The notes beneath the pieces are model-generated. The model was not told where the DNA came from. It ran no database searches and saw nothing but the letters and a program-made list of their open reading frames with translations. The translations under genes and the position numbers were made by a program. Shown here piece after piece: positions 1 to 41,933 of a stretch of 41,933 bases of DNA. Positions within the stretch are counted from its first letter, which is position 1. Each line of letters begins with the position of its first letter. Origin of the DNA: Flavobacteriales bacterium (GTDB lineage Bacteria > Bacteroidota > Bacteroidia > Flavobacteriales_D > Sanyastnellaceae); assembly GCA_947463065.1 (NCBI GenBank), contig CANHSF010000004.1, positions 1-41,933 of the forward strand. The letters are read 5' to 3'.

Positions 1-1
1 C

Positions 2-3000
2 CCCGATGGCAGTGGACCTTGCAACTCAGCAGCAGATCAAGCCACGGTGACCGTTTCTACTCCAGCGACAGCCACTGCAGGTGGACCTTACACCATTTGC
101 AGCAGTGACATCGCCTCCATCGCAGTCACTACAACCCCGGGCACAGGAAGTTGGTCAGGGGGATCTGGCACCTTTGGCAACAACGCCAATAGCAGCACCA
201 CCTATGATCCCACCGCTGCCGAAACAGCCACCGCTGTGACCTTGACTTGGACCACCGTGGACCCCGATCTCGCAGGTCCCTGCCCTGTGGTCACCGCGCA
301 AGCAGTGGTCAATGTATTGGGCGCGGCTATTGCCGATGCCAATGGTCCATATGCTACCTGCGGATTGGAGCTTGTGAGTATCTCTGCGACGGCCAACGGC
401 GGAGGCACTTGGACAGGTGGTGCAGGTGTTTTTGCCAATGCCACAAGTGCATCCACAACCTATACACCTGCGCTTTCAGAAGTCGGGGGTCCTGTGACCT
501 TGACCTGGGAGACCTTTGATCCAGATAATACCGGACCTTGCAACAACGCCATTGACAACGCTACACTCAACGTGAGCACGCCAGCTACGGCCACTGCAGG
601 TGGACCTTACACCATATGCAGCAGTGACATCGCCTCCATCGCAGTCACTACAACCCCGGGCACAGGAAGTTGGTCGGGGGGATCTGGCACCTTTGGAAAC
701 AACACCAATAGCAGCACCACCTATGATCCTTCGGATGCTGAAACAGCCACCGCTGTGACCTTGACTTGGACCACAATGGACCCCGATGATGCTGGACCAT
801 GCCCCATAGTCACCGCGCAAGCAGTGGTCAATGTATTGGCCGCCGCTATTGCCGATGCCAATGGTCCATATGCTACCTGCGGATTGGAGCCTGTGAGTAT
901 CTCTGCAACGGCCAACGGTGCAGGAACTTGGACTGGAGGTGCGGGTGTTTTTGAAAACCCCACAAACACTTCTACAACCTACTCGCCTGCACTCTCTGAA
1001 GTGGGAGGACCTGTGACTTTAACATGGGAGACTTTTGACCCCGATAATGCGGGACCTTGCAACAACGCCATTGACAACGCTACGCTCAACGTGAGCACGC
1101 CAGCTACAGCCACTGCAGGTGGACCTTACACCATATGCAGCAATGGGGCGGCAGAAATTGAAGTGACCTCCTTCCCGTCAACCGGCTCGTGGTCGGGTGG
1201 CACTGGGTCTTTTGAGAACGACTTAGCAGCAGCGACTGACTATACGCCATCTACTACGGAATCAGCAACGACAGTTGAATTGATATGGACCACCAGTGAC
1301 CCAGACGAAGCGGGACCTTGTTTGCCAGTGGAAGCCTTGGTATCTGTAAGCATTCTGGCGGAAGCGAGTGCTCAAATCAACGGTCCTTACGACGTTTGTT
1401 CAAATTCAGAAGTAGAAGTGCTGTCGGTTTCGAATGGACCTGGGGAATGGACATTGACCCCCACCAACTTGGGATCACTGGACGACTACTCCACCAATGC
1501 ATCGAATTTTACTCCCAATGTGGGATTTTTCCAAGAGGAATCCGTGATTTTAGAATGGACCACATTTGATCCCGATGGAGCGGGACCCTGCGAGGCCATC
1601 ACTGCAACCAGCACCGTCTTTATTCATGCTCTTCCAACTATTGACCTTCAAGCATCCTTTCAAATTGATTGTGGCGATGAGATTTCAGCCACGGTGAGTG
1701 GCGGTTCCGGTGTCGGCTATTCTTATCAATGGAGTCCTGAGCTTGGGCTCATTGATCCCACATCAATCAATACGCCAGTGAATGCTTCAGGCACCTATAC
1801 AATTGCCATCACCGATAGTTATAACTGCACGAACTCTGCAGAAACCGTCGTTGCTATCAATGCATTGGATCAAATGGCTGCCGCTGACGATGTAGAAACT
1901 TGTTTGTACGAAAACGTGGATATCAACGGCAGTGCAACCTTGGGCCAAGCTCCTTTTGTTTTCACTTGGAGCCCCGTTGAGCATTTAACACCCGGAGCAG
2001 GCAACACGCCCGATGTCTCTTTCGATTTCAATGAGCTCCTCGCTTCCGACTCCATTTTTACTTTGATTTTGAATGTCACTGACGCGTTTGGCTGCAGTGA
2101 CAACGAGCAGGTTGATGTGTTGGTTCACCCATTGCCCGTTGTGGACGCTGGCGTCGACCTCGCCGTATGCGAAGATGCTAATGAATTTACACTTTCTGGA
2201 TATTCTCCCGAGATGAATGCCGGTATATCAGCGGTTTGGACCCCATCCGATGCAGTCAATCCCGGCACTCTCCCGATTGGCTCAAACGATTTCGAATACA
2301 CCTTCACAGACTTAAATGGTTGCGTCAACTCCGATGAGCGAATGATCACTATTCACGAATTGCCGCAAGCGGCATTTGCTTACCCATTGAGCGCTTGCAT
2401 CGGAACCCCTATTCAGTTTATAAATCAATCATCTTGCGGAACGTGCGGGCCACTGACCTATCAATGGATTATTGGAAGCGAAGAAAACAGCAGTATCCTC
2501 CAAAATCCAATCGTAACATTTCAAGATACTGGATATGTAGATATTACACTCGTTGTACTTTCAAGCTTCGGTTGTATCGATTCTTTGACCCAAACTATCC
2601 ACCTATTGGCCTTACCTGAAACGTCCTTTACAATGTCTGAGCACGCTGGTTGCGGACCCATTGATGTGCTGCTTGAAAATACATCTATTGGCTCTGAGGT
2701 GACCTATGCATGGGAAATTGATCCCTTTGGCAGCAGCGTGAATGCAGAGCCTGGAGTCCTCACTTTTCCTGCTGCCCCTTGCGATTCCATTTACTATTTT
2801 ATCCATTTAGAAACCACCAATATCTGCGGCACCACGTCATTCGGCGATTCACTGTTGGTATTCTCTCTTCCTCAACCAATTTTCACTACGAGTACCGATA
2901 CGATCTGCGCTTCGTTGAACTTAGAAATATACAATCAAACAACCTGCGCTTGGCAGACCACCTATCAATGGGATTTCGGCGACAATACGATTTCAGATTC

Positions 3001-4381
3001 TCAAGAGCTTTCAGAAGATCACGTTTATTATGCATCTAACGATTTTGCGGAATTCAACATCAGCCTCATCGCAAGCAATCCTTGCGGGAATTCCGAGGCC
3101 ATCAACTCCGTAATTGTCGTGCCTAATTCAATCACAGCATTTTTTAATGCAGACCCGATCAACGGTTGTGAACCTTTGCCCGTCCAATTCGATCAAGAGA
3201 TGTTTGGTGTGACTTATTTTGCGTGGGATTTCGGAGATGGATTTGCTTCATTAGAAGAAGATCCTTTTCATGAATTTGCTGCTGACGGCCAATACAATGT
3301 TGATTTCATCGCTGGCAATTTTTGCGGAGCTCAAGATACAGCTACACAAATAATTAATGTGTTGCCAGCGCCGAACTTTGATTTTATAACCAGCGAAGAG
3401 TTTTTATGTGTAGGCGAAAGTACCAATTTCACGGCATTCGGAGACCCCGTTTATGGTTATAATTGGAACTTCGGTGACAATCAGTCTAGCTCAGCAGTAT
3501 CGCCTGATCATGTTTATCTTGACGAAGGCGTTTATGAGGTCACTCTAGTGGCAATTTCATCTGAAAATGGCTGCCCATCAGTTCAAACAAATAGTATTGA
3601 AGTGATCACAACACCTGACATTCAAATTTTTGCCGATAGTTTATCGGGATGTCCACCGTTCTTGGTTCAATTCTCCAATGCGTCTACGAATGCCATAAAC
3701 TACTTCTGGAATCTAGATGACGGCAATTCGTTTGTTGGTGATACCCTTCAACACATCTATGAAAATTCAGGCACCTACGATGTAGAAATAATCGCTGTCA
3801 ACTCGAACTCCTGCACGGATACAACCACCATTCAAATTACAGTTTATCCTCAGCCTATTGCTGAGTTTAACTATACCACACTCGATCTTGATTACGAATT
3901 CGAAGTGGATTTTGACAATCTCTCACAAAATGCGATTGCATATAGTTGGGACTTTGGAGATGGAAGTACATCGTTTAGTGTTAGTCCAAGAAAAGACTAT
4001 CAAAAGGATGGAAATTGCATTTACGAACCAACCCTCACGGCGTACAATTCATTTGGATGCACTGATATCACATCCAATACCATTTCTATTCCATTTGAGC
4101 TTCGGGTATGGGCGCCTAATACGTTTACGCCTAATGGCAATGATCTCAATGAGACCTTTCAGGTGGTCACGATTGACGTGGATCCGGAAACTTCATTGCT
4201 TCGCATCTTTAACAGATGGGGTGTAATGATTTTTGAAGACCAGGGGATTAATCCAGGTTGGGATGGCCTTATCAATGGTTCACCAGCACCAATTGACACC
4301 TACATATGGCACTACTCAGCCCAACTCAAATGTGGATTTAAGGAATACAAAACAATGGGAATAGTGACCATTGTGAGATAA
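2..4381 (+). CDS. Giant repeat/PKD surface protein with T9SS type B sorting domain (5' end outside window)
   Basis: The frame is open from base 2, so the N-terminus lies upstream; 1459 residues are visible. The first ~520 residues are six ~86-residue Ig-like units in an A-B-A-B-A-B order (A has GGPYTIC, B has NGPYATC; each ends near DPD..GPC). The middle holds further Ig/PKD-like domains, including at least five PKD motifs (WDFGD, WNFGD, WNLDD) between about 2950 and 4000. The end, from about 4106, is a gliding-motility-associated type B C-terminal domain (APNTFTPNGND, then FNRWG, then WDG). By family knowledge the protein is exported by T9SS and fixed to the cell surface or released; adhesion or matrix binding is inferred from the architecture. 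The next gene starts 18 bp downstream, so the two are probably co-transcribed. The family assignment is secure; the ligand is unknown. Confidence 0.95.
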   Translation, partial: PDGSGPCNSAADQATVTVSTPATATAGGPYTICSSDIASIAVTTTPGTGSWSGGSGTFGNNANSSTTYDPTAAETATAVTLTWTTVDPDLAGPCPVVTAQAVVNVLGAAIADANGPYATCGLELVSISATANGGGTWTGGAGVFANATSASTTYTPALSEVGGPVTLTWETFDPDNTGPCNNAIDNATLNVSTPATATAGGPYTICSSDIASIAVTTTPGTGSWSGGSGTFGNNTNSSTTYDPSDAETATAVTLTWTTMDPDDAGPCPIVTAQAVVNVLAAAIADANGPYATCGLEPVSISATANGAGTWTGGAGVFENPTNTSTTYSPALSEVGGPVTLTWETFDPDNAGPCNNAIDNATLNVSTPATATAGGPYTICSNGAAEIEVTSFPSTGSWSGGTGSFENDLAAATDYTPSTTESATTVELIWTTSDPDEAGPCLPVEALVSVSILAEASAQINGPYDVCSNSEVEVLSVSNGPGEWTLTPTNLGSLDDYSTNASNFTPNVGFFQEESVILEWTTFDPDGAGPCEAITATSTVFIHALPTIDLQASFQIDCGDEISATVSGGSGVGYSYQWSPELGLIDPTSINTPVNASGTYTIAITDSYNCTNSAETVVAINALDQMAAADDVETCLYENVDINGSATLGQAPFVFTWSPVEHLTPGAGNTPDVSFDFNELLASDSIFTLILNVTDAFGCSDNEQVDVLVHPLPVVDAGVDLAVCEDANEFTLSGYSPEMNAGISAVWTPSDAVNPGTLPIGSNDFEYTFTDLNGCVNSDERMITIHELPQAAFAYPLSACIGTPIQFINQSSCGTCGPLTYQWIIGSEENSSILQNPIVTFQDTGYVDITLVVLSSFGCIDSLTQTIHLLALPETSFTMSEHAGCGPIDVLLENTSIGSEVTYAWEIDPFGSSVNAEPGVLTFPAAPCDSIYYFIHLETTNICGTTSFGDSLLVFSLPQPIFTTSTDTICASLNLEIYNQTTCAWQTTYQWDFGDNTISDSQELSEDHVYYASNDFAEFNISLIASNPCGNSEAINSVIVVPNSITAFFNADPINGCEPLPVQFDQEMFGVTYFAWDFGDGFASLEEDPFHEFAADGQYNVDFIAGNFCGAQDTATQIINVLPAPNFDFITSEEFLCVGESTNFTAFGDPVYGYNWNFGDNQSSSAVSPDHVYLDEGVYEVTLVAISSENGCPSVQTNSIEVITTPDIQIFADSLSGCPPFLVQFSNASTNAINYFWNLDDGNSFVGDTLQHIYENSGTYDVEIIAVNSNSCTDTTTIQITVYPQPIAEFNYTTLDLDYEFEVDFDNLSQNAIAYSWDFGDGSTSFSVSPRKDYQKDGNCIYEPTLTAYNSFGCTDITSNTISIPFELRVWAPNTFTPNGNDLNETFQVVTIDVDPETSLLRIFNRWGVMIFEDQGINPGWDGLINGSPAPIDTYIWHYSAQLKCGFKEYKTMGIVTIVR
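72..1109 (+). repeat. Tandem 519-bp coding repeat (two close copies plus a diverged third)
   Basis: Copies start at 72 and 591, exactly 519 bp (173 codons) apart, and look about 90% identical at the DNA level by eye. A third, more diverged copy begins at 1110. Each copy encodes one A plus one B Ig-like unit. The first bases of the window end in a similar tail (GPCN..A..ATVTVSTPATA), so more copies probably lie upstream. The in-frame period and high identity suggest recent expansion or gene conversion. Confidence 0.9.
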
Positions 4382-4399
4382 TGTCCAAATGATCGTAAT

Positions 4400-6232
4400 A
4401 TGAAAGGCATCAATTATTTTTCCTTCCTGTTCATTTTCCTTTCTCTTGGATATGGATCGGTTTATAGTCAGCACTGCTCCGAATTTATTCTTGCAAATTC
4501 TACGTCTGAAGAATTCATTGAAATTCGATCCTCAAGAACTTTTGAGAAAAAGGGAGAAGAGAGTTTACTGCTTGCAAAAGAACAGTTGAAAAAAGAACTC
4601 CAACTCCTCATGTCTGAATCCATAATGACGAAAGTAACTGGCGTGACGGACCACTCCATTAAAGAGACCAACGGCAATGTCTCCGAGTTCTTTCAAACAC
4701 AAATGAAAATCGAAACATCAACAAGTCTTGGCTTCGCAGATGTTGACTATTGTATCGACAAAAAAGCTAAAGTGATATGGGGCAAATACCGCATTCAACG
4801 ACGTCAACTCGCCACAGCAACGCTGCAGAACTGCATTAGTCAAATGACCGCATTGAACGCCGAAATTCAAGGGATCATTTCGTCCGATAGCAAGGTTGAT
4901 GTGCAATCATTAAAACAAAGATATTTGATCCTCAATCGCGATTATCAGAGCGCACTTTATTTAAATCCAGAGATCGATACCAAACAGTGGAACGCGCTGA
5001 TCGACGTGTACAATAACGAAATGGTTGCCCTATCTAGCTCGCAGGATCAAATAGCGTTTAATCATGAATTTGACCAGGCCAAGAGCAAACTAAAATCAGG
5101 TCAATATTATGATGCGCTATTGATTTTGAACCGACTAAAGATTGATCATTTCTACCATGAAGAATTGACCTTAACCATCGAAAATGCAAAATCCAACTAC
5201 AAGGATTATGTCATACGCAGATGCGGCGAACTCATGAATCAAAGGGATTTCGAAAAGGGCTTGCAGGTTTTATCACAATATTGCGGGATCGTAAATTGCG
5301 ACGAGAGCATCAATTCACTTCGACAAGAAATAAGTCGGAAATACTTTAAGGAACTCGCAGAGAAAATTCGTTCAGCTATCAAGTTTAAAGAAGAAATAAG
5401 TGTCGAAAAACTCAAGACCACAATCGACCAATTTAGAGATATTGACAAGTCTGCTTATCAGGAAATTTGCAATGAATACAATGATTTTCATATTGAACTA
5501 GGGATGCAACGCGTAGCAAGCAATATTGCCAAGGAAGAGTATTGGCTCGCGTATGCATTGATTAAGGAACTCGAAAATCGCTACGGAAAAAGGGACAGCG
5601 AACTTCTTAAGCTCAAGAGCTCAATAGAGCGAAGAATACTAAAAGAGGCCGTTCAAGAGGAAAAAAAACAAAGACCTAAATTACTATCCACCTGGGTCGG
5701 TGTTGACTTAAACTTTAATGATGTCGATTTGGGTTCTTTAAAAAACTATACTGCTGATCACTATTACTTCGGTTATCATGTCGGACTGTATTGGAAATAT
5801 AAATTCGAAAAAAACTATAAAAAGTCCTATCCCGTAAGAAGCGATTTTATCGGTGTTCGAATGCGCATGCTGGATTATGGCAGCGCAACTGCTCTAGTCG
5901 ATTCTCTGGATAATGAACTATCCGCGACCAAATCACTTCCAGCACACTTTGACCTCGGTATTGATGGAATTACCTTCCGCGTGCTGCATTATGGTTTGGC
6001 ACTTCATATAAATGAAAACTGGGATTTCCGTCATCCAAAGTATTACCAAGCGACAATCGGATTTCGTTTGCCCATCTCCATCTTCTCATGGATGACCGAT
6101 GTGCACTTAAAATCTTCGCTACAAGGCAAAGGTTGGATTAGTCTATCCTCTGGGTTGAGTTTGCGTTTCGACTATCAGCGAAAGTTTTCAAGAAAAGATA
6201 AAAAGCGAATTCGTGCGGATAAGTTCTCGTAG
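4400..6232 (+). CDS. Exported protein with LPP20-like N-terminal domain, helical middle and beta-rich C-terminus
   Basis: 610 residues. An N-terminal signal peptide (hydrophobic residues 5-20, likely cut after YSQ) sends it out of the cytoplasm. Residues ~30-150 resemble the LPP20/LPP20-like fold seen in exported Bacteroidota proteins (a helix rich in K/E/L, then a beta region ending VIWGKYRI); this is by pattern only. Residues ~150-430 are charged and helical, compatible with TPR or coiled-coil packing (QYYDALLILNRL). The last ~170 residues are rich in aromatic beta-strand-like segments. It follows the type B T9SS gene by 18 bp and could serve as its partner. No sorting domain is visible. 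Its last codons and 3' flank are duplicated 1.3 kb downstream. Confidence 0.75.
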   Translation: MKGINYFSFLFIFLSLGYGSVYSQHCSEFILANSTSEEFIEIRSSRTFEKKGEESLLLAKEQLKKELQLLMSESIMTKVTGVTDHSIKETNGNVSEFFQTQMKIETSTSLGFADVDYCIDKKAKVIWGKYRIQRRQLATATLQNCISQMTALNAEIQGIISSDSKVDVQSLKQRYLILNRDYQSALYLNPEIDTKQWNALIDVYNNEMVALSSSQDQIAFNHEFDQAKSKLKSGQYYDALLILNRLKIDHFYHEELTLTIENAKSNYKDYVIRRCGELMNQRDFEKGLQVLSQYCGIVNCDESINSLRQEISRKYFKELAEKIRSAIKFKEEISVEKLKTTIDQFRDIDKSAYQEICNEYNDFHIELGMQRVASNIAKEEYWLAYALIKELENRYGKRDSELLKLKSSIERRILKEAVQEEKKQRPKLLSTWVGVDLNFNDVDLGSLKNYTADHYYFGYHVGLYWKYKFEKNYKKSYPVRSDFIGVRMRMLDYGSATALVDSLDNELSATKSLPAHFDLGIDGITFRVLHYGLALHINENWDFRHPKYYQATIGFRLPISIFSWMTDVHLKSSLQGKGWISLSSGLSLRFDYQRKFSRKDKKRIRADKFS

Positions 6233-6294
6233 ACTTCAATGAGCACCCAAACCTGCTTATCGCAGCCAATAGCTCCTTTAACATTTGCAAAATG
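6183..6294 (+). repeat. Copy 1 of a 112-bp duplicated segment (gene tail plus 3' flank)
   Basis: The last ~16 codons and stop of the gene ending at 6232, plus about 60 bp of its 3' flank, recur at 7498-7609 in the same orientation. About 10 of 112 positions differ by eye, and no gaps are needed. Confidence 0.85.
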
Positions 6295-6406
6295 TCCTAA
6301 ATAAGGAGAGGTTACAATAAGAATATACTTATTGGTCACCGATTTTAACAAGTATCCTCGTAAACGCTATTTATGTTGCACAGATAAACATCAAAACTAG
6401 ACTTCA

Positions 6407-6691
6407 GTGAAAAAAATTATCCCGTATACAATAGCCATTCTCCTCTTTCTATGTCTCGCAGACATGCCATATGGCTACTATCAATTTGTCAGATTGGCTG
6501 CTGCTATATTCTTCGTAGTCACCGCAATGGATGAATTTCAAACCAATCGAAATCAAATAGGATTAGTCTTTCTTGGTTTGGCCATACTGTTTCAACCTTT
6601 AATGAAGATAGCATTAGGACGCGAACTATGGAACATCTTGGATGTGATAATTGGTATTGGCCTTATTTGGTATTACAAAATGAAGCAGTAG
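6407..6691 (+). CDS. Small membrane protein, DUF6804-like
   Basis: 94 residues with a GTG start. Three or four hydrophobic segments are visible: ~4-18, ~24-41, ~52-68 and ~76-90. The PYGYYQFVR motif after the first segment and the LGRELWNILDVI motif before the last resemble the DUF6804 family of small uncharacterised inner-membrane proteins; this was recognised by pattern, not by a search. It lies 174 bp after the preceding gene, in its own spacer. Nothing in the sequence points to a biochemical function. No in-frame ATG lies close upstream, so GTG is the best start. Confidence 0.7.
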   Translation: MKKIIPYTIAILLFLCLADMPYGYYQFVRLAAAIFFVVTAMDEFQTNRNQIGLVFLGLAILFQPLMKIALGRELWNILDVIIGIGLIWYYKMKQ

Positions 6692-6697
6692 TTGCAA

Positions 6698-7087
6698 TCA
6701 CTCTTTCTTTTGAAAATGAGAGAAAACAAAAGCCGCCGCTGCAATGATTAGACCGCCTATTAGGATAATTCTGAGAATGAGAGTAAATAATGATAAGATT
6801 GCAGAAATGAGGGGCCAGACACAAATGCATCCAATAAATATTATTGCTATTCCAAGGCAGCCCTCATCGCCTGGCTTAGATTTACTTTGCAAGCCAATCC
6901 CTATGACTAACATTAACACTCCCACGCCAATCATGATTTTATCCGAATCATCAAAATGAAAATGGGACCAGCGTTTTTGATTTCTTAAATCCTCCTCATC
7001 GAAATCAGCATCAGAAATTCTTCCTCGCTGACCTATAACATTTGATGCTAAAAATAAACCTAATAAAATCAAGACTAAATAGCGCAT
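6698..7087 (-). CDS. Small exported/membrane protein of unknown function
   Basis: 129 residues on the minus strand, convergent with the DUF6804-like gene and only 6 bp from its stop. It has a signal peptide (MRYLVLILLGLFLASNVIG), then an acidic linker (SDADFDEEDL). Two or three membrane helices follow (~50-65, ~77-93, ~97-121) with a short charged tail. I do not recognise the family. The normal codon use, ATG start and clean signal peptide argue that it is real. No terminator is evident in the short convergent gap. Confidence 0.65.
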   Translation of the reverse strand: MRYLVLILLGLFLASNVIGQRGRISDADFDEEDLRNQKRWSHFHFDDSDKIMIGVGVLMLVIGIGLQSKSKPGDEGCLGIAIIFIGCICVWPLISAILSLFTLILRIILIGGLIIAAAAFVFSHFQKKE

Positions 7088-7928
7088 AGAACTCTTTTTA
7101 AATTTTTGATTTTGACCACTAAGTTATCAAAGTTCTGAATCATTTCACAGTGCGAGTGTGATATCTAGAAGAAATATAGCCCAGCCTAACTCTCGCAGCA
7201 TTGCGATTTAGCCAACGGGTGCTATAGTAGCAAACACCCACAGTATCTTTAGATAGCAATAATGTCCAATAGACGTTTGCCCGATTTAACCGCGTATCCT
7301 CATAACCAAAACCCGCCTTATATGAGTCCCGCTAAAAATCGCTAGTGGCTAGTTTTACCTCATGATAGGTTATATACACTTTCGAAGTTGATTTTAAATC
7401 TAATGGATCAGCGGGTTAATTATCACACCGCTGTAAACAACCTACAATCAGGTTTTTTTTCTTGGCTAAGAAAACAATAAGCAAATGAAAAAAAGACAGT
7501 TTTCAAGAAAAGATAAAAAGCGAATTCGTGCAGATAACTTCTCGTGGATTCGAATGAGCACCCAATCCTGCTTATCGCAGCCAATAGCTCCCTTTACACT
7601 TGCAAAATGGTAAGCCAATCCCACGCTTGACACATAACATTCCTCCACATTGTTAAATGAATTTCTTTCTATAGATATAAGAGTCCTTGTATTACCTTTA
7701 CCCCGCTTAACTATAACATCTTATGCGCACATTTCTTGTAGAACATCCCGTTGTACAAAATTCTACATTCGCATATATCATGCGAGCATGCACTTGTTTC
7801 TCAGCAATTGTGCGTTTTTTTTTGTCGCCGAAGGAAATGTTCTTTCACGCACAAATGCTTAACAACCTAACGACCGATCAACACCTGTAGCCATTGAAAT
7901 TTCGATATCAACCGCGACCCCACTTCCT
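7088..7928. other. 840-bp spacer without a convincing gene
   Basis: This AT-rich stretch has only short open frames (60-70 codons) with no signal peptide, conserved motif or plausible start. It contains the second copy of the 112-bp duplicated segment (7498-7609). A weaker similarity of about 25 bp near 7285-7312 matches the 3' flank of the original copy near 6335-6360. It looks like decayed, rearranged sequence rather than a regulatory region alone. Confidence 0.6.
7498..7609 (+). repeat. Copy 2 of the 112-bp duplicated segment, with stop codon lost
   Basis: About 91% identical by eye to 6183-6294. The TAG stop of the source gene is TGG here, and no coding sequence of the parent gene precedes the copy. 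It therefore appears to be a relic of a duplication, not a working gene. Confidence 0.85.
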
Positions 7929-8405
7929 ATGAGAAAACTTTTACTCCTCACGCAACTGGTGATTTGGGGCATACGCTCGGACGCCCAAACCATACAACCA
8001 AGTACTATCAATGCAAGTGGTGGAAATGCCGTTATTGCCGCAATGACCATAGAATGGAATGTAGCTGAGAGCATCGTTGCAACGATGGAGTCCAGCTCGG
8101 GTGTTTCGATTACAAGTGGCCAACTTCAACCTGCGCAGCAGATCATTGCGACACACGAATTGGTTCGAGCGGACATCCGAATTTTTCCTGTGCCAACCAG
8201 AGCCTTGGTCAATCTCAATTCGGACGAGCCCATTGAGCATGTGCGTATATTCGATAGCACGGGTCAACTTGTCTTAGACGATCATTTCTATCATAAAAGC
8301 ATACAGCTGAATATTGCTGAATTTGCAGCAGGAGTTTATCACATCATACTGTCCAACTCAAATGGTCAAATTATTTTCAAATCCAGTATTTCCAAAGTAA
8401 ACTAA
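7929..8405 (+). CDS. Small secreted protein with T9SS type A sorting domain
   Basis: 158 residues. A signal peptide (~1-19, ending SDAQ) is followed by a short ~60-residue region (IQPSTINASGG, ending VSITSGQLQPAQ). A type A C-terminal domain fills ~80-155: IRIFPVPTRALVNLNS (the FPVP replaces the more usual YPNP), then VRIFDSTGQLV, then AAGVYHIIL. By family knowledge it crosses the outer membrane through T9SS and is anchored or released. The collagen-like gene begins 3 bp after its stop, so the two should share a transcript. The next protein has no sorting domain of its own, and this one may be its surface partner (inference). Confidence 0.85.
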   Translation: MRKLLLLTQLVIWGIRSDAQTIQPSTINASGGNAVIAAMTIEWNVAESIVATMESSSGVSITSGQLQPAQQIIATHELVRADIRIFPVPTRALVNLNSDEPIEHVRIFDSTGQLVLDDHFYHKSIQLNIAEFAAGVYHIILSNSNGQIIFKSSISKVN

Positions 8406-8408
8406 GTC

Positions 8409-11165
8409 ATGAAATATTTTCTCTCTTCGCTTTTAGCTTTAGTAAGTGCCATTGCTATTGCCCAAGCGCCAAAGCAAATCCCCTATCAAGGCGTTGCTCG
8501 TGATGCCGTAGGGGCACCTGTGGCCAACCAAACCATCTCTTTGCGCCTCAGCATTGAGGTAGGTCCTGGAGTGGTCGTATTTCAAGAAGAACACCAGCCA
8601 ACCACCAATTCCTTTGGACTTTTCCATGTCCAAATCGGATCGATAGAAGAGATGGACATTGATTGGGGTGGTGAAATGAAATACCTCCATGTGGAGTTGG
8701 ACATTGCAGGAGGAACGAATTATGTTGACCTTGGAACGACAGCATTTTTATCGGTCCCCTATGCCTTGTATGCGGAGAGTTCAGGAACCCCTGGTCCACA
8801 AGGTATCCAAGGCGAACAAGGTCCACAAGGTCCAATTGGAATGACAGGCCCACAAGGTCCTGCAGGAATAAACGGAGCTGATGGGCAAGATGGAGCACCT
8901 GGCGCGTCCGGTCCTCAAGGTATTCAAGGTGAACAAGGTCCTATGGGTCCGCAAGGGCCTGCGGGAATGAATGGTATCGATGGACAGAACGGAGCTCAAG
9001 GTCCTGCAGGTCCGCAAGGTTTGCAAGGAGAGCAAGGGCCTATGGGTCCACAAGGAATGACAGGACCACAGGGGCCTGCGGGGATAGATGGTGTGGATGG
9101 ACAAGACGGAGCGCAAGGACCAGCGGGGCCGCAAGGTTTGCAAGGAGAGCAAGGGCCTATGGGTCCACAAGGAATGACAGGGCCTCAAGGTATTCAAGGT
9201 ATTCAGGGCGAACAAGGCCCTGCTGGAACAGGCGTCTCAATCTTGGGAGGCTTTGCCTATGAAAGTGAGTTACCAGCCACCGCCATGCCCGGTGACAGTT
9301 ATCTGATCAATGGTGATTTGTTTGTGTGGAGTTCAAACGATCAGAATTGGATCAATGTTGGAAACATTCAAGGACCGCAAGGTCCAGTAGGATTGACGGG
9401 TGCAACAGGTCCGCAAGGTCCAATAGGATTGACCGGTCCTGCTGGTGCAGCTGGTCCTCAGGGCCCGATCGGTTTAACTGGCGCGACGGGTGCTACTGGT
9501 CCACAAGGTCCAATTGGATTGACTGGTCCTGCTGGTGCGACGGGTGCTACAGGTGCAACAGGCACTCAAGGTCAGACAGGTGCTACTGGTGCAGTTGGTC
9601 CTCAAGGTCCAATTGGATTAACTGGCCCTGCTGGTGCAACAGGTGCCCAAGGGCCGATAGGATTAACTGGTCCTGCAGGTGCTACGGGGGCTACTGGTGC
9701 AGCTGGTCCTCAAGGCCCGATTGGATTGACAGGTCCTCAAGGTTCGATTGGACTAACAGGTGCTCAAGGACCACAGGGTCCGATTGGATTAACGGGTGCT
9801 CAAGGTCCGATCGGTTTAACTGGCCCTGCTGGTGCTACGGGTGCAACAGGTGCTCAAGGTCCGATAGGATTGACGGGTCCTGCTGGCGCAACTGGTGCAA
9901 CAGGTGCTCAAGGTCCGATAGGTTTAACTGGCGCTGCTGGTGCTACGGGTGCAACAGGTGCTCAAGGTCCGATAGGATTGACAGGTCCTGCAGGTGCTAC
10001 TGGCGCAACAGGTGCTCAAGGTCCACAAGGTCCAATTGGTTTGACAGGTCCTGTGGGGGCTACCGGTGCTCAAGGTCCGATAGGATTAACTGGTGCTGTG
10101 GGAGCTACAGGCGCAACTGGTGCTCAAGGTCTGATAGGATTGACGGGTCCTGCTGGTGCTACGGGTCCACAAGGTCCTATTGGTTTAACTGGTGCTGCAG
10201 GACCAACTGGTCCGCAAGGGCTAATGGGATTGACTGGTGCAACAGGCGCGGCTGGTGAAAATGGAAAAAACACATTGGTGAAAACAACTACAGAAACTAT
10301 TGGAGCGAATTGTCCAACAGGCGGAGTAAGATTAGAATATGGCCTTGATACCAATAGTAACGGAACACTCGAGGCAAGTGAAGTAAATGCCTCGCTTACT
10401 AATTATGTTTGTAACGGGGCTGTAGGAGCAACTGGTCCTCAAGGAGTTAATGCTAATGGTATTAACATGAACTCCGGTATTTACAATTTTGATGGGGACT
10501 TAGCATCAAACATTTCATTTACGAGTTCAGGTAATGTTAGTGGAGTATTAAACAACACCACAATTGAAAGTGGTGCACCGATGCAAACTATCACTGTTCC
10601 TGCGGGGAAATTGTATAATTTGAAATACTTATATATCTCTAAAACTGGTAATTGTCACAACTCCGCTTTTTTCGTTGATGGTTACCCCCTTTGGGGAGAA
10701 AGTTCTGCTCCCGGTGCCGTTGATTTTTGGCTACATGCTGGGCAAACATTAACGATGTCTTATGGAGGTTGGGCTGGATGTAATGGAACATACAGTGACA
10801 CTTATTATGTCATGATAGATGAATATCTTTTGCCAGCGAATAGCTCAGCCTTAATAACTACAGGAAGTGTCGGAGGAGCGTTAAACAACACCACAATTGA
10901 AAGTGGTGCACCAATGCAAACTATCACGGTACCAGCGGGTAAAATGTATAATATTAAATACTTATTTATTGGGAAAACTGGTAATTGTCACAACTCTGCT
11001 TTTTTTGTTGATGGATTCCCGCTCTGGGGAGAAAGTGTGGCTCCTGGTGAAGTAAACTTTTGGTTACACCCTGGACAAACATTAACGATGTCCTATGGGG
11101 GTTGGGCTGGATGTAATGGAACTTATAATGACTCTTTCTATTTACTTATCCATGTCTTTGAATGA
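8409..11165 (+). CDS. Collagen-like (Gly-X-Y) secreted protein with duplicated C-terminal domain
   Basis: 918 residues. A signal peptide covers ~1-19. Residues ~20-120 form a domain common at the front of Bacteroidota surface proteins ([10 protein letters not shown], ending SVPYALYAE). Gly-X-Y repeats follow from 126 to ~274. A ~46-residue non-collagen insert (275-321, ending WINVGNI) resembles the insert of phage and spore collagen-like fibres. A second Gly-X-Y block runs 322-~621, dominated by [10 protein letters not shown] and GATGATG. A short DUF7151-like segment (~622-675) follows. The C-terminus has two ~100-residue copies of a Cys-containing beta-type domain, 111 residues apart. No T9SS sorting domain is visible. 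A trimeric extracellular fibre is the likely structure; its role (adhesion or prey/particle contact) is inferred. It probably shares a transcript with the small T9SS protein upstream. Confidence 0.9.
8784..10265 (+). repeat. Gly-X-Y collagen-like coding repeat in two blocks
   Basis: Imperfect 9- and 18-bp units encoding [12 protein letters not shown] and GAT triplets run from 8784 to about 9230 and again from 9372 to about 10265, separated by a non-repeat insert. The second block is the more homogeneous, with repeated [10 protein letters not shown] units, which suggests slippage-driven length change. Confidence 0.9.
10539..11162 (+). repeat. 333-bp tandem duplication of the C-terminal domain
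   Basis: The AACAACACCACAATTG segment at 10551 recurs at 10884, exactly 333 bp (111 codons) later. Each copy carries [18 protein letters not shown], then [11 protein letters not shown], then [13 protein letters not shown]. Such doubled heads after a fibre resemble receptor-binding tips; this is an inference. Confidence 0.85.
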
Positions 11166-11184
11166 TTATTCCCTACTTCAATTT

Positions 11185-11430
11185 ATGAAATACCGATTCT
11201 ACTTCAATTTCCCGACAGTTAACGAATCCAATAAAACGAAATTCGTTATTCATAGCTGTGAGTGTAAATGCAAAAAGATCAAAACTAATCGCAATGGTTT
11301 TTGGACTGAGTGTTATGAGAAATATGCAGATGCTGAAAAAAGCTTAAGAAAATTAATTGAGAAGTTTCGAGATTCTGATTTTGAGATTAGGCCTTGTGGG
11401 GAGTGCGCAGAGCATAATACATTACAATAA
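11185..11430 (+). CDS. Small Cys-rich hypothetical protein
   Basis: 81 residues, taking the ATG at 11185 (MKYRFYFNFP); the same frame is open further upstream, but that part overlaps the collagen-like gene and is non-coding in character. The protein is basic with a clustered CECKC motif near residue 26 and a late CGEC motif, so it may bind a metal. I do not recognise the family. It lies 19 bp before the HNH-like gene, and both are clearly more AT-rich than the T9SS genes around them. The two may have arrived together; a role as a cognate or immunity-type partner is only a guess. Confidence 0.5.
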   Translation: MKYRFYFNFPTVNESNKTKFVIHSCECKCKKIKTNRNGFWTECYEKYADAEKSLRKLIEKFRDSDFEIRPCGECAEHNTLQ

Positions 11431-11449
11431 CAACTATTTAAACTCTTAG

Positions 11450-12136
11450 ATGTCTCGAAAATTTTACATCGTATCACCTTCCAATGGGGAAATTCATCCA
11501 TTAAAAAAATGGATAAGAAACAACCCTACGACAATTTTAGGTTATACCTACTCTGTTTCAGATGCAACTAATGCGATCGTTCAAAAACTCGAAAACCTGA
11601 ATTGGGAGAAGAGCATACCAAATCCAAATGAGGTTATCATGATCAAGAATAACAAAAAGTCCTCGAAGCATATATCCGTTGACGTGAATAGAACGAAACT
11701 CAATTCTACCCAAGATGCAAGAGATGCAAAAGCGCTAAAAGCAAAATTGAAAGCTCAATTCAATTCTCGTGTGAAAAGCGGCAGAAATGGATTTACGTCT
11801 TTCGATGAATATGTTACTTGGTATCTGGCACAACCAAGAAAATGCACGTATTGCAACGTAAGTGAAGAAACAGTTAGAGCGATTGTTATGAGCAGTAAAT
11901 TGACATCTGCCAGGTTCCCCTTAAACGGAGTCGTGACGCAAGGCAGATCTCGGGGAGTCAATCTAGAAGTTGATCGCTGGGATTCTTCCAAGCCATACTC
12001 CAAAAAGAATTGCTGTCTTGCATGCTATTTCTGCAATAACGATAAAAGCGACGTATTCGATGGAAGGGAATATGTGAATTTTTTCGAGAATAGGAAAGAG
12101 TATCTTGAAAAATTAATGAAAACAAAACGCAAATAG
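11450..12136 (+). CDS. HNH-endonuclease-like protein with zinc-binding Cys pairs
   Basis: 228 residues, basic. The C-terminal ~100 residues have the arrangement of an HNH/His-Me-finger nuclease domain: CTYC (C132, C135), then LEVDRWDSSKPYS (D175), N187, then C192-x2-C195 followed by NNDKSD. The Cys pairs should hold a structural zinc. The position usually filled by the catalytic His of DH is Arg (DR), as in the DRxDSxxxYxxxN subgroup, so activity is uncertain. Residues 1-110 are not recognised. The gene is AT-rich and sits between two T9SS genes, 19 bp after a small Cys-rich gene and 16 bp before the next signal-peptide gene. Lateral arrival is likely; a defence, homing or toxin role is not shown. 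Confidence 0.7.
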   Translation: MSRKFYIVSPSNGEIHPLKKWIRNNPTTILGYTYSVSDATNAIVQKLENLNWEKSIPNPNEVIMIKNNKKSSKHISVDVNRTKLNSTQDARDAKALKAKLKAQFNSRVKSGRNGFTSFDEYVTWYLAQPRKCTYCNVSEETVRAIVMSSKLTSARFPLNGVVTQGRSRGVNLEVDRWDSSKPYSKKNCCLACYFCNNDKSDVFDGREYVNFFENRKEYLEKLMKTKRK

Positions 12137-12152
12137 GTAATCTCATATTTTT

Positions 12153-15100
12153 ATGAAAAATGTAATAATTATTCTTCTTTTTTCGATTTTTGGAGGTTTC
12201 GGTGCAGCAAGTCAAGTCTCCGTGACTTTCAAAGTTGATATGTCAAATGAAATAGTAAACACCAATGGAGTTCACATCACAGGTAATTTTCAGGATGTTA
12301 ACTACGACGGGATTCCAGAAAATCCTAGTTTGGTGAATTGGCTCCCGGGTGTTTATGAACTTTCAGATGCAGATATGGATGGCTTATACTCCATTACACT
12401 TCAACTAATCAGCGCTGTTTATGAATTTAAATTCATCAATGGCAATGACTGGTCACAAACTGAACAGGTTCCGCCCACTTGCCAAGTTGAAGTGAATGGC
12501 AACGATAACCGTCAAATGATGGTAGGCACAGCAGCTATGAACTATGAGGTGTGTTTTGCGCAGTGTGCGGCTTGCGGCGAAAGCGCAGTTCGTTTCCGTG
12601 TAGACATGTCTACGCAACCTGCGGTCAATCCTGTAGGTGTGCACGTGGCAGGTAACTTCCAGAATCCATTTGCAGACGGCGATGGATCAGGCGATTGGGA
12701 CGTAGATGCATCTCCTTTGCAAGACTGGAACGGCGACAACATTTGGGAAGGTGTGTATTCAGTGGGCTCAATGACAGCAATTGAGTACAAATTCATCAAT
12801 GGAGATGACTGGGCGAATCCGAACGAAAACGTTTCTGGTCCATGCGGACCAGGCAACGGCAATCGTACAGCACCCATTGAAAGCATAAACACTACACTGC
12901 CTTCCTATTGTTGGAATCTTTGTATTGAATGTACAGTTGGATGTACAAATCCTATTGCTTGTAATTATAATGAGTTTGCAATTACTGACGATGGAAGTTG
13001 TTTTTATCCAGATCCATGCGGAGATTGTTTAGGTTCGGGTATAGCAGGTTGCATAGATCCTTTGGCATGTAATTATAATTCGATTGCAACATGCAGTGAC
13101 AATTCCTGTGCTTATCCAGGATGCAATAATCCATTAGCATGCAATTTCAACCCGGAAGCGGGGTGCGACGACGGTTCATGTTTGAGTTTTGATGAATGCG
13201 GCGAATGTGGGGGTAATGGCCTAGCAGGATGTACATTCTTAAATTCAATTAATTATAATCCATCAGCAACTTGCGACGACGGATCCTGTATTTCAAGTCT
13301 CGGTTGCACCAACACGAATGCTTGCAACTACAGCCCGATTGCATTAATTGATGATGGGACTTGTATTTTACTTGGCGCAACCTGCGATGACGGAAACGCC
13401 AATACCCTCTTTGACTCTTATGATGAATTTTGCAATTGTTACGGGATGCTTAATTCTATCGATTGCGGGAATGACATAATTATATCTGAATATGTTGAAG
13501 GAACAGGTAATAATAAAGCAATAGAATTATACAATCCTACTAACTATACTATCGACTTAGGTCAAGGTAATTACTCTTTTGGGAGAGCTAGAGATGGCGA
13601 TCCAACCCCCATGTTGATGAGTATCACAGGGGCAATAGAACCAAGGTCTACAAGAGTATTTGCCCTAGACAAACGAGATCCGAATGGTATAGGAAATGAA
13701 ATTCCAATTTCAAATGAGCTTGAAGCAGTTGCTGATACTTTCGTGAATCCTATATTGGTTATAAGTAATTCTCCCTTCTATTTTAACGGCGATGACGCGT
13801 TTGTTCTTATTAAGTCTGGCACCATAGTGGATATCGTCGGTAAAATTGGTGAGGATCCAGGATTGGGTTGGTCAGCACCAGGGGATCCCAATGCTATTCC
13901 GTGGACCTTTAATCACACCATAATTCGTAAGCCATATATTCTTCAAGGCGTAACTTCAAACCCATCTCAGTTTGATCCAACCATTCAATGGGATACGCTA
14001 ATGGTGGATGATTTCAGTCATTTAGGCTGGCACACGACTATTTGTCAAGATCTTGTTTTTGGTTGTCTGGATCAAAGCGCATGTAATTATGACCCTTCCG
14101 CAGATGTCGAAAACAACTCTTGCATATTCCCAGGCTGCACCGATACCAATGCTTGCAACTTCACCCCCGATGCCGGATGTGATAATGGCTCTTGTTTATA
14201 CGTGAACGCGGGCTGCAACGACAGCAATGCCTTTACTTATAACGACCTCGTTGACGACGCTTGCAACTGCATCGGCACAAATTTCAATTACGGAATTTTG
14301 GCGGGTCAGTTTCAAGACGGCTGTTGCAATCTCCCCATGTGTCCGTCAAACATCCCAACTATGACATTACTGCCTCCTCTGAATGTTTCTCAATATCAAA
14401 TTCAGTGGTACTACAAAGAGGGTGGCTCCCCATGGAATTGCGATCAAAGTTCTTATACTAGTTGGAATCTCATCGAAGGCGCTACTAGCATGAGTTATAC
14501 TCCCATTGAATTTTATGGCACACGATCCTTTCGCTGTTTGGTCACTCCTTCTGCAGAATACAATTTGAATCCCGCATGGGCTCAAGGTTGCGGTGTCCTT
14601 ACAGTATTCAATTTCTCTAGTCAACCCATCATCGGTAATCCGAATATCACTCCATTTTCTACTGTAACCTATGCGGTCAATCCCATCGCTGGCAATACCT
14701 TCAATTGGACAGTCACCAATGGCGCCATAGTGAGTGGACAAGGGACCTCGGTGATTCAAGTCCTCTGGGGACAAAATGGACCTTACCAAGTTTCACTCAG
14801 CGAAGGTAATGGTGTTTGCGGAGACATATCTAATCTCATCGTGGTAAATAGTGATTGCAGTCTTTCAGCAGCCATTTCCTCAACGAATGGCAACGCGTTT
14901 TGCCCCGGTGGAACCAATGAACTGATCGCATCCTCCAATGGAACCAACTTATCCTACACGTGGTATTTGGATGGGGTTGAAATTAGCGGCGCGACCGAAC
15001 AATCATTCGGTATCACTAGCGCTGGTAATTATCAGGTCATGGTGAATGATGGTTTGTGCTCTGCCGTTAGTCAAATATTGAACATCTCTCAACTACCCGG

Positions 15101-16118
15101 AGTGCAATGGCCAGAAATAACGGTGATGGAGCAGAATGCAGATTGTGCCTCCGCTTCTGCTACAATTACTGCTGCAGGTGGAAATGCGACTTCATACGCG
15201 TGGTCCAGTGGGGAAACGACTCCAGAAATAACCGTAACGGCTTCAGGTGAATACGTGCTCACCGTAACCAATAATAGTGGATGTTCGGCTGAGTTGCCGC
15301 CGGTCGTGATCAACTTTGCCCAAAGTGAAGCCGTTCCCGTTTGTTTGGTCACCGTGGATTCGGCCACCGGCCACAATGTGATCGTGTGGGAGCCCGTCAC
15401 ATCCGAAGTAACCAATGCCTATGTGGTTTACAAAGAGACCAACGTCGCAGATGTGTATGAGCCAATTGGAACCGTAGACTATGGAAGTGATGGCATTTAT
15501 GAAGACATCAATTCCAATTCATCCGTACAAGCTAGCCGGTATAAATTGGCTTTGATTGATACCTGTGGAATTGAGTCTTCGCTCACAGCGTTGCACAAAA
15601 CCATTCATCTCACCTCCAACTTGGGCGTAGGAAATACAGTGAATTTGATCTGGTCCCATTACGAAGGATTCGCTTTTGGCAGCTACAACATTTACCGCGG
15701 TACAGCACCAGATAATATGGAGTTGCTCACCACTATAGCAAGCAATCTCAACAGCTATAGCGACCTGCTTCCTCTCACCAATGGGTATTATATGATCGAG
15801 GTAGAAGGCGTGAGTTGCGATCCGAGTCGCTCGGTGCAAACTTCACAGTCCAATATCATCAATTACGCCTTTATCGGTGTGCAAGAAAATGGTGAAGACG
15901 CCCTAGCCGTTTACCCCAATCCTGCGTCTGACCAAGTCATTCTGATTTGCTCAGCCGATCTTGTGGGACTTGATTTTCAGGTGTACAATACCTTTGGACA
16001 GCTGTTGGATCAACAGCGCATCTCCTCGACCAAAACCGTCATTCAACTTGATGCCTATGCGCCTGGTCAATACTGCGTCAAGGTTGCTGAGCACACCACC
16101 CTTGTGGTCAAGCAATAA
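12153..16118 (+). CDS. Large secreted protein: two beta-sandwich modules, DDGSC Cys repeats, lamin-tail-like domain, T9SS type A domain
   Basis: 1321 residues. A signal peptide (~1-20) comes first. Two related beta-sandwich modules follow (~21-135 and ~145-262: VTFKVDM/VRFRVDM, then GNFQ, then YEFKFINGNDW/YKFINGDDW), like starch-binding or CBM-type modules. A Cys-rich stretch (~265-435) repeats GCx..ACNY/ACNF..DDGSC about five times, with two more copies after 635. Residues ~441-625 look like a lamin-tail domain (IIISEYVEGTGNNKAIELYNP, DIVGKIGEDP). PKD/Ig-like and fibronectin-like domains follow. A type A sorting domain starts at ~1253 (VYPNPASDQVIL). Lamin-tail domains often accompany secreted nucleases and phosphatases, but no catalytic domain is visible. 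Adhesion to carbohydrate or matrix is inferred. A strong terminator follows. Confidence 0.9.
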   Translation: MKNVIIILLFSIFGGFGAASQVSVTFKVDMSNEIVNTNGVHITGNFQDVNYDGIPENPSLVNWLPGVYELSDADMDGLYSITLQLISAVYEFKFINGNDWSQTEQVPPTCQVEVNGNDNRQMMVGTAAMNYEVCFAQCAACGESAVRFRVDMSTQPAVNPVGVHVAGNFQNPFADGDGSGDWDVDASPLQDWNGDNIWEGVYSVGSMTAIEYKFINGDDWANPNENVSGPCGPGNGNRTAPIESINTTLPSYCWNLCIECTVGCTNPIACNYNEFAITDDGSCFYPDPCGDCLGSGIAGCIDPLACNYNSIATCSDNSCAYPGCNNPLACNFNPEAGCDDGSCLSFDECGECGGNGLAGCTFLNSINYNPSATCDDGSCISSLGCTNTNACNYSPIALIDDGTCILLGATCDDGNANTLFDSYDEFCNCYGMLNSIDCGNDIIISEYVEGTGNNKAIELYNPTNYTIDLGQGNYSFGRARDGDPTPMLMSITGAIEPRSTRVFALDKRDPNGIGNEIPISNELEAVADTFVNPILVISNSPFYFNGDDAFVLIKSGTIVDIVGKIGEDPGLGWSAPGDPNAIPWTFNHTIIRKPYILQGVTSNPSQFDPTIQWDTLMVDDFSHLGWHTTICQDLVFGCLDQSACNYDPSADVENNSCIFPGCTDTNACNFTPDAGCDNGSCLYVNAGCNDSNAFTYNDLVDDACNCIGTNFNYGILAGQFQDGCCNLPMCPSNIPTMTLLPPLNVSQYQIQWYYKEGGSPWNCDQSSYTSWNLIEGATSMSYTPIEFYGTRSFRCLVTPSAEYNLNPAWAQGCGVLTVFNFSSQPIIGNPNITPFSTVTYAVNPIAGNTFNWTVTNGAIVSGQGTSVIQVLWGQNGPYQVSLSEGNGVCGDISNLIVVNSDCSLSAAISSTNGNAFCPGGTNELIASSNGTNLSYTWYLDGVEISGATEQSFGITSAGNYQVMVNDGLCSAVSQILNISQLPGVQWPEITVMEQNADCASASATITAAGGNATSYAWSSGETTPEITVTASGEYVLTVTNNSGCSAELPPVVINFAQSEAVPVCLVTVDSATGHNVIVWEPVTSEVTNAYVVYKETNVADVYEPIGTVDYGSDGIYEDINSNSSVQASRYKLALIDTCGIESSLTALHKTIHLTSNLGVGNTVNLIWSHYEGFAFGSYNIYRGTAPDNMELLTTIASNLNSYSDLLPLTNGYYMIEVEGVSCDPSRSVQTSQSNIINYAFIGVQENGEDALAVYPNPASDQVILICSADLVGLDFQVYNTFGQLLDQQRISSTKTVIQLDAYAPGQYCVKVAEHTTLVVKQ

Positions 16119-16165
16119 CTCTTGTCAACCTGCATCCTGAGCGATGCCCGTGTAGGATACAATTT

Positions 16166-16197
16166 CGAAATGCACCTCGGGTGCATTTCGTTTTTTT
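16166..16197 (+). terminator. Rho-independent terminator after the 1321-residue T9SS gene
   Basis: A perfect 10-bp stem (CGAAATGCAC / GTGCATTTCG) with a 5-nt loop is followed directly by seven T residues. It lies 48 bp after the stop codon at 16118. Confidence 0.92.
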
Positions 16198-16241
16198 GAG
16201 GAAATTGGTTGGGGGTGTTTTGAAAACGTAAGGGACGAATG

Positions 16242-16269
16242 GTCGTGATGAATTGCAATTCATCACGAC
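16242..16269. other. Perfect 28-bp palindrome
   Basis: The sequence from GTCGTGATGAATT through its exact reverse complement is fully self-complementary over 28 bp. It lies between the plus-strand terminator and the end of the minus-strand LytTR gene, 28 bp past that gene's stop. No T run follows on either strand, so it is not a canonical terminator. It could still end or stabilise the LytTR mRNA, or be a protein-binding dyad. Confidence 0.85.
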
Positions 16270-16296
16270 GGGAATTCAATCCATTGCAATTCGCAC

Positions 16297-17067
16297 CTAC
16301 AGGACGTTGATACGCTCGCCGAATTCGTCGCGGTAATTGCCGCCTACGGGGATGACCTTGGGGCCGTCGCTCACATTGATGATGATGTCGCCACCGGCAA
16401 TACCTGTGACCTTGTCCATGTTGACTATAAAAGAGCGGTGCACCCGCTGGAAGGTCCTTTTCGGCAACTTGCGCTCGACATCTTTCATGGTGGCATGGAT
16501 GGTGATTTTCTCCCATTCCTTGCCGTCGCGGTGCAGCACCAATTGCATATAATCCTTCAATGCCTCGATAAAACAGATATCGCTGTGGTTGATCTTGACC
16601 AATTTTTGATTTTTGCGGACAAATAGAAATTCCGCTGTGGCTTTGTAATCGCTCAACCTCTTGAGCAAATCAAACTCGACCTTCAGTTCGCGCTCCTTCT
16701 GATGCTTGTGCACCGCCAACTCGATGGTCGTTTTCAGATCAATTTCCTTAAACGGTTTGAGAATATAACCGTGCGGCTCCACCTCTTTGGCATTGCCCAA
16801 GGTGGTTTCGTCGGCAAATGCCGTGAGAAAAATCACAGGGATGTCCATTTCCAACTTGAGCAACTCGGCCGTCTCAATGCCCGTTTTGTCGCCCTTGATC
16901 TGGATGTCCATGAGCGCCAGGTCGGGCTTGGTTTCGCGGGCCAACTCCAGGGCTTTGTCTCCGTTATCTGCCTGAGCAACAACGTTATATCCCAATTTAG
17001 TCAGACTTCTTTCAATGTCTTTACGCACAATGCTCTCGTCTTCGAGCAATAGAATGTTGATCGCCAT
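16297..17067 (-). CDS. LytTR-family response regulator
   Basis: 256 residues. An N-terminal CheY-like receiver (residues 4-120) has the acidic pocket ED (10-11), the phospho-acceptor D54 in LALMDIQIKG, T82 and K104 in LKPFKE. A linker helix follows, then a C-terminal LytTR DNA-binding domain (~145-250: FLFVRKNQKLVKI, ICFIEALKDYMQL, FQRVHRSFIVN). This layout is typical of cytoplasmic regulators that bind direct repeats upstream of target genes after phosphorylation by a membrane-bound 7TM- or TPR-type histidine kinase. No kinase gene is in the window, so the partner is unlinked or outside. It diverges from prs; the 243-bp gap serves both. Confidence 0.95.
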   Translation of the reverse strand: MAINILLLEDESIVRKDIERSLTKLGYNVVAQADNGDKALELARETKPDLALMDIQIKGDKTGIETAELLKLEMDIPVIFLTAFADETTLGNAKEVEPHGYILKPFKEIDLKTTIELAVHKHQKERELKVEFDLLKRLSDYKATAEFLFVRKNQKLVKINHSDICFIEALKDYMQLVLHRDGKEWEKITIHATMKDVERKLPKRTFQRVHRSFIVNMDKVTGIAGGDIIINVSDGPKVIPVGGNYRDEFGERINVL

Positions 17068-17227
17068 TTTGGTCAGGGTGTTTGGAGGAGAACATCCTCG
17101 GGTGCAATGTACGCCAGTTGCGGGCTGTGCACAACAACAAATTGAGAAATCCCCGATGCAATGCAGCTGCGCCAGCCCATTGGGCCAACAAGCCCGTCAA
17201 TAGAGAACAATGCCCCGAAATTATGCG

Positions 17228-17255
17228 TTGCGGTCAGAAATTATGGCTATATTTG
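17228..17255 (+). promoter_or_regulatory. Bacteroidota-type promoter for prs
   Basis: TTG at 17228 and TATATTTG at 17248-17255 match the TTG / TAnnTTTG pattern of the Bacteroidota housekeeping sigma factor. The spacing is 17 bp, slightly shorter than the usual 19-21. It would give a leader of about 50 nt before the ATG at 17311. Confidence 0.6.
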
Positions 17256-17310
17256 CGGCCCTTTTTGGGGGACAATTCGCTTTTACTCATCATACAACAC
17301 CATCACTGTC

Positions 17311-18252
17311 ATGACTGACATGGTCAAAATTCTTGCTGGCTCCGCCTCTGTTTACTTAGGGGAAAGTATTGCTCAAGAGCTTCAAATGACGCTGGGCAAT
17401 GTCATTATTCAGCGTTTTTCCGATGGTGAGTTCCAACCCAGCATTGAGGAGACGGTGCGCGGTCGCGATGTGATTATCGTTCAAAGTACATTTCCTCCAG
17501 CCGATAACCTGTTGGAGCTTTTGTTGCTGATCGATGCTGCCAAAAGAGCTTCAGCCAAGCGCATTGTTGCGGTTATACCCTACTTCGGATTGGCCCGTCA
17601 GGACCGCAAAGACAAACCGCGTGTTGCTATTGGAGCTAAGCTCGTGGCCAATTTGCTGACAGCAGCAGGTGTTCACCGTGTGATTACGATGGATCTGCAT
17701 GCCGAACAAATACAAGGGTTTTTTGAAGTACCTGTAGATCACCTCTACGCCAGTACCATCTTTGTTCCGCACTTGCAAGCCATGAATGTGGAGAATTTGG
17801 TGATTGCAGCGCCAGATACCGGTGGAACCAAGCGCGCCAATGCGTATGCTAAATTATTGGGATGTGATCTTGCGATTTGTTACAAACAACGCAAGGTGGC
17901 CAACCAAATCGAAAGCATGACGGTCATTGGTGATGTAAAAGGTAAAAACGTGATCATCATTGATGACATGTGCGACACCGCAGGAACCCTTTGCAAAGCT
18001 GCCGAAATGATGATTCAACACGGAGCACTCAGTGTTCGCGCTGTTTGTACGCACCCTGTTTTGAGTGGGCAAGCGTATGAGCGCATCGAAGCGTCTGTGC
18101 TTACCGAGCTAATCGTAACCGACAGCATCCCGCTCAAACAAGATCGCCCCTTGTCCAAAATTAAGGTGCTCCCCATAGCTCCTTTGTTTGGTGGCGTGCT
18201 GCACAACCTTATCGAAAACCAGAGCATCAGCTCTAATTTTATAATCTCATAA
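17311..18252 (+). CDS. prs: Ribose-phosphate pyrophosphokinase (PRPP synthetase)
   Basis: 313 residues from the ATG at 17311; the frame runs open upstream, but family length and the promoter support this start (MVKIL at 17320 is an alternative). The enzyme makes PRPP from ribose 5-phosphate and ATP for purine, pyrimidine, His, Trp and NAD synthesis. Visible family motifs are FSDGE near the N-terminus, the flexible RQDRKDKPR loop, the MDLHAEQIQGFF segment, and the PRPP loop VIIIDDMCDTAGT. It is the first gene of the prs-ctc-pth cluster (11 bp to the next gene), so co-expression with translation genes is expected. Confidence 0.97.
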   Translation: MTDMVKILAGSASVYLGESIAQELQMTLGNVIIQRFSDGEFQPSIEETVRGRDVIIVQSTFPPADNLLELLLLIDAAKRASAKRIVAVIPYFGLARQDRKDKPRVAIGAKLVANLLTAAGVHRVITMDLHAEQIQGFFEVPVDHLYASTIFVPHLQAMNVENLVIAAPDTGGTKRANAYAKLLGCDLAICYKQRKVANQIESMTVIGDVKGKNVIIIDDMCDTAGTLCKAAEMMIQHGALSVRAVCTHPVLSGQAYERIEASVLTELIVTDSIPLKQDRPLSKIKVLPIAPLFGGVLHNLIENQSISSNFIIS

Positions 18253-18263
18253 TTTAAAACAAC

Positions 18264-18857
18264 ATGAAACAAGTCTCATTGAGCGGTTCTCCAAGAGAGA
18301 GCGTAGGAAGAAAGGGCGCCACCGAATTGCGCAAAGCAAATCGCATCCCAGGTGTGATTTATGGTGGTCAAGAACAAGTTCCATTTCACATCAGTCGCAA
18401 CGACTGGGATAAAATTGTTCGCCAACCGGACACCCTTCAAATCAACATCGAAGTAGGTGGCAAAACGTACAAAACCATCGTACAAGAGCAACAATTCCAT
18501 CCCGTAACGGACCTTGTAACCCACATTGACTTGTTGGAGTTGCTTCCTGGAAAACCAGTTCGCACAACCCTTCCTGTTCGTCCATTCGGTAACTCTGAAG
18601 GTGTGAAGAGCGGTGGTAAATTGGTACAGGCTTACCGTAAAGTGCGCATCTTGGGCTTACCTGACTTGATGCCAGATGATATCAAAGTGGACATCACCAA
18701 CCTCAAAATTGGCGATATGATCCGCGTGCGCGACATCGCTGTTGAAGGCTGCACCATTCTTGAAGCAGATGCTTCTGCTGTGGTTAGCATCAATGCTACT
18801 CGTGCATCTATCGCTGCCGACACTGCTGCTGCTGCCGACGGTAAAAAGAAAAAATAA
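18264..18857 (+). CDS. rplY: 50S ribosomal protein L25/general stress protein Ctc
   Basis: 197 residues: an N-terminal L25 5S-rRNA-binding domain (~5-90: SGSPRESVGRKGA, IPGVIYGG, HIDLLEL) followed by the TL5-type beta domain (~95-185: LPVRPFGNSEGVKSGGKL, DIKVDITNLKIGDMIRVRDI) and an Ala/Lys tail. It therefore matches the long Ctc form rather than the ~95-residue E. coli L25. It sits between prs and pth, the classical order. It binds 5S rRNA in the large subunit. Confidence 0.97.
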   Translation: MKQVSLSGSPRESVGRKGATELRKANRIPGVIYGGQEQVPFHISRNDWDKIVRQPDTLQINIEVGGKTYKTIVQEQQFHPVTDLVTHIDLLELLPGKPVRTTLPVRPFGNSEGVKSGGKLVQAYRKVRILGLPDLMPDDIKVDITNLKIGDMIRVRDIAVEGCTILEADASAVVSINATRASIAADTAAAADGKKKK

Positions 18858-18876
18858 GCTGATCGGGATTTAGCGC

Positions 18877-19440
18877 ATGAAATACCTCATAGCCGGGCTC
18901 GGAAATATTGGTAGCGAGTATGCGGAAACCCGTCACAACATTGGATTTAAGATATTGGATGCTCTAGCCGGGGCATCCAATTCTTTTTTTACAACCGACC
19001 GTTATGCATCGGTGTGTGAAGTGAGGCACAAAGGCAAAACCTTCGTGTTGATCAAACCTTCCACCTACATGAACCTCAGCGGCAACGCAGTGCGCTATTG
19101 GCTGCAACAAGAAAAAATCGATGTTGGCCAGTTGATGGTGATTACAGACGATCTCGCCTTGCCGTACGGGAAAATCAGAATTCGCCAACGCGGCAGCGAT
19201 GGTGGCCACAACGGCCTCAAGCATATTCAGCAAATTCTTGGCTCCGATCAGTACATCCGCATGCGTTTTGGAGTGGGCAACGCCTTTTCAAAAGGGCATC
19301 AAGTAGACTACGTGCTGGGCGAATGGAATGCCGAAGAAAAAGAGCATTTGGATGCGCACATCAAAAAATGTATGGACGCTGTTTTCTCCTTCGGTCACAT
19401 CGGTATCGAGCGTACCATGAACTTTTTCAATACCAAATAG
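18877..19440 (+). CDS. pth: Peptidyl-tRNA hydrolase
   Basis: 187 residues, the usual length. The enzyme releases peptides from peptidyl-tRNA dropped by stalled ribosomes. Family motifs are visible: LIAGLGNIGSEYAETRHN with catalytic H20, KPSTYMNLSG, VITDDLALPYGKIRIR, and GGHNGLKHI. It starts 19 bp after ctc and completes the prs-ctc-pth cluster. No strong terminator is seen after the stop, so transcription could continue into the small downstream gene. Confidence 0.97.
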   Translation: MKYLIAGLGNIGSEYAETRHNIGFKILDALAGASNSFFTTDRYASVCEVRHKGKTFVLIKPSTYMNLSGNAVRYWLQQEKIDVGQLMVITDDLALPYGKIRIRQRGSDGGHNGLKHIQQILGSDQYIRMRFGVGNAFSKGHQVDYVLGEWNAEEKEHLDAHIKKCMDAVFSFGHIGIERTMNFFNTK

Positions 19441-19602
19441 GCATTTGGTGCATTCGTGCGCAATGCTTTTGCGAATTGCATTCGAAGTTCTAAATGCACT
19501 ACATTTGGCCCAGCTTTTGATGCGCGAAACTTGCATTCTTGTTTTCCGTTCAACCATCTTGCATTGACATCAACCCAACGAAATATCCCATTTATACGTA
19601 CC

Positions 19603-19950
19603 ATGAGTGCGCTAATGGCCATTCTATTGATGGCTCTGGGTGCGTCGTTGCAAGTTCCGGTGATCGAGAGTTTTACCCACGACACCCATCACAGCCGCAA
19701 CGAATTGTATGCCTTCTCGGCAGAAATTGAGGAATGTCTTGAGGAAGACCGCGCGGAATTTCACCCGGCTTTCAAGATTGCCGAAGGTGACATCATCGCT
19801 CTGGTGCGCCAAAGTTATTTGAACGGTTTGCGCGATTGCGCCTCAACAGCTTCGGCCTTGGCCTATCAAGAGCATGCCTATCTCACGCCGTTCAATCGCA
19901 AAATTTATCTGCTCTGCGGCCGACGCAGCTCCCCTTTGCCAAAAGCCTAA
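19603..19950 (+). CDS. Small exported protein of unknown function
   Basis: 115 residues from the ATG at 19603 (MSALMAILLMALGASLQ, a short signal peptide or membrane anchor). The frame is open further upstream but lacks coding character there, so this start is preferred. The mature part is acidic and then basic, with three Cys. I do not recognise the family. It lies between pth and the dab operon, 119 bp upstream of dabA, on the same strand. A link with inorganic-carbon uptake is possible only from position. Confidence 0.55.
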   Translation: MSALMAILLMALGASLQVPVIESFTHDTHHSRNELYAFSAEIEECLEEDRAEFHPAFKIAEGDIIALVRQSYLNGLRDCASTASALAYQEHAYLTPFNRKIYLLCGRRSSPLPKA

Positions 19951-19980
19951 GTCTCTAGCGGTACGCCTATTCCGCTTGCT

Positions 19981-19998
19981 TCATGAGTGATCTCATGA
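19981..19998. promoter_or_regulatory. Inverted repeat upstream of the dab operon (candidate operator)
   Basis: TCATGAG-TGAT-CTCATGA is a perfect 7-bp inverted repeat with a 4-bp spacer, 71 bp before the dabA start at 20070. No T tract follows, so termination is unlikely. The size fits a dimeric regulator's binding site. No regulator gene lies next to the operon. Confidence 0.45.
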
Positions 19999-20069
19999 TC
20001 CCCTGATGTGGTTCTGCCTTGAATCGCATCGACTCCATTCATTTTACCAAAAATTTAATTCCGCCGTTC

Positions 20070-22592
20070 ATGACAACACACATTCATGACGAAGGAGACT
20101 TGGCCACAACCGCATTTGATGAGGAAGCTGCGTTGCATCATTTGCATCATCATCTGCCTGCCCAAGCTCCTTTAAAAGACTTTATTCATCACAACACTCT
20201 GCATGCCTTTCAGTCGCAGCCCTTTCACGAAGGCATTGGCGCTGCTTCAGCCATTTTTGGTTATCGTGTATCGCCCGACTTGGAGACGTATCGCCAATGG
20301 CATTCGGTTGGGAAAATTCCAGACATCTACCTCAATGCCGTTTTAACACGCAAAAAAGGCGAGGCCCAATGCATGGAGTGGCGCGAACTGTTGTTGCGCA
20401 AAACCTTTTCAAAGCCAGACGCACCGCGCATTGGGGGTTTGCGTAGCCATTGGAAAAAGCACTACAAAATTGATTTGGACGCATTGGTGCATCCCCTCTT
20501 GTTTCGCACACTGTGCAGCTATCTGGATCAAGGAATTGCCAGTTGGTGCTTTCCCATCACCGATGACTCCTTCTTGGACGCGCTGCGCAAACTCAATCAA
20601 CAGAGTGGCATCAAAATCATCCAAGGCAAACGCGCACAGCAACTCCTTCAACACACGGACCTTGGCATTGCCGATCTCTTGAAGGAATTGGTTGGCCAAG
20701 AGGAGTATTATCACGATTATTTGTTCGATCTCAGTTTTGCACATCAAGGCTGGAGCGGCATGGTCAGCGCCGTCGAGCAATTGCCGCATACGCTTTTGGA
20801 TCAACGCAAGATCACATTGCGCCATGCCATCCTCTTCGAATTGCTATTGGAGATCGATGCCTTGGACCGTGAATTTGGACCAATTTGGGCACCGCTCGGG
20901 CAACACGTGAGCACACCTCATACTCCACTTTTTTCGCGCACTTCGTTCACACAATACCGCGAAGTGATCTCGCTTTGGCAAGAGGCTTTGGAGTGGAGTT
21001 TTCATGACCCCCTGTTAGTTGCGCTGAAGGAATCACCGCTTGCACCCAAAGATGTTCAACCCACCACGCAAGCCATTCTTTGTATCGATGACCGCGAATG
21101 CTCGCTGCGCCGCCATTTGGAAAATGGTGAAGGACGATTCGAAACCTTTGGAACACCGGGGTTTTTCGGGGTTGCATTCTACTTCAAACCGCTCAATGGC
21201 AAGTTCATGACCAAACTTTGTCCTGCACCCGTCACCCCCATTCATCTTATTAAAGAGCTTGGCTCGGGGACCGGAACCGAAAGCGATCTGCACTTTTCGC
21301 GTCATTCGCACCACCCGTTGACTGGCGTGGTCATTACCCAACTTGTTGGATTCTGGTCGGCGCTCAAACTTTTATTCAGTTTGTTTTTTCCTAAGATCAG
21401 CGCCAATACCTCCAGTGCCACCCATCACATGCACGCAGACGCTCAACTGACGATTGAGCGCGATGCATCGCACCCGACGGAGGATGGCTTGTTCGTAGGC
21501 TATACCGTTGCCGAAATGTGCGACAGTGTCGAGCGTTTTCTGAAGAGCATTGGCCTCACTGAGCGTTATGGCGACTTGATCTACATCGTAGGACATGGAA
21601 GCAGTAGCACCAACAATCCGCATTTCGCAGCCTACGATTGTGGCGCATGCAGCGGTCGCGCAGGTTCGGTCAATGCACGTGCAATGGCTTACATGGCCAA
21701 CCATAGCGAGGTGCGCAAGCATTTACAAAACATAGGCATCCACATTCCAAGTGCTGCGCGGTTCGTGGGTGCTTTGCACGATACCACGCGCGATGAGATG
21801 CATTATTACGACATACAGTCGCTACCGACAGAACTTCAGGAGCAGCATCGCCGCAATGCACAAGCCTTTCGTGCTGCATTGGATGCCAATGCGAAAGAGC
21901 GCTCGCGTCGATTTGCATCCATCAATACAGCGGCATCGGCGGCAAAAGTGCATCAGCAAGTGGCCCTGCGGTCGGTATCGTTATTTGAGCCGCGACCAGA
22001 ACTCAACCATGCCACGAATGCAGCATGCATTGTTGGTCGGCGCACGTTGAGCAAAAATGTGTTTTTGGACCGCAGAAGTTTTCTCAACTCGTACGATTAT
22101 CGTGTAGATGCGGAGGGCACTTACTTGCATGCCATATTGCGTGCGGTGGCTCCTGTATGCGGCGGCATCAACTTGGAATACTACTTCTCTCGTGTGGACA
22201 ATCAAAAACTGGGCGCTGGCTCCAAACTTCCGCACAATGTGATGGGCTTGATTGGAGTGGCCAATGGCATAGACGGCGACCTTCGGCCAGGACTGCCAAG
22301 CCAGATGATCGAGGTGCATGATCCGGTGCGACTCTTGGTTGTGGTGGAGCATTTCCCGCACATCGTACAAACCGCCATTGCTCGCGACGCCGCCACATTT
22401 GAGTGGTTCCAAAACGAGTGGGTGCGGCTGGTGGCCATTGACCCGACGAACCATGCCACGCATTTGCTCGTGGGTGGAAGGTTTGAGCCCTACAGCCCGC
22501 TTGAAGTTGCCCTGCCTCGGATCAAAAACGTGATGCCCATCATAGAGCGCGCCGAAGAAAACATACCCATTCAAATCCTCGAAACCCTATGA
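20070..22592 (+). CDS. dabA: DabA: zinc-binding subunit of the DAB inorganic-carbon uptake complex (DUF2309/YbcC family)
   Basis: 840 residues from the ATG at 20070 (a TTG 51 bp earlier is less likely). DabA is a cytoplasmic, beta-carbonic-anhydrase-like protein that works with the membrane subunit DabB to convert CO2 to bicarbonate one way, driven by ion flow. The four family metal/active-site residues are all present: C338 and D340 in ILCIDDRECS, H509 in IVGHGSSS, and C524 in AYDCGACSGR. The His-to-Cys spacing of 15 equals that of the characterised Halothiobacillus protein. The stop overlaps the dabB start (ATGA), which implies coupled translation. The His-rich N-terminus (HHLHHHLP) is notable. 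Confidence 0.95.
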   Translation: MTTHIHDEGDLATTAFDEEAALHHLHHHLPAQAPLKDFIHHNTLHAFQSQPFHEGIGAASAIFGYRVSPDLETYRQWHSVGKIPDIYLNAVLTRKKGEAQCMEWRELLLRKTFSKPDAPRIGGLRSHWKKHYKIDLDALVHPLLFRTLCSYLDQGIASWCFPITDDSFLDALRKLNQQSGIKIIQGKRAQQLLQHTDLGIADLLKELVGQEEYYHDYLFDLSFAHQGWSGMVSAVEQLPHTLLDQRKITLRHAILFELLLEIDALDREFGPIWAPLGQHVSTPHTPLFSRTSFTQYREVISLWQEALEWSFHDPLLVALKESPLAPKDVQPTTQAILCIDDRECSLRRHLENGEGRFETFGTPGFFGVAFYFKPLNGKFMTKLCPAPVTPIHLIKELGSGTGTESDLHFSRHSHHPLTGVVITQLVGFWSALKLLFSLFFPKISANTSSATHHMHADAQLTIERDASHPTEDGLFVGYTVAEMCDSVERFLKSIGLTERYGDLIYIVGHGSSSTNNPHFAAYDCGACSGRAGSVNARAMAYMANHSEVRKHLQNIGIHIPSAARFVGALHDTTRDEMHYYDIQSLPTELQEQHRRNAQAFRAALDANAKERSRRFASINTAASAAKVHQQVALRSVSLFEPRPELNHATNAACIVGRRTLSKNVFLDRRSFLNSYDYRVDAEGTYLHAILRAVAPVCGGINLEYYFSRVDNQKLGAGSKLPHNVMGLIGVANGIDGDLRPGLPSQMIEVHDPVRLLVVVEHFPHIVQTAIARDAATFEWFQNEWVRLVAIDPTNHATHLLVGGRFEPYSPLEVALPRIKNVMPIIERAEENIPIQILETL

Positions 22593-24460
22593 TGCACTAT
22601 TTCATTTTGACGCTTATTGCGATTCCATTTAGCGGATTCGTATTGCTATCGCTTTTTCGAACGGAATCAGAAAAATGGAATTCCGGTGTAGCCATTGCCA
22701 CCACTTGGATGCAATTCATCGCCGCCTCTGGGGTTGGTTTGTATTGGTTGTTCTGTGGACACCAGCCTTTCAATGAGAAAGATTGGACATTGTATGCATC
22801 GCACGACTATGAATTCTTTTTTGATTTTTACTTTGATCAAGTCAGCGCCACTTTTGTTTTGGTTGGGGCATTTTTGTCGAGTTTGGTTTGTTTGTACAGC
22901 CGAACGTACATGCACCGCGAAACGGGTTACCGCAGATTTTTCCAAACGATCTTGTTTTTCTTTTTGGGTTACAATATCACGGTGCTTTCTGGCAATTTGG
23001 AGACCTTGTTTATCGGTTGGGAGATTCTTGGGATGTCGTCCTTTTTATTGATTGCCTTTTACCGCCACCGGTATTTGCCTGTAAAAAATGCAGTTAAGGT
23101 TTTTTCGATCTATCGGATTGGCGATGTTGGTATTCTGCTGGCCATGTGGCTGAGTCACCACTTGTGGCATGCGAATATCACGTTTTCCGAACTGGCTGCA
23201 TATCAAGAGGTGCATGACCACATTGCCCATTACAGCGGATTGGCCTTGGCGGTTTCTCTGCTGTTGGTTTTGAGTGCAATGGCCAAATCGGCGCTGTTTC
23301 CCTTTAGCACTTGGCTGCCTCGCGCTATGGAAGGCCCCACGCCTTCATCGGCTATTTTTTATGGATCCTTGTCGGTGCACCTGGGCCTGTTTCTGATGCT
23401 CCGGACGTATCATTTTTGGGAGCATCAAAGTTTGGTTCGTGTGATCCTGTTTGCCGTGGGAGTGATCAGTTTTTTGATTGCTTCGGGCATTGCGCAAGTG
23501 CAGTCGTCTATCAAAAGCCAAATTGCCTATGCCTCCATTGCACAGATTGGGATCATGATGACCGAACTTTCATTCGGTTGGACGACCATGGCCTTGATAC
23601 ATTTTGCGGGCAATGCCTTTTTTCGAACATACCAACTCTTGGTATCGCCCTCGGTTGTGAGCTACAAAATCAGAGATCAGTTTTATCACTTTGAGGGACA
23701 GCGAAGGCACATTGGCAGCGCATTGCCCAAGCGGCTTGTTTATGGGTTGTATGTATTATCGCTGCGCGAATGGAACTTGGATACCTTGTTGTACCGGAGG
23801 TTGTGGAATCCATTGAAGTCGTTGGGCAAGCGCTTTGACTTTCTGACCTTATCGCGGACCTTTTGGTTGTTTGTAGCGTTGTTGTTGGCGGGGGTCATTG
23901 CCCTATACACCAATTACTCCTTGCCCAATCAGATCCATCGTTTTGTGCCCTTTTTGTTTGCTTTGGCCGGCATCGTCATGGTGCTCAAGGCGTTTACAGA
24001 GCGGCACAACCCGTTTACGGCGTTGTTGATGGTGGTGATGAATCACTTCATGGTGGTGATCGCCATTGCCTTCAATGAGCAATACGATGTGATCGAAGGA
24101 TTGCTGTACATCAGCGGTGTTGCTTTTGCTGGAACCCTTGGGTACTTGATACTGAGACGATTTAAACGGTACGAACCGCATTTGGACCTGCACCAGTTTC
24201 ATGGCCACGGCCATTTGCATCCCCGCGTTGCCTTTGCATTCTTGCTCTGTTGCTTGGGACTTTCAGGCTTTCCGATCACCCCTACGTTTTTGGGCGAAGA
24301 CCTCATTTTCAGTCATATTCACGAGGATCAGATCGGATTGGCCTCGTTGGTTGCCATGAGTTTCATTCTCGATGGATTGGCCATCATTCGCCTTTATGCC
24401 CGCTTGTTTCTGGGACCGCACAGTCAGTCCATTTATGAGATGGGTTACCGCAGTTCATAA
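22589..24460 (+). CDS. dabB: DabB: NuoL/MrpA-like proton-channel subunit of the DAB complex
   Basis: 623 residues with about 14-16 hydrophobic segments. It belongs to the proton-conducting membrane transporter family (NuoL, MrpA, MrpD). The key Glu is E145 in GWEILGMSSFLL and the key Lys is K233 in SAMAKSALFPFSTWLP, followed by AMEGPTPSSA; these are the ion-path residues of the family. DabB anchors DabA and supplies the energy coupling. The start overlaps the dabA stop by 4 bp. A His-rich cytoplasmic loop (LHQFHGHGHLHPR, ~531-543) is unusual and might bind metal. With no nuo genes near, and directly after dabA, DabB is a better call than NADH dehydrogenase subunit 5. Confidence 0.93.
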   Translation: MMHYFILTLIAIPFSGFVLLSLFRTESEKWNSGVAIATTWMQFIAASGVGLYWLFCGHQPFNEKDWTLYASHDYEFFFDFYFDQVSATFVLVGAFLSSLVCLYSRTYMHRETGYRRFFQTILFFFLGYNITVLSGNLETLFIGWEILGMSSFLLIAFYRHRYLPVKNAVKVFSIYRIGDVGILLAMWLSHHLWHANITFSELAAYQEVHDHIAHYSGLALAVSLLLVLSAMAKSALFPFSTWLPRAMEGPTPSSAIFYGSLSVHLGLFLMLRTYHFWEHQSLVRVILFAVGVISFLIASGIAQVQSSIKSQIAYASIAQIGIMMTELSFGWTTMALIHFAGNAFFRTYQLLVSPSVVSYKIRDQFYHFEGQRRHIGSALPKRLVYGLYVLSLREWNLDTLLYRRLWNPLKSLGKRFDFLTLSRTFWLFVALLLAGVIALYTNYSLPNQIHRFVPFLFALAGIVMVLKAFTERHNPFTALLMVVMNHFMVVIAIAFNEQYDVIEGLLYISGVAFAGTLGYLILRRFKRYEPHLDLHQFHGHGHLHPRVAFAFLLCCLGLSGFPITPTFLGEDLIFSHIHEDQIGLASLVAMSFILDGLAIIRLYARLFLGPHSQSIYEMGYRSS

Positions 24461-24485
24461 ATTTCAATTATTATTACCAAAGATT

Positions 24486-26084
24486 ATGATCAACGAATTA
24501 AAAAAATATTGGAAGGAGGATATGCTCTCCGGTTTTCTTGTTTTCATACTTGCGCTTCCATTGAGTATGGGCATAGCGCAAGCCAGCGAATTTGAGCCCA
24601 TTTATGGATTATTGACCGCCATGATTGGCGGATTGGTTGTGGCCCTGTTTGCTGGATCACCGCTGACCATCAAAGGACCGGCAGCGGGTCTCATCGTCAT
24701 TGTTGCAGGTGCTGTCAACGAATTTGGCGGTGGTGAAATGGGTTGGCGATTCACCTTGGGAGCCGTTTTGGTGGCTGGGATATTTCAGATCCTTTTTGGC
24801 CTTCTCAAAATGGGCAAACTGAGCGACTTTTTTCCATTGCCAGCGGTGCACGGTATGTTGGCCGCCATTGGAATCATCATCATCAGCAAACAGCTTCATG
24901 GTTTACTTGGTATCAACCCAATGCACAAGCACCTCGACCCGTCCGTTGTTGGCGCTGCTGGTGATAAACCTCTGGTGAAGCCCTTCGAGCTTTTTGAAGC
25001 TATGCCCCATTCCTTGCAGCACTTGAATCATCACGCTTTGATCATAGGCATCGTAAGCTTGATCGTTGTTTTGGGATGGCCATTGGTGAAGCATCCCGTT
25101 GCAAAAAAGATTCCAGCCCCACTTCTTGTTCTTCTGGTAGCGATTCCCCTCTCTAAACTCATTGGGCTCGACGAAAAATTGTTTGTGCATTTTGACAAAT
25201 CACTCCATGACATCATGGAATTGAATGTCAGTTTTGGTGGACTGGAAACTCCGAGCATTTTTATCAAGTATGTTGTGATGTTTTCGATTGTAGGGAGTCT
25301 CGAAGCCCTATTGACAGTAAAAGCCATTGATATGCGCGACCCTTTGCACCGCAACTCCAATACCAACAAAGACCTGAGCGCTCTTGGGTTGGGCAATGCT
25401 ATTGCAGGTGCACTTGGAGGATTGCCGATGATTAGCGAGGTCGCTCGTTCTTCGGCCAACGTCAACAATGGAGGCAAATCGAGATGGTCGAACTTCTTTC
25501 ATGGGTTTTTTATGCTGATTTTCCTTTTGCTAGCTGTCCAGTTCAGCGGCCTCATTCCCAAGCCCGCGCTATCGGCTATGCTCATTGGTGTCGGTCTCAA
25601 ACTTGCACACCCCAATGAGTTCAAGCACATGCTAAAAATTGGTCGTGACCAGCTTTTCATATTCCTGCTCACCATCATCGTGACTTTAGCCACGGATCTG
25701 TTATTGGGCATTTTGGCCGGTATCCTACTCAAACTGATCTTTGAAATTTCCAAGGGGCTCAAGTTTTCTGAGGTTTTCAAGGCCAAAGTTGATATTCAAA
25801 AAGGCGCTGATCAATACGAGGTGATTGCACTGAGCTCTCTTGTTTTCAGCAATTACATTTCGTTGACGAATCAGCTAAACACTATTCCAAAAGACGCGAA
25901 TGTCAAATTAATTGTTTCCAACATCTCTATGATCGACCACTCCACGATGGAGAATTTGCAGCGCCTCTCTTCGGATTTCAAAGCCCAAGGAGGTCAATTT
26001 GAACTGGTCGGATTAGAGCGTTTTATTCAACTCAGCGCAGATCCTCTTTCCGTTCGGATCAATAAAGACATCAACAAAAAATAA
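24486..26084 (+). CDS. SulP-family anion transporter with C-terminal STAS domain (probable bicarbonate transporter)
   Basis: 532 residues from the ATG at 24486 (MINELKKYWKEDMLSGFLV), 25 bp after dabB. It has the SulP core of 10-14 membrane segments (ALPLSMGIAQAS, GLLTAMIGG, PLTIKGPAAGLIVIV, GGLPMISEVARSSANVNNGG) and a cytoplasmic STAS domain at ~440-525 (IVSNISMIDHSTMENL). SulP proteins move sulfate, bicarbonate (BicA) and other anions, usually with Na+ or H+. The dab context favours bicarbonate; sulfate cannot be excluded. A terminator-like hairpin follows, suggesting this is the last gene of the dab transcript. Confidence 0.9.
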   Translation: MINELKKYWKEDMLSGFLVFILALPLSMGIAQASEFEPIYGLLTAMIGGLVVALFAGSPLTIKGPAAGLIVIVAGAVNEFGGGEMGWRFTLGAVLVAGIFQILFGLLKMGKLSDFFPLPAVHGMLAAIGIIIISKQLHGLLGINPMHKHLDPSVVGAAGDKPLVKPFELFEAMPHSLQHLNHHALIIGIVSLIVVLGWPLVKHPVAKKIPAPLLVLLVAIPLSKLIGLDEKLFVHFDKSLHDIMELNVSFGGLETPSIFIKYVVMFSIVGSLEALLTVKAIDMRDPLHRNSNTNKDLSALGLGNAIAGALGGLPMISEVARSSANVNNGGKSRWSNFFHGFFMLIFLLLAVQFSGLIPKPALSAMLIGVGLKLAHPNEFKHMLKIGRDQLFIFLLTIIVTLATDLLLGILAGILLKLIFEISKGLKFSEVFKAKVDIQKGADQYEVIALSSLVFSNYISLTNQLNTIPKDANVKLIVSNISMIDHSTMENLQRLSSDFKAQGGQFELVGLERFIQLSADPLSVRINKDINKK

Positions 26085-26108
26085 AATTGGCTGAAAGCTA
26101 CGCAAAGA

Positions 26109-26137
26109 AGCAATCAGGGTGATCCCTTTGCTTTTTT
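26109..26137 (+). terminator. Probable terminator after the SulP gene
   Basis: AGCA-ATC-AGGG-TGAT-CCCT-T-TGCT folds into a bulged hairpin followed by six T residues, 25 bp past the SulP stop. The internal bulge makes it weaker than the one at 16166. Confidence 0.55.
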
Positions 26138-26171
26138 GCTTGCTTCGCCCTTTCTACTCTAGATATCATCC

Positions 26172-26906
26172 ATGAAACATATCATAGTTATTTTATTTCT
26201 CCTTTGTATGGAATGCATCGGTTGGGGTCAAAACACCCGTGTTACATCCGAACAGCGTCATGCCTGGTTTATGTCCAATGGGACCATCAAAATCAAAGGC
26301 CCTTGGTCGGGATTTTATGATGTGCAATGGCGACGCGACGAATTAGGAGAAAGGCCGCAACAACTGTTGTTGCGCGGCGCACTACTCTACCAAGCATCGG
26401 CCAATGCTTCGTTTGGTCTTGGTTATGGTTTTATCGACACATCACCGTATGGGGATTATCCTGCGAAAAATGCATTTGTTGAACACCGTATTTTCGAACA
26501 GCTTCAAGTAAAACAAGTGTTTGCAACATCCAATCTTACGCATCGCTACAGGCTTGAGCAACGCCACATAGGCAGCTCGAACGAAGGCGGATTTCGCTCT
26601 CCTCGTTTCGAAAATCGCGCGCGTTACTTTGTGCGGTATCAATACTTTTTTCGGAAAACCGATTCGAAAAGCATTTATCTCAATGTATACGATGAAATTT
26701 TCATCAATTTCGGGAATCAGGTGGGAAGAAACGTATTCGATCAAAATCGACTGGGTGCAGCAGTCGGTTTTGGTTTGAACAAGCACTTTGCCGTTGAATT
26801 GGGCTATATGAATCAATACATCGAACAGCGTGGATTGGATGCTTCAAATCGAAACAAATTCGAAAACAACCACACTGCAACCCTTGGTATTGTTACCTCA
26901 TTCTAA
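26172..26906 (+). CDS. DUF2490 family outer-membrane beta-barrel-like protein
   Basis: 244 residues: a signal peptide (~1-20, ending GWGQ) and then repeated amphipathic strands with alternating aromatic residues, ending in a C-terminal Phe (IVTSF). This is the pattern of a small outer-membrane barrel and of DUF2490 (QRHAWFM, RYRLEQRH, RARYFVRYQYFF, YDEIFINFG, NRLGAAVGFGLN). Its role is unknown. It lies 87 bp after the SulP gene and past a weak terminator, so it may be part of the dab transcript by read-through or separate. Outer-membrane passage for the transported anion is conceivable but not shown. Confidence 0.85.
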   Translation: MKHIIVILFLLCMECIGWGQNTRVTSEQRHAWFMSNGTIKIKGPWSGFYDVQWRRDELGERPQQLLLRGALLYQASANASFGLGYGFIDTSPYGDYPAKNAFVEHRIFEQLQVKQVFATSNLTHRYRLEQRHIGSSNEGGFRSPRFENRARYFVRYQYFFRKTDSKSIYLNVYDEIFINFGNQVGRNVFDQNRLGAAVGFGLNKHFAVELGYMNQYIEQRGLDASNRNKFENNHTATLGIVTSF

Positions 26907-26913
26907 ATGCATG

Positions 26914-26940
26914 GCCGCGCGGCGAGGACAGTTGCGCGGC
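26914..26940. other. GC-rich inverted repeat between convergent genes
   Basis: GCCGCGC at 26914 and GCGCGGC at 26934 form a 7-bp stem with a 13-nt loop between the DUF2490 gene and the end of the minus-strand TPR gene. No T tract is seen. It may act as a weak two-way terminator. Confidence 0.35.
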
Positions 26941-28109
26941 TATTGATTTTCCTCCAACGCCCGCTTGGCATAAGCTCCGCCGGCTGTGGCAATCTCTTCG
27001 AAAAGCACTTTTGCCTCGGCTGGGTTGTTCGACGCCTTCAATGACATGGCACGGTAAAATTTAGCGTCCTCTCTAAAAACACGCATCGCATTTGACTCTG
27101 TCAATTTGAACAATGGAACTGCTCCAGCATATTCGCCGGAACGGTATCTGGCCATGGCGCCATAGAACTGTGCATTGACATCATCGGGGTACAACTTGAG
27201 CAATGCATCAAAACCTTCGCGCGCTTGTTTGTATTGTTTGCGATCGAGGTAGGTGATGCAGGATTCGATGTACTCCAAATACCTCAATGCGTTTTGCTCC
27301 ATTTCTTTGGGCATGGCTCCTTTGGATTCTTGGTTGGCCGGTGTATGGCCCTCCGAAAACACAGCGTTGCTCCATTTTTCTTTTCTCACTTCGGTGTAAT
27401 CGGCCACGCGATAGTGCAGGACCTGCGTCATACCGACCATGATCAATCCCTTTTTTGATTCACGAATGCCGTCATCGCCCGCATTTGCATGCTCATGAAG
27501 CTTAGATTCTTTAGAAACGATTTCATTGGGTGGGAACTCCGATCGATCCCTCAATGGAGTTAGCGCGGCACTTTCGGGTTCGGTTTGTGTCAGCGTTGCC
27601 TCTTCACCAGCAGCGGGCAATGCAGGCACTATGGAGTTTGTATTTGATGTTTTTAAAGTATCGGTCTGATGGAGCGCTGCAAGGTTTTCCTGGCCAGCAT
27701 CTGCACTTTGTTGCGCTGTTGTGGTAGCGCTAGTCTTTGATTGGTTGTGTTGTTTGTCCCAATAGATGCATATTCCAACGCCTGTCAATATCATGAAACC
27801 AACGATCAACTTCGTTGTAGTAATGGTCCAAAATGTTGTTTGGACAGCAGATTGCGTGAGGCTGGCGGCGGTTTGCGTCGCTGTCGATGATGCGGCCGCA
27901 TCGAAGCCGGCGAGAGGCGTTTGATCAAACGCTGGCATGGCATCGAATGCCCCTGCTTCGGCGTAGCCCTCCATCGATTCGCGGAGCAATGGACTGTCTT
28001 GCGCCATGGTACGTATTTCTTCCATACGCGCCGGATCCAGTCCGCCTTCGTGGAATTGACGTAGTTCGTTCAAATCAGGGAGGCTCATATGTTCCATGTT
28101 CCTGCTCAT
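26940..28109 (-). CDS. Membrane TPR protein, probable anti-sigma factor
   Basis: 389 residues from the ATG at 28109, which overlaps the stop of the sigma gene (ATGA); the frame is open further upstream but lies inside the sigma gene. Residues ~1-50 (LPDLNELRQFHEGGLDPARMEEIRTMAQDSPLLRESMEGY) resemble the short N-terminal anti-sigma helices of Bacteroidota. One membrane helix follows at ~100-118 (LIVGFMILTGVGICIYW), then a Ser/Thr/Ala-rich linker. The C-terminal third has TPR-like helices (YLDRKQYKQAREGFDALLKLYPDDVNAQFYGAMARYRSGEYAGAVPL shape). The overlap, layout and position indicate that it holds the ECF sigma factor at the membrane and senses an envelope signal; this is inferred. Confidence 0.8.
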   Translation of the reverse strand: MSRNMEHMSLPDLNELRQFHEGGLDPARMEEIRTMAQDSPLLRESMEGYAEAGAFDAMPAFDQTPLAGFDAAASSTATQTAASLTQSAVQTTFWTITTTKLIVGFMILTGVGICIYWDKQHNQSKTSATTTAQQSADAGQENLAALHQTDTLKTSNTNSIVPALPAAGEEATLTQTEPESAALTPLRDRSEFPPNEIVSKESKLHEHANAGDDGIRESKKGLIMVGMTQVLHYRVADYTEVRKEKWSNAVFSEGHTPANQESKGAMPKEMEQNALRYLEYIESCITYLDRKQYKQAREGFDALLKLYPDDVNAQFYGAMARYRSGEYAGAVPLFKLTESNAMRVFREDAKFYRAMSLKASNNPAEAKVLFEEIATAGGAYAKRALEENQ

Positions 28110-28672
28110 GCTATTGCTTGCATCATTTGTTTTAGGTTTCTTCGTCCGTTTTGTAAATAGGACTTTACTTCGCCTTCTGTGTATCCTGTAGTAGATGAAA
28201 TCTGTTTGTACGACTTGCGCTCGAGGTAAAACATTTTGACGCACGTACGTTGTGGGGTATTCAATTGTTCGATGGCTCTTTCCAATGCGCGCAATCCTTC
28301 TTCGCGCATTTGCATGGCCATCCATTCTTCTTCTCTTGTTTGATCGGTTTCTGAAGGGATTTCTCCCAACTTGCTGGCCTCGCGGCTTTCCATGCGAAAA
28401 ATCTGCATGCAATGGTTGCGGGTCACCGTGTACAACCACTGTTGCAAAGTAGCTACTTCGTGGACTTTAAGATCGGCCATCAGCTTTTCGAAAATGGCAA
28501 TAGTGGCGTCTTGCGACTTGTGTTTGTCGCGCAGATATTTAAAACATACCCCGTATACCAAGTGGCTGTACCTGCGATAAATTTCGCCGATCCAATGCGG
28601 CGCACCATCGCTTCGATACCCCGACAATACATCGGTATCGCTCCATTGAGATATGTTTGATTTAGATAACAC
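28106..28672 (-). CDS. ECF-type sigma-70 family RNA polymerase sigma factor
   Basis: 188 residues with a GTG start. Region 2 spans ~25-95 (IYRRYSHLVYGVCFKYLRDKHKSQDATIAIFEKLM shape; LQQWLYTVTRNHC). Region 4 spans ~125-185 with a helix-turn-helix (LERAIEQLNTPQRTCVKMFYLERKSYKQISSTTGYTEGEVKSYLQNGRRNL shape). There is no region 1 or 3, as usual for ECF factors. Its stop overlaps the anti-sigma-like gene. A TAAATTTG promoter element lies 23 bp upstream. Target genes are unknown; the plug-domain gene upstream on the same strand is a candidate partner. Confidence 0.95.
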   Translation of the reverse strand: MLSKSNISQWSDTDVLSGYRSDGAPHWIGEIYRRYSHLVYGVCFKYLRDKHKSQDATIAIFEKLMADLKVHEVATLQQWLYTVTRNHCMQIFRMESREASKLGEIPSETDQTREEEWMAMQMREEGLRALERAIEQLNTPQRTCVKMFYLERKSYKQISSTTGYTEGEVKSYLQNGRRNLKQMMQAIA

Positions 28673-28694
28673 GAATAGCTGCTTCCTTTGTTTT

Positions 28695-28702
28695 CAAATT
28701 TA
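28695..28702 (-). promoter_or_regulatory. TAnnTTTG promoter element for the ECF sigma gene
   Basis: On the minus strand it reads TAAATTTG, 22 bp before the GTG start. No clear TTG box lies at the usual distance upstream. Confidence 0.45.
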
Positions 28703-28769
28703 GGTTACAATAGAATGACGGCGACGTTTCACCATCATTCCATTGTTTAACAACCTATGTTCAACGATA

Positions 28770-29495
28770 CTATTGATTTTGCTTTCGATAAAGCTCTTGA
28801 AGGTAATTTTTAGTTTGAATGACAATAACACCTCCAGTGGTGTCGCCGTATTTTGCGGGTAAACCTCCGGTGTATACACTCAACGAGCTGATTCCGCTGC
28901 TGGGGATGGTCAAACTGTTGTCGCGGATCTTCATGCCATCGACAAAATACAATACACTGCCCGCTCGACTGCCTCTGAAATACAGCTCCTCTCCATCGGG
29001 GGAAGCTTTGATGTCGGAAAACGTTGCAAAAACGATCTTATTGATATCGCCTCCGCCTGCTGCTGCATTGTTTTTTAGCTCTTCGCCGGTGAGGGTTTGA
29101 ATCATGTCGCCATCGTAGCTGATGAGTTTGATTTTGGGCAAAATGACAATGGGTGGACCGATCAATTGATCCAAAGACAAACGGGTAGGATCCATCATGG
29201 TGATTTTGTCGGGCTCTACCCGAATGGATTCATAGATGTATTCTGAAAACCCACTGGCCTGAACTTTCACGACATAGACGCCACCTTCCAGCGGTTTGAT
29301 GCGGTATTTGCCGTCGTCGTCGGTACTGGCGCCCGTAATTCGGTCGCCCTGTGCAGCTGTTACAATAACCCCCGGAACAGGTTGGCCCGATTCGTCCAAG
29401 ACTTTTCCGTGGATTTCACCGCTGGTTTGAGCCAGGGTGCAGATTCCCATCATTAATGCGAGTGCGTTGCATACGATGATTTGAATTTTAAACAT
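28770..29495 (-). CDS. Stand-alone carboxypeptidase-regulatory plus TonB-plug domain protein
   Basis: 241 residues from the ATG at 29495 (an in-frame GTG 21 bp upstream is possible). A signal peptide covers ~1-22 (ending TLAQ). A carboxypeptidase-regulatory-like beta-sandwich fills ~25-110 (GEIHGKVLDESGQPVPGVIV, DDDGKYRIKPLEGGVYVVKV). A TonB-dependent-receptor plug domain fills ~150-232 (LYFRGSRAGSVLYFVDGMKI, LSVYTGGLPAKYGDTTGGVIVI). Full SusC-like receptors continue for 600+ residues of barrel; here the gene stops just after the plug, with no frameshifted barrel in the following 97 bp. It is either a deliberate barrel-less family or an old truncation. Its position before a sigma/anti-sigma pair suggests signalling. 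Confidence 0.85.
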   Translation of the reverse strand: MFKIQIIVCNALALMMGICTLAQTSGEIHGKVLDESGQPVPGVIVTAAQGDRITGASTDDDGKYRIKPLEGGVYVVKVQASGFSEYIYESIRVEPDKITMMDPTRLSLDQLIGPPIVILPKIKLISYDGDMIQTLTGEELKNNAAAGGGDINKIVFATFSDIKASPDGEELYFRGSRAGSVLYFVDGMKIRDNSLTIPSSGISSLSVYTGGLPAKYGDTTGGVIVIQTKNYLQELYRKQNQ

Positions 29496-29636
29496 ATTGT
29501 TTGTTTTATACACCAAGGATGACGGCGGGTATCCAATTCCATAAAAAAATTTCTTATATCCAATTAATTATTTGATTTTCAGTCACAAAAAATTCACTGG
29601 GCAGAATTAGTTTAGGAATCAACACCCGTTGTGTAG

Positions 29637-29644
29637 TAATTTTG
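29637..29644 (+). promoter_or_regulatory. TAnnTTTG promoter element for the PurF-like gene
   Basis: TAATTTTG at 29637, followed by CACCCG, gives a predicted leader of about 57 nt before the ATG at 29706. The -33 region is weak. Confidence 0.6.
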
Positions 29645-29705
29645 CACCCGGAATTCATTATTCATCCTCCAACAGACACGCACTGCCTTCATCGGCAGAA
29701 AACTT

Positions 29706-31610
29706 ATGAGTGATGCTATCAAGCACGAATGCGGAATAGCCCTTCTACGGCTCAAAAAACCGCTCCAATTCTACACCGACAAGTACGGAACTGCATTTTA
29801 CGGCCTGAACAAAATGTACCTGCTCATGCAGAAGGAACACAACAGAGGGCAAGATGGCGCAGGATTGGCCAACATTAAACTCGATCCTGAACCGGGTAAA
29901 AAATACATCAGCCGCATTCGCAGCAACGATAGTCAACCCATCCGCGATGTATTTGCCAAGGTGATGGCTCGCTTTGAAGAGCTCCAGCAAAAACACCCCG
30001 AAAAACTCAAAGATTCGCAATACCTCAAAGAGCATTTTGCCTTTATGGGCGAGGTATTTCTAGGTCATTTGAGATACGGCACCTATGGCGGCAACAGCAT
30101 TGAAAATTGCCATCCGTTCTTGCGACAAAACAACTGGATGACGCGCAATTTGGTGGTGGCGGGCAACTTCAACATGACCAATGTCGATGAGCTATTCGAG
30201 CTGCTGATTGAATTGGGCCAGTTTCCCAAAGAAAAAGCCGATACAGTGACCGTGATGGAAAAAATCGGTCACTTCTTGGACGAGGAAAATCAACAACTCT
30301 TTGACCTTTACAAACAACAAGGATACAGCAACGTAGAGATCACCAAAAAAATCTCACAGCACCTCGATGTGCAGCGTGTTTTGACGCGGGCATCGCGCGA
30401 TTTTGACGGAGGATATGCCATGGCTGGACTTATCGGACACGGCGACGCCTTTGTGCTGCGCGATCCCAATGGCATTCGACCAACCTATTGGTACGAAGAC
30501 GACGAAGTATGTGTGGTAGCCAGTGAGCGCCCACCTATCCAAACTGCTTTCAAAGCTAAAGAAGAGGACATCCATGAGTTGCTGCCCGGCCATGCATACA
30601 TCATCAAAAAAGACGGAACAAGTGCAGTCAAAAAAATAAGAGAACCCAAGGAGAAAAAATCGTGTTCGTTTGAGCGCATTTACTTCTCTCGCGGCAACGA
30701 CAGCGCCATTTATCAAGAACGTCAAAAGCTCGGGCGAAATATCGTACCGCAGCTCTTAGCAGCCACCAACTACGATTTGGATCGCACGGTGTTTTCCTTT
30801 ATTCCCAACACCGCCGAAACCGCTTTTTACGGCATGATGAAGGCCTTGGAAGACCATCTCAATGACGTGAAAATAGCGGCGATCAGTAAGTTGAACGCAC
30901 CCATTCAGGCCAGCGATTTGGAAACCATCTTGCGCAAACGTGCACGTCTCGAAAAAATCACGATCAAAGATGTGAAGCTGCGCACGTTTATCACACAAGA
31001 CAGCGCGCGCGATGAAATGGTGGAAAGCGTGTATGATGTGACCCACGGCACCATCGAGCGCGGAGTGGATTCGTTGATTGTGATCGACGATAGCATTGTA
31101 CGCGGCACCACGCTAAAAAAATCGATCATCAAAATGCTCGATCGTTTGGGCCCGAAAAAAATCATCATCGCTTCATCTGCACCGCAAATTCGTTATCCCG
31201 ATTGTTATGGCATCGATATGGCCAAATTGGGCGACTTTGTAGCCTTTCAAGCAGCAAGCGCACTGCATAAGGAACGCGGCACCTACGATCTTGTATTCAA
31301 CGCCGTATTGCGCAAATGCGAAGATCAAGAGTTTGCCGCAAAAGAAACGGTGAAGAATTATGTCAAGGAAATCTATGAGCCCTTTACACCCGAGGAAATA
31401 TCGGCTAAAGTTGCAGAGCTGGTTACACCGGAAGGCATTCAGGCCAAAGTGGAGGTCATCTTTCAAAGCATCGAGGGTTTGCACGATGCTTGTCCCAACC
31501 ATACAGGCGACTGGTATTTTACTGGCAACTACCCCACACCAGGAGGCAACAAAGTGGTGAACAAAGCATTTATCAATTACATGCGTGGTGTAAACGCAAG
31601 AGCTTATTGA
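29706..31610 (+). CDS. Amidophosphoribosyltransferase-like protein (long Bacteroidota form)
   Basis: 634 residues against about 500 for E. coli PurF. The N-terminal Ntn glutaminase part starts with MSDAIKHECGIALL, so Cys9 would be the nucleophile after an 8-residue propeptide is removed; NRGQDGAGLA, GHLRYGTYGG, NFNMTN and RDPNGIRPTYWYEDD are further glutaminase motifs. The phosphoribosyltransferase part has the PRPP loop VIDDSIVRGTTLKKSI and SSAPQIRYPDCYGIDM. PurF makes 5-phosphoribosylamine from PRPP and glutamine, the first step of purine synthesis. Many Bacteroidota encode this long form beside a canonical PurF (recalled, not checked), so it may be a paralogue with a shifted role. It overlaps the convergent DUF2480 gene by 7 bp. 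Confidence 0.9.
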   Translation: MSDAIKHECGIALLRLKKPLQFYTDKYGTAFYGLNKMYLLMQKEHNRGQDGAGLANIKLDPEPGKKYISRIRSNDSQPIRDVFAKVMARFEELQQKHPEKLKDSQYLKEHFAFMGEVFLGHLRYGTYGGNSIENCHPFLRQNNWMTRNLVVAGNFNMTNVDELFELLIELGQFPKEKADTVTVMEKIGHFLDEENQQLFDLYKQQGYSNVEITKKISQHLDVQRVLTRASRDFDGGYAMAGLIGHGDAFVLRDPNGIRPTYWYEDDEVCVVASERPPIQTAFKAKEEDIHELLPGHAYIIKKDGTSAVKKIREPKEKKSCSFERIYFSRGNDSAIYQERQKLGRNIVPQLLAATNYDLDRTVFSFIPNTAETAFYGMMKALEDHLNDVKIAAISKLNAPIQASDLETILRKRARLEKITIKDVKLRTFITQDSARDEMVESVYDVTHGTIERGVDSLIVIDDSIVRGTTLKKSIIKMLDRLGPKKIIIASSAPQIRYPDCYGIDMAKLGDFVAFQAASALHKERGTYDLVFNAVLRKCEDQEFAAKETVKNYVKEIYEPFTPEEISAKVAELVTPEGIQAKVEVIFQSIEGLHDACPNHTGDWYFTGNYPTPGGNKVVNKAFINYMRGVNARAY

Positions 31611-32113
31611 GCCCGTTTGTAGAGCGGAACAGTACTGCACGGCTCACCAAACATCAAACTTTTGACGACGGGCTGGAGTCGGGCAGCGAGCAATGTATAA
31701 GCATGTCCATGAATCAGGGCATCGCTACACCCTTTGACCACCACACGCGCATCGCGATAATCGTCGGCATTGATTTGTGCAACGGTTTGATGTGCCAATA
31801 GCATGCTAGCCTCAGAAGCATTGGCTTGCGCCACCCATTTGGCTTTGCCGGCGAGATGACCAGCTACTAACATGTAGGCCCATTGCGGCACGATGGCGTC
31901 GGCGCTGCAATAAATGTACACATGAGCATCGGTATACATGGCCCAATCGTGTTCTTTGACCCACTCACGAAAATCCTTTTCGCGAAGAACAAGGCCTTGA
32001 AATAACAGAGGCGCCAAGTCCACAGGCATCCACTTTACGGCGGGTATGACTTGTTCCAAATCGATGGTCACCAACCCACTCGAAGCTACCTTATTGACAA
32101 TCGTTGATTCCAT
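31604..32113 (-). CDS. DUF2480 family protein
   Basis: 169 residues matching the DUF2480 family along the whole length: EIVNKVASSGL-type start (STIVNKVASSGLVTIDLE), LLFQGLVLREKDFREWVKEHDW, YCSADAIVPQWAYMLVA, VVKGCSD, and RLQPVVKSLMFGEPCSTVPLYKR. The family is cytoplasmic, near-universal in Bacteroidota and of unknown function; the conserved Cys residues (YCSAD, KGCSD, EPCST) might bind a metal. Its stop lies inside the end of the convergent PurF-like gene. Its promoter element ends 4 nt before the ATG. Confidence 0.93.
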   Translation of the reverse strand: MESTIVNKVASSGLVTIDLEQVIPAVKWMPVDLAPLLFQGLVLREKDFREWVKEHDWAMYTDAHVYIYCSADAIVPQWAYMLVAGHLAGKAKWVAQANASEASMLLAHQTVAQINADDYRDARVVVKGCSDALIHGHAYTLLAARLQPVVKSLMFGEPCSTVPLYKRAQ

Positions 32114-32117
32114 GGTG

Positions 32118-32125
32118 CAAAGGTA
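32118..32125 (-). promoter_or_regulatory. TAnnTTTG element directly before the DUF2480 start codon
   Basis: On the minus strand TACCTTTG-CACC-ATG: the element ends 4 nt before the ATG at 32113. If used, the transcript would begin at or next to the start codon. Confidence 0.6.
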
Positions 32126-32335
32126 GGGTGAATTGAGTTGAACCGTGCGCAGACAAAATCGAAACGGATGATGCTCATTGCGTGAAAGCAGCTAATAGAC
32201 TATTGCGGTAAGGATATAGTTCTAGAGATCTTTGGGCATTTTGTAACTCGATTATTCATGGCAACCCTTCGTCTTGTTTCAACACCCCCCACCCCATAGA
32301 TTTGATTTCTCCTTCATCTCATTAAATCCACATCA

Positions 32336-32361
32336 CAAAAAAACCCGCCTCACGGCGGGTT
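32336..32361 (-). terminator. Rho-independent terminator of the small minus-strand gene
   Basis: AACCCGCC-TCAC-GGCGGGTT is a perfect 8-bp stem. On the minus strand it is followed by a run of seven or more T residues. It lies 44 bp past the stop at 32406. Confidence 0.85.
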
Positions 32362-32405
32362 GGGTTAGACTTTGTTTCATTTTGGGCAACTCGAAGTTGC
32401 ATAAG

Positions 32406-32603
32406 TCAGGCCAGCGCGGGCTTGAACGAAAGTAGAATCAATTCGCGGTAGCGTTCTCCAAATTGATCGAGGCACCAATTCTTTAACTGAATCAACTCCT
32501 CTCCCTTGACCCACCGAATGGCTTTGGTGAGCTCTTTTCGAAACAACAACCGATCGAAACTTACTTTCAATAGGACTTGCTTACATAATTCCAACATGTT
32601 CAT
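32406..32603 (-). CDS. Small conserved hypothetical protein
   Basis: 65 residues from the ATG at 32603 (MNMLELCKQVLLKVSF; the second ATG at 32597 is equally possible). It is basic and helical: FDRLLFRKELTKAIRWV, then LKNWCLDQFGERYREL. It resembles a short uncharacterised family I recall from Flavobacteriales genomes (MLELC..L.KVSFD..LF.KEL.KA), but I know no function. A clear terminator follows, supporting a real transcription unit. No membrane segment or signal peptide is present. Confidence 0.7.
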   Translation of the reverse strand: MNMLELCKQVLLKVSFDRLLFRKELTKAIRWVKGEELIQLKNWCLDQFGERYRELILLSFKPALA

Positions 32604-32639
32604 TCTTTCTTTTCCTTGGTTTTCCGAATGTAGTTCCAA

Positions 32640-32880
32640 AAATCATTCCTCCAACAATTTTTCGCCCGCCATTTCGCACCATTCATCGAAAAATTCCATG
32701 CAATTGGCTATTTTTTGGAGGCCTATATCATTTTGGCATACCCACTCAAAACCCCTAACGAATGCCTATTGGTTTTGGTGTGTGAGAGCCGCCATTATTG
32801 GCATTCCTTAACACATCCTCATTCACTCCCTCGCTTCAGACCGCATCCGTGTTGCAACGGCCCAAATGACATCAATCATT
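32640..32880. other. Spacer without a gene
   Basis: AT-rich spacer between the divergent small gene and trhO. Short open frames have no coding character. The only feature is the trhO promoter at its right edge. Confidence 0.5.
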
Positions 32881-32911
32881 TTGCGCACACCGCATATTCG
32901 ACTTAATTTTG
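32881..32911 (+). promoter_or_regulatory. Bacteroidota-type promoter for trhO
   Basis: TTG at 32881, a 20-bp gap, then TAATTTTG at 32904-32911 followed by CACCCC. This is the best full match to the TTG-N19/20-TAnnTTTG pattern in the window. The leader would be about 60 nt. Confidence 0.75.
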
Positions 32912-32977
32912 CACCCCATTTGGACCCCACGGCCGCTTGGCATTTTACATCGAACGTATAACCTACGATTGTACCTC

Positions 32978-34036
32978 ATGAAAAAATTGCACAACACCGT
33001 AGATCGACGCATCCTCAAAGAGCAGATCCAGCAACATGCTGAACCGCGCTTGACCGTTTCCTTCTACAAATACCATCACGTCGAAGATCCTCAGTCGTTT
33101 CGCGATACCCTGTTTCTGGATTGGAGCGAGCTCCACATACTGGGCAGGACCTACATCGCTTCAGAAGGCATCAACGCTCAAATCAGCGTGCCTACGCATC
33201 GGTTCGAGGCATTCAAAGCCCACCTCTACTCCATCCCTTGGCTGAACAATGTTCGACTCAATACTGCTGTGCAAAGCGACGACAGAGCCTTTTTTAAGTT
33301 GATTGTCAAATTGCGCAAAAAAATCGTAGCCGACGGCATTGAAGACCCCACCTTTGACCCTTCCAACACCGGTGTTCACTTGGATGCTGCGGCATTCAAT
33401 GCACTTACCGACGACCCCAATACGGTGCTGATCGATATGCGCAACCACTACGAAAGCGAAGTGGGTCATTTTGAAAATGCCATTTTACCCGATGTGGATA
33501 CCTTTCGAGAGGAAATCACATTGGTCGAAAACATGCTCAAAGGCCGAGAAGACAAAAACATTGTGATGTATTGCACAGGAGGTATCCGGTGCGAAAAAGC
33601 CAGTGCATACTTAAAATACAAGGGATTCCCTAACGTACATCAATTGGAGGGCGGCATTATCAAATATGCCAGGGATGCAAAAGAGCAAGGACTCCACAAT
33701 AAATTCAAAGGTGTAAATTTTGTATTTGATGAACGCATGGCCGAACGCATCAGCGACGATGTCATTGCGGTTTGTCACCAATGCGGAACTCCGTTCGACG
33801 TCCATACCAACTGCGCCAACGAAGCTTGCCACATCCTGTTTATACAATGCGATAACTGCAAGCATGAGACGAACAACTGTTGCAGTGAAGAATGCAAATC
33901 CATTGCTGCTCTGCCCATTGAAGAGCAGCGCGCCATGCGCAAAGGTAAAATAGCCGAACGCAACGTATTCAAAAAAGGCCGAAGCGAAAAATTGAAATAC
34001 ATGTCGAAAGCCAACAAACCCGGCCTTGACGGGTGA
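32978..34036 (+). CDS. trhO: tRNA uridine(34) hydroxylase TrhO, rhodanese-type
   Basis: 352 residues from the ATG at 32978. The enzyme hydroxylates U34 of certain tRNAs on the way to 5-(carboxy)methoxyuridine, using O2. An N-terminal ferredoxin-like domain (~20-110: TVSFYKYHHVEDP, GRTYIASEGINAQISVP) precedes the rhodanese domain (~130-230) with the active loop MYCTGGIRCEKAS, where C199 is the expected catalytic Cys. A Cys-rich C-terminal segment follows (CHQCG, HTNCANEAC, CDNCKHE, CCSEEC), likely zinc-binding and usual for this family. Its stop is 17 bp from the convergent transglutaminase-like gene. Confidence 0.95.
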   Translation: MKKLHNTVDRRILKEQIQQHAEPRLTVSFYKYHHVEDPQSFRDTLFLDWSELHILGRTYIASEGINAQISVPTHRFEAFKAHLYSIPWLNNVRLNTAVQSDDRAFFKLIVKLRKKIVADGIEDPTFDPSNTGVHLDAAAFNALTDDPNTVLIDMRNHYESEVGHFENAILPDVDTFREEITLVENMLKGREDKNIVMYCTGGIRCEKASAYLKYKGFPNVHQLEGGIIKYARDAKEQGLHNKFKGVNFVFDERMAERISDDVIAVCHQCGTPFDVHTNCANEACHILFIQCDNCKHETNNCCSEECKSIAALPIEEQRAMRKGKIAERNVFKKGRSEKLKYMSKANKPGLDG

Positions 34037-34052
34037 TGGACCTTTGATCCGA

Positions 34053-36029
34053 TCATTTCATTTTTTCTAACCGATCAATATCGTTGCGCAATCGATTGAC
34101 GCGGCGTGAGGACAAACGATCCAAAGGTTTGATGACATGGTAGACACTGTAATACCGTTTCACAATCCAGCGTCGACTGCTGTTGCCAGCTTCTAATGCT
34201 AAATAGTGATCGCGGCGGTGAACTCGCCGCTCTTTGTATATGCCCCATTTCAGAGATGGATATGCACGTTTCAAATCCAGCAACGCACGCTCCAACAGCT
34301 TGGACTGCTCTATGAGCAATGCAGATGTATTGGCATATTGGTTTAGGATCGAATCGCGCAACGCACGTTGATCTGTGCCCGATGGTGTTTGCGAAAGCCA
34401 TTTTTTCAAAAGCGTTCGGTGCTGGCGCGCTATGCCGTCGAGTTGTCGGTGCAGCGTATTGATGCGCGCCATTTTTTGGCGCACCTCCTTGGTAGAAACA
34501 CCAGTTTTCAATGCTTTGATAAGTTGCAAACGCTGCGCGGTAAGGCTTCTGTTGGTAGAGTCCAATTGATCGATGGGCCAATCCAGATCGTCCCAACCCA
34601 TGGAACGCAACACCATCATGCGCTTGTGTTGATTGATCAGTCGCGAGGTCAATTCTTGCACATCGGGCAATGCCAGCAATTGACTGTCCAATGCAGCAAT
34701 TAAAAATTCGTTTTGGATTTTGACCTCCTTTGCAATCGAATTCCATTGCATATCGAGCTCCACAAACTTCTGCCTCAATGCAGCGGTTGTCCAAGATGTG
34801 TCTGGGCGGTTAGCGGGTTGCACTTTCATTATGCTGCGCGACCACGATTTGTTTTTGCTCTTGGATCGACCCACGCCACGTCTTGCCACCTTTGCCTCAC
34901 GCGCATAACCCGACCGCACCCGATCCAACTCGCGGATGCTGCTGCGTTGCTGCGTCCAGATCACCTTGTGGTATGACTTGTGGTCGTTGAGTTTGCGTTT
35001 GTTGAACTCCATGGCATCTGCCCGATGGTGTTTCCATTTTTGCAATACCGCTTCATTCAAACTATCGGCCAGCTCAAATTCGCTGCGATTCCGCTTTTTC
35101 TGTTCCAAAGGATCGCGGGGATGAAAATTCTGTTCAGCAATGTGCGTTTTTTTGTTAGCGAGCAATAGTGGATTTTCTGGATCAAAGTCATGCTCCAATT
35201 CGGCATGTGCCATCATGTAGCTCAGTGTATCCATTTGCGCAATGGCCTTGCAACCGGGACATTCAAATCCTTTTTGCTCCATTTGTTTAGGGCGCTTGAG
35301 AAAATAAAAGGCGCTGTCGGTTATGAATGCATCGTAGGTTTTGGGTTGCACTTGCAACTGCCACATCGGGTGTGCGGGCAGATGGTTGTAGATGAATGCC
35401 TCGCCCGATTTGAGGTAGTATCTGTAGTTGGGATTGCGTTGGAATCGAGGGCTGATGCGAAATGTAGGGTAGCGTCCGAGGGTGAACACATGGCTCAAGA
35501 CGCCCCACAACGTGCGACGCCCATACACCACATGACCACTTGCCCAAGTGATGTCCATGAGGTACCATGCATTGTTGATCTCAACGGCGTTCCACATGTG
35601 ATCGGTGAGAGCCACTCTCCTGCCCACATCAAAATCCATGGACTTGGCAATGCCCGAAATCTTTGCGCATGGCAGATCGGAGGCCGTGCACAGATCCAAG
35701 AACAAGGTACTGTAGCCGACACACGTGGCTTTCCTTTTCCTGAGCGCACGTTTGGAGGTTTCTTCAGATAGATCGCCTGCCAAATATTTTTTTACATCGT
35801 ATTTGATGTGATGGGTGATCCAATGATGAATGGCTGCTACTTTATGGGAATCTGTTTCACAGTTTCTGGTCAGGCGCTGTGCCAAACGCTCTACCCGATA
35901 GGTTGCCCGAAGAGGAACTCGACGGTAGGGAGCAGGCGCTTGATGCGCATCCTGAGCTGCGACCGCTGCGGGAGCAATCAACAGTAGAACCTGCACTAGC
36001 ATGCGTAACCTTAAAATGGAAATTGTCAT
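34053..36029 (-). CDS. Exported transglutaminase-like protein with embedded C2H2-type motif and long basic tail
   Basis: 658 residues. A signal peptide covers ~1-25 (ending AAVAAQ). Residues ~40-170 form a transglutaminase-like papain fold with a full triad: C103 in KATCVGYSTLF, H144 in LTDHMWNAVEI, and D159 in LMDITWASG. Such domains act as periplasmic peptidases or crosslinkers; the substrate is unknown. Residues 257-280 hold CPGC-x14-H-x4-H, a C2H2 zinc-finger-like pattern that is odd in an exported protein. The remaining ~370 residues are helical and very rich in Arg, Lys, Gln and Leu, like a coiled coil. An internal start at residue 10 (36002) is possible. It is convergent with trhO. Confidence 0.85.
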   Translation of the reverse strand: MTISILRLRMLVQVLLLIAPAAVAAQDAHQAPAPYRRVPLRATYRVERLAQRLTRNCETDSHKVAAIHHWITHHIKYDVKKYLAGDLSEETSKRALRKRKATCVGYSTLFLDLCTASDLPCAKISGIAKSMDFDVGRRVALTDHMWNAVEINNAWYLMDITWASGHVVYGRRTLWGVLSHVFTLGRYPTFRISPRFQRNPNYRYYLKSGEAFIYNHLPAHPMWQLQVQPKTYDAFITDSAFYFLKRPKQMEQKGFECPGCKAIAQMDTLSYMMAHAELEHDFDPENPLLLANKKTHIAEQNFHPRDPLEQKKRNRSEFELADSLNEAVLQKWKHHRADAMEFNKRKLNDHKSYHKVIWTQQRSSIRELDRVRSGYAREAKVARRGVGRSKSKNKSWSRSIMKVQPANRPDTSWTTAALRQKFVELDMQWNSIAKEVKIQNEFLIAALDSQLLALPDVQELTSRLINQHKRMMVLRSMGWDDLDWPIDQLDSTNRSLTAQRLQLIKALKTGVSTKEVRQKMARINTLHRQLDGIARQHRTLLKKWLSQTPSGTDQRALRDSILNQYANTSALLIEQSKLLERALLDLKRAYPSLKWGIYKERRVHRRDHYLALEAGNSSRRWIVKRYYSVYHVIKPLDRLSSRRVNRLRNDIDRLEKMK

Positions 36030-36236
36030 TATCGCGTCCTATCGTCTAATGCGAATCCTTCAAATTTAGTTGAAAACAGGGAACCCCAATTCTGCCATGG
36101 CGGGAGCATGCTTCTGGTGCTTGTTTGGAGCGCGTTTGTTCCTCCGGTCTTAAAGCCATTGCTCTTCGCCCAAGCGATGATTGGCTATAGCGAAGGACCG
36201 GATGCAGCGCCGACAAAGGCAAACTTGAGCTCGAAG

Positions 36237-36446
36237 TCATTCCCTTTGGTCAAAATATGTGGTGGCATCGCGGGGTTTCATGCCGCGTCCAATTTTCAAA
36301 AAAGGCAGATTGTCAACGACAGCATGTTTCCAAAATTGTGTACCTGATGATTTGCGCTGTTTGTGCTCCTTGATCAACACACCTTGGTCACAAGTCGCGC
36401 AGACCGTTGGATCGAAGGGCTCGATGTCTAGCGCATGCTCCAACAT
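36237..36446 (-). pseudogene. Possible C-terminal fragment of an IS91-like transposase
   Basis: A 69-codon minus-strand frame encodes LEHALDIEPFDPTVCATCDQG, similar in shape to the late zinc-knuckle region of IS91-family transposases (LTGID..CP.C..G). An in-frame stop directly precedes the ATG, and nothing upstream continues the protein. The identification is weak; it may be chance. Confidence 0.25.
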
Positions 36447-36483
36447 TCATCTGTGGGAACAACGGCTGAGCAGATAGAAGAAA

Positions 36484-36512
36484 CTGATCGGACAGAAGTC
36501 CGACCAGTTTTT
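36484..36512 (+). terminator. Terminator-like hairpin in the decayed region
   Basis: CTGATCGGAC-AGAA-GTCCGACCAG (one internal mismatch) is followed by TTTTT. No intact plus-strand gene lies upstream, so it may be left over from a lost gene. Confidence 0.5.
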
Positions 36513-36541
36513 GATGTAAAGCTCACAAGAGAAGATGCTTT

Positions 36542-36811
36542 ATGCTTCTCTCGCTGATGCGCGACCGGTGGACAAATGATTGGACCAACCGGCGCATGAT
36601 GCGCGTCCTGATTGTTGTATTGAATCAGCTATGTTTATCCGTATGGTATCAGAAACGCATCATCACCAAGGTCAACGCATGGGCAGAGGCTCAATTCCCC
36701 GGGATTAATCCCTTGAACTTCCACTCATCGCATAACACCTTGTGTATTGCAAACGCTTACCGCATGATCACCGGTCTTAGCCGGGACCCGCTTTGGTATT
36801 TTGAAAAATAA
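36542..36811 (+). CDS. Doubtful 89-residue open frame
   Basis: The frame encodes MLLSLMRDRWTNDW, ending ITGLSRDPLWYFEK. It is rich in Trp and basic residues, has no signal peptide and no motif that I recognise. It could be a remnant of a larger gene or chance. It is listed because it is the only long plus-strand frame in the region. Confidence 0.2.
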   Translation: MLLSLMRDRWTNDWTNRRMMRVLIVVLNQLCLSVWYQKRIITKVNAWAEAQFPGINPLNFHSSHNTLCIANAYRMITGLSRDPLWYFEK

Positions 36812-36898
36812 CCACTGGCTACATTCTGCCATCGTGAACCTGAGAAGTATCAACCTTTTTTATCAACCACACGCCTCAAGATCCTCAAGCATCAAGGA

Positions 36899-37270
36899 TT
36901 ACGCCTCTTGCCCAACAGTCTTTTTGTTCAAAACCAAAAGCTCGCTAAGTACGATCTCCGTGGACGAGCGCTTCACACCGTCCTTCTCATAAGAGCGTGT
37001 CGCGATCTTTCCTTCCACAACGACCTCAGTACCCTTTTGCAACAACTTTTCCACGAGCTCAGCAGATTTACCCCATGCCACAACGTTGTGCCATTCCGTG
37101 TTGGTTTGTCGTTCACCTTTGCGGTCAACATAATTCTCGTTGGTTGCCATTGAAAATCGAGCCATTTTTTGGATCGTTTTGTTCTTGCCTGTACCGTTTT
37201 CAAATTCTTTCAATTCCGGTGCGTTGCCTACATTGCCAATAAGGCGAACACTGTTTCTAATTGCATTCAT
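36899..37270 (-). CDS. ssb: Single-stranded DNA-binding protein
   Basis: 123 residues forming one OB-fold: RNSVRLIGNVGNAPELKEF, then MARFSMATNENYVDRKGERQTNTEWHNVVAWGKSAELVEKLLQKGTEVVVEGKI in outline, then RSSTEIVLSELLVL. It coats ssDNA in replication and repair. It lacks the acidic DDDIPF-type tail that contacts partner proteins in E. coli SSB, so it is a short form, as is often seen in accessory or mobile-element SSBs and in some second-copy chromosomal ones. It sits beside decayed sequence and away from the usual gld neighbours, which supports an accessory copy. Confidence 0.93.
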   Translation of the reverse strand: MNAIRNSVRLIGNVGNAPELKEFENGTGKNKTIQKMARFSMATNENYVDRKGERQTNTEWHNVVAWGKSAELVEKLLQKGTEVVVEGKIATRSYEKDGVKRSSTEIVLSELLVLNKKTVGQEA

Positions 37271-37290
37271 CTTAAAAAATAATAAAACGT

Positions 37291-37458
37291 TTAACTGTGT
37301 TTTTTTGTGTTTGTCAAATGGTCTACTCCAAATCCGCTGCAGTCGGTTTCGTTGTTTGACAGGGCAAAGATGTAGGCAACTTTCCGCCCCAGTCGGCGAT
37401 TATCCGGATATTGCCGCTTATAATCGGCTAAGGCCGAATCGTAGTCAGGAGAACCCAT
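37291..37458 (-). CDS. Possible 55-residue protein upstream of ssb
   Basis: An ATG at 37458 opens a 55-codon frame (MGSPDYDSALADYKRQYPDN, then RRLGRKVAYIFALSNNE), ending 20 bp before the ssb start on the same strand. The composition is protein-like, with a basic helical first half, and the spacing fits a short leader gene in one transcript. I recognise no family. It is too short to be sure. Confidence 0.35.
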   Translation of the reverse strand: MGSPDYDSALADYKRQYPDNRRLGRKVAYIFALSNNETDCSGFGVDHLTNTKKHS

Positions 37459-37560
37459 TGTGACTCATCTTTTCAACTATTTATTAACCCGTGCTCTAGC
37501 CGATTAATCTTCGTTTATATTCGTGTCTCTCTTTTTATAACTACTAACAACTCTAAAATT

Positions 37561-37989
37561 ATGTTCAACGAACCTTCTGTGTCGACGGGCAAGGCCTGTT
37601 TGCACTGCAAAGAGCCCATCAAAGGCCGCTCTGACAAAAAATTCTGCAATGATGCCTGCAGAAGCGGATTCAACAACATCAAGTATGCCGATTACAACTC
37701 GCATGTAAAAAAGGTGAACCAACGACTAAAAAGCAATTACAAAGTGCTTCAAAGTCTGCTCAACAATGAGCACGCAAAGTGGGTAAGCGAGGCTACTCTT
37801 GCTGCAGCCGGCTTCCAGTTCCAGTTCTACACCCATGTCCAATTGCATCCCGATGGGGCATTGTTTAAAATGGTTTACAATTATTGCTACACCGCTCATG
37901 AAAGGTCGATGTATTACATCGCCAAATCTGTTCCTGAGCATTTGACCGTTGGTCAATTCAAAGAACAGAGGGGTTTACTGCCCATTTGA
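37561..37989 (+). CDS. Zinc-finger hypothetical protein (DUF2116-like N-terminus)
   Basis: 142 residues. The N-terminus has a zinc-ribbon pattern CLHC-x12-C-x3-C (ACLHCKEPIKGRSDKKFC, then NDACR). A helical middle follows (YNSHVKKVNQRLKSNYKVLQSLL) and then a segment with aromatic residues (QFQFYTHVQLHPDGALFKMVYNYCYT). It is cytoplasmic by composition. It resembles small DUF2116-type zinc-ribbon proteins common in Bacteroidota, of unknown role. It diverges from ssb. A long hairpin lies just past its stop. Confidence 0.75.
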   Translation: MFNEPSVSTGKACLHCKEPIKGRSDKKFCNDACRSGFNNIKYADYNSHVKKVNQRLKSNYKVLQSLLNNEHAKWVSEATLAAAGFQFQFYTHVQLHPDGALFKMVYNYCYTAHERSMYYIAKSVPEHLTVGQFKEQRGLLPI

Positions 37990-37993
37990 TGAC

Positions 37994-38044
37994 AAGTGGC
38001 TTGTCGGCACAACCGAATCGGTTGTGCCGACATTGAAGCCACTT
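37994..38044 (+). other. Long nested hairpin after the zinc-finger gene
   Basis: CGGCACAACC-GAATC-GGTTGTGCCG is a perfect 10-bp stem (38005-38029). It is enclosed by AAGTGGCTT (37994-38002) and its exact complement AAGCCACTT (38036-38044). The structure starts 4 bp after the stop codon. There is no T tract, so it is not a standard terminator. Confidence 0.8.
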
Positions 38045-38191
38045 CAAGCAACTCAACAGGTATTTGACATGCCGATTTCAATGCGTTCAATTGTGCCTAT
38101 TGTTGCACCGCTGTTCACTTCAAGCATGATTTTCATTTCAACGATTAAACCTTTGCCTGCGGACCTGATCATAAGGTCAAATTCAAAGCAT

Positions 38192-38608
38192 ATGAAAAAG
38201 TACATGATCCTATTGGCCATTGTTTGCATCGCAGCAATGGGCCAAGCCCAAACTCAAGCACAACCCGCAGCGGCCAAAAAAGAAATGAAGACACCGGATG
38301 AACGGGCTATGCAGCATACCAAAAAAATGACCGAACGCTATCAACTGAATCCGTCGCAAAGCGAGCGCCTATTGCAAGTCAATCGCGAGCATGCGCAAAA
38401 CAACGCCTCATTCAAAAAAGAGGAAGAAGCCAGCAAAGAAGAGCGCAAAGCGCGTCGTGAACAGAGAAAAGCACTCCATCAAAAATACTTGGAACAAGTA
38501 AAATCGATCATGACGGCCGAACAATTCGCCGCATTCGAAAAGGATGTAAACGATCGCAAAGCCAAGCGCGCTGAAGCTCGAAAAGCCAAAAAAGCCTCGG
38601 AGGGCTAG
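38192..38608 (+). CDS. Small exported basic helical protein (Spy/CpxP- or DUF4890-like)
   Basis: 138 residues from the ATG at 38192 (MKKYMILLAIVCIAAMGQAQ is a clear signal peptide); the frame is open upstream but not coding there. The mature part is almost all helical and charged: TPDERAMQHTKKMTERYQLNPSQSERLLQ, then a Glu/Lys/Arg-rich run with MTAEQFAAFEKD. This layout, including the L-x-P-x-Q and T-x-E-Q-x motifs, fits periplasmic Spy/CpxP-like or DUF4890 proteins, which act as stress-related chaperones or are uncharacterised. It has its own spacer of 200 bp that includes the nested hairpin. Confidence 0.75.
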   Translation: MKKYMILLAIVCIAAMGQAQTQAQPAAAKKEMKTPDERAMQHTKKMTERYQLNPSQSERLLQVNREHAQNNASFKKEEEASKEERKARREQRKALHQKYLEQVKSIMTAEQFAAFEKDVNDRKAKRAEARKAKKASEG

Positions 38609-38609
38609 T

Positions 38610-39011
38610 TCATTTGCGCGAAAACATGAATAGGTGTTTGTTGTTGAGAAAGGGTTGAATGTCTTTGCTAAAAACAAGAAAACCCAGATCTACTAGCCAC
38701 AGCACGCCACCTCCGCCAAATGTAAGTGTATAAACAATGGGGACTTTGACGTCGGTGCCCAAATACAATCGGTGTACACCGAGCATGCCCAAGCTAACAT
38801 TGAGGGCAATAGCAACTAAACGCGCATTGTCTTTGTGGTTCAAGCTATCCCCGTGATCAATACGCTCGAATGCGGGTGACAAGACCCACACGCCCTGTGC
38901 ATCTTGTTCCATCAATGTCTGCATGGCCAATTTCTGAAGGTCCTGTTGGGCTGTGCATTCTCTAGGAATCCACAACGCGAACAACAGAACAAATTGAGCA
39001 ATAATCTTCAT
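38610..39011 (-). CDS. Exported TM2-domain protein
   Basis: 133 residues from the ATG at 39011 (MKIIAQFVLLFALWIPRECTAQ, a signal peptide). A longer frame starts at 39050 but runs through the queA terminator, so the inner ATG is preferred. The C-terminal half is a TM2 domain: two helices with the turn motif GVHRLYLG and then GGGGVLWLVDLGFLVF. TM2 proteins are small membrane proteins of mostly unknown function. The gene ends 2 bp from the convergent basic-protein gene. Only 2 bp separate the start codon from the queA terminator's T tract. Confidence 0.8.
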   Translation of the reverse strand: MKIIAQFVLLFALWIPRECTAQQDLQKLAMQTLMEQDAQGVWVLSPAFERIDHGDSLNHKDNARLVAIALNVSLGMLGVHRLYLGTDVKVPIVYTLTFGGGGVLWLVDLGFLVFSKDIQPFLNNKHLFMFSRK

Positions 39012-39013
39012 AA

Positions 39014-39047
39014 CAAAAAAATACCCGTTGCCTGAGGCAACGGGTAT
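39014..39047 (-). terminator. Rho-independent terminator of queA
   Basis: ATACCCGTTGCC-TGA-GGCAACGGGTAT is a perfect 12-bp stem. On the minus strand it is followed by seven T residues. It lies 30 bp past the queA stop and ends next to the ATG of the following gene. Confidence 0.93.
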
Positions 39048-39076
39048 CAAATATCGGTTGATCGATTGGTATTTTC

Positions 39077-40132
39077 TTAGGAAATAATCAACATCGCATC
39101 GCCGTAAGCCCAGAAACGGTATTTTTCTTTGATCGCTTCTTGGTAGGCTTGCATCACCAAATCATAGCCTCCGTAGGCACACACGCACATGAGCAATGCA
39201 CTTTCGGGTTGGTGGAAATTGGTGATCAAACAGTCGGCGATATTGAAATCGTAAGGCGGATAAATGAACTTGCTGATCCATCCATCAAAGGGCTTCAAGG
39301 TGCGCTCTGTGCTCACGCTACTCTCGAATGCACGCAAGACCGTATTGCCCACCGCACATACACGGCGACCGTTGGCTAAGGCTTGATTTACCATGGCCGC
39401 AGTATTCTCTGGGATGATGCACTGCTCGCTATCCATCTTGTGTTTGGTCAAATCTTCGACCTCCACTTGACGGAAAGTTCCCAAGCCGATGTGCATGGTA
39501 ATTTCGGCCAAATTCACGCCTTTGATTTCGCAACGCTTTACCAACTCGCGGCTAAAATGCAAGCCTGCTGTTGGGGCTGCTACTGCACCTTCGTGCTTGG
39601 CAAATATGGTTTGGAACCATTGATCGTCCTCGGGCTCCAATGGACGGTTGATGTATTTGGGAACTGGGGTTTCGCCTAGCTTGTAGACCAATGCCTTGAA
39701 CTCTTCGTGCGAACCGTCGAACAAGAAACGCAACGTGCGACCGCGTGAAGTGGTATTATCGATCACCTCGGCAACCAACTCGTCGTTTTCGCCGAAATAC
39801 AATTTGTTGCCGATGCGGATTTTGCGCGCTGGATCGACTACAGTATCCCACAATAAACTTTGGGCGTTGAGCTCACGAAGCATAAAAACCTCGATCATAC
39901 TGCCGGTTTTCTCCTTGTTGCCGTACATGCGGGCGGGGAAAACCTTCGTATTGTTGTTGATCATTACATCGCCCTCGTCGAAGTAATCGAGAACGTCTTT
40001 GAACATGCGGTGCTCAATTTTACCGGTTTGTTTGTGAACCACCATTAAACGACTTTCGTCGCGGTGTTTGGCCGGGTAGCTTGCGATCAATTCTTCGGGC
40101 AATTTGTACCTGAACTGACCTAGTTTCATCAT
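39077..40132 (-). CDS. queA: S-adenosylmethionine:tRNA ribosyltransferase-isomerase
   Basis: 351 residues from the ATG at 40132 (a second ATG is at 40129; a TTG 9 bp upstream is less likely). The enzyme moves the ribosyl part of SAM onto 7-aminomethyl-7-deazaguanine in tRNA to make epoxyqueuosine. Family motifs are all visible: [26 protein letters not shown]-type start, [43 protein letters not shown], and [18 protein letters not shown]. The length is normal. It is followed by a strong terminator and preceded by a TACCTTTG element. Confidence 0.97.
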
Positions 40133-40168
40133 GGAAATCAAGGCTGTACGATTTTTAATTTAGGGGTG

Positions 40169-40176
40169 CAAAGGTA
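40169..40176 (-). promoter_or_regulatory. TAnnTTTG promoter element for queA
   Basis: On the minus strand it reads TACCTTTGCACCCC, 36 nt before the ATG at 40132. The upstream TTG box is not clear. Confidence 0.6.
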
Positions 40177-40286
40177 ATGCATTCCAAAACGAATGTAAAG
40201 GGCTAATTTCAAAACCATTGACAGCACTGCGTTTCACGCGATGGTTTATTTGCAAACCTCGCCAAACAAGGCTTTGGGCAACAAGG

Positions 40287-41048
40287 TTACGGCATGGCCT
40301 CGAGACGAGCCAATAACGCCTCAAGATCAATGCTTTGGCTTACGTGAAACGGATGGCTCGACACGCGCCTTAGAGCCGCCAAATAGGCTCCTGTGCCCAG
40401 TTTTTGACCAAAATCGTGCGCTATACTGCGGATGTAGGTCCCTTTGGCACAATTGATCTCAAAATCGATCTTGCCAGGAGATACCAATTTGATTTCAAAG
40501 CTCTTGACCGTAATTGGCACCGCTGGAATGATCATGTCTTGGCCCTTTCTCGCCGCCTGATACGCCCGTTTACCGTCGACTTGTTTGGCGCTGTACAGCG
40601 GTGGCCGTTGCCAGGTTTCGCCCACAAAACTCGCCCGCACGCGCTCTATGTCCTCTAGAGTCACGTGCTCGGTGCTTTTGGGGTTTTCGGGCTCGGTTTC
40701 CAAATCATAACTCGGCGTAGTACATCCCAAGACAATCGTTCCAGTATATACCTTTTCGCCCGACTGAATATCATCGATGAGTTTGGTGTATTTGCCGGTG
40801 CACACCGTGAGCAGACCAGTGGCCAAAGGATCCAACGTACCCGCATGTCCAATTTTGAAGCGTTGATCGTGTCCGTGCTCGTTGGGCGGCAATGGCGGCA
40901 TATTGTTGCGCACATAGGCCTTGATGCGGTTGAGCACGTCGAAACTGGTCCATCCGAGGGGTTTATCGATCAACAAAAACGCCCCCATGGCAAATTCCTC
41001 GCGGGTGGCGAATGTATTGGGTTCGGGCAACACCAGTTCATTTTTCAT
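40287..41048 (-). CDS. truB: tRNA pseudouridine(55) synthase
   Basis: 253 residues from the ATG at 41048 (MKNELVLPEPN). An inner ATG 20 codons later (MGAFLLIDKPLGWTSFD) would also give a complete enzyme. It converts U55 of tRNA T-loops to pseudouridine. The catalytic Asp is D73 in GHAGTLDPLATGLL; other family motifs are LLIDKPLGWTSFDV, YTGTIVLGCTTPSYDLETE, PPLYSAKQVDGKRAYQAAR and CAKGTYIRSIAHDFG. It lacks the longer PUA tail, like other short bacterial forms. It diverges from the MmcQ/YjbR gene, and its promoter element ends 4 nt before the first ATG. Confidence 0.96.
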   Translation of the reverse strand: MKNELVLPEPNTFATREEFAMGAFLLIDKPLGWTSFDVLNRIKAYVRNNMPPLPPNEHGHDQRFKIGHAGTLDPLATGLLTVCTGKYTKLIDDIQSGEKVYTGTIVLGCTTPSYDLETEPENPKSTEHVTLEDIERVRASFVGETWQRPPLYSAKQVDGKRAYQAARKGQDMIIPAVPITVKSFEIKLVSPGKIDFEINCAKGTYIRSIAHDFGQKLGTGAYLAALRRVSSHPFHVSQSIDLEALLARLEAMP

Positions 41049-41052
41049 GGTG

Positions 41053-41060
41053 CAAATGTA
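41053..41060 (-). promoter_or_regulatory. TAnnTTTG element directly before the truB start codon
   Basis: On the minus strand TACATTTG-CACC-ATG. The spacing of 4 nt to the ATG equals that at the DUF2480 gene. Confidence 0.6.
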
Positions 41061-41108
41061 GCTTTGCGCACAGTGATATCCGTAGAAAACGATGTCTGTA
41101 ATTTTTCC

Positions 41109-41116
41109 TATTTTTA
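41109..41116 (+). promoter_or_regulatory. Imperfect TAnnTTTG-like element before the MmcQ/YjbR gene
   Basis: TATTTTTA-CCAC-ATG: one mismatch to TAnnTTTG, again ending 4 nt before the start codon at 41121. Confidence 0.35.
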
Positions 41117-41120
41117 CCAC

Positions 41121-41480
41121 ATGGACATTCAGATCTTTCGAACCTACGTATTGTCGAAATCGGCTGTCACCGAAGAAACACCGTTTGGGCCCGACACCCT
41201 GGTGTACAAGGTGATGGGCAAGGCATTTGCGCTTTGTGGCATCGATGATTTCAGTGGTGTAAATCTCAAATGCGCTCCCGAACGAGCAATCGATTTGCGC
41301 GAACGCTACCATGGCATAACACCCGGCTACCACATGAACAAAAAACATTGGAATACCGTGGCCACAGATGGTTCAGTGCCCCTTGCGCTTTTCCAAGAAC
41401 TCATCGACCACAGTTATGAATTGGTGGTGAACGGGTTGCCAAAAAAGGATCGTGCAAAACTTCAGTCGGGGGTACAATAA
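41121..41480 (+). CDS. MmcQ/YjbR family protein
   Basis: 119 residues from the ATG at 41121 (MDIQIFRTYVLSKSAVTEE); the frame is open far upstream, but that part is antisense to truB. Family features are the opening helix with TPFGPDTLVYKVMGKAFAL, then ERAIDLRERY, ITPGYHMNKKHWNTV, and the final LIDHSYELVVNGLPKK. The fold is related to double-wing DNA-binding domains, but the cellular role of the family is unclear. It diverges from truB with 72 bp between the start codons. Confidence 0.93.
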   Translation: MDIQIFRTYVLSKSAVTEETPFGPDTLVYKVMGKAFALCGIDDFSGVNLKCAPERAIDLRERYHGITPGYHMNKKHWNTVATDGSVPLALFQELIDHSYELVVNGLPKKDRAKLQSGVQ

Positions 41481-41578
41481 CCACCCTCGTATTCGTTCAT
41501 ACATTTGATCAACGATAGAATTGGCGATAAGCGCCCATTGATCGAAACCATTGCTCTATTGACATTACAACTTGATCT

Positions 41579-41933
41579 ATGTACAAACCAGTAAAATTCA
41601 AACGTATGCAAGAATTGGCTGCTGAACTCAGCGACCGTCTTGACAAACTGGAATCGGGCCAATTGTCCAAAACCCAATTGGAAGACCTTACCGAACACAG
41701 CCGCGAACTGTATGAGCGCTTGGTCGTGCTGCGATTCAAAGCATACGATCAAGAAGTGAAGCCACACGAAGAGCAAGCGGCGCCAGCGGAAGAATCCGTT
41801 GCGGAGACTGCAATTGAAACGCCACCGGCTGAGATTCCGGCATTCCGCATTTCGCTTCACTCCGAAGAGCCTGTGCTCCCCGTGCAAGAGAAAAAAGTGG
41901 AAGAACCCAAAGAAGCGGAAGTGGATCCTCGAC
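41579..41933 (+). CDS. Coiled-coil protein, 3' end outside window
   Basis: The frame opens at the ATG at 41579 (MYKPVKFKRMQELAAELSDRL) and stays open for 118 codons to the last base. Residues ~8-58 are a charged helix (LDKLESGQLSKTQLEDLTEHSRELYERLVVLRFKAYD shape). A Glu/Pro/Ala/Val-rich, probably disordered, segment follows. It resembles a conserved but unnamed Flavobacteriales protein beside truB/mmcQ. No function can be given. It starts 98 bp after the MmcQ/YjbR stop on the same strand. Confidence 0.75.
   Translation, partial: MYKPVKFKRMQELAAELSDRLDKLESGQLSKTQLEDLTEHSRELYERLVVLRFKAYDQEVKPHEEQAAPAEESVAETAIETPPAEIPAFRISLHSEEPVLPVQEKKVEEPKEAEVDPR

Follow-up and report, generated by a model that had tools for sequence, protein, structure and literature searches.

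Sequence analysis places a dabA-dabB-SulP operon of a Flavobacteriales bacterium on a deep, Bacteroidota-centred branch of the DAB family

The dabA-dabB-SulP locus

The window, a stretch of 41,933 nucleotides (positions 1 to 41,933 of contig CANHSF010000004.1), derives from a draft genome (G000; 3.06 Mb, 283 contigs, 87% complete) of a Flavobacteriales bacterium. Open reading frame and Pfam analysis confirmed the three genes dabA, dabB and SulP at the coordinates given in the first-pass annotation, including the ATGA overlap between dabA and dabB (Table 1). PF10070 covers positions 2-747 of DabA with a score of 715 bits against a Pfam cut-off of 25, and PF00916 (Sulfate_transp) matched the SulP protein with 207 bits against 23.2. 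The spacer between dabB and the ATG of the SulP gene is 25 bases long (24461-24485), as previously annotated; the description of this gene as SulP/STAS was borne out by PF00916 but not by a Pfam STAS match in the window protein, whose C-terminus aligns with the STAS region of 5da0, and Pfam STAS was matched in SulP relatives from corresponding operons. The assignment to the DAB family stands, with the PF10070 and PF00361 pair, the zinc site and the adjacent NuoL-like DabB all present. In PDB sequence searches the sole match of DabA was DabA2 of 9rd0, and DabB matched 9rd0_B at 3e-29. A genome-wide search of the 87% complete draft identified one DabA and one SulP.

Table 1. Features of the operon in the window
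Feature	Position	Strand	Remarks
dabA	20070-22592	+	840 aa; PF10070 1.5e-214; class with His at transition-state position
dabB	22589-24460	+	623 aa; PF00361 1e-39, PF00662; NuoL/Mrp-type membrane subunit; ~70 aa longer than DabB2
SulP-family anion transporter gene	24486-26084	+	532 aa; PF00916 5e-61
CIDDR motif (zinc ligand C338 and D340-R342 dyad; C351, D353, R355 of DabA2)	21081-21095	+	
Zinc ligands H509, C524 (H524, C539 of DabA2)	21594-21641	+	
dabA H647 codon (Leu658 in DabA2; Gln/His in canonical beta-CAs)	22008-22010	+	Invariant in clade; PMC13144422
ATGA overlap, dabA stop/dabB start	22589-22592	+	
dabB E145 codon (NuoL E144; DabB2 Ile151)	23021-23023	+	PMC13144422
dabB Y258, N342, R346 (replacing H260, H343, K347 of DabB2 proton path)	23360-23626	+	
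DabB C-terminal motif GFPITPTFLGED, residues 560-571	24266-24301	+	Aligns with second half of NuoM/NuoN/MrpD
SulP substrate-site residues E273, R321	25302-25448	+	Invariant in 113 operon SulPs; Asp258, Gly304 in BicA

Catalytic site of DabA and the two DabA classes

DabA2 and DabB2 reference sequences were rebuilt from HMMER alignments to 9rd0 and passed checks of individual residues, and relatives were aligned to them. Residues C338, D340, H509 and C524 of the window DabA align to C351, D353, H524 and C539 of Halothiobacillus neapolitanus DabA2 with gaps of 2/169/15 against 2/171/15 residues, in agreement with the near-identical spacing noted from the sequence in the first-pass annotation. 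DabA loci were sampled from 60 relatives, ~400 genomes of the order and ~400 of the class, with the addition of nine plasmid loci from Proteobacteria, Actinomycetota, Halobacteria and one Bacteroidales. The zinc Cys-His-Cys and Asp-Arg dyad (CDRHC) was kept in all 179 DabA compared. The position corresponding to Leu658 of DabA2 was occupied by His in 144 of these (His647 in the window DabA, the same residue being found in all other scorable members of its class) and by Leu in 34, one truncated frame being unscored. Relative to the DAB2 cryo-EM reference, the His class and the Leu (DAB2-like) class were completely separated among the 179 proteins.

In canonical beta-carbonic anhydrases this position holds Gln or His, which stabilises the transition state, and Leu658 is strictly conserved among 150 DabA2 homologues (PMC13144422). 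By its alignment, His647 is predicted to be placed at the metal as Leu658 is in DAB2. Replacement of Leu658 by Gln, Gly, Ala or Asn left in vivo activity intact, and L658Q by itself gave no in vitro activity (PMC13144422); His647 is therefore suggestive of intrinsic activity rather than proof of it. A structure of DabA predicted by AlphaFold (pLDDT 83.6) gave no useful match in Foldseek, 9rd0 being absent from the results and probably newer than the library searched.

The two classes also differed in the organisation of their genes. The order was dabA-dabB in all 143 His-class loci, the window included, and dabB-dabA in 34/34 of the Leu class, and the median length of DabB was 622 aa in the former against 526 aa in the latter. 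In a tree of 79 rows the His class formed one side of a single branch with a FastTree local support of 100. As judged from these comparisons, the window operon belongs to a deep side branch of the DAB family, centred on Bacteroidota and found almost only there. Scanning a genome collection with the class alignment returned 80 named loci (for example, from Runella, Flavobacterium, Arcicella, Aquirufa and Emticicia), every scored one of which had His at the key position. A locus of Azotobacter chroococcum (L269) is of the His class and includes a SulP gene; it probably represents a lateral transfer. The staphylococcal DabA homologue (L323) belongs to the Leu class, with Leu/Trp as in DAB2. Of the genomes sampled, 119/399 of the order and 78/395 of the class carried DabA, indicating that DAB-based supply of inorganic carbon may be common in Bacteroidota, a mostly heterotrophic phylum.

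Ion path and C-terminus of DabB

The first-pass annotation had DabB keeping E145 and K233 of the NuoL ion path; both residues are present, but E145 is the NuoL state, the corresponding residue of DabB2 being Ile151. Alignment to DabB2 indicated that the DAB2 residues R182, D185, K235, S256, K310 and H339 are kept in the window protein, which departs from DabB2 in having E145 for I151, Y258 for H260, A315 for S316, N342 for H343 and R346 for K347. All readable His-class DabB have E at 151 and Y at 260 and, alignment gaps aside, R at 347; N is found at 343 with a few exceptions. In DAB2, the I151E change halved growth yield, and alanine changes at H260, S316, H343 and K347 impair the complex (PMC13144422).

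A second difference lies in the C-terminal part of DabB, where the motif GFPItptFiGEDL (residues 560-572 of the window protein) is conserved in the class alignment of His-class proteins. A profile of residues 360-623 matches the second half of NuoN, NuoM and MrpD (3e-8 to 4e-5), with DabB E570 aligned to a Glu of the NuoM chain in the matched region, and a Foldseek search with DabB retrieved NuoL-type chains with a TM-score of ~0.54. In DAB2, the finger residue Glu444 of DabA substitutes for this second-half part of NuoL (PMC13144422); in the alignment, the finger helix of the window's class had no conserved acid. The combination of a NuoM/MrpD-like DabB C-terminus with a finger lacking a conserved acid makes a rearranged ion path plausible in the His class. 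Loss of Glu444 was considered as a class marker and dropped, since Ser occupies this position in 21 of the 34 DAB2-class proteins, including most of the Bacteroidota DAB2-type proteins, making it a weak discriminator.

Linkage of SulP to dab genes and a SulP-DabA fusion

A SulP gene was found within 3 kb of dab in 117 of the 130 His-class loci with sufficient flanking sequence, against 0/27 in the Leu class (Fisher 7e-21, a value that ignores shared ancestry, the position of the His class on one branch implying one origin with long retention). The SulP gene lay downstream in 91 His-class loci and upstream in 22, with a median gap of 29 nt, and this switching of sides while staying close is better evidence of linkage than the Fisher value. 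In one relative (G007, 99% complete; locus L029, 5737-9921) a single open frame of 1394 codons encodes a SulP-DabA protein, with Pfam matches to SulP at 37-412 and to DabA at 565-1330, no stop between them and dabB following the frame. This fusion is a single observation in one draft genome, and the surveys of the order and class yielded none beyond it. In relatives of the same family (loci L024, L086, L091 and L134) sulP and dabA are 2-11 nt apart in the order seen in the fusion, which would therefore require the loss of just one stop. Long operon SulPs (712-737 aa) were considered as candidate carbonic anhydrase fusions and rejected, Pfam detecting just SulP-family and STAS domains.

Substrate site of SulP

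The window SulP scored 114 bits against the BicA equivalog, for which the cut-off is 880. Compared with the HCO3-/Na+ site of BicA it has T69A (Ala66), A301E and T302V, and Glu273 and Arg321 are present. Among the 113 operon SulPs, the positions of BicA Thr69 and Gly304 are Ala and Arg throughout, and that of Asp258 is Glu. The predicted substrate site is thus not BicA-like, which counts against SulP as a bicarbonate partner of DabAB. Arg at the Gly304 position is reminiscent of SLC26 and plant SULTR transporters, on which basis bicarbonate, chloride or sulfate would all be possible substrates.

These residues, together with the low BicA score, the many substrates of PF00916 proteins and the 13 of 130 clade loci that have no nearby SulP, are what could be expected if DabAB acted as in the pump model and SulP were an ordinary permease, for sulfate or for anions in general, with co-transcription as its sole tie to DabAB. 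We consider this rather unlikely. The linkage holds across families and both gene orders and includes one fusion. PF01507 (the PAPS-reductase family, CysH/CysD) had no match in the incomplete drafts of G000 and its congener G001, giving no support to a role of SulP in sulfate assimilation, and five of the eight relatives in which a dab-SulP operon could be seen lacked a strong match to it. That DAB and SulP might offer two routes for supplying bicarbonate, as suggested earlier, is plausible.

Carbon metabolism of the source genome

As far as the 87% complete draft permits, the organism appears to be a heterotroph, as the first-pass annotation had proposed, with no RuBisCO large subunit identified. 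The anaplerotic carboxylases suggested there as sinks for bicarbonate were not recovered: G000 contained neither PEP carboxylase nor a pyruvate carboxylase domain. Enzymes such as acetyl-CoA carboxylase and carbamoyl-phosphate synthetase would then account for the demand for bicarbonate. Searches of the same draft gave no match to beta- or alpha-carbonic anhydrases, making another CO2-hydrating system plausible despite two gamma-carbonic anhydrase-like hexapeptide frames (L304 and L309) recognised by eye from sequence motifs, in view of which an initial statement that the genome has no carbonic anhydrase was softened. The beta-class enzyme is absent from G000, G004 and G027, but most dab carriers have it, as does the congener; replacement of beta-carbonic anhydrase by dab was therefore rejected as a general rule.

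Proposed function of the operon

The first-pass annotation had pictured an ordinary DAB pump. Its family assignment stood, but it missed the separate clade, the changed active-site residue and ion path, the extra C-terminal part of DabB and the opposite gene order. We lean towards reading the operon as a DAB/DAC-family system, from a separate clade centred on Bacteroidota, that uses membrane energy to convert CO2 to bicarbonate and has a functionally coupled SulP anion transporter. CO2 would enter by diffusion and be hydrated by the zinc-binding DabA, while DabB, as kin of NuoL and NuoM, would let an ion, proton or sodium, pass down its gradient and so make the reaction one-way. The SulP protein beside this site may transport either the product or a counter-anion; bicarbonate is its likeliest substrate, possibly exchanged for chloride. 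The bicarbonate formed would feed the ordinary carboxylations of a heterotroph. MpsAB and DAB2 each rescue carbonic anhydrase-deficient Escherichia coli (PMC6689103, PMC13144422). Counting against a pump of this kind are the changes in DabB path residues whose DAB2 counterparts matter and the lack of a counterpart to the essential Glu444.

Co-transport of Na+ with bicarbonate has been suggested for MpsAB of staphylococci (PMC6689103), and the window complex could likewise be a Na+/bicarbonate symporter and no CO2 hydratase; the loss of three DAB2 proton-path side chains from DabB means that another ion could fit. This is improbable, however, as DabA retains both the zinc site and the Asp-Arg dyad, the clade gains a carbonic anhydrase-like residue and the staphylococcal homologue sits in the other (Leu) class. 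The least credible alternative is a complex working in reverse, with an exergonic DabA reaction driving ion export as guessed for the clade in 2017, or one serving pH/CO2 homeostasis: energy conversion has been proposed for ybcC operons (PMC5700660), and clade DabB, with Glu145 and a NuoM/MrpD-like second half, is more pump-like than DabB2, but that proposal was made before the family had been shown to hydrate CO2, and CO2 hydration alone offers little free energy for ion export at normal concentrations.

A bolder form of the converter, which we put forward tentatively, would be a three-part machine consisting of a carbonic anhydrase-like DabA made intrinsically active by its transition-state His, a DabB with a complete two-half ion channel of its own that does not rely on the DabA finger, and a SulP passing bicarbonate or a counter-anion, physical joining being suggested by the fusion of SulP and DabA in at least one species. 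If so, CO2 hydration would be coupled to ion flow by a layout unlike that of DAB2. Open questions for the family are why CO2 hydration by purified DAB2 requires membrane energy and how the metal site is coupled to the ion path. The clade offers a natural experiment for them, in that the carbonic anhydrase residue missing from DAB2 is present, the ion path is changed, the complex is kept and an anion-transporter partner has been added.

Comparison with known systems

The spread of the DAB family to heterotrophs was already known (PMC13144422, PMC6689103), and the SulP neighbourhood was reported in 2017 for 'clade C' of the ybcC-nuoL operons in the COGNAT study (PMC5700660). As presented in the main text of that study, ybcC is upstream of nuoL with a neighbour of the sulfate permease family (COG0659), as in the window, and 'clade C' is almost certainly the same group as the window clade. 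The main text includes NuoM genes and describes neither active-site or ion-path differences nor a fusion; searches of the open literature turned up no account of the His/Leu split, of the altered ion path or of the fusion.

Like the window complex, DAB2 of H. neapolitanus (9rd0, 9rd8, 9rd9; PMC13144422) has two subunits, a zinc Cys-His-Cys site and an Asp-Arg dyad. Its residues Leu658, Trp656 and Ala376 correspond to His647, Leu645 and Pro363 of the window DabA, and the window differs further in its longer DabB C-terminus, opposite gene order and SulP partner. MpsAB of Staphylococcus (PMC6689103, PMC8567241) is likewise a DabAB-family pair and supplies bicarbonate in a heterotroph, but the staphylococcal homologue is of the Leu/Trp class, as is DAB2. 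BicA, the cyanobacterial SulP bicarbonate transporter (6ki1; PMC13249358), has the same fold as the window SulP, which also carries Thr and an acidic residue where BicA has Thr262 and Asp258, respectively. The two differ at BicA Thr69, Ala301 and Gly304, which are Ala, Glu and Arg in the window protein. Felce and Saier reportedly described SulP transporters fused to a canonical carbonic anhydrase. Such fusions resemble the SulP-DabA protein of G007 in joining a SulP to a CO2-hydrating enzyme, the enzyme there being a canonical carbonic anhydrase and not DabA.

Variants of the dab operon at other loci

Among the loci from relatives or other collections compared with the window operon, the variants tabulated below included a two-frame dabB, representing either a pseudogene or a sequencing error. 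The operon SulPs of eight loci (L090, L098, L104, L129, L135, L137, L138 and L139) were 712-737 aa in length, with an additional region of ~190 aa at the C-terminal end that had no Pfam match in any of the seven scanned.

Positions of variant dab genes
Locus	Positions	Feature
L126	5645-11150	tandem dabA pair adjoining single dabB
L130	6275-11917	tandem dabA pair adjoining single dabB
L139	4948-6812	dabB in two frames (one genome)
L257	1584-11503	two dabAB pairs, MAG labelled Planctomycetota
L269	544-6636	complete Bacteroidota-type dabA-dabB-SulP operon, Azotobacter chroococcum

A staphylococcal DabA homologue was encoded on L323 (OR849901.1). This record has no annotation and was submitted as a contig from a Staphylococcus phage; its DNA is probably that of the host. 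One L257 pair was a deep sister (31% identity) to the Bacteroidota-centred DabA clade that includes the window, and likewise contained the His aligned to window DabA H647, where the DAB2-like class has Leu.
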